Of a DNA stretch of 58,755 nucleotides, positions 1 through 58,755 are shown in pieces. Source of the DNA: Bacteriovorax sp. GTDB taxonomy: Bacteria > Bdellovibrionota > Bacteriovoracia > Bacteriovoracales > Bacteriovoracaceae. The notes beneath the pieces were generated by a model. The model made no database searches, had not been told where the DNA came from, and worked only from the letters and a program-made list of their open reading frames with translations. The position numbers were made by a program, and so were the translations under genes. The DNA lies in assembly GCA_014376445.1 (NCBI GenBank), contig JACMRM010000027.1, positions 1 through 58,755 of the forward strand. The letters are read 5' to 3'. Each line of letters begins with the position of its first letter. Position 1 is the stretch's first letter.

Positions 1-799
1 CTCCGTACCAGACGAGAAAAACAATAGCAAAAAAACCGACAATAGAAACAACACCAGTAAATTTAGCCACGACTGAAATTCTATCAAGGGAGAGATTAAA
101 AGATTTTTGAAGCTGGTCTCCATATCTGTTAATTTCCCATTTTTCCTGGGCAAAAGCTTTTACTGTGCGCACACCGGAAATACTTTCTTCAGCAACGCCG
201 GATGAAACAGCAAGAGCATCCTGGGTAAGTTTTGAAATGGTCTTAACTTTTTTCCCAAAGACTGCCACCAGCCATGCCAGCGGAGGAATCAGGATTAAAA
301 TAAAAATTGTTAATTTAGTCGAAGTAATAAACAGCAGGATTATTCCTCCCACTGTCTGAAAAAGATTTCTGACCAGCATCGAGATGTTCACACTTAAAGC
401 ATTCTGTAATACTGCCGTGTCGGCGGAAAGCCTTCCCAACAACTCTCCTGTTTTTTGAAAATCAAAGAAAGGCATTTCCTGTGAAATAATCTGTGAGAAT
501 AATTTTGAGCGCAGTCTTTTTACGGTTTTTTCACCGGCAAGTGTAAAATAATAAAAACGGTAGCTGGAAGAAATACCCTGAATGATAAAAACACCGAGCG
601 CAAAAAGCGCTGCATAGTTGAGTGCTTTTGCATCTTTTGTTTTAAGAGCATTGTCAATAATCACTTTTATATACTGCGGGTAAGCCATGAGTGCAGCACT
701 GCTGATTAAAAGAAAAATCATTCCTTTAATAAGCAGCGGCCATTCTTCTCTGGAAAGACTCAATAGTTTCATAAAAAAAGTTTTATTATTATTTCTCAT
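1..799 (-). CDS. ABC transporter, exporter type (MsbA-like), N-terminal transmembrane region; partial, runs off the left edge
   Basis: Minus-strand reading from 799: MRNNNKTFFMKLLSLSREEWPLLIKGMIFLLISSAALMAYPQYIKVIIDNAL...FFDFQKTGELLGRLSADTAVLQNALS...SGVAEESISGVRTVKAFAQE, typical of the exporter TMD. Start overlaps the 3' end of the Rrf2 gene. Not in the ORF track because it is open at the edge. Confidence 0.85.
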   Translation of the reverse strand, partial: MRNNNKTFFMKLLSLSREEWPLLIKGMIFLLISSAALMAYPQYIKVIIDNALKTKDAKALNYAALFALGVFIIQGISSSYRFYYFTLAGEKTVKRLRSKLFSQIISQEMPFFDFQKTGELLGRLSADTAVLQNALSVNISMLVRNLFQTVGGIILLFITSTKLTIFILILIPPLAWLVAVFGKKVKTISKLTQDALAVSSGVAEESISGVRTVKAFAQEKWEINRYGDQLQKSFNLSLDRISVVAKFTGVVSIVGFFAIVFLVWYG

Positions 800-1205
800 A
801 TTGAATGTCTTTCGTAAGATGAGATAGCTTGATCCTGCTTAAAATAAGTAAATGAGCGGATTCTAGTCTCGAAGACAATTTAAGAAGAATATTTTGAGCA
901 GAGCAACTTACGTTACAGTCAGATTTTGTTTTTTTAGTTTCGATGGTAGAGCCACGATCATTCGCCGCCAGATATATATCTCTCAGGCTGATATCTTTTG
1001 GATTTTTAAGTAAACTTACTCCACCGGCCTGCCCACGTTTGGTTTGAATTAATCCAGCACGGGACAACTTGGCCATGATTTTTCTGACGAAAGCAGGATT
1101 TGTCCCCAGGCTTTTTGCCAGAGACTCAGAGCTCTGTTCTTCCTGCTTTTTTACAGCAAGATTAATCATTATTTTTAAAGTTGTATCGAAATGGGAATCA
1201 AGCAT
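789..1205 (-). CDS. Rrf2 family transcriptional regulator
   Basis: 138 aa, Rrf2 winged helix (AVKKQEEQSSESLAKSLGTNPAFVRKIMAKLSRAGLIQTKRGQAGGVSLLKNPKDISLRDIY). Only a C-x3-C pair is seen, not the canonical three-Cys Fe-S pattern. Confidence 0.85.
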   Translation of the reverse strand: MLDSHFDTTLKIMINLAVKKQEEQSSESLAKSLGTNPAFVRKIMAKLSRAGLIQTKRGQAGGVSLLKNPKDISLRDIYLAANDRGSTIETKKTKSDCNVSCSAQNILLKLSSRLESAHLLILSRIKLSHLTKDIQYEK

Positions 1206-1206
1206 T

Positions 1207-1259
1207 ATTGTAACTTCCTTAATTACATTAGATTATATTGTAACTTAAGAAATTACAAT
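1207..1259. promoter_or_regulatory. Two tandem 23-bp inverted-repeat operator-like sites upstream of the Rrf2 gene
   Basis: ATTGTAA-CTTCCTTAA-TTACATT (1207-1229) and ATTGTAA-CTTAAGAAA-TTACAAT (1237-1259), start-to-start spacing 30 bp, 1 bp from the start codon at 1203-1205. Confidence 0.7.
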
Positions 1260-1402
1260 ACAATTTTGATCCCTTAACCATCGGACTTTATTTAGGTTTA
1301 ATAAAAAATTAATAAAAATTTCCTTCATCTTGTGTATGAGACTGGTGGCTTCTTTTAAATAATTCTTTTGACAAGAGAAGAAAGGTTATTGATCATTAGC
1401 CT

Positions 1403-2785
1403 ATGATAAACCTGAAAGAAATTAGCAAAAAACTTATGCACGGTGATTTTAGTGGGCTCCTGTCTTATGGCAGCAATAAAAACAATGTGCACCCTAACGA
1501 CATTGCAAAAGTGCTTGGTTCAATTCCATTTAAAAATGCGGCAACTGCATTTTGTTCAATACCTGAGCACACTCAGTCCAAAGTATTGCCTTATCTCGAT
1601 CTGGTTTTACAAAAAGAAATTTTACATACGCTTCAGAAATCAAAAGCGGCTGTCCTTTTAAACGAACTCACTTCAGATGACCGCATCGCTTTGATTTCTA
1701 CTTTAAAAGGTGTCGACCGTTCAACGTTTTTAGGAATGCTAAATCCTGAGAACAAAGATGAAGTTCACGATATACTAGGTTATCCGGACAATAGTGTTGC
1801 AAGATTAATTAACACAGATTTCGCGACTATTGATCCCGGTCTTACGATCGGTGAAGCCATTGAACACCTGAGAAAAAATCATAAAGACTCTGAGGCCGCC
1901 AATGTTATATATGTTGTCGATAGCAACGACAAACTTCTCGATGATATACCAGTGAGAAGATTCGTCCTGAATGAATCTTCGAAAAAAATTTCTGAAATTT
2001 TAGACGGACATTTTATTTCACTTAAGATGTCTGATACAAAAGAGCTGGCAATTGCAAAATTCAAAGAATATGACCGGACTGTATTGCCGGTGACAAATGA
2101 AGAAAGAATTCTTCTGGGCGTTTTGACCATCGATGACGTTATCGATATTGCCGAACAAAAAGATACAAAAGAAATTCAAAACTTCGGGGGGGTTGAAGGA
2201 CTGGACTTTCCTTATGTGAAAACCGGCTTCTTCTCACTAATTAAAAAAAGGGCCACATGGCTGATTGTTTTATTCGTCGGTGAAATGCTGACAGCAACAG
2301 CGATGGGATATTTTGATGCTGAAATTTCCAAAGCAGTTGTTCTCGCTCTCTTTGTACCACTGATTATTTCCAGCGGCGGTAACAGCGGTTCACAGGCGGC
2401 CACACTTATTATCAGAGCAATGGCACTGAATGAACTTACCATCAAAGACTGGTGGTTTGTAATGAGAAGAGAAATTTTATCCGGACTGACACTGGGATTA
2501 CTTTTGGGATCAATAGGGTTTATCAGAATTTCCATCTGGCAGTACTTCCACTGGTTTAATTACGGACCTCACTGGTTTTTAATTGCACTGACTATTTTCT
2601 TTTCATTGATTGGCATCGTAATGTGGGGAACGTTGAGCGGATCAATGATTCCAATTCTTCTGAAAAAATTAAAACTGGATCCAGCGACTTCTTCTGCGCC
2701 TTTGGTGGCAACGATCGTCGACGTAACAGGATTGATTATTTATTTTACGATTGCTGCAATTATTCTGAAAGGAACTGTTCTGTAA
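1403..2785 (+). CDS. mgtE: Magnesium transporter MgtE
   Basis: 460 aa; N-terminal MgtE domain, tandem CBS region, C-terminal membrane domain (PLIISSGGNSGSQAATLIIRAMALNE...VDVTGLIIYFTIA). Confidence 0.93.
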   Translation: MINLKEISKKLMHGDFSGLLSYGSNKNNVHPNDIAKVLGSIPFKNAATAFCSIPEHTQSKVLPYLDLVLQKEILHTLQKSKAAVLLNELTSDDRIALISTLKGVDRSTFLGMLNPENKDEVHDILGYPDNSVARLINTDFATIDPGLTIGEAIEHLRKNHKDSEAANVIYVVDSNDKLLDDIPVRRFVLNESSKKISEILDGHFISLKMSDTKELAIAKFKEYDRTVLPVTNEERILLGVLTIDDVIDIAEQKDTKEIQNFGGVEGLDFPYVKTGFFSLIKKRATWLIVLFVGEMLTATAMGYFDAEISKAVVLALFVPLIISSGGNSGSQAATLIIRAMALNELTIKDWWFVMRREILSGLTLGLLLGSIGFIRISIWQYFHWFNYGPHWFLIALTIFFSLIGIVMWGTLSGSMIPILLKKLKLDPATSSAPLVATIVDVTGLIIYFTIAAIILKGTVL

Positions 2786-2789
2786 AAAA

Positions 2790-2816
2790 TTAAAGGCGGC
2801 TCAAGCCCGCCTTTAA
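2790..2816 (+). terminator. Rho-independent terminator-like hairpin after mgtE
   Basis: TTAAAGGCGG-ctcaagc-CCGCCTTTAA, 10-bp perfect stem; weak U tract. Confidence 0.6.
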
Positions 2817-2821
2817 TCGTT

Positions 2822-3165
2822 ACATGTACTCATCACATCCATTGACATCATTATCAATAAAATTTTGAACACTTTGTAACATCTGGTTGCATGCAGGAAC
2901 AACTTCAGCTTCTTTCCTGATGATCAGGCCGTAGTGGCACCTTCGCCTGCTCCACAGGTGGTTGAAGAACTGCAAAAGACTCCAGCAGAAAAAACATCGA
3001 GTTCACATCTGGAAGTTTTTTATATTCGGTGAAAAAGATTACTTAATTCACTTGAAGCACTCATTGAATCGTAACTCATCTGAAACATTCCTGCTTCAGT
3101 AGTACTACCGGCAGCACTGCTTAATAATGTAGCAAGATTACCTTTGAAAAAGAGTCATTTTTATC
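2822..3165 (-). pseudogene. Possible decayed gene
   Basis: Minus-strand coding-like segments in different frames: GNLATLLSSAAGSTTEAGMFQMSYDSMSASSELSNLFHRI* and EVVPACNQMLQSVQNFIDNDVNGCDEYM*. Confidence 0.35.
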
Positions 3166-3176
3166 ATTTATTAATT

Positions 3177-4031
3177 TTAATTTGATTCAGTTTGAGAGGG
3201 CTCAACAGAAGACTGAACAATAACCAGTCCATCACTTTGCTTTGTTCTCTCGCACTTCGCAATCAATTCAGCAGTGCAGGTTTTCGTTGAAGCCCCGAAC
3301 ATGGAATACTCTTTACTGCATTCCGTTTTGATATTTTTTGATTCGATATCTGCCACAACTCTTCCATTGCCGTGACGAAACACATCGCAGACTTTATCTA
3401 TTTTTTTAATCAATTCTTTTTTAGCGCATTTAATAAGACCGCTGTCTGTTTTTAAGAGCACTGCTTCACGGCAGGAAGCTACATCTTCAATCATTCCTGT
3501 TTTGGTCGCTATGATAGATGAAAAAATATTCCATGGAGACTCTTTGCGGGTAAGATTATCAATGCTACCGATAGTATAGACATTCACATATTGTTCAGAA
3601 AGTGTAGACATTGAAAAACCGAGAACTGTTCTGTCGTTGCCATCACTAAGAGCATTGAACCTATCACCGACACATAATAATTCATCATCCGGTGATTCGA
3701 TACACAATTCTTTTTTATTAAGAATAATATCCTTTCCAGTCATCCTGATTTTATGGCCTTCTTTATCTTCAACCAGGAAAAAAATAGTTTCTGCTTTATC
3801 GTTGTCCATTCCAGAAATATCGATCTCGATAATTTTTCCACTCGTCTTTGTTTTAGCAATATATGAACGCTCGCCTACACAGACATTTTGAATATTAAAT
3901 CCACTATCAGGAGAAAGTGCTACGCATTGGCTTTCAGCAGAAGCCGTTGATCTTGATCCGGAGAAAAATGAGCAGCTGCTCACGAACGCAAATGAGGCCA
4001 GAATGAAGGCCATAACGATAAGTTTTTTCAT
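3177..4031 (-). CDS. Hypothetical lipoprotein
   Basis: 284 aa; lipoprotein signal peptide MKKLIVMAFILASFAFVSSCSFF. Confidence 0.75.
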   Translation of the reverse strand: MKKLIVMAFILASFAFVSSCSFFSGSRSTASAESQCVALSPDSGFNIQNVCVGERSYIAKTKTSGKIIEIDISGMDNDKAETIFFLVEDKEGHKIRMTGKDIILNKKELCIESPDDELLCVGDRFNALSDGNDRTVLGFSMSTLSEQYVNVYTIGSIDNLTRKESPWNIFSSIIATKTGMIEDVASCREAVLLKTDSGLIKCAKKELIKKIDKVCDVFRHGNGRVVADIESKNIKTECSKEYSMFGASTKTCTAELIAKCERTKQSDGLVIVQSSVEPSQTESN

Positions 4032-4199
4032 ACTTGCTTATCGCCATTTTTCACTTTCACATTACACTTTTGAAAACCGATTGACCGACAAGCACGCTCG
4101 CCTATTTTTATATTTTAAATTACTTGCGAACCCGTACAGATTTTATTTAACATTAAAAAAGTAAAAGTTTACCTGTCTGTTCAGAACAAGGATTGTTTT

Positions 4200-4475
4200 A
4201 TGAATGAAAATAGAAATTTAAAAATCTTAGTTGCGGATGATGATCTGACATTTTTAGAAATTGCCGGTGAAAAACTTTCTCAGCGTGGCCTGAATGTGCT
4301 GGTTTCTACTCTTGGCGAAGCAGTCAGCATTTTAAAAAGAGAAGTTATCAGCACAGTCTTTATTGATTGCAATAAATCTAAAACAGACGGTGCAAAAGTC
4401 ATGAACGCTATTAATTCCCTTGAAGACAGACCGCTCGTGCAGTATTTCGGGCAGCTTTCAGAAATGGATACCTAA
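4200..4475 (+). CDS. Short, truncated response-regulator receiver domain
   Basis: 91 aa; acidic pocket (VADDD) and phospho-Asp (FIDCN) present, but it ends before the conserved Lys and last helix. Confidence 0.6.
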   Translation: MNENRNLKILVADDDLTFLEIAGEKLSQRGLNVLVSTLGEAVSILKREVISTVFIDCNKSKTDGAKVMNAINSLEDRPLVQYFGQLSEMDT

Positions 4476-4514
4476 GCAGCTTTTAACGAGAAAAATGGAA
4501 TTTATTAGGCAGAA

Positions 4515-5525
4515 TTACTCAGCTTTTTTCGCCCGGTCTCTGTGATAATTTCCATAGCCAAGTTTGATGGCATCAAGAATTCTCGGCAACAGTTCAGGAT
4601 CGAACTGCTTTCCTTTATCGTACTCTAAAACTTTAATTGCTGTTTTATACATGGTCGCTTTGTTGCGGCGGTTTTCCATGCATACATTATCAAAAATATT
4701 TGCAATCGATACAATTTTAGAAAGTCCGTAAATCGCATCTCCTGTCATCCCTTTCGGAAAACCTACTCCGGCAAACTGTTCATGGTGTTCGGCGACGATT
4801 GAAAGAACCTGCTTGTTGATCTGCGGATTTTTTTTCAGCATATCTACGCCCAAAAGCGGATGCTCGGTGATCGCTTTTGCATAAGCAACTGATTTAGGTT
4901 TTTCCATTACGGCCGTTGGAATTTTTGCTTTTCCATAATCATGAAAAAGTGCACCCATATAAAGATTTTCGAGAACGAGTGTATGAGTCTGCCCTGTCGA
5001 CATTCCAAAAAGCAGCGAAAGATTGGCGACGTTCATAGAGTGTTCGGCAATTGTATTATTCATACTTGAAATTTTTGCAAATATATCTGCTGAAGGATTT
5101 TTATCTTTAATAATGTTTATGAATTCTGTGACCTGATTTTTTAGAATATCAACAGTCTCACTCGAGAGTTCTTCATCCATAAAAGCTTCATATACACTTT
5201 CTTTTATATCTGCCTGAAGTTCGACAATCGGACGATTCTCTTCGCCGACTTCCTCAACTATGGCCTCAATTTCTTCCTTCTTCTGCTCTTCTACAGCTTC
5301 CTGAAATGCTTCAATTTCATTTTTTGCGACAAAAAGCTCTTTCACATTCATAGAGATAAAATAGTTATATTTTTCTTCAGGAATGAGATCCCCTTTTTCC
5401 TTAAACTTGATAAATTTGTCTCCAATTTTTACATAAACGTCTGCGCTTAGTTCACTGTTGCAGGGAACTTTCGATAAAGGCGTACTTAAAAACTCTTCGG
5501 GATTTTGACTAACATTATCAACCAT
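4515..5525 (-). CDS. HD-GYP domain protein (putative cyclic-di-GMP phosphodiesterase)
   Basis: 336 aa; HSMNVANLS...GALFHDYGKAKIP...EHPLLGVDML...IVAEHHEQFAGVGFPKG; GYP motif present as GFP. Confidence 0.85.
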   Translation of the reverse strand: MVDNVSQNPEEFLSTPLSKVPCNSELSADVYVKIGDKFIKFKEKGDLIPEEKYNYFISMNVKELFVAKNEIEAFQEAVEEQKKEEIEAIVEEVGEENRPIVELQADIKESVYEAFMDEELSSETVDILKNQVTEFINIIKDKNPSADIFAKISSMNNTIAEHSMNVANLSLLFGMSTGQTHTLVLENLYMGALFHDYGKAKIPTAVMEKPKSVAYAKAITEHPLLGVDMLKKNPQINKQVLSIVAEHHEQFAGVGFPKGMTGDAIYGLSKIVSIANIFDNVCMENRRNKATMYKTAIKVLEYDKGKQFDPELLPRILDAIKLGYGNYHRDRAKKAE

Positions 5526-5700
5526 GAAGATAATCTTAATAAGGTTTTTTAGAAATTGGTAGTGAATTTATTGGAAAAACCGGTGATTTCGCTTTTGTTT
5601 AGGTGTTGAGAATTTGAACACTTCCTGTAAAAAGGTAAGGGCTTCACTAATTCACACAGATTCTGGGTATTATTATGAAAAATTATTCAGGAGATCTTTA

Positions 5701-6108
5701 ATGAAAACTCTAACCGCAATTTCACTTTTAGCTTTATCCCTAAACGCATTCAGTGCGGTTGTTCAGGATTGTAAAGTTGAAAATAACGTTGTTCAGAATG
5801 TAGTTGTTTTAAAACCTGAAGGCACAGCGGCCATCCAAAAAATTCTTGATACAAAAGACTCGGCCGAGATGAAACAAAATTTAATTAAAAGAATTCTATA
5901 CATTGAAACACTTTCAATCGGGGATGGTATTAGTGTTTGCGAACTGGCCGTATCAAAATATAAAGTGAGTGAAGAAAAATGTTTAAAGGTTATGAAGTCG
6001 AGCGACTTAATGTCGGCAATAATGGAGGAGTCAGATCCATCTGAAACAACTTCACTAGAATGTATTATTGGTGTCACTGCTAAATTATCTATGCTTTTTT
6101 CTATGTAA
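5701..6108 (+). CDS. Hypothetical exported protein
   Basis: Internal start preceded by AGGAG; signal peptide MKTLTAISLLALSLNAFSA. The ORF-track start at 5614 is likely too far upstream. Confidence 0.65.
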   Translation: MKTLTAISLLALSLNAFSAVVQDCKVENNVVQNVVVLKPEGTAAIQKILDTKDSAEMKQNLIKRILYIETLSIGDGISVCELAVSKYKVSEEKCLKVMKSSDLMSAIMEESDPSETTSLECIIGVTAKLSMLFSM

Positions 6109-6223
6109 CACACTCGCATTAACGCAACGTGGCATCAACTACTTCTAGGCTTATTTGCGGGTAAAAAATTATTTTTCCTAACATCTATTGACGCAACACT
6201 GTTTGCGCTTTAGGTTACACTCC

Positions 6224-7300
6224 ATGCTAAAAACCCATGAAGAAAACCATTCACTTATGATCCCAGCAGCTATGCCTTGGCTTAGGTTGATAGCTATTTT
6301 TTTGGTCTTCACAGGACACAGTGAACTGGGTTTTGGACGAGGACAAGGTTCAGTTTTTTTTCTTGTTTTATCAGGCTACACCTTCACTCGATTTTTCATA
6401 AAGGAATGGGGCCAGACTGGAACATTGCAGATCAAGATCTTCATTAAAAAACGATTTACTAAAATTATTCCCGCTCTCTACGCCGTAGTTTTGATCAATG
6501 TTCTTATAAAATTATTTTTTCACCGTGTGATTGATTATTCACAAGTCGCTTCTGTTCTTACATTTACATGCAACTACTATAATGCTTTTCATGATCACAC
6601 GAATACCGGCTTCTCGCATTTCTGGACAGTCTCTATGATGATTCAGTTTTATATTGTATGGCCGCTTCTCTTTATTTATCTTGCCGGAAAAACTAAATCG
6701 CGCTTTCAAATGACATCGATTCTATCTCTAATTGTTCTAACTGTGATTTTTTATAGAACTTTTCTGGTCTGCACACATTTAGGTTCCGATGCCTACATTT
6801 ATAATGCTTTTGAAACACGCATAGATTCTTTTTTAATCGGTGCTATCTTTGCAATCAACATCAACCATCGCTATTTTCAGAAAGTAAGAGAATATGCCGT
6901 TATGTTTAAATGGACTTTTATACCAGTTATTGTATCTATCGCATTGATGAGTGAACTCCCTCTTCCTCTCAGAAATTCTTTCGGTTTTGATCTGCATTCA
7001 ATCCTTATCGGCTTACTGATTGTGCAGCTTTCAGCTTTTGGACAAAAACTTACAAAAACTCCTGAGTTTATTTTTCAAACAGAATTACTTGGCGAAATTA
7101 CCTATTGGTTTTATCTTCTTCATCCATGGGGAATTTATGCCGGCAAAGCTCTTCATACGAACGCCTATATTCAGGTTATCTCAGGTGGATTTTTCATTCT
7201 AGGTTCACTCACTATTTTATGCCTGGTAAAAAAACGCGGATTCAAGTCACTTTTTCAACTCCCAAACCTCATCAGAAAACCATCTTTATTTCTTAGGTAA
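6224..7300 (+). CDS. Acyltransferase 3 family membrane protein
   Basis: Multi-TM; MPWLRLIAIFLVFTGHSELGFGRGQGSVFFLVLSGYTFTRFF. Exact start uncertain (6188, 6224 or 6257). Confidence 0.8.
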   Translation: MLKTHEENHSLMIPAAMPWLRLIAIFLVFTGHSELGFGRGQGSVFFLVLSGYTFTRFFIKEWGQTGTLQIKIFIKKRFTKIIPALYAVVLINVLIKLFFHRVIDYSQVASVLTFTCNYYNAFHDHTNTGFSHFWTVSMMIQFYIVWPLLFIYLAGKTKSRFQMTSILSLIVLTVIFYRTFLVCTHLGSDAYIYNAFETRIDSFLIGAIFAININHRYFQKVREYAVMFKWTFIPVIVSIALMSELPLPLRNSFGFDLHSILIGLLIVQLSAFGQKLTKTPEFIFQTELLGEITYWFYLLHPWGIYAGKALHTNAYIQVISGGFFILGSLTILCLVKKRGFKSLFQLPNLIRKPSLFLR

Positions 7301-7321
7301 TTTATAATATATTTACCAACA

Positions 7322-8152
7322 ATGAATTCCACTTCAGCTGAAATTAACGATGTCACTGACACGGCCCTTTGGGTAGCGGCCTACCGTGCAGAAGAGGCAC
7401 TAAGAAAAGATGCTTTATTTAAAGATACTTTTGCTTCTTTATTAATAGGCGATATCGGGCATCTTATTGCGGCAAGGACTCAAGGCTCGCGATATACGGC
7501 ATGGTCTGTTGTGATCCGCACATATATCATCGATAAATTCATTATGGACATTCTGGAAAAAAATATCGATACCGTTATAAATTTAGGTGCGGGCCTTGAT
7601 ACCCGTCCTTACCGTCTCGATCTTCATAAAGACCTTCGCTGGATTGAAGTCGACTTTCCTAAAATCATTGATCACAAAAACGAAAAATTGAAAAATGAAA
7701 ATCCTAAATGCTCTCTTGAAAGAATTGCGATGAATCTTTCAATCGCAACAGAGCGAGATCATTTTTTTAATAAAATTTCCTCTGAATCAAAAAATGTTTT
7801 GGTTCTCACTGAAGGTGTAGTTCCTTATCTTTCCAATGACGATGCTAGATCGCTTACGGATTCTCTTTTTCAACGAGAGAACTTTCAATACTGGATTACT
7901 GAATATTACTCTCCTGAAATTCTGAAATTTTTAAGAACACCAAAAAGATTAAAGCAAATGGAGAATGCTCCATTTCTTTTTTATCCAAAAGACTGGTTTG
8001 GTTTTTTCAGGGAATCGGGCTGGGATACTGTTGAAACAAAATATTTCGGTGAAGAATCAGAAAAGCTTGGCAGAACACAGCCTTCTCAGGGAAATCTAAG
8101 CAATGCCGAAGTGAGACGTTACCTCGGTTATTCAATCATGAAAAAAAATTAG
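7322..8152 (+). CDS. Class I SAM-dependent methyltransferase, LCMT/PPM-like family
   Basis: 276 aa; TVINLGAGLDTRPYRLDL...WIEVDFPKIIDHK...VLTEGVVPYLS. Confidence 0.85.
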   Translation: MNSTSAEINDVTDTALWVAAYRAEEALRKDALFKDTFASLLIGDIGHLIAARTQGSRYTAWSVVIRTYIIDKFIMDILEKNIDTVINLGAGLDTRPYRLDLHKDLRWIEVDFPKIIDHKNEKLKNENPKCSLERIAMNLSIATERDHFFNKISSESKNVLVLTEGVVPYLSNDDARSLTDSLFQRENFQYWITEYYSPEILKFLRTPKRLKQMENAPFLFYPKDWFGFFRESGWDTVETKYFGEESEKLGRTQPSQGNLSNAEVRRYLGYSIMKKN

Positions 8153-8664
8153 AAAAACTTTACGGCATCAATCAGAAAATCTGCTTTAAAATCCGGTGGT
8201 GGATGATCACCTTGCTTATCGCCTACTCCGACAAGAACAGTTTTGCATCCTGCTTTTATGCCAGCGGAAACATCTCCATAACGATCTCCAACCATAAAAG
8301 ATTGAGTAAGATCAATATCCCATTCTTTTGCTGAAGCTGTCAGCATTCCCGGCATTGGTTTTCTGCACTCACATTTATCTTCATTAGTATGAAAGCAAAC
8401 TCTGATGTCATCAACCGGCAGAAGCTCTTTTATTTTATCATTAATAAGTTCAACACTTTCTTTTTTCACCCAGCCTCGTGCAACATCAGGCTGATTTGTA
8501 ACTACGATAGTGAGGTAACCCTTCTCTTTGATTATTTTGAAGGCCTCCACAACTCCAGGATATAGAGCAAGCTCTTCCATAGTGTAAGGGGCCTGGGCCT
8601 TTCCGTCTCTCATAATCAATTTATTAAGAACACCATCGCGGTCGAGAAAGATTGCTTTTTTCAT
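8149..8664 (-). CDS. gmhB: HAD-IIIA phosphatase, D-glycero-D-manno-heptose 1,7-bisphosphate phosphatase-like
   Basis: MKKAIFLDRDGVLNK...VVTNQPDVARGW...FHTNEDKCECRKPMPGML...MVGDRYGDVSAGIKAGCKTVLV. Start set to 8664; ORF track begins at 8694. Confidence 0.8.
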   Translation of the reverse strand: MKKAIFLDRDGVLNKLIMRDGKAQAPYTMEELALYPGVVEAFKIIKEKGYLTIVVTNQPDVARGWVKKESVELINDKIKELLPVDDIRVCFHTNEDKCECRKPMPGMLTASAKEWDIDLTQSFMVGDRYGDVSAGIKAGCKTVLVGVGDKQGDHPPPDFKADFLIDAVKFF

Positions 8665-8671
8665 CTGCTTA

Positions 8672-9015
8672 TTATGTGACAACTTGACCGCCATGAATAG
8701 TTGCTTTTAATAATTCAACTGCTTTTCTTAAAACTTCTGCCTGTGCTGAAAGCTCTTCCGCAGCGGCAGCCAAAGATAATGTTAACAAAAAAGCTTTGGC
8801 TCTCGTAGCTTTCGATTCTTCGCTTTTCTCAGCCTCTGTTTATACTGAATATCTGACGAAAGCTGGTCTCTCTTTACATAGATATTAGTGATTTCATCCA
8901 GATCGCGACCGATGTCTTTCATTCCCGAGAGGGCAATATACATGCATCCAATAAAAGAAATTATAAGCAGACTAAAAATTCCCCAGATCTTTTTACTTAA
9001 ACTCCAATTCTTCAT
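8672..9015 (-). pseudogene. Remnant of a methyl-accepting chemotaxis protein with a large internal deletion
   Basis: N-terminus MKNWSLSKKIWGIFSLLIISFIGCMYIALSGMKDIGRDLDEITNIYVKRDQLSSDIQYKQ, then in another frame the MCP C-terminal tip LAAAAEELSAQAEVLRKAVELLKATIHGGQVVT* (stop at 8672-8674). Confidence 0.75.
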
Positions 9016-9249
9016 ACAATATTCTTGTTTAGTAAGTGCTTTCTCTTATCGAATGTTACTCCTTAAAAGATTATAGCGACGAATTCATATTCGCTTTTAC
9101 ATAAACCTGAATGGAATAAGCTATACAGAATAAGTACTTTGTTAAAAATGACTAGGTCGAGGTATAAACAATTAATGATTTTCTTAGGCCTGCCTTGAGA
9201 AAAATTTGAATAATTAATGATCAAGGTATAGAGCTAACCTTATCGAAAA

Positions 9250-10476
9250 CTAGGCGTCGAATGAAAAATAATCTTTCTCATAAAACTCACCTTGAAGATT
9301 GATAGAGAAAATTTCTGTTTTCTTTAATGCAACTGTAAGCTCAGCACTTATATCAAAGTCTTTATCCCAGCTCTGCCAGTATTCCATGTTTGGATTGATT
9401 ATGGGATTTTTTGAAGCGAACAACGAACAGGCATCGTCGTGTGGAATAATCGAAATATCATGAGTCCCGATAGCAGTCGCTGTGTTGAGAATCTCCAGCT
9501 TGTTATAACCCACCAGCGGTCTTAGAATCATTCTTTTTGAGATAAGGTCAATCAGATGCAAGTTCTGCATTGTCTGGCTTGAAACCTGCCCGATACAATC
9601 TCCTGTGATCACAGAATCTGCTTTTACTTTGTCACAGATGAGGTTGGAGATCTCGATCATATAACGTCTGAAGAACAGCACTCTATACTCTTCTCTACAC
9701 TGCTTGCTGATTAAGTTCTGTATATCGCCAAAAGGAACTATATATAAATGAGTCTGCCTTTGAAATTTTGCCAGTTCTTTCGCAAGACTTTTAATTTTTG
9801 TTATAACTTCTCTTCCCACAAATGGATAAGCGTGGAAAAAAACAAAAGACTGCTTCACTCCTCTTTTGGCCATGAGGTAGCTTGCGACTGGTGAATCAAA
9901 GCCGCCGGAGAGCATAGTAACTGCACTTCCAGTGCTTCCCCATGGAAGCCCGCCCATACCTTTTTTCGTTTCGGTTGAAATAGAAATATGTTTCGGTAGA
10001 ATTCGTACATCAATCACAAGCTCTGCTTTTTTTAAATCCACAGATGCAAGCGGATAGCGGGTAATTACTCTGTGGCCGATTTCTCGTCCGATAAAAACGG
10101 AAGTGCGGGAAAAAGTTTTGTCCACTCGCTTGACCATTGCACGAAAAACAACTGGTTTAGTCTCGAGTATTTTCAATCCATTTAATATTTCTTCATACAC
10201 ATTCTCCAGATTTTCATCAGGAAGACGATCTAGCATTTTGCAGGGTGAAATATAAGCGAGCCCGGGGATGCAAGTCAGAGCATTGAATAGTTCTTCAGTA
10301 AATAATGTTTTCGAAGTGTAATACAGCCTTCCCGACTGAATTTTATAAGTGAACTTATCCGGATGATAAACCTTAAAGACAGCAGCGATATGATCGAGTC
10401 CAGAACGTAGATAGTCTTTGCGATTTTTTCCCTTGAGCCATAGTTCATCAATCGAAATCACCAGATGAGAAAACAT
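9250..10476 (-). CDS. thiI: tRNA 4-thiouridine synthetase ThiI, without a rhodanese domain
   Basis: 408 aa; THUMP region, SGGFDSPVASYLMAKRG PP-loop, FVFFHAYPFVG, SVITGDCIGQVSSQTMQNL. Confidence 0.92.
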   Translation of the reverse strand: MFSHLVISIDELWLKGKNRKDYLRSGLDHIAAVFKVYHPDKFTYKIQSGRLYYTSKTLFTEELFNALTCIPGLAYISPCKMLDRLPDENLENVYEEILNGLKILETKPVVFRAMVKRVDKTFSRTSVFIGREIGHRVITRYPLASVDLKKAELVIDVRILPKHISISTETKKGMGGLPWGSTGSAVTMLSGGFDSPVASYLMAKRGVKQSFVFFHAYPFVGREVITKIKSLAKELAKFQRQTHLYIVPFGDIQNLISKQCREEYRVLFFRRYMIEISNLICDKVKADSVITGDCIGQVSSQTMQNLHLIDLISKRMILRPLVGYNKLEILNTATAIGTHDISIIPHDDACSLFASKNPIINPNMEYWQSWDKDFDISAELTVALKKTEIFSINLQGEFYEKDYFSFDA

Positions 10477-11609
10477 TATCTTCCTCTCATATGTTTTAAA
10501 TTATCCCATACATTCTGGAATTCCTGAAGCAGCATTTCGACTTCCGTCTGAGTCGTTGAAGCGGCAAGTGAAATACGCAAAAAATTTTTATGAAATTTTT
10601 CCGGTACATTCATCGCATGTAAAGAAGGATTGAATCCCGGTATTTTTGAAGAGCATGCTGAAGTCGAAGAAATAAAAACATTTTTCATCTCCAGATGGCG
10701 CATAATTATATCTGAAGAAATTCCCGGAAGGATAAAAGACACAATAAAAGGTGAAATAGTTTTAAATGGAAATTGTATACCGTCGATTGATGATAGTTTC
10801 GCCGTAATCAATTCGCTGAACCGAGCAGTCTTTGAAAAAACATCGCCAGTATTTTCCAGAGATATTTTCATCGCCTTATGAAATCCGGCGATCAGAGGAA
10901 ATGCTAAAGTGCTTGAGCGCATCCCATTTTCATGAGCACCACCAAGAAGAAGAGGTTTTATTTTATGAGAGTTTTTTAAATAAAGACCTGCAATACCTTT
11001 GGGCCCGCCAATTTTATGAGAAGTAAAGCTCATGGAATCAATTTCAGGATTAATTTTGAAATTTATTTTTCCGAAAGACTGAACGGCATCAACATGAACA
11101 TGTGCTGATGTTATTTCTTTAATTTTTTTTGAGAGTGAAGCAATATCGTTGACCACGCCACTTTGATTATTCACATGAGTAAGAACAACTAACTTTACAT
11201 TTTCATCAAGAAGCGAAGAAAAAACATCAGTATCGAAGGCTCCATTTTTATCAAGAACAATTTTCCTGAGTTCAAGCTTCAGTTCTTTGGCAGAATGCTC
11301 TACCGGCACTGTCACACTTGGATGATCAGCTTTGCAGTAGACAACAACATCACCTTCTTTTAAGTTTATTCCGTGGATAACAGTGTTATTGGATTCGGTT
11401 GCGGATGACGTAAAAATAAAGACATCGTTTACTGAAGCACCTAGTGCCTTCAAAAAATCCTCTCTCATCACTTCAGTTCTTTCATGCAGATTCTGACCGA
11501 GAATATGCAGAGCACTCGGGTTGGCAAAATCCTCACGCATACTCTGCGCGAGCACATCCAGGACTTCCTGATAGATAATTGAAGATGCGGCATGATCGAA
11601 ATAGTTCAT
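10476..11609 (-). CDS. Cysteine desulfurase (NifS/IscS family)
   Basis: 377 aa; MNYFDHAASS, FTSSATESNN, HVDAVQSFGKI, SFTSHKIGGPKGIAGLYL, SSTSACSS. Stop overlaps the thiI start. Confidence 0.9.
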   Translation of the reverse strand: MNYFDHAASSIIYQEVLDVLAQSMREDFANPSALHILGQNLHERTEVMREDFLKALGASVNDVFIFTSSATESNNTVIHGINLKEGDVVVYCKADHPSVTVPVEHSAKELKLELRKIVLDKNGAFDTDVFSSLLDENVKLVVLTHVNNQSGVVNDIASLSKKIKEITSAHVHVDAVQSFGKINFKINPEIDSMSFTSHKIGGPKGIAGLYLKNSHKIKPLLLGGAHENGMRSSTLAFPLIAGFHKAMKISLENTGDVFSKTARFSELITAKLSSIDGIQFPFKTISPFIVSFILPGISSDIIMRHLEMKNVFISSTSACSSKIPGFNPSLHAMNVPEKFHKNFLRISLAASTTQTEVEMLLQEFQNVWDNLKHMRGR

Positions 11610-11642
11610 GCCTTATTGGTATCACAAAGGTTTTGGGTCTGA

Positions 11643-13331
11643 CTAATAACTTAAAGCGTCTTCGATAGAGATCTGCTCTTCTTTTATTTTAGCAAAAGGA
11701 GTTCCAGGCAATTCCTTCAATGAATAATCCATTTTCACTGAATAATCGCGGTCGATAAGATTTCTAAGGCCTTGTTCCACCTGATACCATTCTGTTTTTT
11801 CTTTAGATGAGCTGCATGACTTTAAGCTTTCAGCATCCAGCATTCCCCATCGAAGCTCTGCGCAGTGGTACGGGTCGAAAGACAGTTTAAAAATATTTTT
11901 AAGCACAGTATTCAACGTCAAAGTCTGGATCTGTCCGTTAGATTTTTTCACATCCAGTAAACACTTAGCGGAGGTGTCTATGTAAGTATTTTTTAAATCA
12001 CTTACCAGATCCTGCCCTTCATACACTATCGCAGGGTCACTGTTTTTGTACCCTTCAATTATTTTGATCATCAGTACACGTCCTTCGCGGATTGATGCTT
12101 TCAATCTGGCGTCACGGGATGGAGTTGAAAAACTCTCCCAGTCACCGTCTGTTCCATAAATATTTGAAGAAAGTTTATCAGGGTGATTCTGTCCTGAAAT
12201 TCCTGCAGAGATGGAAGCGGCAACTGACGTCCCTCTCTCTTTCACATCGCGGCAAAGTTCATCCATTAATTCTGTAAGCTCAGTCACCGGATGATAAATC
12301 AGGGTACCCACTGAAAGTTTATTTCTTACATACTCATGAAAATCCATTGTAGTGTTATTTACGACAAAATCTTTTTTCCTGTCGAACTGCTCGAGCGAAT
12401 AATCAGGAAGATCATTGTTTGAAGTCGCAGTCACTGCACCGTCAGCATTAAATGGTCTCCAGTTTGAAAACCCACCTCCGATTTCAACATTAGTCTGAGT
12501 GAATTTTTCTCCGTATGTAATTGACGTAAGACTATTATCAGGATGAGCATCGATTAAATGCACTTTTCCATTGGGAGTCACTTCAAAAACAACAGCGATG
12601 TGGCCGTTTGGATCGTAAAGAACCGTCCCGGCCTTAATTGAAGCTCGGGAAATGCTCACAGGATATGTATCTCTGAAAAATTCATTTCTTGTATCGTTTG
12701 AAGCATCAGTACGAAAGGTCGCCGTCGAAATTGCCTCTGCAACATCTACCAGAACCTGATTGATATTCTCTCCGCTTTTAATATACTTTTTTTCCGCAAT
12801 AATATTTCCGAAGCGGTTGTAGCGGATGTCTGTGTCTTTATCACCGTAAATTTTTTTTCTAATCGCTTTGATCTGCATTTTTATTGATTGCTTTTTTAAG
12901 AATCCTGCCTTCTCTAAATCTTTATTCAGCTGATCAAGCTGAGTGAGAAGTATGTTTGTTTCTGGTCCTTTCATTGGCGCTGTAGTCATATTAACCGGAT
13001 AAGTAAAAGCTAAATCATTCATCCAGCTGAAGTATGCTTTTAAAATATACGGAAGGTCTGCACAGTCAGAATAAACATCCATCAATTGATCAGGATTTAA
13101 ATTAAAATATTTTGGATTGGCCACTGGACTTTTAATACATTCACTTGTCGTGTTACAAATACCAGCTTGTTTCGCTTTACCGATTCCTGAAACAAATTCT
13201 TCGTAGGATTTATCAATGGATTTTGTCCATGCTGTGTTTTTCACTTGCCAAAGAAGTGGTTTTTTTGCGCTCGCATCTGTCGCAAATGAAATAGTTAAAA
13301 TTATCGAAACTAGTAATGGCAGCTTCTTCAT
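11643..13331 (-). CDS. Hypothetical secreted protein, possible papain-like (NlpC/P60 or CHAP type) fold
   Basis: Signal peptide MKKLPLLVSIILTISFATDASA from an internal start; candidate catalytic residues in DCADLPYILKAYFSW, GHIAVVFEV and LIDAHPD. Confidence 0.55.
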   Translation of the reverse strand: MKKLPLLVSIILTISFATDASAKKPLLWQVKNTAWTKSIDKSYEEFVSGIGKAKQAGICNTTSECIKSPVANPKYFNLNPDQLMDVYSDCADLPYILKAYFSWMNDLAFTYPVNMTTAPMKGPETNILLTQLDQLNKDLEKAGFLKKQSIKMQIKAIRKKIYGDKDTDIRYNRFGNIIAEKKYIKSGENINQVLVDVAEAISTATFRTDASNDTRNEFFRDTYPVSISRASIKAGTVLYDPNGHIAVVFEVTPNGKVHLIDAHPDNSLTSITYGEKFTQTNVEIGGGFSNWRPFNADGAVTATSNNDLPDYSLEQFDRKKDFVVNNTTMDFHEYVRNKLSVGTLIYHPVTELTELMDELCRDVKERGTSVAASISAGISGQNHPDKLSSNIYGTDGDWESFSTPSRDARLKASIREGRVLMIKIIEGYKNSDPAIVYEGQDLVSDLKNTYIDTSAKCLLDVKKSNGQIQTLTLNTVLKNIFKLSFDPYHCAELRWGMLDAESLKSCSSSKEKTEWYQVEQGLRNLIDRDYSVKMDYSLKELPGTPFAKIKEEQISIEDALSY

Positions 13332-13500
13332 AGCAAAATTCCCGGGAAATAATAGATTTAATTCGTCCTTCATATCTCAGAGAACAGGGTATGAAATCAC
13401 CTCTTTTGCAGTCCTGTATTTTTTACATTCTAGAAAGGCTTGCGAGCATAAAAACTCACCATTTTCATTAACACATAATAGATTAAATAGCTCAAATAAA

Positions 13501-14880
13501 TCAAGCCTCTCCGACTTTAAATCTTCTGCCTTTGATTTTTCCTTCCAGCAGTTTCGCGACAGTGCCTTCAAGCAAGTGTGATCTAATGGCGACATAACTT
13601 TGTTTTTCAAAAATATTAATATTCCCTACATCCTCTGCCGCAACCCCGGCTTCATTCACTAGAGCTCCTAGGATATCTCCTGCTCTCATTTTTTCTTTTT
13701 TGCCGCCATTGATGTACATTGTTTTCATAGGAGCTTTTAAATTGAACTGCGACGAAGTCGATAAAGAATTTACGTTTAAAAATTCATTCCGGTTTCCCGT
13801 ATACTCTTCTATCTCCAAAAGTTTGTACTTTTCACCGGCCACAAAAAATGAAAATGCAAGTCCGATCTTTCCTGCACGCGCCGTTCTTCCGATTCTGTGA
13901 GTGTAGACTTCTGCATTTGTCGGAAGATCAAAATTTACAACGGCCTCCAGATCTTTGACATCGAGTCCGCGAGCGGCCACGTCTGTTGCGACCAGAACCA
14001 GGCAACTCTTGTTGGAAAATTTTGTTAACACAACAGTTCTTTCGTTCTGATCGAGGTCTCCATGAAAAGCAAGGGCCGCGATTCCCTGCTTCAACAGAGC
14101 TTTGGCAACATCAGCACAAAGCTGTTTGGTTTTACAGAAAATAATTGTCGATTGTGGTTTGTACTGCCCCAGCAGATTATTTAAAGCAACGAGCTTTTCT
14201 CTATGTTCATCAACTTCAATAAAAATCTGTTTGATGGCATTTTTTTCATGCTGCGAATCCACAGACAGACGTTTTGGATTTTTCTGAAACAAACGGCTCA
14301 GCTCTTCAATCTCCGGTGGAAAAGTCGCAGAAAAAAGTAATGACTGCTTCACTCTTGGAGTAAATGCAGCGACTGCTTCCATCTCTTCACGAAATCCCAT
14401 GTCGAGCATTCTGTCGGCTTCATCCAAAACTAAAAACTCAATGGAGTTTAAATTGATAGCGCCTTTTTTTAAAAATTTTAAAACACGGCCGGGAGTTCCC
14501 ACGATAATATGCACACCATGCTCTAGTGAATTAAGCTGCTGGTGCTCGGATGTTCCGCCACAGATCACGAGAACTTTGCAGTTTTTTGTAAAGCGTGCGA
14601 GCCTTCTAATTTCTTCGGCCACCTGCTCTGCAAGTTCATGTGTCGGACACAAGACCAGTGACTGAAGTGCTTTATTTTCAATGTTAAGTTTATTTAAAAT
14701 ACCAAGACCAAAGGCCGCCGTTTTACCGCTGCCTGTTTTCGCCTGTGCAATCAGATCGTCGCCCTGAAGAATCATCGGCAGCGCCTTCTCCTGGATTGGT
14801 GTCATTGAAAGAAAACCAAGCGTCACTAGGTTTTCGAGGATCTTGGGGTCAAGGGGAAGTGTATTAAATGAATTTGTCAT
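13501..14880 (-). CDS. dbpA: ATP-dependent RNA helicase DbpA
   Basis: 459 aa DEAD-box protein (AKTGSGKT, VLDEAD, SAT, HRIGRTARAG) with a DbpA-type C-terminal RNA-binding domain (MYINGGKKEKMRAGDILGAL). Confidence 0.92.
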   Translation of the reverse strand: MTNSFNTLPLDPKILENLVTLGFLSMTPIQEKALPMILQGDDLIAQAKTGSGKTAAFGLGILNKLNIENKALQSLVLCPTHELAEQVAEEIRRLARFTKNCKVLVICGGTSEHQQLNSLEHGVHIIVGTPGRVLKFLKKGAINLNSIEFLVLDEADRMLDMGFREEMEAVAAFTPRVKQSLLFSATFPPEIEELSRLFQKNPKRLSVDSQHEKNAIKQIFIEVDEHREKLVALNNLLGQYKPQSTIIFCKTKQLCADVAKALLKQGIAALAFHGDLDQNERTVVLTKFSNKSCLVLVATDVAARGLDVKDLEAVVNFDLPTNAEVYTHRIGRTARAGKIGLAFSFFVAGEKYKLLEIEEYTGNRNEFLNVNSLSTSSQFNLKAPMKTMYINGGKKEKMRAGDILGALVNEAGVAAEDVGNINIFEKQSYVAIRSHLLEGTVAKLLEGKIKGRRFKVGEA

Positions 14881-14949
14881 GAAACAAGGTTTACCATTTT
14901 ATTGTGAGTGAGTATATTAGAAGCATCTTTTATAAGCAGGAGTATTCAC

Positions 14950-15696
14950 ATGATCATTTTTATTACTGGAGCAACGGCAGGGTTTGGAGCGGCAATGGTT
15001 AAGCGATTCATCAACTCTGGCCACAAAGTTATTGCGACAGGCAGAAGAATAGAGCGCCTGGAAAAATTAAAAGCTGAATACGGTGCCGGTCTCTACCCGC
15101 TTCAGCTCGATATTCAGAATAAAGAAAATGTAGCGAAGGCCATCGACAGTCTCCCAGCAGGATGGAAAACAATTGATGTATTAATCAACAATGCAGGCCT
15201 TGCTCTGGGAATTAATCCTGCTCAATCAGCTTTAATAGAGGACTGGGATACAATGGTGCAGACAAATATAAACGGCTTACTTTACTGCACACAAAAAATA
15301 CTCCCATCGATGGTGAAAAGAAATAGCGGTCAAATTATTAATCTTGGATCTGTGGCCGGAGAATTTCCCTACGCCGGAGGAAATGTTTATGGTGCAACAA
15401 AAGCATTTGTTCATCAGTTCAGCATGAATTTAAGAACTGATCTTCTCGGAACAAAAATCCGCGTGACGAATGTTGAACCGGGCATGTGCCAGACGGAATT
15501 TTCGGAAGTTCGTTTCAACGGTGATAAAGAAAAAGCAGATGCAGTTTATGAAGGCATACATGCTTTAAGCGCGGACGATATTGCTGAAACTGTTGAGTGG
15601 ATCGTATCGAGGCCTGCGCACGTAAACGTGAATACTATTTCAGTCATGCCCGTGCAGCAGGCCTTTGGTGGATTTGCCGTTCACCGCGATAAATAA
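14950..15696 (+). CDS. SDR family oxidoreductase, YdfG-like
   Basis: MIIFITGATAGFGAAMVKRF, NNAGLALG, NVYGATKAFVHQFS, VEPGMCQTEFS. Internal start preferred over 14908. Confidence 0.88.
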   Translation: MIIFITGATAGFGAAMVKRFINSGHKVIATGRRIERLEKLKAEYGAGLYPLQLDIQNKENVAKAIDSLPAGWKTIDVLINNAGLALGINPAQSALIEDWDTMVQTNINGLLYCTQKILPSMVKRNSGQIINLGSVAGEFPYAGGNVYGATKAFVHQFSMNLRTDLLGTKIRVTNVEPGMCQTEFSEVRFNGDKEKADAVYEGIHALSADDIAETVEWIVSRPAHVNVNTISVMPVQQAFGGFAVHRDK

Positions 15697-15734
15697 TATT
15701 GCCAGGGTCATCTTTTCTGAGAGAGGATTAAGTT

Positions 15735-16250
15735 ATGAAAACATTCATTGCCATGACTTTTATTCTCTTCTCGCAGCTTGCTCTTGCCAAGGATTTTGCC
15801 GACTACCATATTCAAAAAGGAAAACTTCACTCAGGCGGAAAAGCGCGCGTTGAAGTTTTGGAAAATTCTCCAGAAAAATTTATCGTTAAACTGAACTATG
15901 AAATTTATAAAAAAATTCTGGTTCCTATTCCTGATGACCAGTTAAAAGGCGAATCACTTTTTGAGTTACCGTCTGAATTCAGGAATGAGCAGGGCTATAT
16001 GGAACTCGAAACAAAAGATACTTTAGAACTTCCAAATGCAACTTTGAAATTTGTAAAAAGAGTGAAATGGAATCAGCTTACTGATGCCTATCAGTTACTG
16101 ATTCTACCAAAAAACGGCCGTTCGAAAATAGAAGTTATTTATCACCCGTCTATCCCTGCTGCAGGCTGGGCAAAAATGGTGATCACATTCATCAGCAGCA
16201 TCCCTATCTTTAACGGCTATCAGATCATCATTGATATCAACGAAAATTAA
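15735..16250 (+). CDS. Hypothetical exported protein
   Basis: 171 aa with signal peptide MKTFIAMTFILFSQLALA. Confidence 0.6.
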   Translation: MKTFIAMTFILFSQLALAKDFADYHIQKGKLHSGGKARVEVLENSPEKFIVKLNYEIYKKILVPIPDDQLKGESLFELPSEFRNEQGYMELETKDTLELPNATLKFVKRVKWNQLTDAYQLLILPKNGRSKIEVIYHPSIPAAGWAKMVITFISSIPIFNGYQIIIDINEN

Positions 16251-16255
16251 TTATT

Positions 16256-16561
16256 ATGAAAAGACACATCAATCAAACTCCACTTACTCATCATATTCTT
16301 TCGACATCGGCGAATCTTCTTGGTATCTGTTTTTTTGTATTAAGCTACATAAAAATGGGCGAAAAGGCCGATGCCACCTTGCTTGATGAATGTATCATCG
16401 TCCCCATCATTCTTTTTTTCACGGCCAGCGTTTTCTCGTATTTATCGATGCGCTCTTCTAATGATGAACCGCGCTTTGAGAAAATGGCCGATTTATTCTT
16501 CATGACCGGACTTTTATCTCTTTCAATTATCGCAGTAATCTTAATCTTCAAATTTATCTAA
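16256..16561 (+). CDS. Small hypothetical membrane protein
   Basis: 101 aa, several hydrophobic segments; begins 5 bp after the preceding gene. Confidence 0.55.
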   Translation: MKRHINQTPLTHHILSTSANLLGICFFVLSYIKMGEKADATLLDECIIVPIILFFTASVFSYLSMRSSNDEPRFEKMADLFFMTGLLSLSIIAVILIFKFI

Positions 16562-16713
16562 CTGAATCTTACATATTGGAATAAAAAGATTGTAATTAGC
16601 AGCTGATTTTATCAAAATAGAGCATTAATCAATAATAAATTACACTCGTGCGTTACAAGAATAATATTGCTGTTTTTATTTTTATCCTCTCGAACAATGT
16701 GTAAGCGGCAGCT

Positions 16714-17046
16714 TTGATAGACAGATGGCCTTTGAAAGCTAGAAAAGGCGGAGCAGACGCTGTGTATACAGTCGCTACCGAGGATAAAAAAAGCTACCTG
16801 AATTTTCCACAGACAACAATGCATCAAGAAGATAAATCCAGAGTCCTTGGCGTGGTTTATTGTAAAATTTACAAAAAAAAGAACACCAACATCCTTTGGG
16901 ATGGTAAAAAGTTCACTAATCTGGGAGATAATGCCATTGGTGTACACCGGGGATTGCAAGTTAAGCAGAGTTCGAGGGATAATAATATAGAGATTGTTGC
17001 CACCGCCATTAAAGAGCAGCTGGCAGAAAAAGCTGGAATAACATAA
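16714..17046 (+). CDS. Hypothetical protein, possibly frame-disrupted at its 5' end
   Basis: 110 aa; ADAVYTVATEDKKSYLNFPQTTMHQEDKSRVLGVVYCKIYKKKN looks coding; the N-terminus looks artefactual. Confidence 0.4.
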   Translation: MIDRWPLKARKGGADAVYTVATEDKKSYLNFPQTTMHQEDKSRVLGVVYCKIYKKKNTNILWDGKKFTNLGDNAIGVHRGLQVKQSSRDNNIEIVATAIKEQLAEKAGIT

Positions 17047-17120
17047 AAGTTTTTTAGAAAAAATGCTTCAACAAATAACCCTGCTTTGATTCACATCAAC
17101 TCAGCAATACAAACGGCTTC

Positions 17121-18275
17121 ATTATCAAAATAAAACTACTCACTCTTTTTTCTGCCTTAATTTTTTCAACAAATAATTTTGCTGAAGAAATGGGAATAGT
17201 TGTCGGCGGAAAAAATGAACTTATAATTTCTGGCAGCAATTGTGATCAACTTCTCAAGCAGGAAAGGGCCTTGTGCGTCTGGAAGAAGAAAGTGGAACCT
17301 GAATTTATAATTCCAGCTGAGTTGTCCCAAAAATGCCTTCCTGACAAAAAGGGATTAATTAAACTCGTAATCTCAACTTGTCTTCCGGAGTTTGCAAAAA
17401 ATTATCAGAATAAAAAGCTGATTAACGACGGCCCGAACTGCTGGGGAACGGCGATGAGTTTTAATAAACTCGACCCGAAGCCGCGTTTCATCTGGCCGGA
17501 AGAAATGATGTATTGGATAAATAACTCTCCTCTTTGCAAAAAACTATCTGCGGGTGAAGAAAAACTTCCAGGAGATATTATTAACGTTTATGCTCCTGAA
17601 AAAATGGATGAACTTGAACGCATTGAAAAAGATGCCGGAACAAAATTCTGGGACTCTCTTTATCCAAACCGCTATACAGCAGTGGTTCCTGATCCAAGCG
17701 GTAGCAACTATACAGGCTTTCATCGCCTGCTCCACTCAGTCACTTATATTTCAGACAGTCTTGCTTTTGGAAAAGATTCTCCAGCAAAGGATGATCATTT
17801 TTATTTTCATCCGATGAATGAAGTTTACGGACGGCCAGGCTTAGAGAGCAAAGAATGCCAGGAGAACCAGTCACTCATACCTTATATCAGAGAGTATCAG
17901 AAAGCTCCGCAGAAAATCCGCGGTTCAAAATGCAGTTACTTCTCTCTCGTTTACCGATGTGAAAACTTTGCTGATTACTTCTCAAAATTAAAACTTAAAG
18001 AATCAGATACGGCGATATGGAAAAATGTACAATCCCTTCAAGGGATACAGGAAAAATTATTTCCGCTTTTAACAAGTCATAATAAAATACTTGAAGACAG
18101 CGAGGTTACTCACATGCTGGCACTTGCGGATATGACAGCTAAAAATGCAGCTGCAGAACTACAAAAAACCAAACTAGAGAAAAATCGCGAAATGCTTTTA
18201 ACGATGCAGTATTTTGCTGCTGCCGGAATCAGACAAACTCTGGAGCAGTTTGAGCTTGTTAAACCAATAAATTAA
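17121..18275 (+). CDS. Hypothetical secreted protein with NCWG motif
   Basis: The ORF-track ATG (17190) lies inside a likely signal peptide that reads upstream in frame as IIKIKLLTLFSALIFSTNNFAEE-M; no ATG/GTG/TTG before the in-frame stop at 17076. Motifs DGPNCWGTAMSF and HRLLHSVTYISD. Confidence 0.5.
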   Translation: MIKIKLLTLFSALIFSTNNFAEEMGIVVGGKNELIISGSNCDQLLKQERALCVWKKKVEPEFIIPAELSQKCLPDKKGLIKLVISTCLPEFAKNYQNKKLINDGPNCWGTAMSFNKLDPKPRFIWPEEMMYWINNSPLCKKLSAGEEKLPGDIINVYAPEKMDELERIEKDAGTKFWDSLYPNRYTAVVPDPSGSNYTGFHRLLHSVTYISDSLAFGKDSPAKDDHFYFHPMNEVYGRPGLESKECQENQSLIPYIREYQKAPQKIRGSKCSYFSLVYRCENFADYFSKLKLKESDTAIWKNVQSLQGIQEKLFPLLTSHNKILEDSEVTHMLALADMTAKNAAAELQKTKLEKNREMLLTMQYFAAAGIRQTLEQFELVKPIN

Positions 18276-18433
18276 ATTACTCCGGTCTAGTGGATTCCGG
18301 GTATGTTCTTTTTTTAACCAGCATGAAGATCTGCTTTTAGTTTTCCTGAAAGTTTCATAATGGCATTGAATGGATAGATAGGTGTTGATCAATGTATTTT
18401 CAGATACCTCCTGTCAGGAGGCATCCAAAAATC

Positions 18434-18550
18434 ATGAACTTAAGCATCGTTTACAAGGAAGCCTATGACAAAAATCCGGACCGATCATTTAAAAATGTAA
18501 ATTTTCCACACTTTTATTTCCTTCCTCAAAAGGAGTCTATACTTATATAA
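18434..18550 (+). CDS. Possible 38-aa leader or small ORF
   Basis: MNLSIVYKEAYDKNPDRSFKNVNFPHFYFLPQKESILI*, preceded by AGGAGG inside a 15-bp palindrome; ends just before the next gene. Confidence 0.35.
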   Translation: MNLSIVYKEAYDKNPDRSFKNVNFPHFYFLPQKESILI

Positions 18551-18571
18551 ATTATGCCTCAGGGAGTTTTC

Positions 18572-19150
18572 ATGAAAGCTGCAGTTTTATTCACATCTGC
18601 TATTTTATTATCGCAAATTATTTCACAGACAGCGATAAGCGCAGAAAGCATTCAGAGAAAACTTTTTACGCTTGAAAAAAGCATGAATTCAGAAAATATT
18701 CTTCTTATTCATACTCAGACAGATGCAAACTGTAAATTCGTTGAAAACCAGAATGGCTATGTTGATTTTTACTGGCTGATGGATGGAAATACAAAAAAAG
18801 AAGTTCACCCGATGATTAGATCCAAGGTGGAAGAAAGAGTAAGATTTGCCGGCATCAATGCAGATAAGACTTCATTCAAAGTTTCATTGAATGACTTGAG
18901 TGAATTGAAGACTGATCTTGATGACAATAAGATTGAAGTTAAAAGTGCAATTGTGAACGGCGCATGTCAAGTTCAGTCGATCATCAAGCTTGGTGGATCA
19001 GCAAAATATAAAAAACTTAATCTTAAGCGCACGTACTGCGAAGTTGAAAAGAACTTTTTTGGAGTTCCTAAAGGCTGCATATACCTTGACCTTGAAGGAA
19101 CTAACGCTGATACAGGCGAAGCTCTAAAAGTTCGCTTCAATGAAAAATAA
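18572..19150 (+). CDS. Hypothetical exported protein
   Basis: MKAAVLFTSAILLSQIISQTAISA signal peptide; AGGGA upstream of the internal start. Confidence 0.6.
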   Translation: MKAAVLFTSAILLSQIISQTAISAESIQRKLFTLEKSMNSENILLIHTQTDANCKFVENQNGYVDFYWLMDGNTKKEVHPMIRSKVEERVRFAGINADKTSFKVSLNDLSELKTDLDDNKIEVKSAIVNGACQVQSIIKLGGSAKYKKLNLKRTYCEVEKNFFGVPKGCIYLDLEGTNADTGEALKVRFNEK

Positions 19151-19156
19151 TTAAAA

Positions 19157-19345
19157 CTAAATGGTGGCCGCAATGTCATCAATGGGTGTGAACTGAACAT
19201 TATCGCTTTTTAATTTTTTATCTGCCTTTATTAAATTTTTTAAATTCAATGACAAACTTTTGAAGAATATAATTTCTTTTGCCGAAATCATATTCCGTAT
19301 TAATCAGTGTTGTTTTAGTAGTCACCTGAAGAGTAAAAGAATGCA
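19157..19345 (-). pseudogene. Frameshifted C-terminal gene remnant
   Basis: Minus strand: HSFTLQVTTKTTLINTEYDFGKRNYILQKFVIEFKKF in one frame, then NLKNLIKADKKLKSDNVQFTPIDDIAATI* in another. Confidence 0.45.
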
Positions 19346-19424
19346 AACACAATTAATTTTGCTTTCGATAGGAAAGATTGTCCCCGGCTTGAATTAATCC
19401 CGAACTCCACTATGATCTTCTCTT

Positions 19425-20180
19425 ATGCTAAATTCCATTTATACCCTTTTAATACTTAGCTGTATGATGATCCTCACGTCGTGCTTCAAGCAGTCAGAGT
19501 CTATAACTCCTATTGCACCAATCCAGACACTGGCGCAATTACAGCGTGAAGCAATGATGTCGACTGCTCTTTCTGCAGGTAATTCTGAACTTTCGGAAGC
19601 GGCAAAAGCAACAATTGAGCAAAGCAGTGACCCGGACATTTTTTATTTAAATTTAAAATACAATATAAAAGATATGGATCTTTATGAGACTGTAGATATC
19701 CCTAATAGTTTCGAAAAACTAAGCAATATTTTTCTGATATCTCTAGCAAAAATATTTTTGAAAATAAAAGGATCTCAGTCTGTTTATATTGATCCGGTTG
19801 AATTAGAGCTTCCCAATCTAAATCTGGATTTTGATGTTGTAAAATCTATTTCACTAAAAAAAGTTTATCTTGAATACAATAAGGATTTTGATGCTTCAGT
19901 AAATAACAAGGCAAGCTTCGCTTTTATCGGTGCCATCAATATGAACCGCGTAGGAAAAAATAAATCTTTATTGATCGGTTATAAAAAAGCTTTGAGCAAC
20001 TGCAATTATAAATGCCTCGACTTCACAATCGCTGATGGAAATATTTTTGAACTGCTAAAAAATAACAGCGAATCTATTATCTTAAAGCCTTCACTATCGA
20101 TTGTAAGTATTCCGAAAATCACCAAGCTAAGACTTGATGGTCAGATTGAACTGCAGATTGGTCTGAAGCTTCCCTTTTAA
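19425..20180 (+). CDS. Hypothetical lipoprotein
   Basis: 251 aa; MLNSIYTLLILSCMMILTSCFKQ lipobox. Confidence 0.65.
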   Translation: MLNSIYTLLILSCMMILTSCFKQSESITPIAPIQTLAQLQREAMMSTALSAGNSELSEAAKATIEQSSDPDIFYLNLKYNIKDMDLYETVDIPNSFEKLSNIFLISLAKIFLKIKGSQSVYIDPVELELPNLNLDFDVVKSISLKKVYLEYNKDFDASVNNKASFAFIGAINMNRVGKNKSLLIGYKKALSNCNYKCLDFTIADGNIFELLKNNSESIILKPSLSIVSIPKITKLRLDGQIELQIGLKLPF

Positions 20181-20623
20181 TCTTTTTCTCTCAATGCCAA
20201 GATGGGCTTCAAGTCAAAGACATAACAGACCATACTCATCAGTATAAACAGCAACAGCGCTATGACGGCCAGAGCGTACTCTTTAATTGCAATAAATAAA
20301 ATAATAAGAAATAAATACGGCAGAAGAAAATTTACTACAAGTGATTTGTAAAAAATAATTTTTAATCTGACGAGTTCGGCTAGTGTGCATTTTTCATTGG
20401 TTGATTGAAAACTTCTGAAAGCAAAAAACCCGTGAATCATATTACCTATAATCAGAAGACCTAGGACAATCGCCATCCATGGGTACCCCATTATTTTCAC
20501 ATAGAGATCATTTAAAAACAGCTTGTAAAACATCATGAGGGCCGCGGCTGCACTACATACGGCAGCAAAAAGATAGCCTCTTCTTTCTTTCGTTATAAGT
20601 TTATTCAACTGGATATTTTTCAT
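20177..20623 (-). CDS. Hypothetical membrane protein
   Basis: 148 aa, about four hydrophobic segments; convergent with the previous gene with overlapping stop codons. Confidence 0.6.
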   Translation of the reverse strand: MKNIQLNKLITKERRGYLFAAVCSAAAALMMFYKLFLNDLYVKIMGYPWMAIVLGLLIIGNMIHGFFAFRSFQSTNEKCTLAELVRLKIIFYKSLVVNFLLPYLFLIILFIAIKEYALAVIALLLFILMSMVCYVFDLKPILALREKD

Positions 20624-20908
20624 GGATAAACTTCATCATTGTTTTTCATCAATGACGATGAAGGCATTATGGCACCATCTGCATTGGTAACTAAATATGT
20701 CTCCTTTCGGAATTTCTATAACTACCTTGAATTTTATTTTTCTAAACATTTTGGTCTTACAAAGTTTTCCCCCTCAAGAAAAAAATCCTACGTTCGATAG
20801 GCTTTTAACTACTGAAATTATTTTCAAGGCAATTATTTTTTTAAAAAACGTTTTACCGTTTTCATTTATTGACTCTTTTTTTTATTAATTTCTAACAAGG
20901 ACTAGCAA

Positions 20909-23900
20909 TTGAAAAGCAAAATTTTAATGGGACTATGTCTGTTTTCCACCATGTCGGCCTATGCGGCAGGTAATCTAATAGATAACCCGGGATTTGAATC
21001 TTCACTTAACAGCTGGACAAAAACAGGAATGTTTTCAGCAGTGAAGGATGCTCAAAGTGGACTCTATTCAGCGCGTGGAGGTACAGGACAAGGAACTCTC
21101 GTTCAGGACGTCATGAGCAAACTGACAATCGGCGGGAAATACACTCTTGGTATGTATGCGAAGCTCGATTCAATGGGTGTTTCATCTATGATGTCGATTC
21201 GTTTTAAAAATGCCCGCGGTGGAATCCTGCAGGAAAACAGAATGGTCGTCGGAACGATTGCCTGGAAACAATACTCGACAACGTTTACTGTACCGGCAGG
21301 ATCAACTATCGCAGAAGTTTTTGCGATTAAAGAAACTGGCGCTTCTTCATATATGTATATCGACACTCTCTCACTCATCAGTCTGGACCCGCCACTACCA
21401 CCGCCTAACGTTGCTCCGGCCATTATAGGCTCACAAATAGTAAGTGGTGTTGAGGATACGGCCCTAACTTTTAATGTTGGCGCAGGAACGGATTTTAATG
21501 GAGACGCACTAACTTATACAAAATTATCTAATCCGGCATCAGGCACATTAACTTGTGATGGTGGATCATCACGCACGTGTGTTTATACTCCAGTACAAAA
21601 CTTTAATGGTACAGTATCTTTCACGTATAAAGCCAACGATGGGAAACTTGATTCAAACGTTGGTACTGTAGCTGTTAATATAGTAGCGGTTAACGATGCT
21701 CCTGTTCTTCCAATAGCTGCGCAATCAGTTGGGACAGCAGGAAATACTGCTGTGAACTTCGCACTAAGCCCGGCCACTGATATCGACAGTACGTCGTTGT
21801 CTTATAGTATCGTGACAAATCCGTCATCAGGAACTCTTGCCTGTATAGCAACTGCTTGTACATATACACCAGTGACAGGTTATTTTGGAACAACTAGCTT
21901 TACTTATAAAGCGAATGACGGAAAAGCAGATTCAAACGTTGCGACAGTAACTCTTACAGTCGTTGATACGATCAACAATGCTCCAGTCATTGGTTCAGCT
22001 ACTCAAAGTTATTTAGTACCATACAATACAGCAGTAAGTTTAAATCTTCTGCCAGCAACTGATGCTGACGGTAACGCTCTTACTTATTCAATTGCTGCAA
22101 ATCCATCTTCAGGAGCAGTTGTTTGTAATGTGACAGCATGTACGTATACACCAGCAGCAGGATTTTCAGGAACAACAAGCTTCACTTATAAAGCTAACGA
22201 CGGACAAGCGGATTCAAATATAGCAACAGTTACAATTGTTGTTGCTGCAAGTATTCCTGCTCCAACAGTTGCCTATTCTCCACGCGGAGTTGGTGGTGGT
22301 GGCGCAATGTCAGGTGTTTCACTTTCTCCCTATGCAAATCTATGGTTCGTTGGAACAGATATGGGAACTTTATTCAAGTCGACTGACTTAGGACAAAGCT
22401 GGAATGCTGTTAACCACAATCAGGCAGTTTATGATTCTGATTTAACGAAAGCAGTAAGTGTAGGTTTCTCATCTGACGGTGTAACTGTTTTCCATGCGTC
22501 TGCAGGTATCACTCCGAAGAGGTCAACAAACTCAGGTGATACATTTACCGCGATATCAATGGGACTTTCTTTAGGTGAATTAATTAAATACTGGCTGGGG
22601 GACTCAGCGAATGCGAACATCATGTATGCTGGTACGACAATGGGTTTATTAAGATCAATCAACAAGGGTACATCGTGGACAAGAGTTAACTCTGAAGAAG
22701 CGATCGGAACTTTTATTGATCAGAACACAGCTGGAAAAATTTATCACGCTACAAAAACTAAGATTCTTGTATCGAATGACAACGGTGCGACTTATTCAAC
22801 TTATTACGCACCTGTTTCAGGAGTAAGACTTTTTACAGGTGGATCTGATGCAACAGGATTCACACTTGCGATGTCTGACTTTGATGGTGCGAATGCATGT
22901 TCATGGGCCGTTAAATATACTAACGACTGGGGACAAACTTCAATCGATCAGACAACGGGCGCTTGCGGATATGTTTGGACAAATAAAAATGGTGCGGGAT
23001 TTGCAAAAACTTCGCAGGCCGTTGGTGACCATTTAAAGATGGCAGAAAATGATTCAACAACTATTTACACAACTGGTTCAACTGCATGGATCCGTCAGTA
23101 CGGTACAAAAGTCCATGTGTCTCACGATAAAGGTCAGACATGGGGATTAAAATTAAATCAGATCGACTACGACACTGTTCCATATGCTCCATGGCCTTCA
23201 ACTAAATTAGAATGGTCTGCTGTCGCTCTTGATATTGGATGGTGGGATTCTGGATATGAGTCTTTCGAAATCAACCAGAGAAATTCATCAATGGCCGCGG
23301 GTTCTGGATACTTCTTCATGCACTCGACAGTGAATGCCGGAGAAAACTGGAAAGCACCATTCACAGAATACGCTGATGCGGGAATTCCTGCTGTCGGTAA
23401 AAAATGGAAGACAAGAGGACTTGAAGTCATCTCGGTTTACAAAATGAAATTTCACCCGACAAATACAAACATCATGTATGGAGCATCTGCTGATATCGGT
23501 GGAGTTGTTTCAGAAGATCATGGTATAAGTTTCAGAATTCCAAAATCAGCTTATAACAGCTGGTACGATTTTGCTTTCGATCCTGCTGATGACATGGTGG
23601 CGTACGGCGCCTCTGGTTCTCTTCACGATTACCCGAACGACTGGCATGCCAACGCAGCTACTGCTAACGGCGGTATTTATAAAACAACGGACAGAGGCAG
23701 AAGCTGGACTCGCTTAACTCCGGTAGATACAAGCTACAACCGTCAGTTCCTGTCTGTTGCTTACGATTCTAAGAATAATATCATCTATGGTGGTACACAG
23801 GAAGTTGGTATCGCAGTTTCTAAAAATGATGGAGCGACATGGACATATAACAATGCAGGTCTTCCAGCTGGAAATAAAATTATTCCTCAGATCGAAGTGG

Positions 23901-24484
23901 ATCCGAACACTGGAAACGTTTACGCTCTTCTAACAGGTGATGCTCCAACATTTTCGAACCAAGCATCAACTGGTATTTATTTCTTAGATGTAGTTCACGG
24001 AGCGACTTCGTGGAAACTTTTAAGAGGAGTCGTGAACTATCCTAAAGACGCTGATGCCGGATACAAATTGTGGTTCTTCCCTACAGCTTTCGCAATTGAC
24101 TTCAATAATCCTGGAACTCTTTGGTTAGTTGACTACGAAAACCACGGCCAGTGGCTTGCCACTGGTGCATGGAAATCGACTGATAACGGAGTAACATGGA
24201 ACAGAGTAAAACAAATTACTCACCCGACTGATATCAAAATTGATCCGTCAAATAATAACCAGGTTCACATTGCTTCTTATCACCAGCTTGATGGACAATG
24301 GGGTGACGGTGGACAACTTTATACTACCGATGGTGGTGCAACGTGGATAAAAAATACTGTTCCTCCGCTTCAGCAAAATGCACGCGGTGTAACGATTGAC
24401 CCTACTGACTCAAGTAAGATTTTCTACTCTTACTTTGGCGGAGGTATGCTTTACGGACGCAACCCTGCAAGTGCTGCAAAATAA
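20909..24484 (+). CDS. Large secreted protein: galactose-binding/CBM-like domain, three cadherin/Big-like repeats, C-terminal BNR/GH74-like beta-propeller
   Basis: 1191 aa; TTG start; signal peptide MKSKILMGLCLFSTMSAYAA; NLIDNPGFESSLNSWTKTG; three FTYKANDGKxDSN repeats; YSPRGVGGGGAMSGVSLSPYANLWFVGTDMGTLFKSTDLGQSW and many Ser/Thr-x-Asp-x-Gly-x-Thr-Trp Asp-box-like motifs. Confidence 0.8.
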   Translation: MKSKILMGLCLFSTMSAYAAGNLIDNPGFESSLNSWTKTGMFSAVKDAQSGLYSARGGTGQGTLVQDVMSKLTIGGKYTLGMYAKLDSMGVSSMMSIRFKNARGGILQENRMVVGTIAWKQYSTTFTVPAGSTIAEVFAIKETGASSYMYIDTLSLISLDPPLPPPNVAPAIIGSQIVSGVEDTALTFNVGAGTDFNGDALTYTKLSNPASGTLTCDGGSSRTCVYTPVQNFNGTVSFTYKANDGKLDSNVGTVAVNIVAVNDAPVLPIAAQSVGTAGNTAVNFALSPATDIDSTSLSYSIVTNPSSGTLACIATACTYTPVTGYFGTTSFTYKANDGKADSNVATVTLTVVDTINNAPVIGSATQSYLVPYNTAVSLNLLPATDADGNALTYSIAANPSSGAVVCNVTACTYTPAAGFSGTTSFTYKANDGQADSNIATVTIVVAASIPAPTVAYSPRGVGGGGAMSGVSLSPYANLWFVGTDMGTLFKSTDLGQSWNAVNHNQAVYDSDLTKAVSVGFSSDGVTVFHASAGITPKRSTNSGDTFTAISMGLSLGELIKYWLGDSANANIMYAGTTMGLLRSINKGTSWTRVNSEEAIGTFIDQNTAGKIYHATKTKILVSNDNGATYSTYYAPVSGVRLFTGGSDATGFTLAMSDFDGANACSWAVKYTNDWGQTSIDQTTGACGYVWTNKNGAGFAKTSQAVGDHLKMAENDSTTIYTTGSTAWIRQYGTKVHVSHDKGQTWGLKLNQIDYDTVPYAPWPSTKLEWSAVALDIGWWDSGYESFEINQRNSSMAAGSGYFFMHSTVNAGENWKAPFTEYADAGIPAVGKKWKTRGLEVISVYKMKFHPTNTNIMYGASADIGGVVSEDHGISFRIPKSAYNSWYDFAFDPADDMVAYGASGSLHDYPNDWHANAATANGGIYKTTDRGRSWTRLTPVDTSYNRQFLSVAYDSKNNIIYGGTQEVGIAVSKNDGATWTYNNAGLPAGNKIIPQIEVDPNTGNVYALLTGDAPTFSNQASTGIYFLDVVHGATSWKLLRGVVNYPKDADAGYKLWFFPTAFAIDFNNPGTLWLVDYENHGQWLATGAWKSTDNGVTWNRVKQITHPTDIKIDPSNNNQVHIASYHQLDGQWGDGGQLYTTDGGATWIKNTVPPLQQNARGVTIDPTDSSKIFYSYFGGGMLYGRNPASAAK
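21405..22250 (+). repeat. Three tandem Ig/cadherin-like domain repeats of about 280 bp
   Basis: ATTCAAA within the TTTCAC/ACTTATAAAGC-AACGA-GGxAAAGC-GATTCAAA element recurs at 21651, 21930 and 22212 (279 and 282 bp apart). Confidence 0.75.
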
Positions 24485-24492
24485 TCTCTATC

Positions 24493-24520
24493 AAGGCCCT
24501 CTTCGGAGGGCCTTTTTTTT
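24493..24520 (+). terminator. Rho-independent terminator
   Basis: AAGGCCCTC-TTCG-GAGGGCCTTTTTTTT. Confidence 0.92.
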
Positions 24521-24643
24521 GCCCCATACGGCCGGGGAATTCTAGAACAAAAATCTTACCAACATTCATTTGTACAACTAAAAATCTTGGACATCCTTTT
24601 GCACTGACACTGAGTAGTTCTTTCTTCTCCATGGAGCAACAAT

Positions 24644-26236
24644 ATGAATTCTAAAAACGGCGAAAGTGTTTCAGTATGGTTTGACCAGATCTCAATGCCG
24701 CAATGTATGTCTCTCAACGAAGATATTAAAACAGACGTATGCATTATCGGCGGAGGAATTGCTGGCCTCACGACTGCTTACCTGTTGATGAAGGAAGGAA
24801 AAAAAGTATGTATTCTTGAAGCCCTGGAACTAGGAAGCGGACAATCCGGAAGAACAACAGCGCAGTTTTGCAACGCTCTCGATGACAGATTTTATGTACT
24901 GGAAAAATATCATGGAGAAAAAGGACTGCAGCTTGCAATTCAAAGTCACAGTGAAGCTATTAGAAAAGTTACGTCGATTGTTGAACGTGAAAATATTGAC
25001 TGCGAATTAGAAAAAATACCAGGCTATCTTTTTTCACAGGACGATGATGAAAAGTACGTTTTAGAAAAAGAAATTGAAGCCGCTCATCGTGGAGGTCTTA
25101 CTGAGGTTAAGCTATTCAAGCACTCACCGCTTGCTTTTTATGATCTAGGACCTAATTTATTTTTCCCCAATCAGATGCAACTCCATCCGGTAAAATATAT
25201 GAGAGGACTTGCGGATGTCATTCTCGCCGGAGGAGGAAAGATTTTTACCAATTCTCCAGTAACCAAAATAATAGGGGGAGAGAACTCCAAAGTTATTACT
25301 AAAAATACTTCGACAATTTTTTGCGATGATATTGTTGTTGCAACCAATACACCTATTAACGATAAATTTGCCATTCATACCAAACAAGCGCCTTATAGAA
25401 GTTATGTCATAGGATTGCGTATTCCAAAAATGAGTGTCCCTAAAGCTCTTTTCTGGGACACACTGGATCCTTATCATTATGTTAGAGTTGAATCAGATAA
25501 TATTTCCGATATTTTAATTGTCGGTGGAGAGGATCATAAAACAGGACAGGAAGAAAATCCCGAAGACTGCTACACACGCCTAGAAGAATGGACACGTTTA
25601 AGATTTCCAATGGCAACGGAAGTTGTATACAGATGGTCAGGTCAGGTCATGGAGCCCGTTGATGGACTTGCTTTTTTAGGCCACAATCCGGGAAGCGAAG
25701 ACAACGTCTACATTATTACCGGTGACTCCGGCAACGGAATGACCCATTGTACGATAGGGGCCATACTGATTACCGACCTGATCATGAAAAGAAAAAATGA
25801 ATGGGAAAAACTTTATACCCCTTCAAGAAAATCTTTTCGAGCTGCTAAAAATTATATTCAGGTAAATTCTAACGTTGCCCTTCAGTATACAGACTGGATC
25901 GAACCAAAATTTAAGCCGAATTTTGATACACTTGAAATGGAAGAAGGTGTCGTCTTCAGGAACGGAGCGAGTATGGTAGCAGGTTATAAGAACAATGCAG
26001 GTATTATGGAATTCATGACGGCCGTATGCCCTCACCTCGCCGGAGTGCTGGCGTGGAACTCTGCCGAAAAATCCTGGGACTGCCCATGCCACGGCTCACG
26101 TTTTGACTGCCATGGAAAAGTTATTGAAGGCCCTGCTGTGACTGATCTAAAAATGGCAGGTTATCACGATACAGGGCATAAGCGTATTCTGGAAAAAGAG
26201 TTGCAGGCCCAGTTTGATAAAAATGCACTTGAGTAG
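24644..26236 (+). CDS. FAD-dependent oxidoreductase with C-terminal Rieske [2Fe-2S] domain
   Basis: 530 aa; VCIIGGGIAGLTTAYLLMKEG, and CPHLAGVLAW...DCPCHGSRFDCHGKVIEGPA. Confidence 0.9.
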   Translation: MNSKNGESVSVWFDQISMPQCMSLNEDIKTDVCIIGGGIAGLTTAYLLMKEGKKVCILEALELGSGQSGRTTAQFCNALDDRFYVLEKYHGEKGLQLAIQSHSEAIRKVTSIVERENIDCELEKIPGYLFSQDDDEKYVLEKEIEAAHRGGLTEVKLFKHSPLAFYDLGPNLFFPNQMQLHPVKYMRGLADVILAGGGKIFTNSPVTKIIGGENSKVITKNTSTIFCDDIVVATNTPINDKFAIHTKQAPYRSYVIGLRIPKMSVPKALFWDTLDPYHYVRVESDNISDILIVGGEDHKTGQEENPEDCYTRLEEWTRLRFPMATEVVYRWSGQVMEPVDGLAFLGHNPGSEDNVYIITGDSGNGMTHCTIGAILITDLIMKRKNEWEKLYTPSRKSFRAAKNYIQVNSNVALQYTDWIEPKFKPNFDTLEMEEGVVFRNGASMVAGYKNNAGIMEFMTAVCPHLAGVLAWNSAEKSWDCPCHGSRFDCHGKVIEGPAVTDLKMAGYHDTGHKRILEKELQAQFDKNALE

Positions 26237-26296
26237 TGATTAGGTTTTCAGTAAGATTGCTCCCTATCAAATAAATAAGATAACACAGGGAGCAAC

Positions 26297-26797
26297 ATGA
26301 CAAGAATCACTCTTCAAGGAAACGATATTAACACTCGCGGGACTCTGCCAGATATCGGCGATCTGATTCATGACTTCACAATGGTAAAAGCAGATTTAAC
26401 TGAAGTAAAACTTTCTTCATTTAAAGAAAAATATAAACTGCTTAACATTTTTCCAAGTATCGATACTCCCACATGTGCAATGAGTGTGCGTACTTTCAAT
26501 AAAAATGTAGCAGACCATGGCAACGTTGCTGTCATCAATCTTTCTACTGATCTTCCTTTCGCACAAAAAAGATTTTGTGGAGCCGAAGGAATCAACAATG
26601 TAACGACGGCTTCTCTATTCAGATCTGATTTCCTTACTAATTATCATCTTGATATCATCGATGGACCACTTAAAGGACTTTGCTCTCGAGTGATCATGAT
26701 TATCAATGAAAAAAATGAGATCATCTACACAGAACAGGTAGCAGAAATCGCCAACGAACCGAACTATCAAGAAGCTTTGATTGCACTGAATTCATAG
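26297..26797 (+). CDS. tpx: Thiol peroxidase
   Basis: 166 aa; DTPTCAMSVRTFN peroxidatic Cys, KRFCGAEGINNV resolving Cys. Confidence 0.93.
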   Translation: MTRITLQGNDINTRGTLPDIGDLIHDFTMVKADLTEVKLSSFKEKYKLLNIFPSIDTPTCAMSVRTFNKNVADHGNVAVINLSTDLPFAQKRFCGAEGINNVTTASLFRSDFLTNYHLDIIDGPLKGLCSRVIMIINEKNEIIYTEQVAEIANEPNYQEALIALNS

Positions 26798-26806
26798 GCA
26801 GTAATC

Positions 26807-26943
26807 ATGTTAGGTTTTGAAATATTCGAACAGATTTTTTTGGAGGAATTGATGATGCTACGAGATTAGTTTTAGCTGGAAAATTTTTTCATGGAGAGAT
26901 TTCAAAACATCTCACTAAAAGTGATTCGACAGATCGTAGATAG
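26807..26943 (+). pseudogene. Small ORF interrupted by a frameshift at a T7 run
   Basis: MLGFEIFEQIF in frame 0, then GGIDDATRLVLAGKFFHGEISKHLTKSDSTDRR* after a +1 nt correction of the T run. Confidence 0.4.
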
Positions 26944-27031
26944 TTATTAATTGTCCAAAAGTTTATGGTTTAAATGACAATTTAGTAAAGTAAAAAACTG
27001 TGGGTTAAAGAGAATTAAAATTTAAGGATTT

Positions 27032-27400
27032 TTATTCGCAGTATTTTTCTATGATATCGATAATTTCATAAATATCCAGGGGCTTTTTCAGATAAGCGCG
27101 TGCATTCACTCTCTGTTTATTCTCTCGGATGTGTCCGTCTGCTGACATAACAATTACAGGCAAATGTGCAATTTTCGGATCTGCATCTTTTTCAGTACAG
27201 AATTGAAAACCATCTTTTATAGGCATCATAAGATCGAGTAAAATAAGATTGGGAAGAACGAGAGACTGAGATAATTTATCGAGACCGACCTGACCATTTT
27301 CTGCGAAAAGAACTTCATAACCTTCACCTTCAAGCAGCTCGATTAAAGTTTCTCGAATATCCTGGTCATCCTCAACTAATAAAATTTTTTTATTAATCAT
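27032..27400 (-). CDS. Single-domain response regulator (CheY-like receiver)
   Basis: MINKKILLVEDDQDIRETL...LILLDLMMP...PVIVMSADG...AYLKKPLD; internal start with AGGA upstream. Confidence 0.88.
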   Translation of the reverse strand: MINKKILLVEDDQDIRETLIELLEGEGYEVLFAENGQVGLDKLSQSLVLPNLILLDLMMPIKDGFQFCTEKDADPKIAHLPVIVMSADGHIRENKQRVNARAYLKKPLDIYEIIDIIEKYCE

Positions 27401-27523
27401 GAATCCTCGCTCTCCTATAGGCCAGTTACACAAATCGTAACCAAGTGTAACAATAAAATATTAACTCAATATTGAGAATATATCACTATCTAATGAGAAT
27501 CATTTTTAGAATCTTAAGCTGGA

Positions 27524-29014
27524 TTATAAAACGAAATCTTTACAGGCATTTGATGCATTTTTATCGTTATCTGTGCGTATTTTTTGCTGATTTTTATAAT
27601 ATGCACTATAGGCCTTATGTGCCTCTATCGAAATACTTGACCCTATTGCTCTACTCACTTTCGTATTGGTTTTCAATTCATTCAGAATATTTTGGTAGCG
27701 CTGATACTCAGGGTGCTCTCTCATCACTTTTTCTTTCGTCTCTCTTGAAACTTTATAATAGTCTCTTGAGTCTTCAAGTTCTTTTCTTTTTCCTGCTGTA
27801 AGATTGTTATCGAGAAGATCTTTTTCTTTTTCTCTGATTGAATAATCCCAATTACCGTCCAGAAGTTCTTTATGAGTGTACCCTATTGTCTGTCCCATCG
27901 GTGTATTCATGGGCTCACGTTTTTCAAGATCAGGTCTGCTGATTTCCTGCAGCCTTTTAATATAATTTTCCTGAACGTCCCTATACTCAGCAATTTTCTT
28001 TTTTAAATCCGAAAGATCGACAGTCTTTTCTTTTGTAATCTTTTTACTAAACCAGGATTTTCTTTCTATTGAATTTATATCTTCAATAAGTGTTAGAAGA
28101 GTCGTCAGTTGTACATATTCATTCTGGCGGGCACAATAATTGGCAGCTCCATCAATCGCAGTAGATTTTAAATAAGTATCAATTTTATCAAGCTCCATTC
28201 CACGATACTCATCATGATAAAACATATAAGGAGTCAAAAGTGGATAAATCTCGTCTTGAACAACTGTACCTTCAGGTGTTGAGATTTCAGGGAACCCTTC
28301 CCCTTTCAGTGTATCTCGTGTGCTTAAAAATATATCTTCAAGATTTTTTCCTTTCCCCATATTATTTGCAAAAACTTCTGCAAAACTGGAGAATCCATAG
28401 TGCTTTGGCCCTGAAGCAGTAATAACACACGTTTTATCATTGGCAAGAGAAAGTGAATTTCCAGAGTGGCAGCTAGCATCCACAATCGCCAGTTTAACAT
28501 TGGCATCTTTAGCTGCTTTACTTAGGGTCGCAAGATTATCCAAACTGATCATTCCATCACTGCTTCCACTATTTATATTGGTCATTGCAGAAGAAGATGA
28601 AGATATTTTATGAGTATTGCCTGCTGATTCGCCGCCGTGATCAGAAATAAAAAGCATAATTTTTTCCCCCGCCTTGATTTCCGGAGGATTGGCAGTGAGT
28701 TTTTTTATATAGTCGTTAACAATGCTTTCGAAGCTTTGTTGATTAAAACCATTTTTAATACTAGCGCCCTTAAAATTCTCATTAATTATACTTTCGGTCT
28801 GTCGGTGGCCACCATTAAAATTAATCGTCGTTTTATATGAAGATTTATTCTGATTATAGAATACAGAGAAATTTAAAATGCCAGTATCAAACTGGGTTAT
28901 CAGTGCATTTACCGGCTCTCCGCCTCCGCCGATAACCGTCATGTAATTAGTTTCAGCATGAAGAGACAAGGAAGAAAATATTATTGTTAAGAGTATAGTA
29001 GTTTTCATTTGCAC
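27524..29014 (-). CDS. Secreted caspase-like (clan CD) cysteine peptidase
   Basis: 496 aa; signal peptide MQMKTTILLTIIFSSLSLHAE; His motif MLFISDHGGES and Cys motif LAIVDASCHSGNS. Confidence 0.75.
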   Translation of the reverse strand: MQMKTTILLTIIFSSLSLHAETNYMTVIGGGGEPVNALITQFDTGILNFSVFYNQNKSSYKTTINFNGGHRQTESIINENFKGASIKNGFNQQSFESIVNDYIKKLTANPPEIKAGEKIMLFISDHGGESAGNTHKISSSSSAMTNINSGSSDGMISLDNLATLSKAAKDANVKLAIVDASCHSGNSLSLANDKTCVITASGPKHYGFSSFAEVFANNMGKGKNLEDIFLSTRDTLKGEGFPEISTPEGTVVQDEIYPLLTPYMFYHDEYRGMELDKIDTYLKSTAIDGAANYCARQNEYVQLTTLLTLIEDINSIERKSWFSKKITKEKTVDLSDLKKKIAEYRDVQENYIKRLQEISRPDLEKREPMNTPMGQTIGYTHKELLDGNWDYSIREKEKDLLDNNLTAGKRKELEDSRDYYKVSRETKEKVMREHPEYQRYQNILNELKTNTKVSRAIGSSISIEAHKAYSAYYKNQQKIRTDNDKNASNACKDFVL

Positions 29015-29367
29015 TTCTCCTTTTTCACCAAAACGACACTGCCCGATTCATTATAATTTGCAGGATCAGGGGGTGTATGCTCTACTTTAGAAATACTGTC
29101 GAGTTTTCCGCGATAGTCAGAAGTCATTTCAGTAATTTTTGCACGAACTTTTATCGATTGATTCAAGTAAGAAATGACCTGTCTTTCCTGAGCAGAAGTA
29201 AGATTGAATTTGTATTCTGAAATTGATCCTTGATTCACAACAAGGTCATAGGACTTCGTCAATTCATTTTTTTTCAATTCTCCATAGAGATCATAGCTTC
29301 CGCAACCCTTCATCTGAGTGGTGCTGTAAGCATTTAAACTGATGAATAAGAAAAAAATATATTTCAT
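29005..29367 (-). CDS. Small secreted hypothetical protein
   Basis: 120 aa; signal peptide MKYIFFLFISLNAYS; overlaps the caspase-like start by 10 nt. Confidence 0.65.
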   Translation of the reverse strand: MKYIFFLFISLNAYSTTQMKGCGSYDLYGELKKNELTKSYDLVVNQGSISEYKFNLTSAQERQVISYLNQSIKVRAKITEMTSDYRGKLDSISKVEHTPPDPANYNESGSVVLVKKEKCK

Positions 29368-29368
29368 A

Positions 29369-30115
29369 TTAATGCTGGCTGTGAAGTTCTAATAACTCCT
29401 GAATGATTTTTGCATCTTTAACGACAAATGCATCGAATGTTTTTGATTCATTGCTAGCGACCCATGGAAAAAACGGTGCTGATTTTGAAACACCGATGTA
29501 AACATCTACGTGATTCGTCTTGATAGCTCCACCTTTGTCAGCTGCGAAAAAATATCCGTCGTGAATAATTGTTCTTCCGTTGGCGAGTAAGATTCTAGCT
29601 CCACGAGCTTTTGGAACATATATTGCTGTGCCTGGTGAAATAACAGCACCGTCTGTCGCGAGTGTTCTGTACGGAGCTAATATATAGTCATCAAGCCCGT
29701 CGCCGTAAACACCGTTAGCTTCACGAAATTTTGTCTTTCCGATTTTTGGATATTTTGCGTAGATTGAAGAACAGTCTACGAAATGATCATCCGTTGTATT
29801 GTGATAATTGAAAGTTTTAGCTTCACCATTTTTAAAATTGATTTTTACTGAACCTTCCATTGCCGTATCACACCAGTGTTTCAGTGTAACTCTCGGACCT
29901 AGCTCTTGTCCTTTAAGGTCACGAAGAGGATTACTTCCAGAATCTTCTGCTATTTCCGGAAGATAATAGTAGGTCGCCCATAATTTTAGAGATGGCCCCA
30001 GATCACTTTTAGCTGGTTCTGCCATCTCAAAACGATCATTGTCCAATGGATCTGTGGCGTATGAGTTGAAAGAACAAAACAATAGAGCGAAAACTAAAAA
30101 AGTCATCTTTAACAT
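29369..30115 (-). CDS. Secreted 3D (Asp-Asp-Asp) domain protein, possibly MltA/YuiC-related
   Basis: 248 aa; signal peptide; TLATDGAVISPGTAIYVPKARG...HDGYFFAADKGGAIKTNHVDVYIG. RBS AGGAG upstream. Confidence 0.7.
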   Translation of the reverse strand: MLKMTFLVFALLFCSFNSYATDPLDNDRFEMAEPAKSDLGPSLKLWATYYYLPEIAEDSGSNPLRDLKGQELGPRVTLKHWCDTAMEGSVKINFKNGEAKTFNYHNTTDDHFVDCSSIYAKYPKIGKTKFREANGVYGDGLDDYILAPYRTLATDGAVISPGTAIYVPKARGARILLANGRTIIHDGYFFAADKGGAIKTNHVDVYIGVSKSAPFFPWVASNESKTFDAFVVKDAKIIQELLELHSQH

Positions 30116-30232
30116 AAGAGTCTCCTATTGGAAGTCTTATCGTTAAGAATATCGCATTCGTGAATAATTTCAGTTGAGAGTCAAAAAGCGGAAAAAAGTA
30201 ACCATGCATAACCAATAAGTGTATAGTTTGGC

Positions 30233-30931
30233 ATGAAAAAAGTTCTACTTCTAATCACTTCATTTCTCATTTACATTATTACCCGACTATTTCATATGTC
30301 TTATCGCTATCGCTTCAATAACAACTCCGTTCTGCAGACTTTAAAAAATAATCACCAGAATTTTATCTTCGCAATCTGGCATCAGAATCTCTTTGCAGGA
30401 ATTCTCGCACAGACCGGGCATCAGCATATCGTGATCGTTTCAAAATCAAATGATGCCGAACCTGTGGCCTTTACGTGTAAACATCTCGGCCACCTTGTCG
30501 TGCGTGGAAGTTCGAGAAAAGGCTCTGTTGATAAAAACGGCCAGGCCGCAAAAGAGGAAATGATTGAATGTTTAAAGAAAGGTCACCCTGGAGCTGTCAC
30601 TGTAGATGGACCAAAAGGCCCTGCTTTTAAAGTGAAGCCTGGAATTATAGACATGGCAAAAAAATCAAAAGCACTTCTAGTCCCTTACGTCGTCTGTCCG
30701 AAAAGCTACTGGCAATTTAAAAGCTGGGACAGCTTCAAGCTTCCAAAACCGTTTTCCAAGATTTTAGTTTCCTATGGTGAACCGATTGCGGTTTGTGAGA
30801 ATAATATATCGTATGAAGAAGATTTGAATAAATTAGAAGCGGCGATGAATCTTTTAACTAACGAAACTTTGAAAAATCTCACCAATTGGGAAGCATATTC
30901 GTTTTCCAACTGGTGGCGATATAGTAAGTAA
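30233..30931 (+). CDS. DUF374-type lysophospholipid acyltransferase-like protein
   Basis: 232 aa; IFAIWHQNLFAGIL...VVRGSSRKG...AVTVDGPKGPAFKVKPGIIDMAKKS. Confidence 0.82.
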   Translation: MKKVLLLITSFLIYIITRLFHMSYRYRFNNNSVLQTLKNNHQNFIFAIWHQNLFAGILAQTGHQHIVIVSKSNDAEPVAFTCKHLGHLVVRGSSRKGSVDKNGQAAKEEMIECLKKGHPGAVTVDGPKGPAFKVKPGIIDMAKKSKALLVPYVVCPKSYWQFKSWDSFKLPKPFSKILVSYGEPIAVCENNISYEEDLNKLEAAMNLLTNETLKNLTNWEAYSFSNWWRYSK

Positions 30932-30942
30932 CAATATCTTAA

Positions 30943-31710
30943 CTATTTCTTTGATTGCTCAGCTAAAAAATCCTTCATCGCAACCCATGAACGTCTGTCA
31001 GCATCACTATTGTAAGCTGCGCCTTTTGCAATATCATCTCCCGCACCTTTTTCAGTGAAGCTATGAACTGCACCAGAATACTGGATGAACTGGTAGTTAA
31101 CTTTTGCTTCGTTCACACCTTTTAAAAATCCTTCGATGTCAGCTTTTGGAACAAACGGGTCAAGAGCTCCGTGCATAATCAGCATTGATCCTTTAATATT
31201 TTTATCGTCTGTTGATGGAATTAATCCGCCGTGAAAAGTGATAACACCTTTTAAGTCAGTTCCGGATCTTGCAGCTTCAATCACAGTTGTTCCCCCGAAG
31301 CAGTAGCCAGCAACGAAGATCTTAGAGGTATCAACACCTTTTTGTTTCTTTAATGTATCGATCGCAAGGTTTGCATGTGCACGCAATGCAGGTAGATCTG
31401 CTTTGTATTTTCCAGCTAGTTCACCCGCTTCTTTTGTATCTTTAGGACGAATACCTTTACCGTAAATATCTCCAGCGAAAACAACATATCCAAGTTTTGC
31501 CATTTCGATTGCTTTAGATTCTGTCTCAGCTGTAAGTCCCATCCAGTTATGCACAACCATGATCCCGGGTTTTTTCCCCTGGTTCATTGTATCGTACGCT
31601 AAAAATCCTTCGTACGTTTGATCGCCCGATTTGTATTCAACTCTTTCTGTTTTTACTTTAGCGAATGCAGTGCTCGTAATTAATAACGACAATAATAATG
31701 CCTTAATCAT
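30943..31710 (-). CDS. Dienelactone hydrolase family protein, exported
   Basis: 255 aa; signal peptide; IMVVHNWMGL, VAGYCFGGTTVIE, GAVHSFT. Confidence 0.88.
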   Translation of the reverse strand: MIKALLLSLLITSTAFAKVKTERVEYKSGDQTYEGFLAYDTMNQGKKPGIMVVHNWMGLTAETESKAIEMAKLGYVVFAGDIYGKGIRPKDTKEAGELAGKYKADLPALRAHANLAIDTLKKQKGVDTSKIFVAGYCFGGTTVIEAARSGTDLKGVITFHGGLIPSTDDKNIKGSMLIMHGALDPFVPKADIEGFLKGVNEAKVNYQFIQYSGAVHSFTEKGAGDDIAKGAAYNSDADRRSWVAMKDFLAEQSKK

Positions 31711-31824
31711 ATAAATCTCCTTTTGGTGATGACTGAATCAGAATAAGTGTAATAGATTTTTACAAAGAGTAAAACCGACAAGGCTTCAGCAAAAACATGA
31801 AGAGATGAAGCCTTGCATTTTATT

Positions 31825-33228
31825 TTATGAATTGAGTGAACGTTTATCACTTGCCGCAAGGCAGGCTTCCTTTATAGACTCTGAGTATGTTGGATGTGCG
31901 TGGCTCATGCGCCCAATATCTTCTGCTGCTGCCCTGAATTCCATGGCGACAACTGCTTCACCGATAAGATCTGCACAGCGTGGCCCGATCATATGAACAC
32001 CTAAAATCTCGTCTGTCTTTTTATCTGCTAAAACTTTTACGAATCCATCTGACTCGTTTGAAGCGCGTGCACGCCCTGAAGCTTTCGTTGCGAAACTCCC
32101 CGACTTGTACTCACGTCCTTCTGCTTTTAACTGCTCTTCTGTTTTTCCAACGCTAGCTACTTCCGGCCATGTATAAACAACACCAGGAATTAAATTATAA
32201 TCGATGTGCGGTTTTTGTCCTGTCATATACTCCGCAACAAGCACACCTTCTTCTTCAGCTTTGTGAGCAAGCATGGCACCCTTAATAACATCTCCTATAG
32301 CGTAGATGTGGGGAACGTTTGTCTGAAGATGAGCATTCGTATCAACACGTCCTCTGTCATCAAGCTTTACACCGGCCTTATCAAGTCCAAGTGAATCAGT
32401 ATAAGATTTTCTTCCGACTGCCACTAAACAGTAGTCTCCTTCAATTACAACTTCTACTTTCGTATTTTTATCTGTCGCTTTAACAGTGACTTTTTTTCCA
32501 TTCGCTTTCACTTCTGTTACACCATGGCCTAAAAGAAATTCAATCCCGTCACGCTTAAGGGTTCTCATGAGACCTCTTCCAAGCTCTAAATCCATTGTTG
32601 AAATAATAGAGTCAGCGTATTCAATAACTGTCACTTCACTTCCCAGTCTTCTGAAAACTGATGAAAGTTCGAGACCAATAACACCACCACCGATCACAAC
32701 TAATTTTTTTGGAAGTTCTTTTAAAACTAAGGCTTCAGTTGAAGTAATCACTCTTTCTTTATCGATCACAACACCAGGAAGTGTTGATGGTTTTGATCCT
32801 GTAGCGATAACTATTTTAGCACCTTTAATTTCTACAGTTTCTTTTTCACCCCTTACAGAAACAGTGTTGGCATCTTTAAAAGATCCGTGTCCGTAAAAAA
32901 CTTCAATCTTATTTTTCTTCATTAAAAAGTCCACTCCGCCAGTCACGTCGCTCACAACTTTTTTAACTCTGTCTCTCATCATACCGAAGTCTAATTTTAC
33001 TTCCCCTGCTTTAATTCCATGATCTTTAAATGAATGCATTAATTCATGATATTTTTCAGACGAATCAAGCCAAGCTTTTGAAGGAATACATCCAACGTTC
33101 AAACATGTCCCACCGAGAGTTTTATATTTTTCAACAACCGCAACTTTCATTCCAAGTTGTGCGCATCTGATCGCACAAATATATCCGCCCGGCCCTGAAC
33201 CAATAACAATAACATCAAACTCTTTCAC
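31825..33228 (-). CDS. lpdA: Dihydrolipoyl dehydrogenase
   Basis: 467 aa; GGTCLNVGCIPSKAWL redox motif, VVIGGGVIGLELSSVF, AHPTYSESIKEA. Confidence 0.95.
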   Translation of the reverse strand: MKEFDVIVIGSGPGGYICAIRCAQLGMKVAVVEKYKTLGGTCLNVGCIPSKAWLDSSEKYHELMHSFKDHGIKAGEVKLDFGMMRDRVKKVVSDVTGGVDFLMKKNKIEVFYGHGSFKDANTVSVRGEKETVEIKGAKIVIATGSKPSTLPGVVIDKERVITSTEALVLKELPKKLVVIGGGVIGLELSSVFRRLGSEVTVIEYADSIISTMDLELGRGLMRTLKRDGIEFLLGHGVTEVKANGKKVTVKATDKNTKVEVVIEGDYCLVAVGRKSYTDSLGLDKAGVKLDDRGRVDTNAHLQTNVPHIYAIGDVIKGAMLAHKAEEEGVLVAEYMTGQKPHIDYNLIPGVVYTWPEVASVGKTEEQLKAEGREYKSGSFATKASGRARASNESDGFVKVLADKKTDEILGVHMIGPRCADLIGEAVVAMEFRAAAEDIGRMSHAHPTYSESIKEACLAASDKRSLNS

Positions 33229-33249
33229 TTTAACTCCTATAGTAGTTCT

Positions 33250-34083
33250 CTAATGATTTTTTGCTTTGGCTTGAATGAACGAAAAGAAAAACACAGCATT
33301 CGGATCGTTTGCAACCGTCGCCATTTCTTTTTTCATTTCATCAACAATTTCTTGCGTCACATATTTTGCTGCCACTAACTGATCGCTGGCAGAGAGTAGT
33401 AACTCACTCCAGAATTCGATCATCTCTTTTCTTTTTTGAGGGTGGCGGTTGTCCAGAAACCAGGTTTTCACTTCAGTTTCAATATTTCTAAAACCAATCT
33501 GCATTAACAAGTTTCCAAGTTTTGCACCCATAAAAGGATCACCTTTCTGGTCATACTGATAGTCATTGAAGGCCATCCAGTATTTCAAAACATTAGGAGA
33601 GTATGGATCGAGAAAAAAAGACGAGTTCAAAACTTCAGTGACGTATAAAACAGCACCGGGTTGAAGCACTCTTCTGATTTCCGATAAAACTCTTCTTGGA
33701 TCAGGCACGTGCTCCAGGACAAAACATAAAAACGCACCGTCAAAGTTTTCACCTTTAAACGTTAAGTTCTCTGCATTCATCTGGTGAAGGTCATATCTTT
33801 TATTTGCGTAAGAAAGTTTCCCTAAAGAATCTTTCGCTGCTGCCAGTTGAGTCGGGCTTAAATCAATCCCCGTTAAATGAATATCGGGAAAACGACGAAG
33901 AAGAATTTCAGATTGAGCACCAACACCACAGCCGACTTCTAAAATTTTTTTATTAGCTGAGAAGTTTACGTTTTGATAAATCGTATGCTCTGCAAAGCGT
34001 GCCTGACGTCTTAAGCGCTCCTGCTCCACCGGCGAAAAGCCATGTAAGTAAGGGAAGTCTTTTTTGGAAGAGGAATCAGTCAT
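33250..34083 (-). CDS. Class I SAM-dependent methyltransferase
   Basis: 277 aa; KILEVGCGVGAQSEILLRRFP...GIDLSPTQL...FDGAFLCFVLEHVPDPRRVLSEIRRVLQPG. Confidence 0.88.
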   Translation of the reverse strand: MTDSSSKKDFPYLHGFSPVEQERLRRQARFAEHTIYQNVNFSANKKILEVGCGVGAQSEILLRRFPDIHLTGIDLSPTQLAAAKDSLGKLSYANKRYDLHQMNAENLTFKGENFDGAFLCFVLEHVPDPRRVLSEIRRVLQPGAVLYVTEVLNSSFFLDPYSPNVLKYWMAFNDYQYDQKGDPFMGAKLGNLLMQIGFRNIETEVKTWFLDNRHPQKRKEMIEFWSELLLSASDQLVAAKYVTQEIVDEMKKEMATVANDPNAVFFFSFIQAKAKNH

Positions 34084-34131
34084 ATTGGATCTCCAATATA
34101 AGACCCGGCAAAAAACCAGGCCTGTTATTAA

Positions 34132-35343
34132 TTAGACATCAAGAAGTAATCTAGAAGGATCTTCAAGAAGCTCTTTCACTTGCTTCAGGAAGCTTACTGA
34201 CTCACGCCCATCGATAATTCTGTGGTCGTAAGAAAGTGCAAGATACATCATCGGACGAATCACCACCTGGCCATTGATTGCCACTGGCCTCTCAATAATA
34301 TTATGCATACCTAAAATGGCTGACTGAGGAAGATTTAAAATCGGAGTTGAAAGCATCGAACCGAACACACCACCGTTAGTGATTGAAAAAGTTCCACCCT
34401 GCATTTCTTCGATTGTAATTTTTCCATCGCGCGCTTTAGTCGCAAGACTTAAAATTTCTTTCTCAATTTGAGCAAGGCTCATGCTCTCAGCGTTTCTCAC
34501 AACTGGAACAACAAGTCCTTTAGGTGTTGAAACAGCAATCCCGATATCCGCGTAGTCGTGGTAAATAATTTCATCACCATTCATTTGTGCGTTTACGGCC
34601 GGCCAGTCTTTAAGAGCAACAGTCACTGCTTTTGTAAACAGAGACATGAACCCTAATCCTACGCCGTGTTTTTTCGTGAAAGCATCTTTGTATTTTTTAC
34701 GAAGATTCATCAGCTCGTACATATCAACTTCATTGAAAGTCGTAAGCATCGCCGTTGTATTTTTTGCTTCAACAAGTTTTGTCGCAATCGTTTTACGAAG
34801 ACGAGTCATCTTCTCCGGTCTAGTTGCACGTGCACCTGGAACAACTGGAGCACTTGGTTTCGTTTGCTCTGCTGGTGCTGGAGAATTTGCTGGTTTCGCT
34901 GTTGCATTCACTGCATCGTCTTTAGTAATTCTTCCATCTTTCCCGGAACCAATTACAGCGCTCGCTTCAATTCCTTTTTCATCAAGGATCTTCTTCGCTG
35001 TAGGACTTGGAAAGTTAACTTCTTTTGTCGATACTGGTGCCGCTCTTTCGGAGGCCTTCGCTGCTAAAGCTTCCGCTTTAGGTGCGGCTCCGGCCGCAGG
35101 TTTAGCTGCCGCAGTATCAAGCTCACCAATCTTCGCACCAATTTTTAATTCACTTCCGGCCTCTGCCATAATTTTCAAGACACCGGCACTTGGCGCAGGA
35201 AGCTCCATTGAAGCTTTATCAGATTCAATTTCACAAACGGCTTCACCCTCATTGACGTAGTCGCCATTCTTTTTTAACCACGATGATAATGTTACTTCCG
35301 TCACTGATTCACCGATGACTGGGATTTTTAATTCAACACTCAT
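34132..35343 (-). CDS. sucB: 2-oxoglutarate dehydrogenase E2, dihydrolipoyllysine succinyltransferase
   Basis: 403 aa; lipoyl domain [18 protein letters not shown]3-binding domain; [17 protein letters not shown]. Confidence 0.95.
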
Positions 35344-35346
35344 GAC

Positions 35347-38088
35347 TTATCCTTCTTTTGAAAATGCTTTTGTTACGATTTCTGCTTGCTCTTTTTTGTG
35401 TACATTCGAAAACCCTGTTGCTGGACTGGCCGACGATTTTCTGCTGATCAGTTTGAAGTTTCTAAAGACATCAAAGCGAAGAAGGAACGTCCAGTAACCT
35501 TGGTTTTTAGGTTCTTCCTGAACCCATACAGTCTCTGCATCTTTATATTTTTCTAAAATTTTTCCAAGCTGCTTTTCTGGCAATGGATGGATTTGCTCCA
35601 TACGAACGATGGCAATATCATCGCGTTTATCAGCGATCTTCTTTTCATAAAGTTCATAATAAATTTTTCCAGTACATAAAATCAGACGCGAAACTTTTTT
35701 CGCTGTGTTCGGATCGTCGATGATCTCCTGGAATTTTCCATTTACTAATTCATCTCTGGTTGATGAAGCACGTGGATCGCGAAGAAGCGACTTCGGAGTC
35801 ATAACCATTGCCGGCTTTCTGAAATTCCATGTTAACTGACGACGTAATAAGTGAAACATGTTCGCCGGTGTTGTACAGTTTGCAACAATAACATTGTTGT
35901 CAGCGGCCATTTGTAAATATCTCTCAGGTCTTGCGCTCGAGTGCTCTGGCCCTGCACCTTCATGTCCGTGCGGAAGTAACATCACCAGACCATTCATTCT
36001 CTGCCATTTTACTTCAGCAGATGTAATGTACTGATCGATCATGATCTGAGCTCCGTTTGAGAAATCCCCAAACTGCGCTTCCCAAATCGTTAATGCTTTT
36101 GGATTTCCCCATGCGTATCCGTATTCAAATCCTAGGACGGCATACTCAGATAAAAGTGAATTGTGTAAACTCACTCTCGCTTGATTCTTTGAAATATTCT
36201 CAAGACCGCAGTAAGCCTCATTCGTTCTTTCATCAAACATTTTTGCCTGACGATGAGAGAATGTTCCACGAACAACGTCCTGTCCGGTAAATCTTAATGG
36301 ATGCCCTTCTTCAAGAAGAGAGCCGTAAGCAAGTAATTCACCTAATGCCCAGTCAAGCTTGTCACTATCGTAAGCTGCCTGTCTGTCTTCAAGAACTTTC
36401 TGTGCTTTTTTCATCAACTCCATTCCCTGCGGAATTGTATTGATGGCCTTTGCCACACGATCAAGAACTTCTTTTTTTACTCCGGTAGCTGGTGACTCAT
36501 CAAAAGAAGTGGCCGTTGAAAATTCCAAACCTTCCCAGTCTTTGTGCGGTCCTTTTCCTTTAACAGCAACATTTTTTTCTCGAACATTGTTAAATCTGTC
36601 AGACAGAAGCTGCTTATATTTTTCCATCATTTCTGTCGCAAGGCTTGCTTCAAACTTTCCGCTCGCTAACAATTGATCAAGATAAAGTTCACGAGGATTT
36701 TTATGTTTTGTAATTAGACCATAAAGATGCGGTTGCGTGTAACGAGGTTCATCCCCTTCATTGTGTCCGTACTTTCTGTAACAAACCATATCGATAAAAA
36801 TATCTTCTTTGAATTTTTGTCTGAACTCAACCGCAAGCTCAACTGCGTACACTACAGCTTCAGGATCATCTCCGTTAACCTGGATGATCGGAGCTTCAAT
36901 CGCTTTTGCAACAGACACACAATATTGGGATGAACGCGCGTCTTCAATATCAGTTGTAAATCCAATTTGATTGTTAATTACAAAATGAATCGATCCACCG
37001 ACAGCGTAAGCTGGAAGTTTGCTCATCTGAAGTGTTTCATAAACTACACCCTGTCCTGCAACTGCAGCATCACCATGAATAATGATAGGGATAACTTTTG
37101 ATTGATCGTTGTCGTAGTGAGCGTCTTCAAGAGACCGGCAGTATCCGATGGCCACCGGAGCTACCGTTTCTAAATGCGAAGGGTTTGGTAAAAGTTTTAC
37201 GAAAACTTCTTTATCTCCTGTCGTCTTTAGTATTGAAGTGAATCCCATGTGGTACTTCACGTCTCCAGTATGACCTGAGAGCTCTTCCTGAGATCCACCT
37301 TCAAATTCGGTGAAGATATATTCGTAAGTTTTCCCGACAGTGTTCGCGAGAATATTTAAACGACCTCTGTGGGCCATACCGATAACAAACTCTTTTGCTC
37401 CAAGCTCTGCGCCAAGGTTTATGATCGCATCGAGTGCCGGAATTGTTGTCTCTCCACCTTCAAGTGAAAATCTTTTCTGCCCGACATACTTTGTCTGAAG
37501 AAAATTTTCAAACACATTGGCTTCATTTAATTTTTCCAGAATTCTTTTTTTCTTTTCAAGCGGCATTTCGATTTTTTTCGCCGTTGATTCAATTCTCTCT
37601 CTCATGAAACGTCTGACGTCAGTGTTGTTAGAGTGCATGTACTGGAATCCGATCTTGTCGCAGTAAATTTCTTTCATGTGATCTAAAATCTGATCTAGAG
37701 TCGCAGGACCTAGGCCCACAAACTCTCCAACCTGGAAAACTGTTTTTCTATCAGCATCCGACAACCCATACTCTTCAAGTGAAATTCTCGCTTTTCTATC
37801 TCTGCGCGGGCGAACAGGGTTTGTATCGGCAAGTAAATGTCCGCGAGTTCTAAATGACTGAACTAATCTGAAGACATTAAATTCTGCACGAAGTTGGCCA
37901 TCGCTGATTCCTTCGCCAGTCGTTCCCGAAGTTCCAAAGGCTGCACTCGATGAAAATTCGAAGCCCTGAAAAAATCTTTGCCACGATTCATCTACACTTT
38001 CAGGATTTGATCTGTAAGTGTCGTAGAGTGAATCAATAAATGTGATGTCTGAACTAGAGAGGTGGGAGAAGTCGAAAATTTTAGACAT
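35347..38088 (-). CDS. sucA: 2-oxoglutarate dehydrogenase E1
   Basis: 913 aa; MAHRGRLNILANTVGK, HGDAAVAGQGVVYE, YRKYGHNEGDEPRYTQP, LPHGHEGAGPEHSSARPERYL. Confidence 0.96.
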   Translation of the reverse strand: MSKIFDFSHLSSSDITFIDSLYDTYRSNPESVDESWQRFFQGFEFSSSAAFGTSGTTGEGISDGQLRAEFNVFRLVQSFRTRGHLLADTNPVRPRRDRKARISLEEYGLSDADRKTVFQVGEFVGLGPATLDQILDHMKEIYCDKIGFQYMHSNNTDVRRFMRERIESTAKKIEMPLEKKKRILEKLNEANVFENFLQTKYVGQKRFSLEGGETTIPALDAIINLGAELGAKEFVIGMAHRGRLNILANTVGKTYEYIFTEFEGGSQEELSGHTGDVKYHMGFTSILKTTGDKEVFVKLLPNPSHLETVAPVAIGYCRSLEDAHYDNDQSKVIPIIIHGDAAVAGQGVVYETLQMSKLPAYAVGGSIHFVINNQIGFTTDIEDARSSQYCVSVAKAIEAPIIQVNGDDPEAVVYAVELAVEFRQKFKEDIFIDMVCYRKYGHNEGDEPRYTQPHLYGLITKHKNPRELYLDQLLASGKFEASLATEMMEKYKQLLSDRFNNVREKNVAVKGKGPHKDWEGLEFSTATSFDESPATGVKKEVLDRVAKAINTIPQGMELMKKAQKVLEDRQAAYDSDKLDWALGELLAYGSLLEEGHPLRFTGQDVVRGTFSHRQAKMFDERTNEAYCGLENISKNQARVSLHNSLLSEYAVLGFEYGYAWGNPKALTIWEAQFGDFSNGAQIMIDQYITSAEVKWQRMNGLVMLLPHGHEGAGPEHSSARPERYLQMAADNNVIVANCTTPANMFHLLRRQLTWNFRKPAMVMTPKSLLRDPRASSTRDELVNGKFQEIIDDPNTAKKVSRLILCTGKIYYELYEKKIADKRDDIAIVRMEQIHPLPEKQLGKILEKYKDAETVWVQEEPKNQGYWTFLLRFDVFRNFKLISRKSSASPATGFSNVHKKEQAEIVTKAFSKEG

Positions 38089-38223
38089 ATAAAACCTTTA
38101 AGAATTGGAACACCGAAGAGTGTTTTACTCAGTTAAAATTTGGTAACTATAATATAGCTCTAAGATACCAAAATTTTAAGCTTTATTTCTCAAGAGGAAG
38201 AAAAGTTCTACAGCTAAATCTGC

Positions 38224-38709
38224 CTATAAGTGACAGCACTTTTTTGCTTTTTTTCCAGATCCACAAGAGCATGGATCATTTCGTCCTATCTTTGGTTCGC
38301 TTCTTCTCAGAGTGTTATTTCTCATCACACCATCTACGAAAAACCACTCGCCGTTTTCTTTTTCAAAAGTACTTTGTTCATGGTGAGTTTGCTCAGCACC
38401 ATTGAAGATAAACTTACATTTAAACTCAACTTTACCGGTAGTATCCTTTTCAGTACCTTTTTCTGTTTCGCGAATCTCTAAACCAAGCCATTCTGAATTA
38501 TTGGCCCATGATTTTACACTTTCCATGTCCAGCTCAGAGCGAGTTGAAGAGTGGTGAGTTTTTTCGACGTGATCCAATGCGCCTACTGCAAATGCTGTAT
38601 AGCGAGATCTCATCAAAGCTTCAGCCGTAGGGGCTAATTTAGTACCCTTGATGACAGGTTCGCAACAATCGCTATAATTTTTTTCAGAGCCACATGGACA
38701 TGCTTTCAT
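38224..38709 (-). CDS. YchJ family SEC-C motif protein
   Basis: 161 aa; N-terminal [13 protein letters not shown] and C-terminal [18 protein letters not shown]. Confidence 0.9.
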
Positions 38710-38720
38710 AAAATCTCTCC

Positions 38721-39407
38721 CTAAAATCTAAATAATAAATCTGTAAAATTGGTTGTCTCATCAGTGAAGTGAATTTTACTTTCAAGCAACCTACTCGACA
38801 CAAAAGTAAAATGAGGTCTGATCATTTTAAGATATTTTTCACGCGTTCTATGAATCGCGTACTCGTCTTTAAATTCCAGGTCTTCAATTTGGCGTCGGAG
38901 TTCTAGATTAGTGGGAACTGAAAAATAAAGATAGCGAATTCTTTTTGCCATGATCGGCAAAACAAATTCAATTTCCTCATCTGATAAATATTGGAAAACT
39001 GATGTGCATATTCCGAGGTCAAAAGTTTTATGTCGGGCCGTAGTCTTGGTATTTTCTTTTTTTGCCCACGTAACCAGATCAATATTCTCCAGTGATAACT
39101 TAGTTGATTCAATCGATGTTAATTTTTTCTTCGACATTAATTCAAACGGATGTAGTGATGGTTCAATCCCAAGCGCTCTGTAGGGTTGAAAAATTTTTAA
39201 TACTTCTTTAAATAGAATTCCAAGGCCAAAACCTAAATCAACAACGCTGCTCACGTCGATGTACTCAAGTCCTAAAATAGCTTTGATATAGGTTGCATGC
39301 TCTTTCGCATTTACGATGTTATCCATCTCGTCGGCGTCTTTATAATTGACGTCCCAATACTCAATGGAGAAGCCTGTTGCACCTAATTTTTCTTTTTCCT
39401 TTTTCAT
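38721..39407 (-). CDS. SAM-dependent methyltransferase
   Basis: [22 protein letters not shown]...[12 protein letters not shown]; internal start just downstream of the SirB-like gene stop. Confidence 0.7.
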
Positions 39408-39409
39408 TA

Positions 39410-39769
39410 TTATAGTTTTGTTACCGCCGTATAAACAGCAATGAAAACGGCCGCAAAAGCAATCCATGTAAAAAGAATTTTGGTATTTTTTTTCTGCGAT
39501 CTAAAAAGAATAATGAGCGAAATGTTAAGCACAAGCCACGTTAAAATTTTCACATAAACCCAAACTGGAAACCCTTCTCCATGTTTGAATCCAAGTCTTG
39601 CAAGAAGTCCCATTCCACCAACCAGAATCAAAAAACTTGTAATCCCGATGACAATTTTAAAAGAAGTTCTCGGTATCCACCTTCCTTCTGTAATGACTGC
39701 TCCCATCGCTGAAAGTGTCATCATAATCATAAAAATGTGCAGAATCTTATAAGTTTCATAACTAATCAT
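39410..39769 (-). CDS. SirB-like small membrane protein
   Basis: 119 aa, four hydrophobic helices; YKILHIFMIMMTLSAMG...GEGFPVWVYVKILTWLVL. Confidence 0.55.
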   Translation of the reverse strand: MISYETYKILHIFMIMMTLSAMGAVITEGRWIPRTSFKIVIGITSFLILVGGMGLLARLGFKHGEGFPVWVYVKILTWLVLNISLIILFRSQKKNTKILFTWIAFAAVFIAVYTAVTKL

Positions 39770-39858
39770 GAAAGCTCCAGTGTAAGGTTTAAACTTGAGT
39801 ATAACGCTACTATATCTTTTGCCTTTGAGATTATCAAATTCTTCATTAGAATAGATTT

Positions 39859-40602
39859 ATGCAAAACTGGACATCACGCACATATAGAAAAGACGATAAA
39901 ATTTTTCGTGGTGCCTTTAATTATTACCGCAACGAAAACATTTACGCAGAAGAGAGCTTCGAAGTATTCCGCGATATAAAAGACCAGAGTTATCAATACG
40001 TTTCAGAAGCAGTCGTGCGTGTCTCTACCGGTGAGACCCTCAATATTCATGTCGAATACATTGTAAACAAAGAGTATGTACCGACTTTTGTGCTGATCGA
40101 AAAACTCATGGGAAAGGAAGTCACGAAAGAGACTTACGAGTACAACCAGAGAAGAAATCACCTGGCCTACAAGTTTACCAGTTCAAAAAACGAAGATTTT
40201 ATGGCGGAAATCGCCACCGCCCCAAAATACCACATTGCCACGCCAACGGCAGCGAGTTCGATGCTTTTCATGAGATCAAAAAAGTTTGATGCCTCTGGAA
40301 AAAACTCTTACAACATTCTGGTTGGGAATAATCAATGGGAGTATAAAGAAACTCCGGTTTTCAAAAATATTATTTTAGAACGCGCCAGTCTTACAACTGA
40401 AAAGATGAATATCGACGGCCAGAACGTCCAGGCGACTCAGTACCGCATGTTTGATGAAGGAACAGATTTTAAAAACACTAAGGATCCTCAGCATGTGAAA
40501 ATTTTTCTTTCACAGCACGGTGGTATTCCCTATATGGTTCGCACTGATGACGGAACAAAAATTCAGATCAAGTACTTAAACGATCTGAATGAGAAAGAGT
40601 AG
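39859..40602 (+). CDS. Hypothetical protein
   Basis: 247 aa ORF without overlapping alternatives; stop abuts the convergent DinG stop. Confidence 0.6.
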   Translation: MQNWTSRTYRKDDKIFRGAFNYYRNENIYAEESFEVFRDIKDQSYQYVSEAVVRVSTGETLNIHVEYIVNKEYVPTFVLIEKLMGKEVTKETYEYNQRRNHLAYKFTSSKNEDFMAEIATAPKYHIATPTAASSMLFMRSKKFDASGKNSYNILVGNNQWEYKETPVFKNIILERASLTTEKMNIDGQNVQATQYRMFDEGTDFKNTKDPQHVKIFLSQHGGIPYMVRTDDGTKIQIKYLNDLNEKE

Positions 40603-43600
40603 CTACACAGTTCGTTCGGTACCTAAAATAAACTCCTCAATCTCTTTACAGGCTTCAGCAATCGGCGCCCTCTCGAGAGAATACGGCTCCATCAGTTTCA
40701 CTAACTTCTCCATGGTCTTCCCTTTCCAGGCCTTCACACGGTTGTCTACAATGATGACACCGCCATAATCTTTTTCTGTACGTAAAAGTCTTCCCAGTTT
40801 CTGATGAAGTGATCTCGTTCTATGGGCGAGATAATAATCAGTGAATTCATTACCAAGATTAGTTTCGAAAAAATCCCTTCTTTCATTGATCACCAGATCC
40901 ATTCTTAAATCTGGAACCTTATCGACAAAAATAAACTGAAGTGCATCTCCGGGAATATCAATACCCTCTCCAAACGACTCCATGCCCAAGAGAATTCCGG
41001 AGCCAGAGCGCTTGAAATCTTCCACAACACTCGTTCCCATTCCCTGAATAAACAATGGAATCTGACCTTCGAATTCCTTCAATAAAATTTCGCGTGCAAT
41101 TTCAAAGCGCGACTTGGCAGAAAAGAGCAGAAGTGTTCTTCCACCCAATGCCTGAATCAGCGGCTTAATATTTTTTAAATTCTGCTCGACAAAATTTGAC
41201 TGATAAAGCGACGGTCCGTCGTCACATAAAAACACTTTCGTATTTTTCTTATAGTCAAAAGTGAACGGTAAATAGGTTCCCGACTTAAATCTTTTTTCAG
41301 GTTCAAGATAAGCATAACCAGTTGCCCACTCAATCCCCTTTGCTCCGGTGTCTCCAGTTCCATTGGCAAGCGTCGCAGAAGTAAAAATAACTGAAGCAGA
41401 AGTTTTCAGTAACTGCTCGTTCACAATTCTTCCTACATCAACCGGCGAAGAAGAAAGCAAATACCCGTCAGCATCTAAATACTTCAATGAACGACAATAG
41501 TTCGGCGCCTCTTTCAACAAATTATCCAGTGTTAAAACATAATCCGACAACGTCGAAAAAAATGTTTCAAATCGTGTAAAAGCTATAATCTCATTTTCAC
41601 TTTTTAAATTCTTAACATCCCATCTGCCACTAAAAGGAAGAAAGTGTGACATATAAGTTTGAAGAATAAAATGTACACTCTCAAGCGAATTTAAAATCGC
41701 CTGCGCACTCTGCTCTTTATGCGTTTCCCGGTTTAACATCGGAAGCTCATTCCAGAAAAGCTCTGTGTATTTCGGCATACGTTTAAAATACATCGAAATT
41801 TTTTCAGACAGCGGAGTCAAATGATCCATCAACATCTGATAAGCTTTTAGCGTTTCATCGCGAAGATTTTTAATAATGTCACTCGATTCACCAGGCTCAG
41901 TTTCATTCTGCGCAAGAAGATAAAATAAAGATCCCACCCCCTGCATATGTGACATTGCCGTAACAAAAGCTTCAAATCCCTTCTGATCAATCTCAAGCGA
42001 AAATGCTTTTGTCGCTTCATCTTCAATTTTATGTGCCTCATCTACGACGATATGAAGTGGACGCGGCATCCCTTTCGGCCATGAGAACATGAGCGAATGG
42101 TTTCCGATAATAATATCGGCTTCACGAGCTTCACGAAGCCCACCAATATAAGAACAGTTATTTTTAAACGGACAATTATTTCCCGAACAAGACCTGAAAT
42201 CGACAGCAATTTCTTTTTCACGTTTGCTCATCTCTTCATTTTTTCTTTTTAAAACATAGGGCAAATCATCGCGAATCAGTTTATCGCTGACTTTCATTCG
42301 AGAGTTATGAAAAAAGATCGATTCAAAATAAAGTGACGTAAACGCTTTGTCAAAATCAGCAACGTATCCCAATAAACTATTCTCCGCTTCTTCTTGACGA
42401 AACAAAGCTTCACATAAATGGTTATTAGACCCGACTAAAAGTTTAATTTTCAATTCATCTTCATTTAGACCAAGGAATTCTCTTACCTGAGGAACATCTT
42501 TATCAAAGGCCTGATGCTGGAGAGTCTTAGTCCCCGTCGCAATCAATACCGGCTTCTTTTCTTCCAGTGAAAAAAGCACCGAAGGAATCAGATACCCAAA
42601 CGTCTTACCGGTTCCTGTAGGCGCTTGAATTAAACTGTGAATATTATTTTTAAGCGACTGCCCCGCTTTAACGGCCAGGTCAATCTGCGCCTGACGCTTT
42701 TTATAAAGCGGAAACATTGTCTTGATTTTTTCTTCATCATTAAAAATATTTTTAATGTTCGCACCAGAAAACTCCAGCGCAAAATTCTTCCGCACCATCT
42801 TAGTTTTGGTAATTTCCGGAAATCTCTTCGGCCATAATTTAGCTTTTGCAATTTCGACATGCGCATCCAGATTAAAATCCACCTGCATGGCAATTTCATA
42901 AAGTTCATCATCCGGTAAATGCAAAAACTGCATCAACCACATTTCATCATTGATAATTTTCTTTTCCAATAACTGCAGTTTCATAAACTGATAAAGCGCT
43001 TTATCTTTTCGAGTGAGCATCGTCGCGACTAAAACAACTTTCAGCAAATCGAGTGAGTCTTCATACCCTCTGTGCGTTTCTGTTTCCGCAATCTCCCAGT
43101 CCTGGATAAAATGCTCCAGCTTCAAGGATGAAAATTCCGGGAATAAAAGTCCCAAAAACAGCATCGTATCGCAATACTCTTCACGAGTGGATCCATCGTC
43201 AATTTTATCAAACGATCTTTTTAAAAATCCTTCTTCAAATCCTGCATTGTGAGCAATCAGCTTTACGCCGTAAAGCTCCTGCAGTTCACCTTCCACTTCT
43301 CTCCATGTCGGAGCTTTGTTCACCATTTGCTGAGTAATGCCAGTAAGTTTAATAATGAAAGATGAAAGCTCTCCCGGGTATTGCACCAGACTCGAGTATT
43401 TTTGAACAAGCTTTGTCCCTTCAAATAAAATGAAGCCCAGGTCGATTACCTGATCGTAACTTGGGTCTGCCCCTGAAGTTTCGACATCAATGACCGCCCA
43501 TTTGCCTAATCTATGATCCATGAATTTCCTGTATTTTTGAGACGGGAGCACAAAAGATTTTAATACGTTTAGATCACTATGAAAAAGCAATTCGTTAGCG

Positions 43601-43614
43601 CGAGACGTAAACAT
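40603..43614 (-). CDS. dinG: DinG-family helicase with N-terminal DEDDh exonuclease-like domain
   Basis: 1003 aa; WAVIDVETSGADPSYDQVIDLG; HNAGFEEGFL; HRGYEDSLD; APTGTGKTFGYL; C-x4-C-x5-C (CSGNNCPFKNNC); VDEAHKIEDEA; C-terminal helicase motifs. Confidence 0.9.
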   Translation of the reverse strand: MFTSRANELLFHSDLNVLKSFVLPSQKYRKFMDHRLGKWAVIDVETSGADPSYDQVIDLGFILFEGTKLVQKYSSLVQYPGELSSFIIKLTGITQQMVNKAPTWREVEGELQELYGVKLIAHNAGFEEGFLKRSFDKIDDGSTREEYCDTMLFLGLLFPEFSSLKLEHFIQDWEIAETETHRGYEDSLDLLKVVLVATMLTRKDKALYQFMKLQLLEKKIINDEMWLMQFLHLPDDELYEIAMQVDFNLDAHVEIAKAKLWPKRFPEITKTKMVRKNFALEFSGANIKNIFNDEEKIKTMFPLYKKRQAQIDLAVKAGQSLKNNIHSLIQAPTGTGKTFGYLIPSVLFSLEEKKPVLIATGTKTLQHQAFDKDVPQVREFLGLNEDELKIKLLVGSNNHLCEALFRQEEAENSLLGYVADFDKAFTSLYFESIFFHNSRMKVSDKLIRDDLPYVLKRKNEEMSKREKEIAVDFRSCSGNNCPFKNNCSYIGGLREAREADIIIGNHSLMFSWPKGMPRPLHIVVDEAHKIEDEATKAFSLEIDQKGFEAFVTAMSHMQGVGSLFYLLAQNETEPGESSDIIKNLRDETLKAYQMLMDHLTPLSEKISMYFKRMPKYTELFWNELPMLNRETHKEQSAQAILNSLESVHFILQTYMSHFLPFSGRWDVKNLKSENEIIAFTRFETFFSTLSDYVLTLDNLLKEAPNYCRSLKYLDADGYLLSSSPVDVGRIVNEQLLKTSASVIFTSATLANGTGDTGAKGIEWATGYAYLEPEKRFKSGTYLPFTFDYKKNTKVFLCDDGPSLYQSNFVEQNLKNIKPLIQALGGRTLLLFSAKSRFEIAREILLKEFEGQIPLFIQGMGTSVVEDFKRSGSGILLGMESFGEGIDIPGDALQFIFVDKVPDLRMDLVINERRDFFETNLGNEFTDYYLAHRTRSLHQKLGRLLRTEKDYGGVIIVDNRVKAWKGKTMEKLVKLMEPYSLERAPIAEACKEIEEFILGTERTV

Positions 43615-43667
43615 TGTGGAATTGCATCAAATCTATTATTGTGACTTCATATTTTATAAGGGACACT

Positions 43668-44057
43668 ATGACTTCTGCACTTGTCTTTCAGATTCAATCG
43701 ATAATTATTTACTCAATGATGGTTTACGGAATCAGTAAGAGAAAAAACAGAAAAATCCACGTGCCTACAATGTATGTCGTAATCATTTGGGATGTTATTC
43801 TTATATTACAAATTGAGTTGGGAAGAAATGCCGTTGCAAAGGCTTCAAAGGTTATCACCAACCCAATGCTGTTAAACATTCACGTAAGCTTCGCAGTTCT
43901 TTCTGTGGTATTCTATGCACTGCTCTTGTTCACTGGAAGAAAACTTTTAAAAGGCGACCACTCAGTGAAGCCACGTCACAAAATTTTCGGATGGACCGCA
44001 CTGACTCTCAGAACACTAACTCTTATCACCAGCTTTTTTGCGGTGACGGTTCACTAG
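43668..44057 (+). CDS. Small integral membrane protein, DUF420-like
   Basis: Multi-TM from internal ATG; RKNRKIHVPTMYVVIIWDVILILQIELGRNAV. Confidence 0.6.
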   Translation: MTSALVFQIQSIIIYSMMVYGISKRKNRKIHVPTMYVVIIWDVILILQIELGRNAVAKASKVITNPMLLNIHVSFAVLSVVFYALLLFTGRKLLKGDHSVKPRHKIFGWTALTLRTLTLITSFFAVTVH

Positions 44058-44064
44058 GAAATAT

Positions 44065-44325
44065 ATGGGATTTGAAAACGTAAAAAATATTATTAAAGCA
44101 GGTCTAGCAGACGCTCACGTTGAAGTTCTCGACATGACCGGCACTGCTGATCATTTAGATATCATTATTGTCAGCGACGCTTTTAAAGGCAAAATGCTGA
44201 TTCAACAGCACCAGATGGTCATGGACCTGCTAAAAGAAAGTTTAAAGCAGGACATCCACGCCGTTCAATTAAAAACTATGGACTATGCCACAGCTGAAAA
44301 GCGCGGCATTCAATTAAATAAATAA
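44065..44325 (+). CDS. BolA family protein
   Basis: 86 aa; IIKAGLADAHVEVLDMTGTADHLDIIIVSDAFKGKMLIQQHQMV. Confidence 0.88.
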   Translation: MGFENVKNIIKAGLADAHVEVLDMTGTADHLDIIIVSDAFKGKMLIQQHQMVMDLLKESLKQDIHAVQLKTMDYATAEKRGIQLNK

Positions 44326-44338
44326 AAAGGAGATCTAT

Positions 44339-44695
44339 ATGTCATTTGAAGTTATTCAAGGTTCGGCAATCGAAGAAGCAGATAAAAGTTTAGACATTAA
44401 CACACGTGTAAAAAACCTTATCAATGCAGCTCCAATTTTCCTTTTCATGAAAGGAACTCCGGACATGCCTCAATGCGGATTTTCAGCAAACGTTGTAAAA
44501 ATTCTCAACCACCACGGCGTGAGTTTCAAAACTTTCAACATCCTTTCAGACATGGATATCAGAGATGGTGTGAAACAATTATCTAACTGGCCGACTTACC
44601 CTCAACTTTACGTTAAAGGGCAACTAGTTGGTGGAAACGATATCATCACTGAGCTTATGCAAAATGGTGAACTTGAAGACGTTCTAAAAGCTTAA
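44339..44695 (+). CDS. grxD: Monothiol glutaredoxin, Grx4 family
   Basis: 118 aa; FMKGTPDMPQCGFSANVVKIL (CGFS), NWPTYPQLYVKGQLVGGNDII. Confidence 0.94.
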   Translation: MSFEVIQGSAIEEADKSLDINTRVKNLINAAPIFLFMKGTPDMPQCGFSANVVKILNHHGVSFKTFNILSDMDIRDGVKQLSNWPTYPQLYVKGQLVGGNDIITELMQNGELEDVLKA

Positions 44696-44702
44696 TTTTT
44701 CC

Positions 44703-44732
44703 AAAGGCCTTTCCTTTGAAAGGCCTTTTTTT
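44703..44732 (+). terminator. Rho-independent terminator after bolA-grxD
   Basis: AAAGGCCTTT-cctttg-AAAGGCCTTTTTTT. Confidence 0.88.
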
Positions 44733-44851
44733 AATCCGATCACCACTCTCAGACCCTCTGCATTTTCGTGATCGACGATAGAGAAGCTTCTCAACACAAA
44801 GCTGAATTTACAAAACTTACTTGCACTCTATTTGATTTTTATTTCTAATTT

Positions 44852-45247
44852 TTACTTTAACTCTTCTGCCTTCTGTAAAAGCTTCTCAGCATTTTTTAAA
44901 CCACCAAGATTTTTAATCGCAGCTGCTGTCGTTGTATAAATAATAATTTGATCTTCAGACGAAAATTTCTCAATAGATGTATTTGGATTATTCCCCAGGG
45001 TTAAAATCGCCACAGAGCGATCCATGTGCGACTTATCAGGAATTTTTGCATTGTTTTTTAATTTTTTTAGCAGCTCTAAACCCTGCTCCCACTCACCTAA
45101 TTTTTCGCCACAAACATGAACGATTAAATTAGTCATCTCTGTGACATCTTCCACTGATTCCATCAAAGTAAAATTAGTTTTAAATTCACTTGCTACGATT
45201 TTCGGATCCCCTCTTTTCGCACTTTTCACATACTCTTTAAAATTCAT
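44852..45247 (-). CDS. Hypothetical protein
   Basis: 131 aa ORF; helical, TPR-like impression only. Confidence 0.55.
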   Translation of the reverse strand: MNFKEYVKSAKRGDPKIVASEFKTNFTLMESVEDVTEMTNLIVHVCGEKLGEWEQGLELLKKLKNNAKIPDKSHMDRSVAILTLGNNPNTSIEKFSSEDQIIIYTTTAAAIKNLGGLKNAEKLLQKAEELK

Positions 45248-45311
45248 ATAACCCTCATTAACTTTAATGAATCATCCATAACTTAAATTTCATTGGAGTG
45301 CATTGATTAAA

Positions 45312-45686
45312 TCAGACCTGAACTAAATCCTGCTCAATTTCTTTGATAAGTTCATCGAGATCGAATGGCTTAGAGAAAAATTTCTTAGCCCCAGCTCTTA
45401 AAGCGTCTTCAGTACTTACATCGGCCTGTCCTGAAACGAAAAAGAACACCGGCTTTATTAGCATTTTGCTCACATGAGAAAGCACGGCCATACCATTACC
45501 ATTGGGCATTTTATAATCTGAGACCACAATATCAATATGTTTAGAATCAAGAATTTTGATAGCATCATTTCCGCAAACAGCTGTAAGGGTCTGGTATCCA
45601 CAATAACGAAATTCTTCTTCCATTAATTCAAGAATGTCGGGCTCGTCATCAACGATAAGAACCAATAAATTTTTTCTGTCGACCAT
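45312..45686 (-). CDS. Response regulator receiver domain protein
   Basis: 124 aa; LIVDDEPDILELM...IVVSDYKMPNGNG...FFFVSGQAD...KKFFSKPFDLDEL. Confidence 0.9.
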   Translation of the reverse strand: MVDRKNLLVLIVDDEPDILELMEEEFRYCGYQTLTAVCGNDAIKILDSKHIDIVVSDYKMPNGNGMAVLSHVSKMLIKPVFFFVSGQADVSTEDALRAGAKKFFSKPFDLDELIKEIEQDLVQV

Positions 45687-45730
45687 AATTAAACTATTAT
45701 AGTTGAAAACATCGCATCAAATCTCATTTT

Positions 45731-47047
45731 TTATAGGTTTTCCCTAAATAATAATATTAATGCAAAGCGAGAGCGGTTTCGGTAAATAATCACTCCAATG
45801 ACTCCGATAAAAACAAAAGCAACAATATATATATAATTAAAAACGAAATAAAGAACGTATGCCGCTCCTCTAATCGTCGCTCTGATAAACTCATGTTTAT
45901 AAATTATAACGGCATATTTTGGAGCTGTACTGTAATAAAAGTGTACAAATTTTCTACCCAGATATGAATTTTCTAAAACAGTATCTCTAAAATGTCTAAA
46001 GTAAGTAATAACGTAGTGGTCTTCACCAAATCCTGCCGTAAGAAGATAGCACTGATTCTTTTTAAGAAGTTCCTGAATTTCTAATGGTGTTTCTGTAACG
46101 GCCGCTGAAAGTGTCGTTGCAAAATTATATTTATCAACGAACGCTACCGAAAGCGTATAAGAAATTGCATTTTGAAGATCTGCAACCTCAATCTCACTGG
46201 TTTGTTTATAAGAGTAATCTGTTGAGAGGAATGAACCTGACCCCAAGTAACTTGCCACAGGCATATTAACCGCAGCTGGTGCTCCGTTGTGCCTAAAAAC
46301 TTTAACCGACTTTGCTGTTGATGTCGACAATGTCGCAGAAGCCGAATACTCAAGAACTAATCTTTTATCCCCGACTCTAATCTTATTAATTGTGATTCTT
46401 AAATCTGCATCTGAATAAACACGATTACTCATAAACATTTGAAAATAAATTCCAGTATTCAAAGTGGCCGGGTTTATCGTATCAGTTGCACCGTAAGTAG
46501 ATTGAGTAGATAAAAAGAAATAAACTGTAAATATTTTTTCTGTCTCACTCGTCGAAGTTGGTAGAAGTACGGAGCATTCACTTGGAATAGCTGTACAGAT
46601 ATCTGCTGGCGCAAAATTAAAAAGAACATCACTCTGCGCGCTTGCTGAAACAACACCAAAACTTTTAATAGGCTTGTATAAATTGGAATTTGTCGTATCT
46701 TTTACGGCCGCCCAAAGATAAGTTGCGCCAGCATTTGCATTAATACGAAGTGGAATGCTTGCTAAGTGAGACGCATCAGTCACATTGAAAACTGAAGCAA
46801 CAGGATTAATAAAATAAAGATGAGAATTAATGGCGCCAGTGGTGTTTTCAATCGGAAAGTATAGTTTCCCTGGAGCTGTTTCCGAAGTTCCATCTCCACT
46901 CGGTGCATCCACGTTCATAGGAATAGTTGAAGGTGCAACAGTTCCAGATACAACTAGAGTTGTATCTGTTCTGAGACGAACAGATTGAGTTGCCATTATC
47001 TGGAATGACCAGATCAACAAAGATGATAAAAGTAAGGTTTTTCTCAT
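45731..47047 (-). CDS. Exported protein with a CFI-box-like C-terminal region and C-terminal transmembrane helix
   Basis: 438 aa; signal peptide; CYLLTAGFGEDHYVITYFRHFRDTVLENSYLGRKFVHFYYSTAPKYAVIIYKHEFIRATIR, then a hydrophobic helix and basic tail. Confidence 0.65.
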   Translation of the reverse strand: MRKTLLLSSLLIWSFQIMATQSVRLRTDTTLVVSGTVAPSTIPMNVDAPSGDGTSETAPGKLYFPIENTTGAINSHLYFINPVASVFNVTDASHLASIPLRINANAGATYLWAAVKDTTNSNLYKPIKSFGVVSASAQSDVLFNFAPADICTAIPSECSVLLPTSTSETEKIFTVYFFLSTQSTYGATDTINPATLNTGIYFQMFMSNRVYSDADLRITINKIRVGDKRLVLEYSASATLSTSTAKSVKVFRHNGAPAAVNMPVASYLGSGSFLSTDYSYKQTSEIEVADLQNAISYTLSVAFVDKYNFATTLSAAVTETPLEIQELLKKNQCYLLTAGFGEDHYVITYFRHFRDTVLENSYLGRKFVHFYYSTAPKYAVIIYKHEFIRATIRGAAYVLYFVFNYIYIVAFVFIGVIGVIIYRNRSRFALILLFRENL

Positions 47048-47130
47048 TCAAAAATTATCCCTTTTTTGTCTCTGCATCGTCAAACTTTAAAGGATTGATT
47101 TCTTCCAATAAATTATATAGTTTCTTTTTT

Positions 47131-47988
47131 ATGAAAGATTTTTTAATCAACATTAACGGTCAGATTCACAACGGCCCTGAAGCCCGCATTTCAGTCTTCG
47201 ACAGAGGCTTTCTTTATGGCGACTCTGTTTACGAATCCACACGTACCTTTAACAGAAAACCTTTTCGAATTCACCAGCACATCGACCGCCTTTTTCTTTC
47301 AGCAGAAAAAATATCTCTCCTACCTACTTATTCTAAAGAACAAATTTTAAGCGAAGTTTTAAAAACAATAAAAGCTTCACCCTGCAGTGATCTTACTATC
47401 AGAATTGTCCTTACGAGAGGAACCAATACTGATCTCGGACTGGACACCGATCTTTCAGGCGACAACAACCTGATTATTTTTACCAAAGAAATTAAACCAA
47501 ATCCCGCTTGGTGGCTTACTGACGGAGTCAGTATGATTTTTTATCAGAAAAAAATCGAAGTCTCCGGATCGCTGCCGAAAACTGGAAATTATCAGGAAAA
47601 TATTCTTGGGAACCGCGAGGCCCATCAACAAAAAGCTTACGACGCTTTCATGATTAACACTTTTGGATTTGTAACTGAGGGAACAACCAGCAATGCCTGG
47701 ATTATAAAAGACGGCACTCTCTATACTCCACCACTTTCCGACGGCGTTCTCGACGGTCTTACCCGAAAAACGCTGTTTGAGATGGCAAAGCGTCAAAAGC
47801 TTTCTCTTCCTTTGGTCGAAAAAAGGCTAACTCCGGAGGATTTTAAAAATGCAGATGAATGTTTTATAACTAGCACGACGCGAAACATAGTTCCTGTAAC
47901 GAAGATTGAAGAACGTAATATTGGGCCTGGCATTCCGGGGAGAATTACTCTGGAGCTTCTGAGAATTTACTTGGAGTTTGTTAATTAG
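47131..47988 (+). CDS. Aminotransferase class IV (branched-chain or D-amino-acid aminotransferase-like)
   Basis: INGQIHNGPEARISVFDRGFLYGDSVYESTR...GNYQENILGNREAHQQKAYDAFMIN..GFVTEGTTSNAWII. Internal start. Confidence 0.88.
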   Translation: MKDFLININGQIHNGPEARISVFDRGFLYGDSVYESTRTFNRKPFRIHQHIDRLFLSAEKISLLPTYSKEQILSEVLKTIKASPCSDLTIRIVLTRGTNTDLGLDTDLSGDNNLIIFTKEIKPNPAWWLTDGVSMIFYQKKIEVSGSLPKTGNYQENILGNREAHQQKAYDAFMINTFGFVTEGTTSNAWIIKDGTLYTPPLSDGVLDGLTRKTLFEMAKRQKLSLPLVEKRLTPEDFKNADECFITSTTRNIVPVTKIEERNIGPGIPGRITLELLRIYLEFVN

Positions 47989-48002
47989 ACCTATTTTTCA
48001 AA

Positions 48003-48031
48003 TTGACATGATAAACGCGAGCTTGTATTAA
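48003..48031 (+). promoter_or_regulatory. Sigma-70-like promoter for rpsD
   Basis: TTGACA (48003-48008), 17-bp spacer, TATTAA (48026-48031), about 80 bp upstream of rpsD. Confidence 0.6.
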
Positions 48032-48111
48032 TAACGTCACGTATTTTTATTAAATCACAACTTCAAACACTGCAGTTGTTACAAAGTTAATCATATTTAG
48101 GGGTCACGCTC

Positions 48112-48735
48112 ATGGCAAGAAGTACTACAGGTAGAAGCCGCTTTAAAATTCAAAGATCACTTGGAGTTGAACTTCCAGGTCTAGGAAAAGCTGGTGCACT
48201 AGAAAGAAGACCATACGGTCCAGGTCAACACGGAAACAAAAGAAAGAAAATTTCTGACTTTGCTGTTCGTATGAAAGAAAAGCAAAAACTTAGATACCAC
48301 TACGGTTTACGTGAAGGTCAATTAGTTAACTACGTAAAGAAAGCTAAGAAAGATAAATCACAAGCGTGGATGGATTCACTTCTAATCACTCTAGAAAGAA
48401 GACTAGTTAACGTAGTTTTCAGACTTAACTGGGCACCATCGATGCTTGCAGCTTACCAAATGGTATCTCACGGACATGTATTAGTTAACGGAAAGAAAAT
48501 TTCAGTTGCTGGCTACACTGTTCAAAAGAACGACGTAATCACTCTTACAGAAAGAGGGTACGCTTCTCTTAACTTCCAACAAGCAAAAGCAACTCCGAGA
48601 CTTCCATCAGTTCCTGCTTGTTACACTATGGATGAAAAATCAGCTAAGCTGGTTGATCTTCCACTTCCAAGCGATATTCCTTTCGAATACGCTGGTCAGT
48701 TAGTGACGGAATATTACTGGAAAGTTAAACCATAA
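48112..48735 (+). CDS. rpsD: 30S ribosomal protein S4
   Basis: 207 aa; GRSRFKIQRSLGVELPGLGKAGALERRPYGPGQHG...S4 RNA-binding domain RLVNVVFRLNWAPSMLAAYQMVSHGHVLVNGKK. Confidence 0.97.
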   Translation: MARSTTGRSRFKIQRSLGVELPGLGKAGALERRPYGPGQHGNKRKKISDFAVRMKEKQKLRYHYGLREGQLVNYVKKAKKDKSQAWMDSLLITLERRLVNVVFRLNWAPSMLAAYQMVSHGHVLVNGKKISVAGYTVQKNDVITLTERGYASLNFQQAKATPRLPSVPACYTMDEKSAKLVDLPLPSDIPFEYAGQLVTEYYWKVKP

Positions 48736-48767
48736 GTTTTTTTCACTTTTAGTGACTATGATAGAAG

Positions 48768-48795
48768 GCCTCCACTTGTTGGAGGCTTTTTTTTT
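48768..48795 (+). terminator. Rho-independent terminator after rpsD
   Basis: GCCTCCA-cttgt-TGGAGGCTTTTTTTTT. Confidence 0.92.
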
Positions 48796-48843
48796 CCATT
48801 TTTTGCAAGTAGACAACACCCTGGTCCAGTTGTTCTGGAAGCA

Positions 48844-49581
48844 TTAAGAATTTTTTCGAAGTTTTGACGAAGATAAGTTTTTATATAGGTGATCCGGCAA
48901 AATAACAATCTGGATCAACGGGTTGATCCCCTTGATTTTTTCAATCTGTTCCTCATAATTGGCCACATCAAAATCTCTCGGAACAATGTAGAGTTTTGAA
49001 AGCGCATTTATCAGCTCCTCTGGGCGAGTCCATTTCAACATACTCATGAAAGAGTCATCCCCCATTAAAAAATTCTTTTCAGGGATTGCCACTTTAGGCA
49101 GCCAGTTCGCTGTAGGATTGGGTCTGTTGCGTCCGAAGAAGCCTGGGTACAAAGAATAAGGTGTATCTTTTAAAGTCAGGCACAGGTTCATAAAATCGTC
49201 GTAGGGATTAAGTTTGTCTACTAACTCTTTGTGGGGATTGCAATCTGGAACAATGACAATATTTTCTTCCGGGCATAGCTCTAGACAGGCCATGTGCCCA
49301 GGATGAAATGGAAAAAAACTTCCACCGAAAAAAGTCACTGAGCCTTTAATTTCTTTTTTTAATATATCAGTTTTGATTTCACCTTTAGGCCTTGAAGAAT
49401 GAGTCGGCATGAATTTAAAAAAATCACCGAGAGAAATCAAAAGATTGAATTGATCAAGCTGAGAGAGATCGTCGAGTTTATAAATATCGCACCACTGATT
49501 GTGATGTTCTCCACCTAAATGTTCACTGTCTAATTTTACTTCCAGAGAGTTTTTAAACTCCAATGGATAAAGTAGCTGCAT
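48844..49581 (-). CDS. NadD-like nicotinate-nucleotide adenylyltransferase / nucleotidyltransferase
   Basis: 245 aa; VTFFGGSFFPFHPGHMACL, DCNPHKE, LMGDDSF, C-terminal SSSKLRKNS. Confidence 0.75.
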   Translation of the reverse strand: MQLLYPLEFKNSLEVKLDSEHLGGEHHNQWCDIYKLDDLSQLDQFNLLISLGDFFKFMPTHSSRPKGEIKTDILKKEIKGSVTFFGGSFFPFHPGHMACLELCPEENIVIVPDCNPHKELVDKLNPYDDFMNLCLTLKDTPYSLYPGFFGRNRPNPTANWLPKVAIPEKNFLMGDDSFMSMLKWTRPEELINALSKLYIVPRDFDVANYEEQIEKIKGINPLIQIVILPDHLYKNLSSSKLRKNS

Positions 49582-49591
49582 CCTTTAATCC

Positions 49592-50080
49592 TTATTCGAA
49601 ATCGCGGTCCATGACCGTTTTTCTGCCTTCACTGCGCGCTTTGGCCACGGCCTGGTCAGTATGACGTCTTACAATATTTGAAAGCATATCCATCACGTTT
49701 GCCGATGTACTGAGATCGTACTTATCTTTAATATATTGCTTGAGTTTCGAAGCGACAATCAGGATTTCATCTTCAGATGCAGAACCCGAAACTTCAGAAG
49801 TACTACTTACTGATTTTGAGTTCACCATAATTCTTCTTGGAGCATTGTCATCATTTTCAGCTAAGTAGTTTTCCTTCCTGGGCGATCTATTTTCTTCCGC
49901 CCAGGAACTTTTATGATTCATAACCGGGTTGTGGAGGTTCCAACAGTCTACTGAACAGTAAACCAGTTTGCGGCAAGTGCTGACGTTGCATGCCTGATAG
50001 ATTGTATTGAAGCCGATTTCTTTTTTACAGCTACCGCATTTTCGCCAATAAGTTACTTCCGTCACTCTCACTCCTACCAA
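49592..50080 (-). CDS. MYND-like zinc finger fused to a C-terminal histone-fold domain
   Basis: 162 aa; CGSC-x12-CNVSTC-x5-CSVDCWNLHNPVMNH; C-terminus ILIVASKLKQYIKDKYDLSTSANVMDMLSNIVRRHTDQAVAKARSEGRKTVMDRDFE resembles archaeal-type histone alpha1-alpha2 and the AKxxGRKTVxxxD signature. Confidence 0.65.
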   Translation of the reverse strand: MVGVRVTEVTYWRKCGSCKKEIGFNTIYQACNVSTCRKLVYCSVDCWNLHNPVMNHKSSWAEENRSPRKENYLAENDDNAPRRIMVNSKSVSSTSEVSGSASEDEILIVASKLKQYIKDKYDLSTSANVMDMLSNIVRRHTDQAVAKARSEGRKTVMDRDFE

Positions 50081-50111
50081 TTCTAAACTTTTATGTTACC
50101 ATTATTTTATC

Positions 50112-50456
50112 ATGAATTTTGAAACCGAATATAAAAACATCCGCTTTAAAATCTCTCTCGAAAAAGAAGTTTATGAAGATGCGAGTCTTCTTATGGGTGA
50201 TAAATTTAATCGGCTTCCAAATCAGACCATGATTGAGATAAAAAAAGGTGCGCTCGGCCCTTACAATCTGATTATTACTTCAGATGATGACGATGAGATG
50301 GAATGCACGCATTATTTCAGTGGCATTCTTTTAACCACTGATGAAAAAGATTTATTGGATGAATTGGGATCTTATCTGGAGCAGGAAAATATTCTGGATG
50401 ATATTCTGGCCATTAGAAAAAAATACGCTTTTGAACCTGGTCCTTTATGGCGCTAA
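50112..50456 (+). CDS. Hypothetical acidic protein, divergent from the zinc finger-histone gene
   Basis: 114 aa ORF with a strong terminator immediately downstream. Confidence 0.6.
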   Translation: MNFETEYKNIRFKISLEKEVYEDASLLMGDKFNRLPNQTMIEIKKGALGPYNLIITSDDDDEMECTHYFSGILLTTDEKDLLDELGSYLEQENILDDILAIRKKYAFEPGPLWR

Positions 50457-50482
50457 AAAGGCCCTCAAAAGAGGGCCTTTTT
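50455..50482 (+). terminator. Rho-independent terminator
   Basis: AAAAAGGCCCTC-AAAA-GAGGGCCTTTTT, 12-bp perfect stem. Confidence 0.92.
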
Positions 50483-50545
50483 ATCGCTATCTGAACTCTA
50501 ATTATAATATTCTATTTATTACATTTCTAAATGAAATAAAAATGC

Positions 50546-51136
50546 TTATCGACATTGAGACTGACTTAAAACGATTCTATCTGCCCAAGTTGCGTGACCG
50601 ATAAACTGAGCTGACTCATCAGTTGCTCCTGCAGCTGCAATTGAAAGAGTTACATCTTTAACAGTTGTTCTGTCGTAATACTGAATCCATTGCATACCAA
50701 ATCTTGTCTGCCAGACTATCTGACAGTTCACTCCTCCTTGAGGAAGAGGAAAACATTGTTGAACCGGTTCCTGATACTGGCAAGACTGAGTTGTCTGTTG
50801 TCTTTGCCCGTCAGTCGATGATGTTGCAACTGTACCTTTTAGATCCACCGGCTGACCGACAGTGCTTGATTTATAAGTAAACGATCCGTTTGATGGAATT
50901 GATCCGTCTGGAATGTTAAAATCATATTTTTCATCGCCATCGTTGTTTAAACGAAGAGTGATTTTTTTCTTTGTGTTTGCTTTGATGTCAGCGTCGTATG
51001 TGCCAGCGCGTACGTTTCTTCCCACACCTTTTGTAGTTACAAGTTTTACATCTTTCGATACGTTTAACTGTCCTTCGATTTTGTCACATCCAGCAAGCAA
51101 TACGGCCGCGAATATGAACGGCATTAAATTTTTCAT
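50546..51136 (-). CDS. Hypothetical lipoprotein
   Basis: Internal start MKNLMPFIFAAVLLAGCDKIEG gives a lipobox; Cys-rich middle QSCQYQEPVQQCFPLPQGGVNCQIVW. Confidence 0.7.
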   Translation of the reverse strand: MKNLMPFIFAAVLLAGCDKIEGQLNVSKDVKLVTTKGVGRNVRAGTYDADIKANTKKKITLRLNNDGDEKYDFNIPDGSIPSNGSFTYKSSTVGQPVDLKGTVATSSTDGQRQQTTQSCQYQEPVQQCFPLPQGGVNCQIVWQTRFGMQWIQYYDRTTVKDVTLSIAAAGATDESAQFIGHATWADRIVLSQSQCR

Positions 51137-51410
51137 GCGTTTCCCCCTGATTGAATAAATAAATAAGAAAGTACTGTATTTGAATTTATACCCATAAAAA
51201 GGGGGTCGCAAATAAACCTCCCTATTTGTAAGAATTTAGTAAATTTTCAGGGATTTACTGAAACCTGAAGATGACTTGGGGACATTCTGGCACCAGCTTA
51301 GTTGTAGATTTTACAAGATCCTTGATCAAAATTGTGTTACGCGCTATATCATGGCCAGCTTACATTTAAAATACACAGTAATCGATTCAAAATACTACCT
51401 AAGAGGGCCT

Positions 51411-52748
51411 ATGAAGATTTCAACAATTACCAGTGCAGCTTTGATCGCACTAACTATGACGTCTGCATTTGCCTCGGATAAAACTGATGCAGATTTCGAC
51501 AAGCTTTTAACTGCAAATAAAATTGCTCCCAAAGACCAGCAGTCTTATTGCTACACTGATGAAAATGGAAAGCTTCAGGGAACAAATGTTGATACGAAAA
51601 TTCGACTTGCTTCAGTTTCAAAACTTTTAACTACCCTATGGGCCATCGATCAAAAAGGCCCTAGCTACAGATACGAAACAAAACTTTTTATTAAAGGCAG
51701 CAATCTTCACATCCAGGGAAGCTTCGATCCATTCATGAGCAATGAGAAAATGTTATATCTCGTTTCTCAGTTAAACACTCTTGGATATAAGCACTTTGAT
51801 AAAATCACTTACGATAAAAATATCCAGATTTTCCCGAACGCTCAGGTTCACACAGACCCATACCCTCTAATTACAAGGGACTCGAATGGAAAAAACCTGA
51901 CAACATATTTTAATACGGCTTCATGGTCAAAAATTTTTAAAACTGAGTACGATCGTTTAGCGAGCCTTGCAAAAAAAGACCGTTATTTAAAATCAGTTGA
52001 TATGAGTGTCGATAAAGTTGAGTTTGCTGACAAAAACCCTCTGCTTGCTGACGTAACTGCAATTCCGGAAGACGTTAAAGTCCTAACGTTATCATCTCCA
52101 CAAATGTACAAATATTTAAAAGAAACAAACGTTCAATCAAACAACTACTCTGCTCATACAATCTTTTTAGATTTAGGTGGAGAAGCCAAATTTGCCCAGT
52201 ACCTTGCAGATAAATTCAGCTTAACAACTGATAAAGTAAAAATGTACAACGGGAATGGTCTTCCTACGAATATCGCTGGTGTTCGTAAAGATAACTACGC
52301 TACTTGCGCAATCATGACTGAATTAATCAGCTCTTTAAAAGAGTCGATTGAAAAACAAGGTATGGAGATTGAAGATGCTGTAGCAGTTCCAGGAAGTGAT
52401 GCGGGAACATTTGCCAACAGACTTAACTCAAGTGATTTGAAAAACTCTTTCGTCGCTAAAACCGGAACATTAATGCATACATCAACTCTTGCTGGTGCAA
52501 TGAATACGACAAAAGGATTTTCATTCTTTGGTGTATTTAATATGACGACAGATATTGTTGGAGCTAAAAAGGTTCAGAATGCAATGGTAGCATCTGTAAT
52601 GGAAGAAATGGGCGGGCCAAAAACATTTGGCTATCAAGTTGAAGGATTTCACTCTTACGACAGCAATGAAAATGTTAAAAACTTTAACATCTTCGACGCT
52701 GATGAAGACACAGGGTTTAGTGCTATTGATGAAAGCGGATTACACTAA
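51411..52748 (+). CDS. dacB: D-alanyl-D-alanine carboxypeptidase/endopeptidase (PBP4, peptidase S13)
   Basis: Signal peptide MKISTITSAALIALTMTSAFA; SxxK (ASVSKLLTT), SxN (QSNNYSAHTIF), KTG (AKTGTLMHTSTLAG). Internal start. Confidence 0.88.
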   Translation: MKISTITSAALIALTMTSAFASDKTDADFDKLLTANKIAPKDQQSYCYTDENGKLQGTNVDTKIRLASVSKLLTTLWAIDQKGPSYRYETKLFIKGSNLHIQGSFDPFMSNEKMLYLVSQLNTLGYKHFDKITYDKNIQIFPNAQVHTDPYPLITRDSNGKNLTTYFNTASWSKIFKTEYDRLASLAKKDRYLKSVDMSVDKVEFADKNPLLADVTAIPEDVKVLTLSSPQMYKYLKETNVQSNNYSAHTIFLDLGGEAKFAQYLADKFSLTTDKVKMYNGNGLPTNIAGVRKDNYATCAIMTELISSLKESIEKQGMEIEDAVAVPGSDAGTFANRLNSSDLKNSFVAKTGTLMHTSTLAGAMNTTKGFSFFGVFNMTTDIVGAKKVQNAMVASVMEEMGGPKTFGYQVEGFHSYDSNENVKNFNIFDADEDTGFSAIDESGLH

Positions 52749-52757
52749 TTAAAAAGT

Positions 52758-52780
52758 AAAGGCCCTACCGGGCCTTTTTT
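52758..52780 (+). terminator. Rho-independent terminator, overlapping the 3' end of the convergent DedA gene
   Basis: AAAGGCCC-tacc-GGGCCTTTTTT. Confidence 0.88.
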
Positions 52781-53415
52781 AATTCAGCTCTTTCTTTTAA
52801 GAATTGAATCACGACAGGTGCCAGCGAGATAAGAATAATCGCAATCATTACCAGCTTAAAATTGGCCTGCACAAACGGCAGATTTCCGAAAAAGTATCCT
52901 AGCGGAATAAAAATAAAAACCCACAACATAGCTCCGATCACATTGTAGATCATAAATTTTCTGTAAGTCATTTCACCGATGCCGGCGACAAATGGAGCAA
53001 ATGTCCTGACTATGGGAATGAAGCGAGCAACGATAATTGCTTTAGCACCGTATTTTTCATAAAAGGCCTGGGCCTTAAAAAGATGGTTCTTATTAAAAAA
53101 TCTTGAATCAGGACGACTGAAAATTTTCGGGCCGATATATTTTCCGATAGCGTAGTTCACACTGTCACCAATAATCGCTGCAAGAAGAATCGTAATCGAT
53201 ACTGTCCAAAGATTAAATGATCCGCGAGCGGCAAAGGCACCTATAGCAAACAATAATGAATCCCCTGGTAAAAAAGGCAGGACAACAATTCCAGTCTCAC
53301 TAAAAATTATGAGGAACAATATAAGGTAAGTCCATGTGTGATATGTCTGAATGATGTAATCAAGGTGAACATCAATATGCAAAATAAAATCGATCAGCGC
53401 ATGCAGAAAGGCCAT
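52765..53415 (-). CDS. DedA family (VTT domain) membrane protein
   Basis: 216 aa; [28 protein letters not shown]...[34 protein letters not shown]. Confidence 0.92.
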
Positions 53416-53544
53416 TCTTAGTCCCTGATAAGTTGAAAACTTATTTTAGCATCACTGCCTGTAAAGTTTAAAGACAAATGGAAAACTTTAATGCGCGCAA
53501 AGTCAACACATGACAAGAACAAATCTTCCAGTTAGCCTTATTAC

Positions 53545-53883
53545 ATGAAAATTCAAAAACTACTTTTAGCGTTGGTTCTATTATCACTCCAAGCAGTTGC
53601 GCTCGCTCACTGCCCGGCCTCTTTTAAAGAAGAGAATGTTTGCATGATGCTGAAAAAAAATACTGTTTACATCTACTGGCATGACTTTGATCACAACGGA
53701 CCTTATAAAGATTTTGCGAAAGCTGAGATGACGGCGCTTCAAAATGAAAAAGGACAAGCTCTTCCATTCAAAAAACTGGCGCGTGGAATTTATAAACTTG
53801 ATACGGCGGAAGCGCAGATATCCCTGACTGCGGTTGTATCATTGGATAAAAAGAAATCTGAAATTAAATTAAAGCAAGAATAG
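53545..53883 (+). CDS. Hypothetical exported protein
   Basis: 112 aa; signal peptide MKIQKLLLALVLLSLQAVALA. Confidence 0.6.
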   Translation: MKIQKLLLALVLLSLQAVALAHCPASFKEENVCMMLKKNTVYIYWHDFDHNGPYKDFAKAEMTALQNEKGQALPFKKLARGIYKLDTAEAQISLTAVVSLDKKKSEIKLKQE

Positions 53884-53888
53884 TCATC

Positions 53889-54137
53889 ATGAAGATGGGC
53901 TTATTTTTTCTTTTAATTTTTCCAGCGATCCTGTTGGGAGCAAGTCCTGAAAGTGCTATCAAAGGACAGCTCGAAAGTGAATTAAAAGAAAAAAACCTAA
54001 TTCTTAAATTCTTTTGGAACTTCACCCGCGCCAATATTCACTTTTATACTTTGATTGAGAAGTCTCGGAGCAGTGAGAGTTTTATCGCGTGCTTCACGAA
54101 AGTGAATGAAGTCTTCTCTTTTTGTTTCTTCCTTTAA
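53889..54137 (+). CDS. Short exported ORF, possibly truncated, running into the antisense of the MBL gene
   Basis: Signal peptide MKMGLFFLLIFPAILLGASPESAIKGQLESELKEKN, then the reading frame is antisense to the MBL gene. Confidence 0.35.
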   Translation: MKMGLFFLLIFPAILLGASPESAIKGQLESELKEKNLILKFFWNFTRANIHFYTLIEKSRSSESFIACFTKVNEVFSFCFFL

Positions 54138-54827
54138 ATGAGCATTGAACTTTTTTGAAGCACCAATTGTTGTTTCAAATCTCAGCTCGCGGCCGTTTGG
54201 CCGATAGTCGTGGCCGACAAAAACGATAGTGTCATTCGGAAGTTTATAAAGAGTTTCATGAACTGAGGTATAAAGCCTGTCTGCACTCCCATCCGGAAAA
54301 TCGCATCGGCCTGTTCCATAGTCTTCAATGAATAAAGAGTCTCCGCAAAAAAGCATGTTGTTGATATGAAAACTCATGCATGCCGGCGTGTGCCCCGGTG
54401 TCGGGATCGCATGTATCCTGATACTGCCTGCAGAAAAATCTTCGTGGTCTTTAATTAATTTATCAAACTGTGAACCATCAATTTTAAAATCCGGGTCCAT
54501 TTTTAAAATATCTTTGAAGGCCTTTTGAACGTGAATGATATTAGAACTGATGGCGATTTTAATTCCCGGGAAGTTCTCTTTCATTAACTGGGAGCTTGAA
54601 AGATGATCAGCATGAGCGTGGGTTTCGATACAGTAAACAGGCTTAAGTTTATGCATCTCCACAAATTCGGTGATCTTTTTAAATCCATGAGTTTCAATAC
54701 GCCCGCTTGCCTGATTAAAATCCAGAACAGGATCAATAATGACAGCATCGCGAGTCTTTGCATCGTAAACAATGTAAGTCAGCGATGAAGTGTCTTTATC
54801 AAAAAAATGTTGAACATCCATATGCAA
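53997..54827 (-). CDS. MBL-fold metallohydrolase, persulfide dioxygenase (ETHE1/Blh)-like
   Basis: 276 aa; YCIETHAHADHLSSSQ, IPTPGHTPACMSF, LFCGDSLFIEDYGTGRCDFPDGSADRLY, VFVGHDYRPNGRE. Confidence 0.9.
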   Translation of the reverse strand: MHMDVQHFFDKDTSSLTYIVYDAKTRDAVIIDPVLDFNQASGRIETHGFKKITEFVEMHKLKPVYCIETHAHADHLSSSQLMKENFPGIKIAISSNIIHVQKAFKDILKMDPDFKIDGSQFDKLIKDHEDFSAGSIRIHAIPTPGHTPACMSFHINNMLFCGDSLFIEDYGTGRCDFPDGSADRLYTSVHETLYKLPNDTIVFVGHDYRPNGRELRFETTIGASKKFNAHLKEETKREDFIHFREARDKTLTAPRLLNQSIKVNIGAGEVPKEFKN

Positions 54828-54888
54828 AATTCCTAATGATGAGTGACAAAAGAGTGACTATCGCAAGCTGACATTATATATTTATTTT

Positions 54889-55812
54889 ATGGAAAATATG
54901 AACCAATTTCTCTCTAAACTTGTCGAAAAATACCGTCCTCTTTCAAGTGGCGCACCCGCTTCCTACATTCCCGAACTCGCCAAGGCCGATCCATCGCAGT
55001 TTGCCATAGCTGTCGTGACTTGTGACGGAAAAGTTTTTCAAGCGGGAGATGTTTCTCATAAATTTACCCTACAGTCGGCATCAAAACCTTTCGTCTACGG
55101 CATGGCCCTCGAAGAGCACGGGCGTGAGTTTATGAGAAGCCGCGTAGGCGTTGAGCCAAGCGGTGAAGCTTTTAATTCGATTGTCGAACTTGAAAAGTAT
55201 ACGCACAGGCCATACAACCCGATGATTAATTCAGGTGCCATAGCTGTCAGCAGCTTCATTAAAGACACAAAAAACATGAAACGTCTGGACCGTATACTCG
55301 AATTATTTTCTGACTATACCGGACATGCAGTTACAATTGATGAAGATGTTTTTATGTCAGAAAAACAAACTGCTCATAGAAACAGATCCATCGCTCATCT
55401 GCTTCGGCATTTTGAAATTATCGGCGATGATATTGAGGAGTCACTGGATCTTTATTTCAAACAGTGCTCGGTTCTCGTCAATACAACCGACCTGGCAATG
55501 ATGGCCGCCACCCTTGCTAACGGTGGAGCTCAGCCAAACACAAAAAAAGTTTTAGTAAAAAAGGAACACGTTCCAGATATTTTAAGTTTGATGTTCACCT
55601 GCGGAATGTATGATTCTGCCGGCGAATGGGCCTACACTGTCGGGCTTCCCGCCAAGAGCGGTGTCTCTGGCGGACTTCTTACCGTCGTTCCCGGGAAAAT
55701 GGGAATTGCCACTTACTCTCCACTTATTGACCAGCAAGGGCATTCTATCAGAGGCGTGCATGCCGTGAGAGATTTGGTCGAGCAATTTAATCTTAATATT
55801 TTTGTCAATTAA
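54889..55812 (+). CDS. glsA: Glutaminase
   Basis: 307 aa; KFTLQSASKPFVYGMAL, RPYNPMINSGAIAVSS, AMMAATLANGGAQP, SGVSGGLLTVVPGKMGI. Confidence 0.95.
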   Translation: MENMNQFLSKLVEKYRPLSSGAPASYIPELAKADPSQFAIAVVTCDGKVFQAGDVSHKFTLQSASKPFVYGMALEEHGREFMRSRVGVEPSGEAFNSIVELEKYTHRPYNPMINSGAIAVSSFIKDTKNMKRLDRILELFSDYTGHAVTIDEDVFMSEKQTAHRNRSIAHLLRHFEIIGDDIEESLDLYFKQCSVLVNTTDLAMMAATLANGGAQPNTKKVLVKKEHVPDILSLMFTCGMYDSAGEWAYTVGLPAKSGVSGGLLTVVPGKMGIATYSPLIDQQGHSIRGVHAVRDLVEQFNLNIFVN

Positions 55813-55827
55813 AAAAACAGGATCATT

Positions 55828-56874
55828 ATGGATCAAGTCCGCCTACCAATAGAAAGAATCGAATACTTTATCCAGTACGAATCTTTTGTCGTTTTAACCG
55901 TGACACTTTTACTGGGATGGTTTTTTTATAAATTATTTTTAAGAAGGATCACTGAAAAAAGACACACTGCCCTTCGCCATCGTTTTGTCAGAACAGGAAC
56001 GTATCTCGCAATCACCGGAGTGTTGGCACTTTTCCACTGGGGAATCTTACAGGGCACGTGGATTGATTACTTCACCGTTCAAGTGGCAAACTATGCGGGG
56101 CTCATGTCTTTTCTCCTTTTAGTGACAGTCGTTATCAGGATGGCGCAAATTTATGTTTACCTTTATCTGTTTCTTGCGAATATGAGTAAAGGAGTTCCAC
56201 GCCTCATCGCCAATCTTTTCACCCTGATTTTTTCGACCTTCATCATCGGATGGGTTGCGGCCGACGTTTTTGGTTTTAATCTTGCGACTGTTCTTGCGAC
56301 GTCTGCTATTTTTACCATTGTTCTCGGTCTTGCACTTCAGGACACTCTAGGAAATTTATTTTCCGGTGTGGCCTTGCAGATTGAAAGGCCTTTTCATCTT
56401 GGCGACTGGGTGGAAATCCACAACTCTGATGAAAAATGGGTCGGACAAATTTTAGAGATTACATGGAGAGCGACTTCACTTATAGGGTTTAGTGATGAGT
56501 TGATTGTTATTCCCAACAAAACAATCGCTCAAAGCCAGCTGCTTATTTTTTCAGACAGAAGCAAACCCGCGCGTTTTGCACAGATGTTTAGATTTAAATT
56601 TAATGTCGACCTGATGAAAGCTAAGGCTGCAGTTCTCGAAGGTGTGAAAGCTGTTCCTGAAGTCATGAGTGATCCTGAGCCGATAGTGCTCATGCTCGAA
56701 GTGACAGAGTCTTTTGTCTCGATGAAAGTGTTTTATTCGGTCGCTGATTATGGGAGAAAGTACCGCATCGGTGATGAAATTATCTCCCAGGTAATGAACG
56801 TCATTAAGAGGAAAAATTTGGCACTTGCGACTAATACTCTTTCTGTTACCCGAGAGGAAGAAGACCTTGATTAA
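55828..56874 (+). CDS. MscS family mechanosensitive ion channel
   Basis: 348 aa; GLALQDTLGNLFSGVALQIERPFHLGDWVEI...EITWRATSLIGFSDELIVIPNKTIAQ. Confidence 0.92.
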   Translation: MDQVRLPIERIEYFIQYESFVVLTVTLLLGWFFYKLFLRRITEKRHTALRHRFVRTGTYLAITGVLALFHWGILQGTWIDYFTVQVANYAGLMSFLLLVTVVIRMAQIYVYLYLFLANMSKGVPRLIANLFTLIFSTFIIGWVAADVFGFNLATVLATSAIFTIVLGLALQDTLGNLFSGVALQIERPFHLGDWVEIHNSDEKWVGQILEITWRATSLIGFSDELIVIPNKTIAQSQLLIFSDRSKPARFAQMFRFKFNVDLMKAKAAVLEGVKAVPEVMSDPEPIVLMLEVTESFVSMKVFYSVADYGRKYRIGDEIISQVMNVIKRKNLALATNTLSVTREEEDLD

Positions 56875-56939
56875 TAGGGTTTAGGGCCGGATTAAGTCTT
56901 TTGTTTGACTCAAATTTAGATCGCTGTTAAAATTTATCT

Positions 56940-58388
56940 ATGTCAATAGCAGTAATCGATCAGGGTGCTGAGCTTTATTGGTTTGCAAGTAGCTCCTTAT
57001 TGCAAGACGAGATCTCACTCAAGCACTTGAACTCTATTCAGTCAGGCGAATCATATATTCTTAAAGAACTTCCTAAGATCGTTATCTTAAATGGTGACGA
57101 CAGTTCAATCCACGCAGAAAAATTTATTGCAAAAATCAGAAATCATGTTTTTGCTCGCAACACTTTATTCGTGGTTTTCACTGCGGACACTTCACCCGAA
57201 TATAAAAAATCATTAATTATCGCCGGTGCAGGACAAATTCTATACCGCGGAAAAGGCCATAACCCTTCTGCTAAATTTTTTAGAAATCTTATCAAGTGGT
57301 TTTTGAATGTAAAAAATCCTGACCCGCAGACGATTGAATACAAACCGGTTCCATTTGAAATTGACGGTGAGTTTTCAACCTTTGGACGTATCGGGTGGAT
57401 CTCTGCCTCTCAGTGTTTTATTGAAGTGAATCTTGATCTGATGCCTGGCCAGTCACTTGAGCTGAGAAATACATTGATAGATGAACTAGAAATCAAAGAC
57501 TGCAAACTGACCATATTGGAAAAAAATAAAGTCGGAAGATATTATCAATATTTCCATGGATACTTATGCAAAATAGAAAGCAAGCACACAGAAAAAGATC
57601 ATAGAAATATTTTGTCGTGGATCACTGCCAATCAAAGTTTATCAAAATACAAACCTGTAAAAGTTCTTTATTACGAGCAAAATTCTGAGAATAGAGAAAA
57701 TATTAAGAGTATGATCAAGCTCGACCAGCGCTACTGTGCAAGAGGTTTTGCCAACCTCGATTCATTTTCGGAAGAACTTGAATATCAGCTTCCCCATTTG
57801 ATACTTATTGACCGCCAGCTGATTGAAGCAAGCAAATCAAAATTTGAACCGCTGAAAAAATTTATCCTGACTCATTTCTGCTACTGCGTGACTTATGATA
57901 ATGAGTCCCTTACAAAGCTGGAAGATTATAAAAAGAATTTTGATTTTGCGATGCACGTGCCGAATAAAATCGACAGTGAACTTTTAGAATCAATGATCAA
58001 AACTCTCGACTCAAAAATGTTTGCAGGGAAAGAAGACGTCAGCAAAAACCGCGTTTACTTCAACAAGTATTCGCCCTACAGCCGAATCAGTCTGCATGCT
58101 CCCTGCAAAGTTACAGAGCTTGCTATCTCGGGCATCGGTATACAGCTTCCCTATACAATGGCCTCATACTGCGCTTTTGAAATCACTGCTCAGGGCTTTA
58201 CTCACCTTGCCTTGAACCGTATGCAATACTTCAGAAGTTTCATCAATAAAAAACTCTCTACGGGACCCATCTATCACCAGTGCGTTTTCATGGGACAAAC
58301 TTTAAAAGATAATGAACTTATTAAAGTTACAACTGAAAAGATCAAAGAAGTCGGGTTTGAGAAGTGGAAAGAAGGTACTGTTCCCTGA
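56940..58388 (+). CDS. Multidomain signalling protein with degenerate receiver-like and PilZ-like segments
   Basis: 482 aa; receiver-like IVILNGDDSS...NTLFVVFTADTSPEYKKSLIIAGAGQILYRG and VLYYEQNSENRENIKSMIKL...LILIDRQ; PilZ-like SRISLHAPCKVTELAISGIGIQLP. Confidence 0.5.
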   Translation: MSIAVIDQGAELYWFASSSLLQDEISLKHLNSIQSGESYILKELPKIVILNGDDSSIHAEKFIAKIRNHVFARNTLFVVFTADTSPEYKKSLIIAGAGQILYRGKGHNPSAKFFRNLIKWFLNVKNPDPQTIEYKPVPFEIDGEFSTFGRIGWISASQCFIEVNLDLMPGQSLELRNTLIDELEIKDCKLTILEKNKVGRYYQYFHGYLCKIESKHTEKDHRNILSWITANQSLSKYKPVKVLYYEQNSENRENIKSMIKLDQRYCARGFANLDSFSEELEYQLPHLILIDRQLIEASKSKFEPLKKFILTHFCYCVTYDNESLTKLEDYKKNFDFAMHVPNKIDSELLESMIKTLDSKMFAGKEDVSKNRVYFNKYSPYSRISLHAPCKVTELAISGIGIQLPYTMASYCAFEITAQGFTHLALNRMQYFRSFINKKLSTGPIYHQCVFMGQTLKDNELIKVTTEKIKEVGFEKWKEGTVP

Positions 58389-58466
58389 CAGCATTGCTTT
58401 TTAAAAGCATCACATTCATAGTTATATAAACAAATAATTTTTTAATTCAACGATGAGTGCTGCCTG

Positions 58467-58755
58467 ATGATATTGGATTACCTATCAAAATCCATCAAAG
58501 ATATTTTTGAACGTCCGGCAAATAATCTAAAACCGCTGGATGGCCTTCGTGCCTTCGCTATTTTATTTGTTCTTTGCATGCACACCAATGATTTATTTTT
58601 AGGCGGCTACGGTTACTCACCGAGCATCTTCAGTGCGCTTCCTCCTTTTAAAGGAGGATGGGTAGGTGTACCGCTGTTTTTTGTCCTGAGTGGATTTTTA
58701 ATCGGTGGACAACTCTGGAAAGAGTTGATCAAAACTAATGACATTCAATTTACAA
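58467..58755 (+). CDS. Acyltransferase 3 (OafA/YrhL) family protein, N-terminal partial
   Basis: MILDYLSKSIKDIFERPANNLKPLDGLRAFAILFVLCMHTNDLF...GGWVGVPLFFVLSGFLIGGQLWKEL, open at the right edge; absent from ORF track. Confidence 0.88.
   Translation, partial: MILDYLSKSIKDIFERPANNLKPLDGLRAFAILFVLCMHTNDLFLGGYGYSPSIFSALPPFKGGWVGVPLFFVLSGFLIGGQLWKELIKTNDIQFT

What the first reader, a model, noticed from the sequence alone, without database searches (positions are those of the whole stretch)
27524..30115. Secreted operon: 3D-domain protein, small protein, caspase-like peptidase
Three minus-strand genes are packed together (1-nt gap, then 10-nt overlap) and each begins with a signal peptide. The first has a 3D-domain signature associated with cell-wall lytic proteins, and the last has a clan CD His/Cys dyad (ISDHGG and VDASCHSG) followed by about 230 aa of unknown C-terminal region. 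A dedicated exported caspase-like peptidase translated with a wall-active partner could be a predation, toxin-processing or envelope-remodelling module.
Basis: partly seen in the sequence, partly recalled or inferred. Interest (0 to 1): 0.72.

Follow-up and report, generated by a model that had tools for sequence, protein, structure and literature searches.

The report
Predator protease with dedicated small partner
Predatory-type bacteria (Bdellovibrionota) carry repeated two-gene units that encode an exported caspase/legumain-like protein-cutting enzyme and a small exported partner that probably blocks it until needed; the neighbouring cell-wall-type gene is only a chance neighbour.

Summary
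The three genes are real, but the unit is a pair, not a trio. The third gene (27524-29008) encodes an exported clan CD peptidase. Its His124/Cys180 dyad is kept in 106 of 107 relatives, and its predicted fold (pLDDT 90) is closest to legumain (C13; VIA Z 17.7). The middle gene encodes an exported ~100-residue protein with a near-invariant Cys22/Cys119 pair and OB-fold-like predicted topology. In 91 of 107 non-redundant relatives across Bdellovibrionota the two genes lie side by side on one strand, and the order has flipped an estimated 9 times (at least 4 on well-supported branches). This genus has up to five copies per genome, and the pair evolves several-fold faster than its neighbours. The 3D-domain gene is genuine but sits beside the pair in only 4 of 14 genomes of the genus; one relative keeps the same neighbourhood without the pair. 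I read the unit as a secreted peptidase with a cognate inhibitor (self-protection) protein that may present a conserved [D/N]-P loop to the active site. Pairing and dyad are shown and the fold is predicted with confidence; inhibition is inferred (about 60%). It is a new variant of the known peptidase-inhibitor gene pair.

The parts
27524..29008 (-). Exported clan CD (legumain/caspase-fold) cysteine peptidase, 494 aa, ATG start at 29008
   Evidence: AF2 model pLDDT 89.9; best structural matches are legumains, VIA Z 17.7, 203 aligned, 2.9 A; dyad conserved 106/107
28637..28639 (-). Codon of catalytic His124 (ISDHGG)
   Evidence: invariant in alignment A1, 106/107 in the wider set
28469..28471 (-). 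Codon of catalytic Cys180 (VDASCHSG)
   Evidence: invariant in A1, 106/107 in the wider set
27542..28186 (-). Approximate helical insertion (residues ~275-489) before the last core segment of the peptidase fold; conserved Cys292 and Cys489
   Evidence: DSSP of the model; structural matches run to residue 494; C292 101/107 and C489 105/107
29005..29367 (-). Small exported partner, 120 aa, predicted OB-fold-like domain, Cys22/Cys119; proposed inhibitor of the peptidase
   Evidence: adjacent to 91 of 107 non-redundant peptidases; topology b-b-b-a-b-b-b in the read-through model of a paralogous pair
29062..29067 (-). Codons of Asp101-Pro102 in the conserved P-[D/N]-P-L loop of the partner (proposed reactive loop)
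   Evidence: D or N in 66 of 89 and P in 71 of 88 sequences; the equivalent loop is where the model's alignment to prolegumain prodomains ends
29369..30115 (-). Exported 3D-domain protein, 248 aa; conserved syntenic neighbour, not part of the pair
   Evidence: PF06725 E 1.2e-10; present in 14/14 genus genomes, next to the pair in 4

Best explanation
The finding is one copy of a repeated two-gene unit: a Sec-exported legumain-like cysteine peptidase and its dedicated small exported partner. Most likely the partner is a cognate periplasmic inhibitor, a self-protection protein. Both are translated together and exported, the OB-fold-like partner caps the active-site face of the freshly folded peptidase, and its conserved P-[D/N]-P-L loop presents a substrate-like, proline-blocked Asn/Asp to the S1 site. 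The peptidase is thus held harmless in the producer's own envelope until it is separated from its partner, for instance on release into prey. Shown: genes, conserved dyad, pairing, co-inheritance, fast divergence. Predicted with confidence: the clan CD fold. Inferred: physical binding, inhibition, loop mechanism, use in predation.
For: Pairing: 39 of 39 intact peptidases in the first set (38 in the window's genus, one in another genus of the family) have the partner adjacent on the same strand. So do 91 of 107 non-redundant peptidases across the phylum, mostly with overlaps of 4-10 nt or short gaps. Reciprocal test: starting from apparently peptidase-less small proteins, neighbours of L244 and L254 are independently matched by Pfam Peptidase_C13 (E 2.1e-4, just under the cut-off; and 2.5e-5, above it), and L248 and L250 have clan CD-like motifs. 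Order: 55 peptidase-first, 36 partner-first; the tree needs 9 order changes, at least 4 on starred branches. Co-inheritance: Mantel r 0.72, 0 of 2000 permutations. Fold: legumain Z 17.7, metacaspase 16.4, MALT1 15.8, caspases 15.6; the read-through model is also closest to legumain (Foldseek E 1.5e-6). Docking hint: in the read-through model of a paralogous pair from the same genome, 13 legumain chains that retain the prodomain align through residues 588-595, the conserved LNPLNPED loop of the partner, to residues in the C-terminal prodomain. Such chains aligned only to the end of the catalytic domain when the peptidase alone was compared. Divergence from the G007 orthologue: dN 0.29 and 0.39 for the pair, 0.04-0.05 for three neighbours. 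Precedent: Bd3460 protects Bdellovibrio from its own exported endopeptidases (PMC4686830); mycocypins inhibit legumain with a substrate-like P1-Asn loop (PMC9579014).
Against: No activity, binding or inhibition data exist. The read-through model's pTM is 0.76 against 0.86 for the peptidase alone, so the relative placement is uncertain, and no PAE or coordinates were available. The docking hint rests on the first and last aligned residues only. About nine peptidases have no detectable partner (for example L207, L208, L209 with E 1e-63 to 1e-77). The [D/N]-P motif is absent from some partners, mainly divergent ones, and the window's own loop (PPDPANYNESG) departs from the consensus after PDP. 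Co-inheritance shows linkage, not binding. The S1 pocket and P1 preference were not determined.
Confidence: 0.6

Rival explanations
1. The partner is a trans-acting folding or activation factor, a detached equivalent of legumain's C-terminal prodomain, needed to make the peptidase competent rather than to restrain it.
For: Legumain's C-terminal domain controls the zymogen and is needed for stability and expression (PMC4357240); the model's alignment places the partner's loop near that prodomain's position; the two genes are usually kept together, and in two decayed copies (L039, L040) both genes are degraded or truncated.
Against: About nine peptidases have no detectable partner, nearly all of them with an intact dyad. 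The partner is predicted as a small OB-like barrel, not a helical domain, and diverges faster than the enzyme in the one orthologous comparison made.
Confidence: 0.2
2. The pair is a two-subunit processing enzyme or a transpeptidase/ligase with its dedicated substrate or substrate-binding subunit. The legumain fold group includes peptide ligases and the GPI transamidase.
For: The structural matches include plant asparaginyl ligases and GPI transamidase 8imx. Usually one peptidase per partner, with many paralogous pairs.
Against: The partner has no evident sorting tail or membrane anchor, and its conserved elements are a cysteine pair and two loops of a folded domain.
Confidence: 0.1
3. Contact- or predator-competition toxin with immunity protein: the peptidase is delivered to other cells, and the partner gives kin-specific immunity.
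For: Multi-copy, fast-diverging cognate pairs; Mantel correlation among paralogues.
Against: No recognised delivery domain: a plain signal peptide and one peptidase domain. No clear set of orphan partner genes, as immunity genes often leave; nearly all partners sit by a clan CD gene or a contig end.
Confidence: 0.07
4. First reader's module: a trio in which the 3D protein opens peptidoglycan and the peptidase acts with it.
For: Three packed genes with likely coupled translation; the 3D domain is real.
Against: The 3D gene adjoins the pair in 4 of 14 genus genomes and stays at the same locus without it in G010. The pair usually occurs without it elsewhere.
Confidence: 0.03

Closest known systems
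Legumain / asparaginyl endopeptidase (MEROPS C13, clan CD)
   Same: Clan CD fold with HG...C dyad; closest solved fold (Z 17.7); Pfam C13 matches 9 of 39 relatives weakly
   Different: 7-14% identity to legumain structures; ~200-residue helical insertion before the last core segment instead of a C-terminal LSAM prodomain; the window protein itself does not match the Pfam C13 model; exported bacterial protein with a separate partner gene
Metacaspases / caspases / MALT1 (C14)
   Same: Same core fold and dyad; the SCHSG motif resembles metacaspase DSCHSG (motif from own knowledge)
   Different: Lower Z (15.4-16.4) than legumain in the structural comparison; no C14 Pfam match; exported
Bdellovibrio Bd3459/Bd3460 endopeptidase-ankyrin self-protection pair (PMC4686830)
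   Same: Predator gene pair, both exported; the small partner blocks the enzyme in the predator's own periplasm
   Different: Ankyrin repeat inhibitor against peptidoglycan DD-endopeptidases; here a clan CD peptidase with an OB-like partner, and inhibition is not shown
Mycocypins and cystatin E/M, legumain inhibitors (PMC9579014)
   Same: Small proteins that hold a conserved Asn in a substrate-like loop; proposed parallel to the P-[D/N]-P loop
   Different: Unrelated eukaryotic folds (beta-trefoil, cystatin); no sequence relation found; inhibition not shown here
Operon-encoded bacterial protease inhibitors (staphopain-staphostatin, AprA-AprI, Tannerella KLIKK-potempin; from own knowledge)
   Same: Small dedicated inhibitor encoded next to its secreted protease
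   Different: Other protease families and other inhibitor families; not compared by sequence here

Membership tests
Clan CD cysteine peptidases | His-Gly ... Cys catalytic dyad after two core strands | tested here: met
   H124 and C180 invariant in A1, 106/107 in the wider set; each follows a strand in the model (116-122, 172-177)
Clan CD cysteine peptidases | caspase-like alpha/beta core | tested here: met
   VIA Z 15-17.7 to legumain, metacaspase, MALT1 and caspases, on a predicted model
C13 (legumain) | sequence match to the family model at its cut-off | tested here: not met
   the window protein has no C13 match; 9 of 39 relatives match at E up to 0.1, best E 2.6e-6; the three members that matched when scanned singly score below the cut-off
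C13 (legumain) | C-terminal LSAM-type prodomain | tested here: inconclusive
   the peptidase alone aligns only to the catalytic domain of prolegumains; its own helical region lies before the last core segment; that region was not folded or searched alone
C13 (legumain) | cleavage after Asn/Asp | not testable with these tools
   needs enzyme assay
C14 caspase/metacaspase | sequence match to Peptidase_C14 | tested here: not met
   no C14 match for the window protein, nor among the 25 families shown for 39 members
3D-domain proteins (PF06725) | match above Pfam cut-off | tested here: met
   41.8 bits against 23.8
Peptidase-inhibitor gene pairs | adjacent, co-directional, co-inherited partner gene | tested here: met
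   91 of 107, order flips, Mantel r 0.72
Peptidase-inhibitor gene pairs | partner binds and inhibits the peptidase | not testable with these tools
   indirect model hint only
OB-fold proteins | five-stranded barrel with helix between strands 3 and 4 | tested here: inconclusive
   DSSP order b-b-b-a-b-b-b fits; partner not searched alone against structures; no Pfam or PDB sequence match

The most novel reading that the evidence does not exclude
A previously undescribed family of bacterial peptidase inhibitors: disulphide-closed OB-like barrels that use a proline-locked Asn/Asp loop against exported legumain-like peptidases, expanded as cognate pairs in Bdellovibrionota as a self-protection system for prey-directed proteolysis.
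Probability: 0.4. Interest if true: 0.75.

Novelty: new variant of a known kind. Interest (0 to 1): 0.55.

Why it matters
How predatory bacteria keep their prey-digesting enzymes from harming themselves is known in mechanism for very few enzymes. This pair gives an unannotated, multi-copy, testable case, and it extends the legumain/caspase fold to an exported bacterial family with a dedicated partner gene. If the partner is an inhibitor, it is a new inhibitor family against a protease fold of medical interest.

Tried and rejected
Trio as a module: rejected on synteny. Defence-system link: no PADLOC match. Known family for the partner: no convincing Pfam, NCBIfam or PDB sequence match. Profile search of PDB with the peptidase family: no match. 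The first alignment-based scan of genome contigs failed for lack of conserved stretches; a 13-row subset worked and found 40 loci, all in records named as Bacteriovoracaceae, Bacteriovorax, Bdellovibrio, Bdellovibrionales or Oligoflexia; that scan is limited to two peptide patterns, so absence elsewhere is not shown. Literature searches for Bdellovibrio or Bacteriovorax with legumain, caspase or metacaspase gave nothing relevant by title and abstract, in an open-access library only. No OB-fold chain stands out among the listed structural matches of the read-through model, but the peptidase domain fills the list. The signal-peptide heuristic was too crude to use (75 and 74 of 91; background 375 of 1116 in noisy reading frames). 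Presence in the model strain B. bacteriovorus HD100 could not be checked.

Full report
What is there. Three minus-strand ORFs lie at 29369-30115, 29005-29367 and 27524-29014. The gap between the first two is 1 nt. The third is better started at ATG 29008, with an AAGGAG 8 nt upstream; it then overlaps the middle gene by the 4-nt ATGA, as do its close homologues. The 3D domain is real (PF06725, E 1.2e-10). The peptidase has no adequate Pfam match on its own.

The real unit is a pair. A protein search of 57 related genomes found the peptidase in 13 of 14 genomes of the window's genus, usually three copies each and five matches in the window's own genome (one degraded), plus one genome of another genus in the family. 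The small protein has much the same pattern. Iterative profiles on the fetched loci showed the small gene next to every peptidase, on the same strand, before or after it. In two decayed copies (L039, L040) both genes are degraded or truncated. The pattern holds in nearly all of 40 named loci, including Bdellovibrio bacteriovorus strain kdesi, and in most further members found over 368 genomes of the phylum.

Counting. Over a non-redundant set, 91 of 107 peptidases are paired, 55 with the peptidase first and 36 with the partner first; in one locus (L188) a single small gene serves two of these. Of the 16 not paired automatically, L203 has a partner ORF that the distance rule missed, L205 is at a contig end, L219, L225 and L231 have weak partner matches, L221 and L226 have an unannotated small exported ORF, and about nine have none. 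The tree requires 9 changes of gene order, at least 4 on well-supported branches, so adjacency has outlived repeated rearrangement. The distance matrices of the two families correlate (Mantel r 0.72 overall, 0.79 within the 39 pairs of the first set; 0 of 2000 permutations each). This shows co-inheritance as a unit; it does not prove binding.

Reciprocal test. Seven small proteins without a detected peptidase were examined. One is at a contig end; four have a neighbouring large gene with clan CD features, three by motif (L244, L248, L250) and one by Pfam (L254). Two of these neighbours are matched by Pfam Peptidase_C13, L254 at E 2.5e-5 above its cut-off and L244 at E 2.1e-4 just below. The pairing is therefore recovered from the partner's side by an independent model.

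The peptidase. H124, G125, C180, G183 and C194 are invariant in 39 close members; the dyad is kept in 106 of 107, and the one exception (L222) also lacks a partner. The AlphaFold2 model has pLDDT 89.9 and pTM 0.86. Foldseek lists caspases, legumain and MALT1; VIA ranks legumains first (Z 17.7, 203 residues, 2.9 A), then metacaspase 16.4, MALT1 15.8 and caspases 15.6. In every listed match the alignment runs to residue 494, so the ~200-residue helical region is an insertion within the catalytic fold and not an added C-terminal domain (inferred from alignment ends). Because the window protein fails the C13 and C14 models, it is filed as a clan CD peptidase that works like a legumain or caspase, not as a member of C13.

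The partner. It has a near-invariant C22 and C119 and two conserved stretches, roughly V-N-[EP]-[GK]-[TS]-x-S-E and P-[D/N]-P-L. In some paralogous pairs the partner follows the peptidase in the same frame after one stop codon. Reading that stop as glycine gave natural single-chain constructs, which were aligned and one of them folded. The partner part is well predicted (pLDDT about 76-94 per block of ten), with topology b-b-b-a-b-b-b, which fits an OB-fold. Overall pTM is 0.76, so the relative placement is uncertain. Still, 13 legumain chains that retain the prodomain align through residues 588-595, the LNPLNPED loop of the partner, onto that C-terminal prodomain, while the proenzyme chains listed for the peptidase alone stop at the end of the catalytic domain. 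This suggests, without proving, that the conserved loop sits on the face where legumain's own prodomain lies.

Rates and neighbourhood. Between the window and its G007 orthologue, dN is 0.29 (peptidase) and 0.39 (partner), against 0.04-0.05 for the 3D, LpdA and DLH genes (dS is near saturation, so only dN is used). The 3D gene is in 14 of 14 genus genomes but next to the pair in four. In G010 the LpdA-DLH-DUF374-3D block is intact and followed by other genes, without the pair. The 3D gene is therefore a conserved neighbour and the pair is the accessory element.

Mechanism. Known biology supplies two precedents. Bdellovibrio exports Bd3460 to block its own prey-directed endopeptidases, and loss of it makes the predator damage itself (PMC4686830). 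Legumain is blocked by mycocypins that offer a substrate-like loop with a P1 asparagine (PMC9579014), and by its own C-terminal domain (PMC4357240). On the evidence here the best reading is a peptidase with a cognate exported inhibitor, at about 60%; an activating or folding partner is the main rival, at about 20%. That these organisms use the pair in predation is inferred from taxonomy alone.

Novelty. Gene pairs of exported protease and dedicated inhibitor are a known kind. This protease family with this partner is not adequately covered by Pfam, NCBIfam or PADLOC, and no description was found in the searchable literature; it is rated a new variant of a known kind.

Noticed in passing
51276-52748 (+): Peptidase_S13 (DacB/PBP4-like) protein, E 2e-19; D-Ala-D-Ala carboxypeptidase family, possibly comparable to Bdellovibrio's prey-rounding endopeptidases.
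   Followed up: no
20909-24484 (+): 1191-aa protein with cadherin-like and Big_9 repeats, a CBM_4_9 domain and a sortilin/BNR segment; possible surface adhesin.
   Followed up: no
L222:2977-4227 (+): The only one of 107 relatives without the His/Cys dyad; it also lacks a small partner gene.
   Followed up: partly
L207, L208, L209: Clear peptidase family members (E 1e-63 to 1e-77) with no detectable partner next door.
   Followed up: partly
L188 and L130: Two peptidases with one small partner gene between them, a departure from one partner per peptidase; probably the same locus seen in two collections.
   Followed up: no
L040 (G000:C22) and L039 (G001:C31): Decayed copies of the pair with stops in the peptidase and a broken or truncated partner.
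   Followed up: partly
L232:5729-7301 (+): In G010 the 3D gene is followed by unrelated ORFs, two of them HTH-like by eye, where the pair sits in the window's genome.
   Followed up: no

What the first reader, a model, noticed from the sequence alone, without database searches (positions are those of the whole stretch)
49592..50080. MYND-like zinc finger fused to a minimal histone fold
The C-terminus (ILIVASKLKQYIKDKYDLSTSANVMDMLSNIVRRHTDQAVAKARSEGRKTVMDRDFE) has the layout of an archaeal-type histone fold: short alpha1, long alpha2 ending in A-K-A-x-x-x-G-R-K-T-V-x-x-x-D, and little or no alpha3. The N-terminus carries C-x2-C-x12-C-x4-C-x5-C-x3-C and downstream His residues, with a YCSVDCWxxH core like MYND/HIT treble-clef fingers. 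An acidic/serine linker joins them. Bacterial histones are known in Bdellovibrio (Bd0055); a zinc-finger fusion would suggest a chromatin-like protein with a separate protein- or RNA-binding head. Family novelty is not something I can establish here.
Basis: partly seen in the sequence, partly recalled or inferred. Interest (0 to 1): 0.87.

Follow-up and report, generated by a model that had tools for sequence, protein, structure and literature searches.

The report
A zinc-finger bacterial histone, already described
The gene encodes a small bacterial protein with a zinc-binding head and a DNA-bending histone tail end; this design was described in 2024 as the 'ZZ histones', so the gene itself is a new example of a known kind, although its relatives show that the zinc head also lives on without any histone.

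Summary
Window 49592-50080 (minus strand) encodes a protein with an eight-ligand zinc finger, a linker and a C-terminal histone fold. The histone half is homologous to the Bdellovibrio histone HBb/Bd0055 (profile E 4e-19; predicted fold TM 0.84-0.89 to HBb). It keeps 8 of 10 HBb DNA-contact residues. The eight Cys/His ligands are invariant in a 45-member alignment.

The architecture is not new. Schwab et al. 2024 named it 'ZZ histone', and B. bacteriovorus has one; an orthologue from another B. bacteriovorus strain was recovered here. The finger's C4+C2H2 ligand set is ZZ-like, not MYND (C6HC). Its sequence scores below cut-off for MYND and does not match the Pfam ZZ family.

Three points go beyond what I found in print. 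(1) In this genus the ZZ histone is the only histone-fold gene detected (13 of 14 genomes). (2) The finger also exists without the histone in several Bdellovibrionota families, and one genus keeps the finger with no detectable histone (6 of 6 genomes). (3) Many linkers carry a short RR-hydrophobic motif.

The finger is therefore probably an independent binding module that the histone half tethers to DNA. No biochemistry was done here or found in the open-access papers held.

The parts
49592..50065 (-). Likely coding sequence of the zinc-finger histone (GTG start at 50063-50065, stop TAA 49592-49594); listed ORF runs to TTG at 50080
   Evidence: GGAG 5 bases upstream of GTG
49880..50047 (-). 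N-terminal cross-brace zinc finger plus conserved extension (residues 12-67): C15, C18, C42, C46 as the inferred C4 site and C31, C36, H50, H56 as the inferred C2H2 site
   Evidence: ligands invariant in 45 homologues; only two spacing classes in 139 distinct fingers; predicted with mean pLDDT 94.3
49769..49879 (-). Low-confidence, Ser-rich, nearly neutral linker (residues 68-104)
   Evidence: pLDDT under 50 over most of it; composition
49823..49840 (-). PRRIMV short linear motif in the linker (residues 81-86)
   Evidence: RR-hydrophobic motif in 70 of 116 linkers against 3.9 on shuffling (pattern chosen after inspection, sequences related)
49598..49768 (-). C-terminal bacterial-dimer-type histone fold (residues 105-161), long alpha2, alpha3 of about one turn, RKTVMDRD
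48844..49581 (-). Downstream gene, 10 bp after the stop: cytidylyltransferase-like, NadD-like protein; neighbour conserved mainly within the genus
   Evidence: (15 of 58 loci)
50112..50456 (+). Divergent upstream gene, 114 aa, unknown function, neighbour conserved only among the closest relatives
   Evidence: (13 of 58 loci)

Best explanation
The protein is a ZZ histone, a member of the alpha3 'minor' bacterial histones of Schwab et al. 2024, encoded by a Bacteriovoracaceae (Bdellovibrionota) genome. Inferred mechanism: two C-terminal histone folds pair into an HBb-like dimer. That dimer binds the DNA backbone at minor grooves without sequence preference and bends it. The dimer carries two zinc-finger heads on flexible linkers. 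The head is not a DNA packer; it is an independent binding module for a protein or peptide partner that the histone half holds on the nucleoid. Shown here: homology, fold, ligand conservation, retained DNA-contact residues, and occurrence of the finger without a histone. Inferred: dimerisation, DNA bending, zinc occupancy, and partner binding by the head.
For: Histone half: phmmer 4e-9 to HBb, profile 4e-19, Foldseek TM 0.84-0.89 at 43% identity, short last helix as in HBb. Of the ten DNA-contact residues of HBb (N22, R57, S9, T53, T8, S24, K10, K12, K52, K16), eight are identical here (S111, K112, K114, K118, S126, K154, T155, R159); T8 and N22 are A110 and S124. The R51-D58 clamp is kept (R153-D160). 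Finger: eight invariant ligands in a 45-member alignment, confident fold, ZZ domains the nearest solved structures. Family: spacing C-x2-C-x12-C-x4-C and H-x5-H equals that published for ZZ histones; B. bacteriovorus orthologue at 45% identity. Finger independent of histone: 22 distinct histone-less fingers; genus g24 has the finger and no detectable histone in 6 of 6 genomes; in the window's genus no second histone is found.
Against: No binding data exist for the finger. The Foldseek match to ZZ domains is not significant (best E 0.35, TM about 0.5), and no finger sequence matches the Pfam ZZ model. Histone-less relatives show that the finger can be separate, not what it binds. Low expression and abundance of the B. 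bacteriovorus ZZ histone speak against a global packaging role but leave local roles open. Gene neighbours are conserved mainly within the genus, so they give no functional clue.
Confidence: 0.72

Rival explanations
1. The finger is a reader of histone tails, as eukaryotic ZZ domains (HERC2, p300, ZZZ3) read H3, and recruits the protein to other histones.
For: Fold similarity to ZZ domains.
Against: Schwab et al. report that the pocket residues are not conserved and only half of the proteomes with a ZZ histone have a second histone. Here 13 of 14 genomes of the genus have the ZZ histone as the only histone hit, and six genomes with the finger have no histone at all.
Confidence: 0.07
2. The finger is a second nucleic-acid binding unit (DNA or RNA), so the protein is a two-site architectural DNA bridger or an RNA-DNA adaptor.
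For: Finger is net positive (+3); histone-less relatives carry basic Pro/Ala-rich tails ending in ILRR; many linkers carry an RR-hydrophobic motif.
Against: Fold class (ZZ/MYND-like cross-brace) is mostly protein-binding in known proteins (own knowledge); the +3 charge is modest.
Confidence: 0.2
3. The C-terminus is not a histone but another helical DNA-binding bundle.
For: Pfam alone gives no significant histone hit for this one sequence.
Against: Profile E 4e-19 to HBb, TM 0.84-0.89, PF00808 matched by 31 of 45 members at E up to 1.
Confidence: 0.01

Closest known systems
ZZ histones (Schwab et al. 2024, PMC11390915; D0LYE7 of Haliangium ochraceum; one in B. bacteriovorus, probably the longer second histone Bd3044 of Hocher et al. 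2023)
   Same: N-terminal C4+C2H2 finger, linker, C-terminal bacterial-dimer-like alpha3 histone; overlapping taxonomic range (Bdellovibrionota, Myxococcota); same ligand spacing
   Different: This branch (Bacteriovoracaceae) has a loop four residues shorter between the fourth and fifth ligands (x5 instead of x9). The paper lists C51 and C53 for the third Cys pair, whereas all homologues read here have C-x3-C there, so C53 may be a misprint for C55; not checked on D0LYE7 itself.
Bacterial dimer histones HBb/Bd0055 (8cmp, 8fvx, 9ezz)
   Same: Histone fold, truncated alpha3, RKTVMxRD, alpha1 lysines
   Different: HBb has no finger and is abundant and essential; the ZZ histone of B. bacteriovorus is low in abundance
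Eukaryotic ZZ domains (p62, HERC2, BIG)
   Same: Cross-brace two-zinc layout with a C4 and a C2H2 site; nearest solved folds
   Different: No detectable sequence family match; TM only about 0.5
MYND / HIT fingers
   Same: YCS-x2-C-W core and treble-clef style spacing
   Different: MYND ends H-x3-C; here the last ligands are H-x5-H; below Pfam cut-off

Membership tests
ZZ histone (Schwab 2024) | N-terminal finger with C4 and C2H2 ligand sets in the published spacing | tested here: met
   seven of eight published D0LYE7 positions fit the x9 relatives exactly; x5 variant in this branch
ZZ histone (Schwab 2024) | C-terminal bacterial-dimer-like histone with short alpha3 and RKTxxxD | tested here: met
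ZZ histone (Schwab 2024) | Homology to a published member | tested here: met
   B. bacteriovorus kdesi orthologue L103, 45% over residues 7-162; B. bacteriovorus is stated to hold a ZZ histone
ZZ histone (Schwab 2024) | Zinc occupancy, DNA binding | not testable with these tools
   needs purified protein
Pfam ZZ domain (PF00569) | Sequence match to the family model | tested here: not met
   PF00569 is not among the families listed (41 fingers, E up to 5)
ZZ domain fold | Structural match to ZZ domains | tested here: inconclusive
   ZZ domains rank first but E 0.35 or more, TM about 0.5
MYND finger (PF01753) | Score over the Pfam cut-off; C6HC ligands ending H-x3-C | tested here: not met
   14.4 bits against 22.7; last ligands are His-His
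Bacterial dimer histone | Single histone fold without extra domain | tested here: not met
   finger domain present
Bacterial dimer histone | HBb DNA-contact residues and RD clamp | tested here: met
   8 of 10 contacts identical, clamp kept

The most novel reading that the evidence does not exclude
The finger is a histone-independent Bdellovibrionota/Myxococcota domain family of its own, with a partner unrelated to histones; 'ZZ histones' are its DNA-tethered form. Histone-less forms (finger alone, or finger plus a basic tail ending in ILRR) do the same job by other means or in trans with a separate histone.
Probability: 0.5. Interest if true: 0.5.

Novelty: new member of a known kind. Interest (0 to 1): 0.38.

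Why it matters
It shows that a zinc-finger histone is present in nearly every genome of one genus of Bacteriovoracaceae. It also supplies a natural experiment: lineages where the ZZ histone is the only detected histone, lineages where finger and histone are separate genes, and lineages with the finger and no detectable histone. Together these make the open question of what the finger binds directly testable and argue against histone-tail reading.

Tried and rejected
Pfam, NCBIfam and PADLOC scans of the single sequence gave nothing decisive; the top Pfam hit, a CAF1B beta-propeller, is a weak match across the linker and was rejected. Gene neighbourhood gave no functional link: the NadD-like and 114-aa neighbours are kept among close relatives (15 and 13 of 58 loci, window included) but hardly beyond. 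A finger tree to count losses of the histone needs at least 9 changes, but with 63 columns the supported branches force only 1, so repeated loss is suggested by the taxonomic spread, not proven. L053, which seemed histone-less, reads out of the histone into an unrelated sequence and looks like a chimera or deletion; it was left out. Six Myxococcota hits flagged histone-less by my first pattern proved to hold diverged histones by eye and by the profile search.

Full report
What is there. The ORF at 49592-50080 on the minus strand is real and intact. A GTG at 50063-50065 with GGAG five bases upstream is the likelier start than the listed TTG. Its nearest relatives are Bacteriovorax/Bacteriovoracaceae metagenome assemblies, the best at 93-94% identity.

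The histone half. Residues 105-161 match the B. bacteriovorus histone HBb (Bd0055) at E 4e-9 with the single sequence and 4e-19 with the family profile. AlphaFold2 on a 45-sequence alignment gives helices 105-115, 121-144 and 152-155 (numbering of the 156-residue model) at high confidence, with an unstructured linker. Foldseek finds HBb first, TM 0.84-0.89 over 58 columns. Using the HBb numbering of Hu et al. 2024 (PMC11317129), eight of the ten strongest DNA-contact residues and the RD clamp are identical.

The zinc finger. All eight ligands are invariant in the 45-sequence alignment. In 139 distinct fingers only two spacings occur, x9 (106) and x5 (33) between the fourth and fifth ligands; the search pattern fixed several spacings, but this one was free between 4 and 13. 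The predicted fold is confident (mean pLDDT 94.3). The arrangement C4 plus C2H2 is that of ZZ domains; the closest solved structures are ZZ domains, then MYND, none significant. By sequence it is neither: PF00569 is absent and PF01753 stays under its cut-off.

Known or not. Schwab et al. 2024 (PMC11390915) describe 'ZZ histones': an N-terminal ZZ-type finger with a C4 and a C2H2 site and a C-terminal bacterial-dimer-like histone, found mainly in Proteobacteria, including B. bacteriovorus, where the gene is weakly expressed. Hocher et al. 2023 (PMC10627809) had already noted Bd3044 as a longer second histone in 37% of Bdellovibrionota; that Bd3044 is the ZZ histone is my inference. The orthologue of another B. 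bacteriovorus strain was recovered here at 45% identity (L103). The window's protein is therefore a new member of a known kind. No experimental study of a ZZ histone was found among the papers held; most subscription literature was not searchable.

Beyond the published description. First, in the window's genus 13 of 14 genomes show exactly one histone-fold match, the ZZ histone itself, including a 99% complete genome; most other genera of the family have two or three matches, often a doublet histone. Second, the finger is found in 181 of 374 Bdellovibrionota genomes and 89 of 284 genomes sampled from the phylum of a myxococcal relative. In Bdellovibrionota it is often without a histone: alone (about 75 aa) in genus g24 of f3, in f14 and in one genus of f6, and with a basic Pro/Ala tail ending in ILRR-like residues in families f8, f24 and f28; f22 also appears finger-only from its frame length. 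In most of the f8 genomes with a histone-less finger a separate stand-alone histone gene lies elsewhere; in genus g24 no histone is detected in any of six genomes. Among the Myxococcota loci read, the main copy is fused; three further copies lack the histone (L221-L223; L221 and L222 lie in overlapping frames and are unsure). Third, 70 of 116 linkers carry an RR-hydrophobic motif (PRRIMV here) against 3.9 by shuffling; the pattern was chosen after looking and the sequences are related, so this is a lead only.

Mechanism. Most likely the histone half forms an HBb-like dimer that bends DNA without sequence preference, and carries two finger heads that recruit or hold a non-histone protein partner at the nucleoid. 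DNA binding by homology is strong inference; the partner is unknown. The histone-tail reader idea taken from eukaryotic ZZ domains is weakened by genomes with no other histone or none at all.

Limits. Genomes are partly incomplete, so absence of a second histone is strongest where many genomes agree. Group codes (f8, g24 and so on) are unnamed in the tool. The dimer, DNA complex and zinc could not be modelled here.

Noticed in passing
L043, L044, L065 (gene directly downstream of the ZZ histone): Lysine-rich H1/HC2-like protein fused to a SWIB/MDM2 domain (Pfam SWIB E 9e-28) next to a ZZ histone: two eukaryote-like chromatin features side by side.
   Followed up: partly
L224-L226, L228-L230, L117, L118, L122-L124, L127, L134, L135: Histone-less fingers with a basic Pro/Ala-rich tail ending in a conserved ILRR-like motif; most of these genomes hold a separate stand-alone histone.
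   Followed up: yes
L027, L028, L030: Finger-only proteins of about 75 aa near a membrane pyrophosphatase gene, in genomes with no detectable histone.
   Followed up: partly
L227:3616-4500: A ParB-like gene lies directly upstream of a ZZ histone and in the same direction.
   Followed up: no
L088, L094: Fifth zinc ligand Cys replaced by Asp in two ZZ histones.
   Followed up: partly
L053:2313-2621: ZZ histone that runs out of the histone fold into an unrelated sequence; probable assembly chimera or deletion.
   Followed up: no
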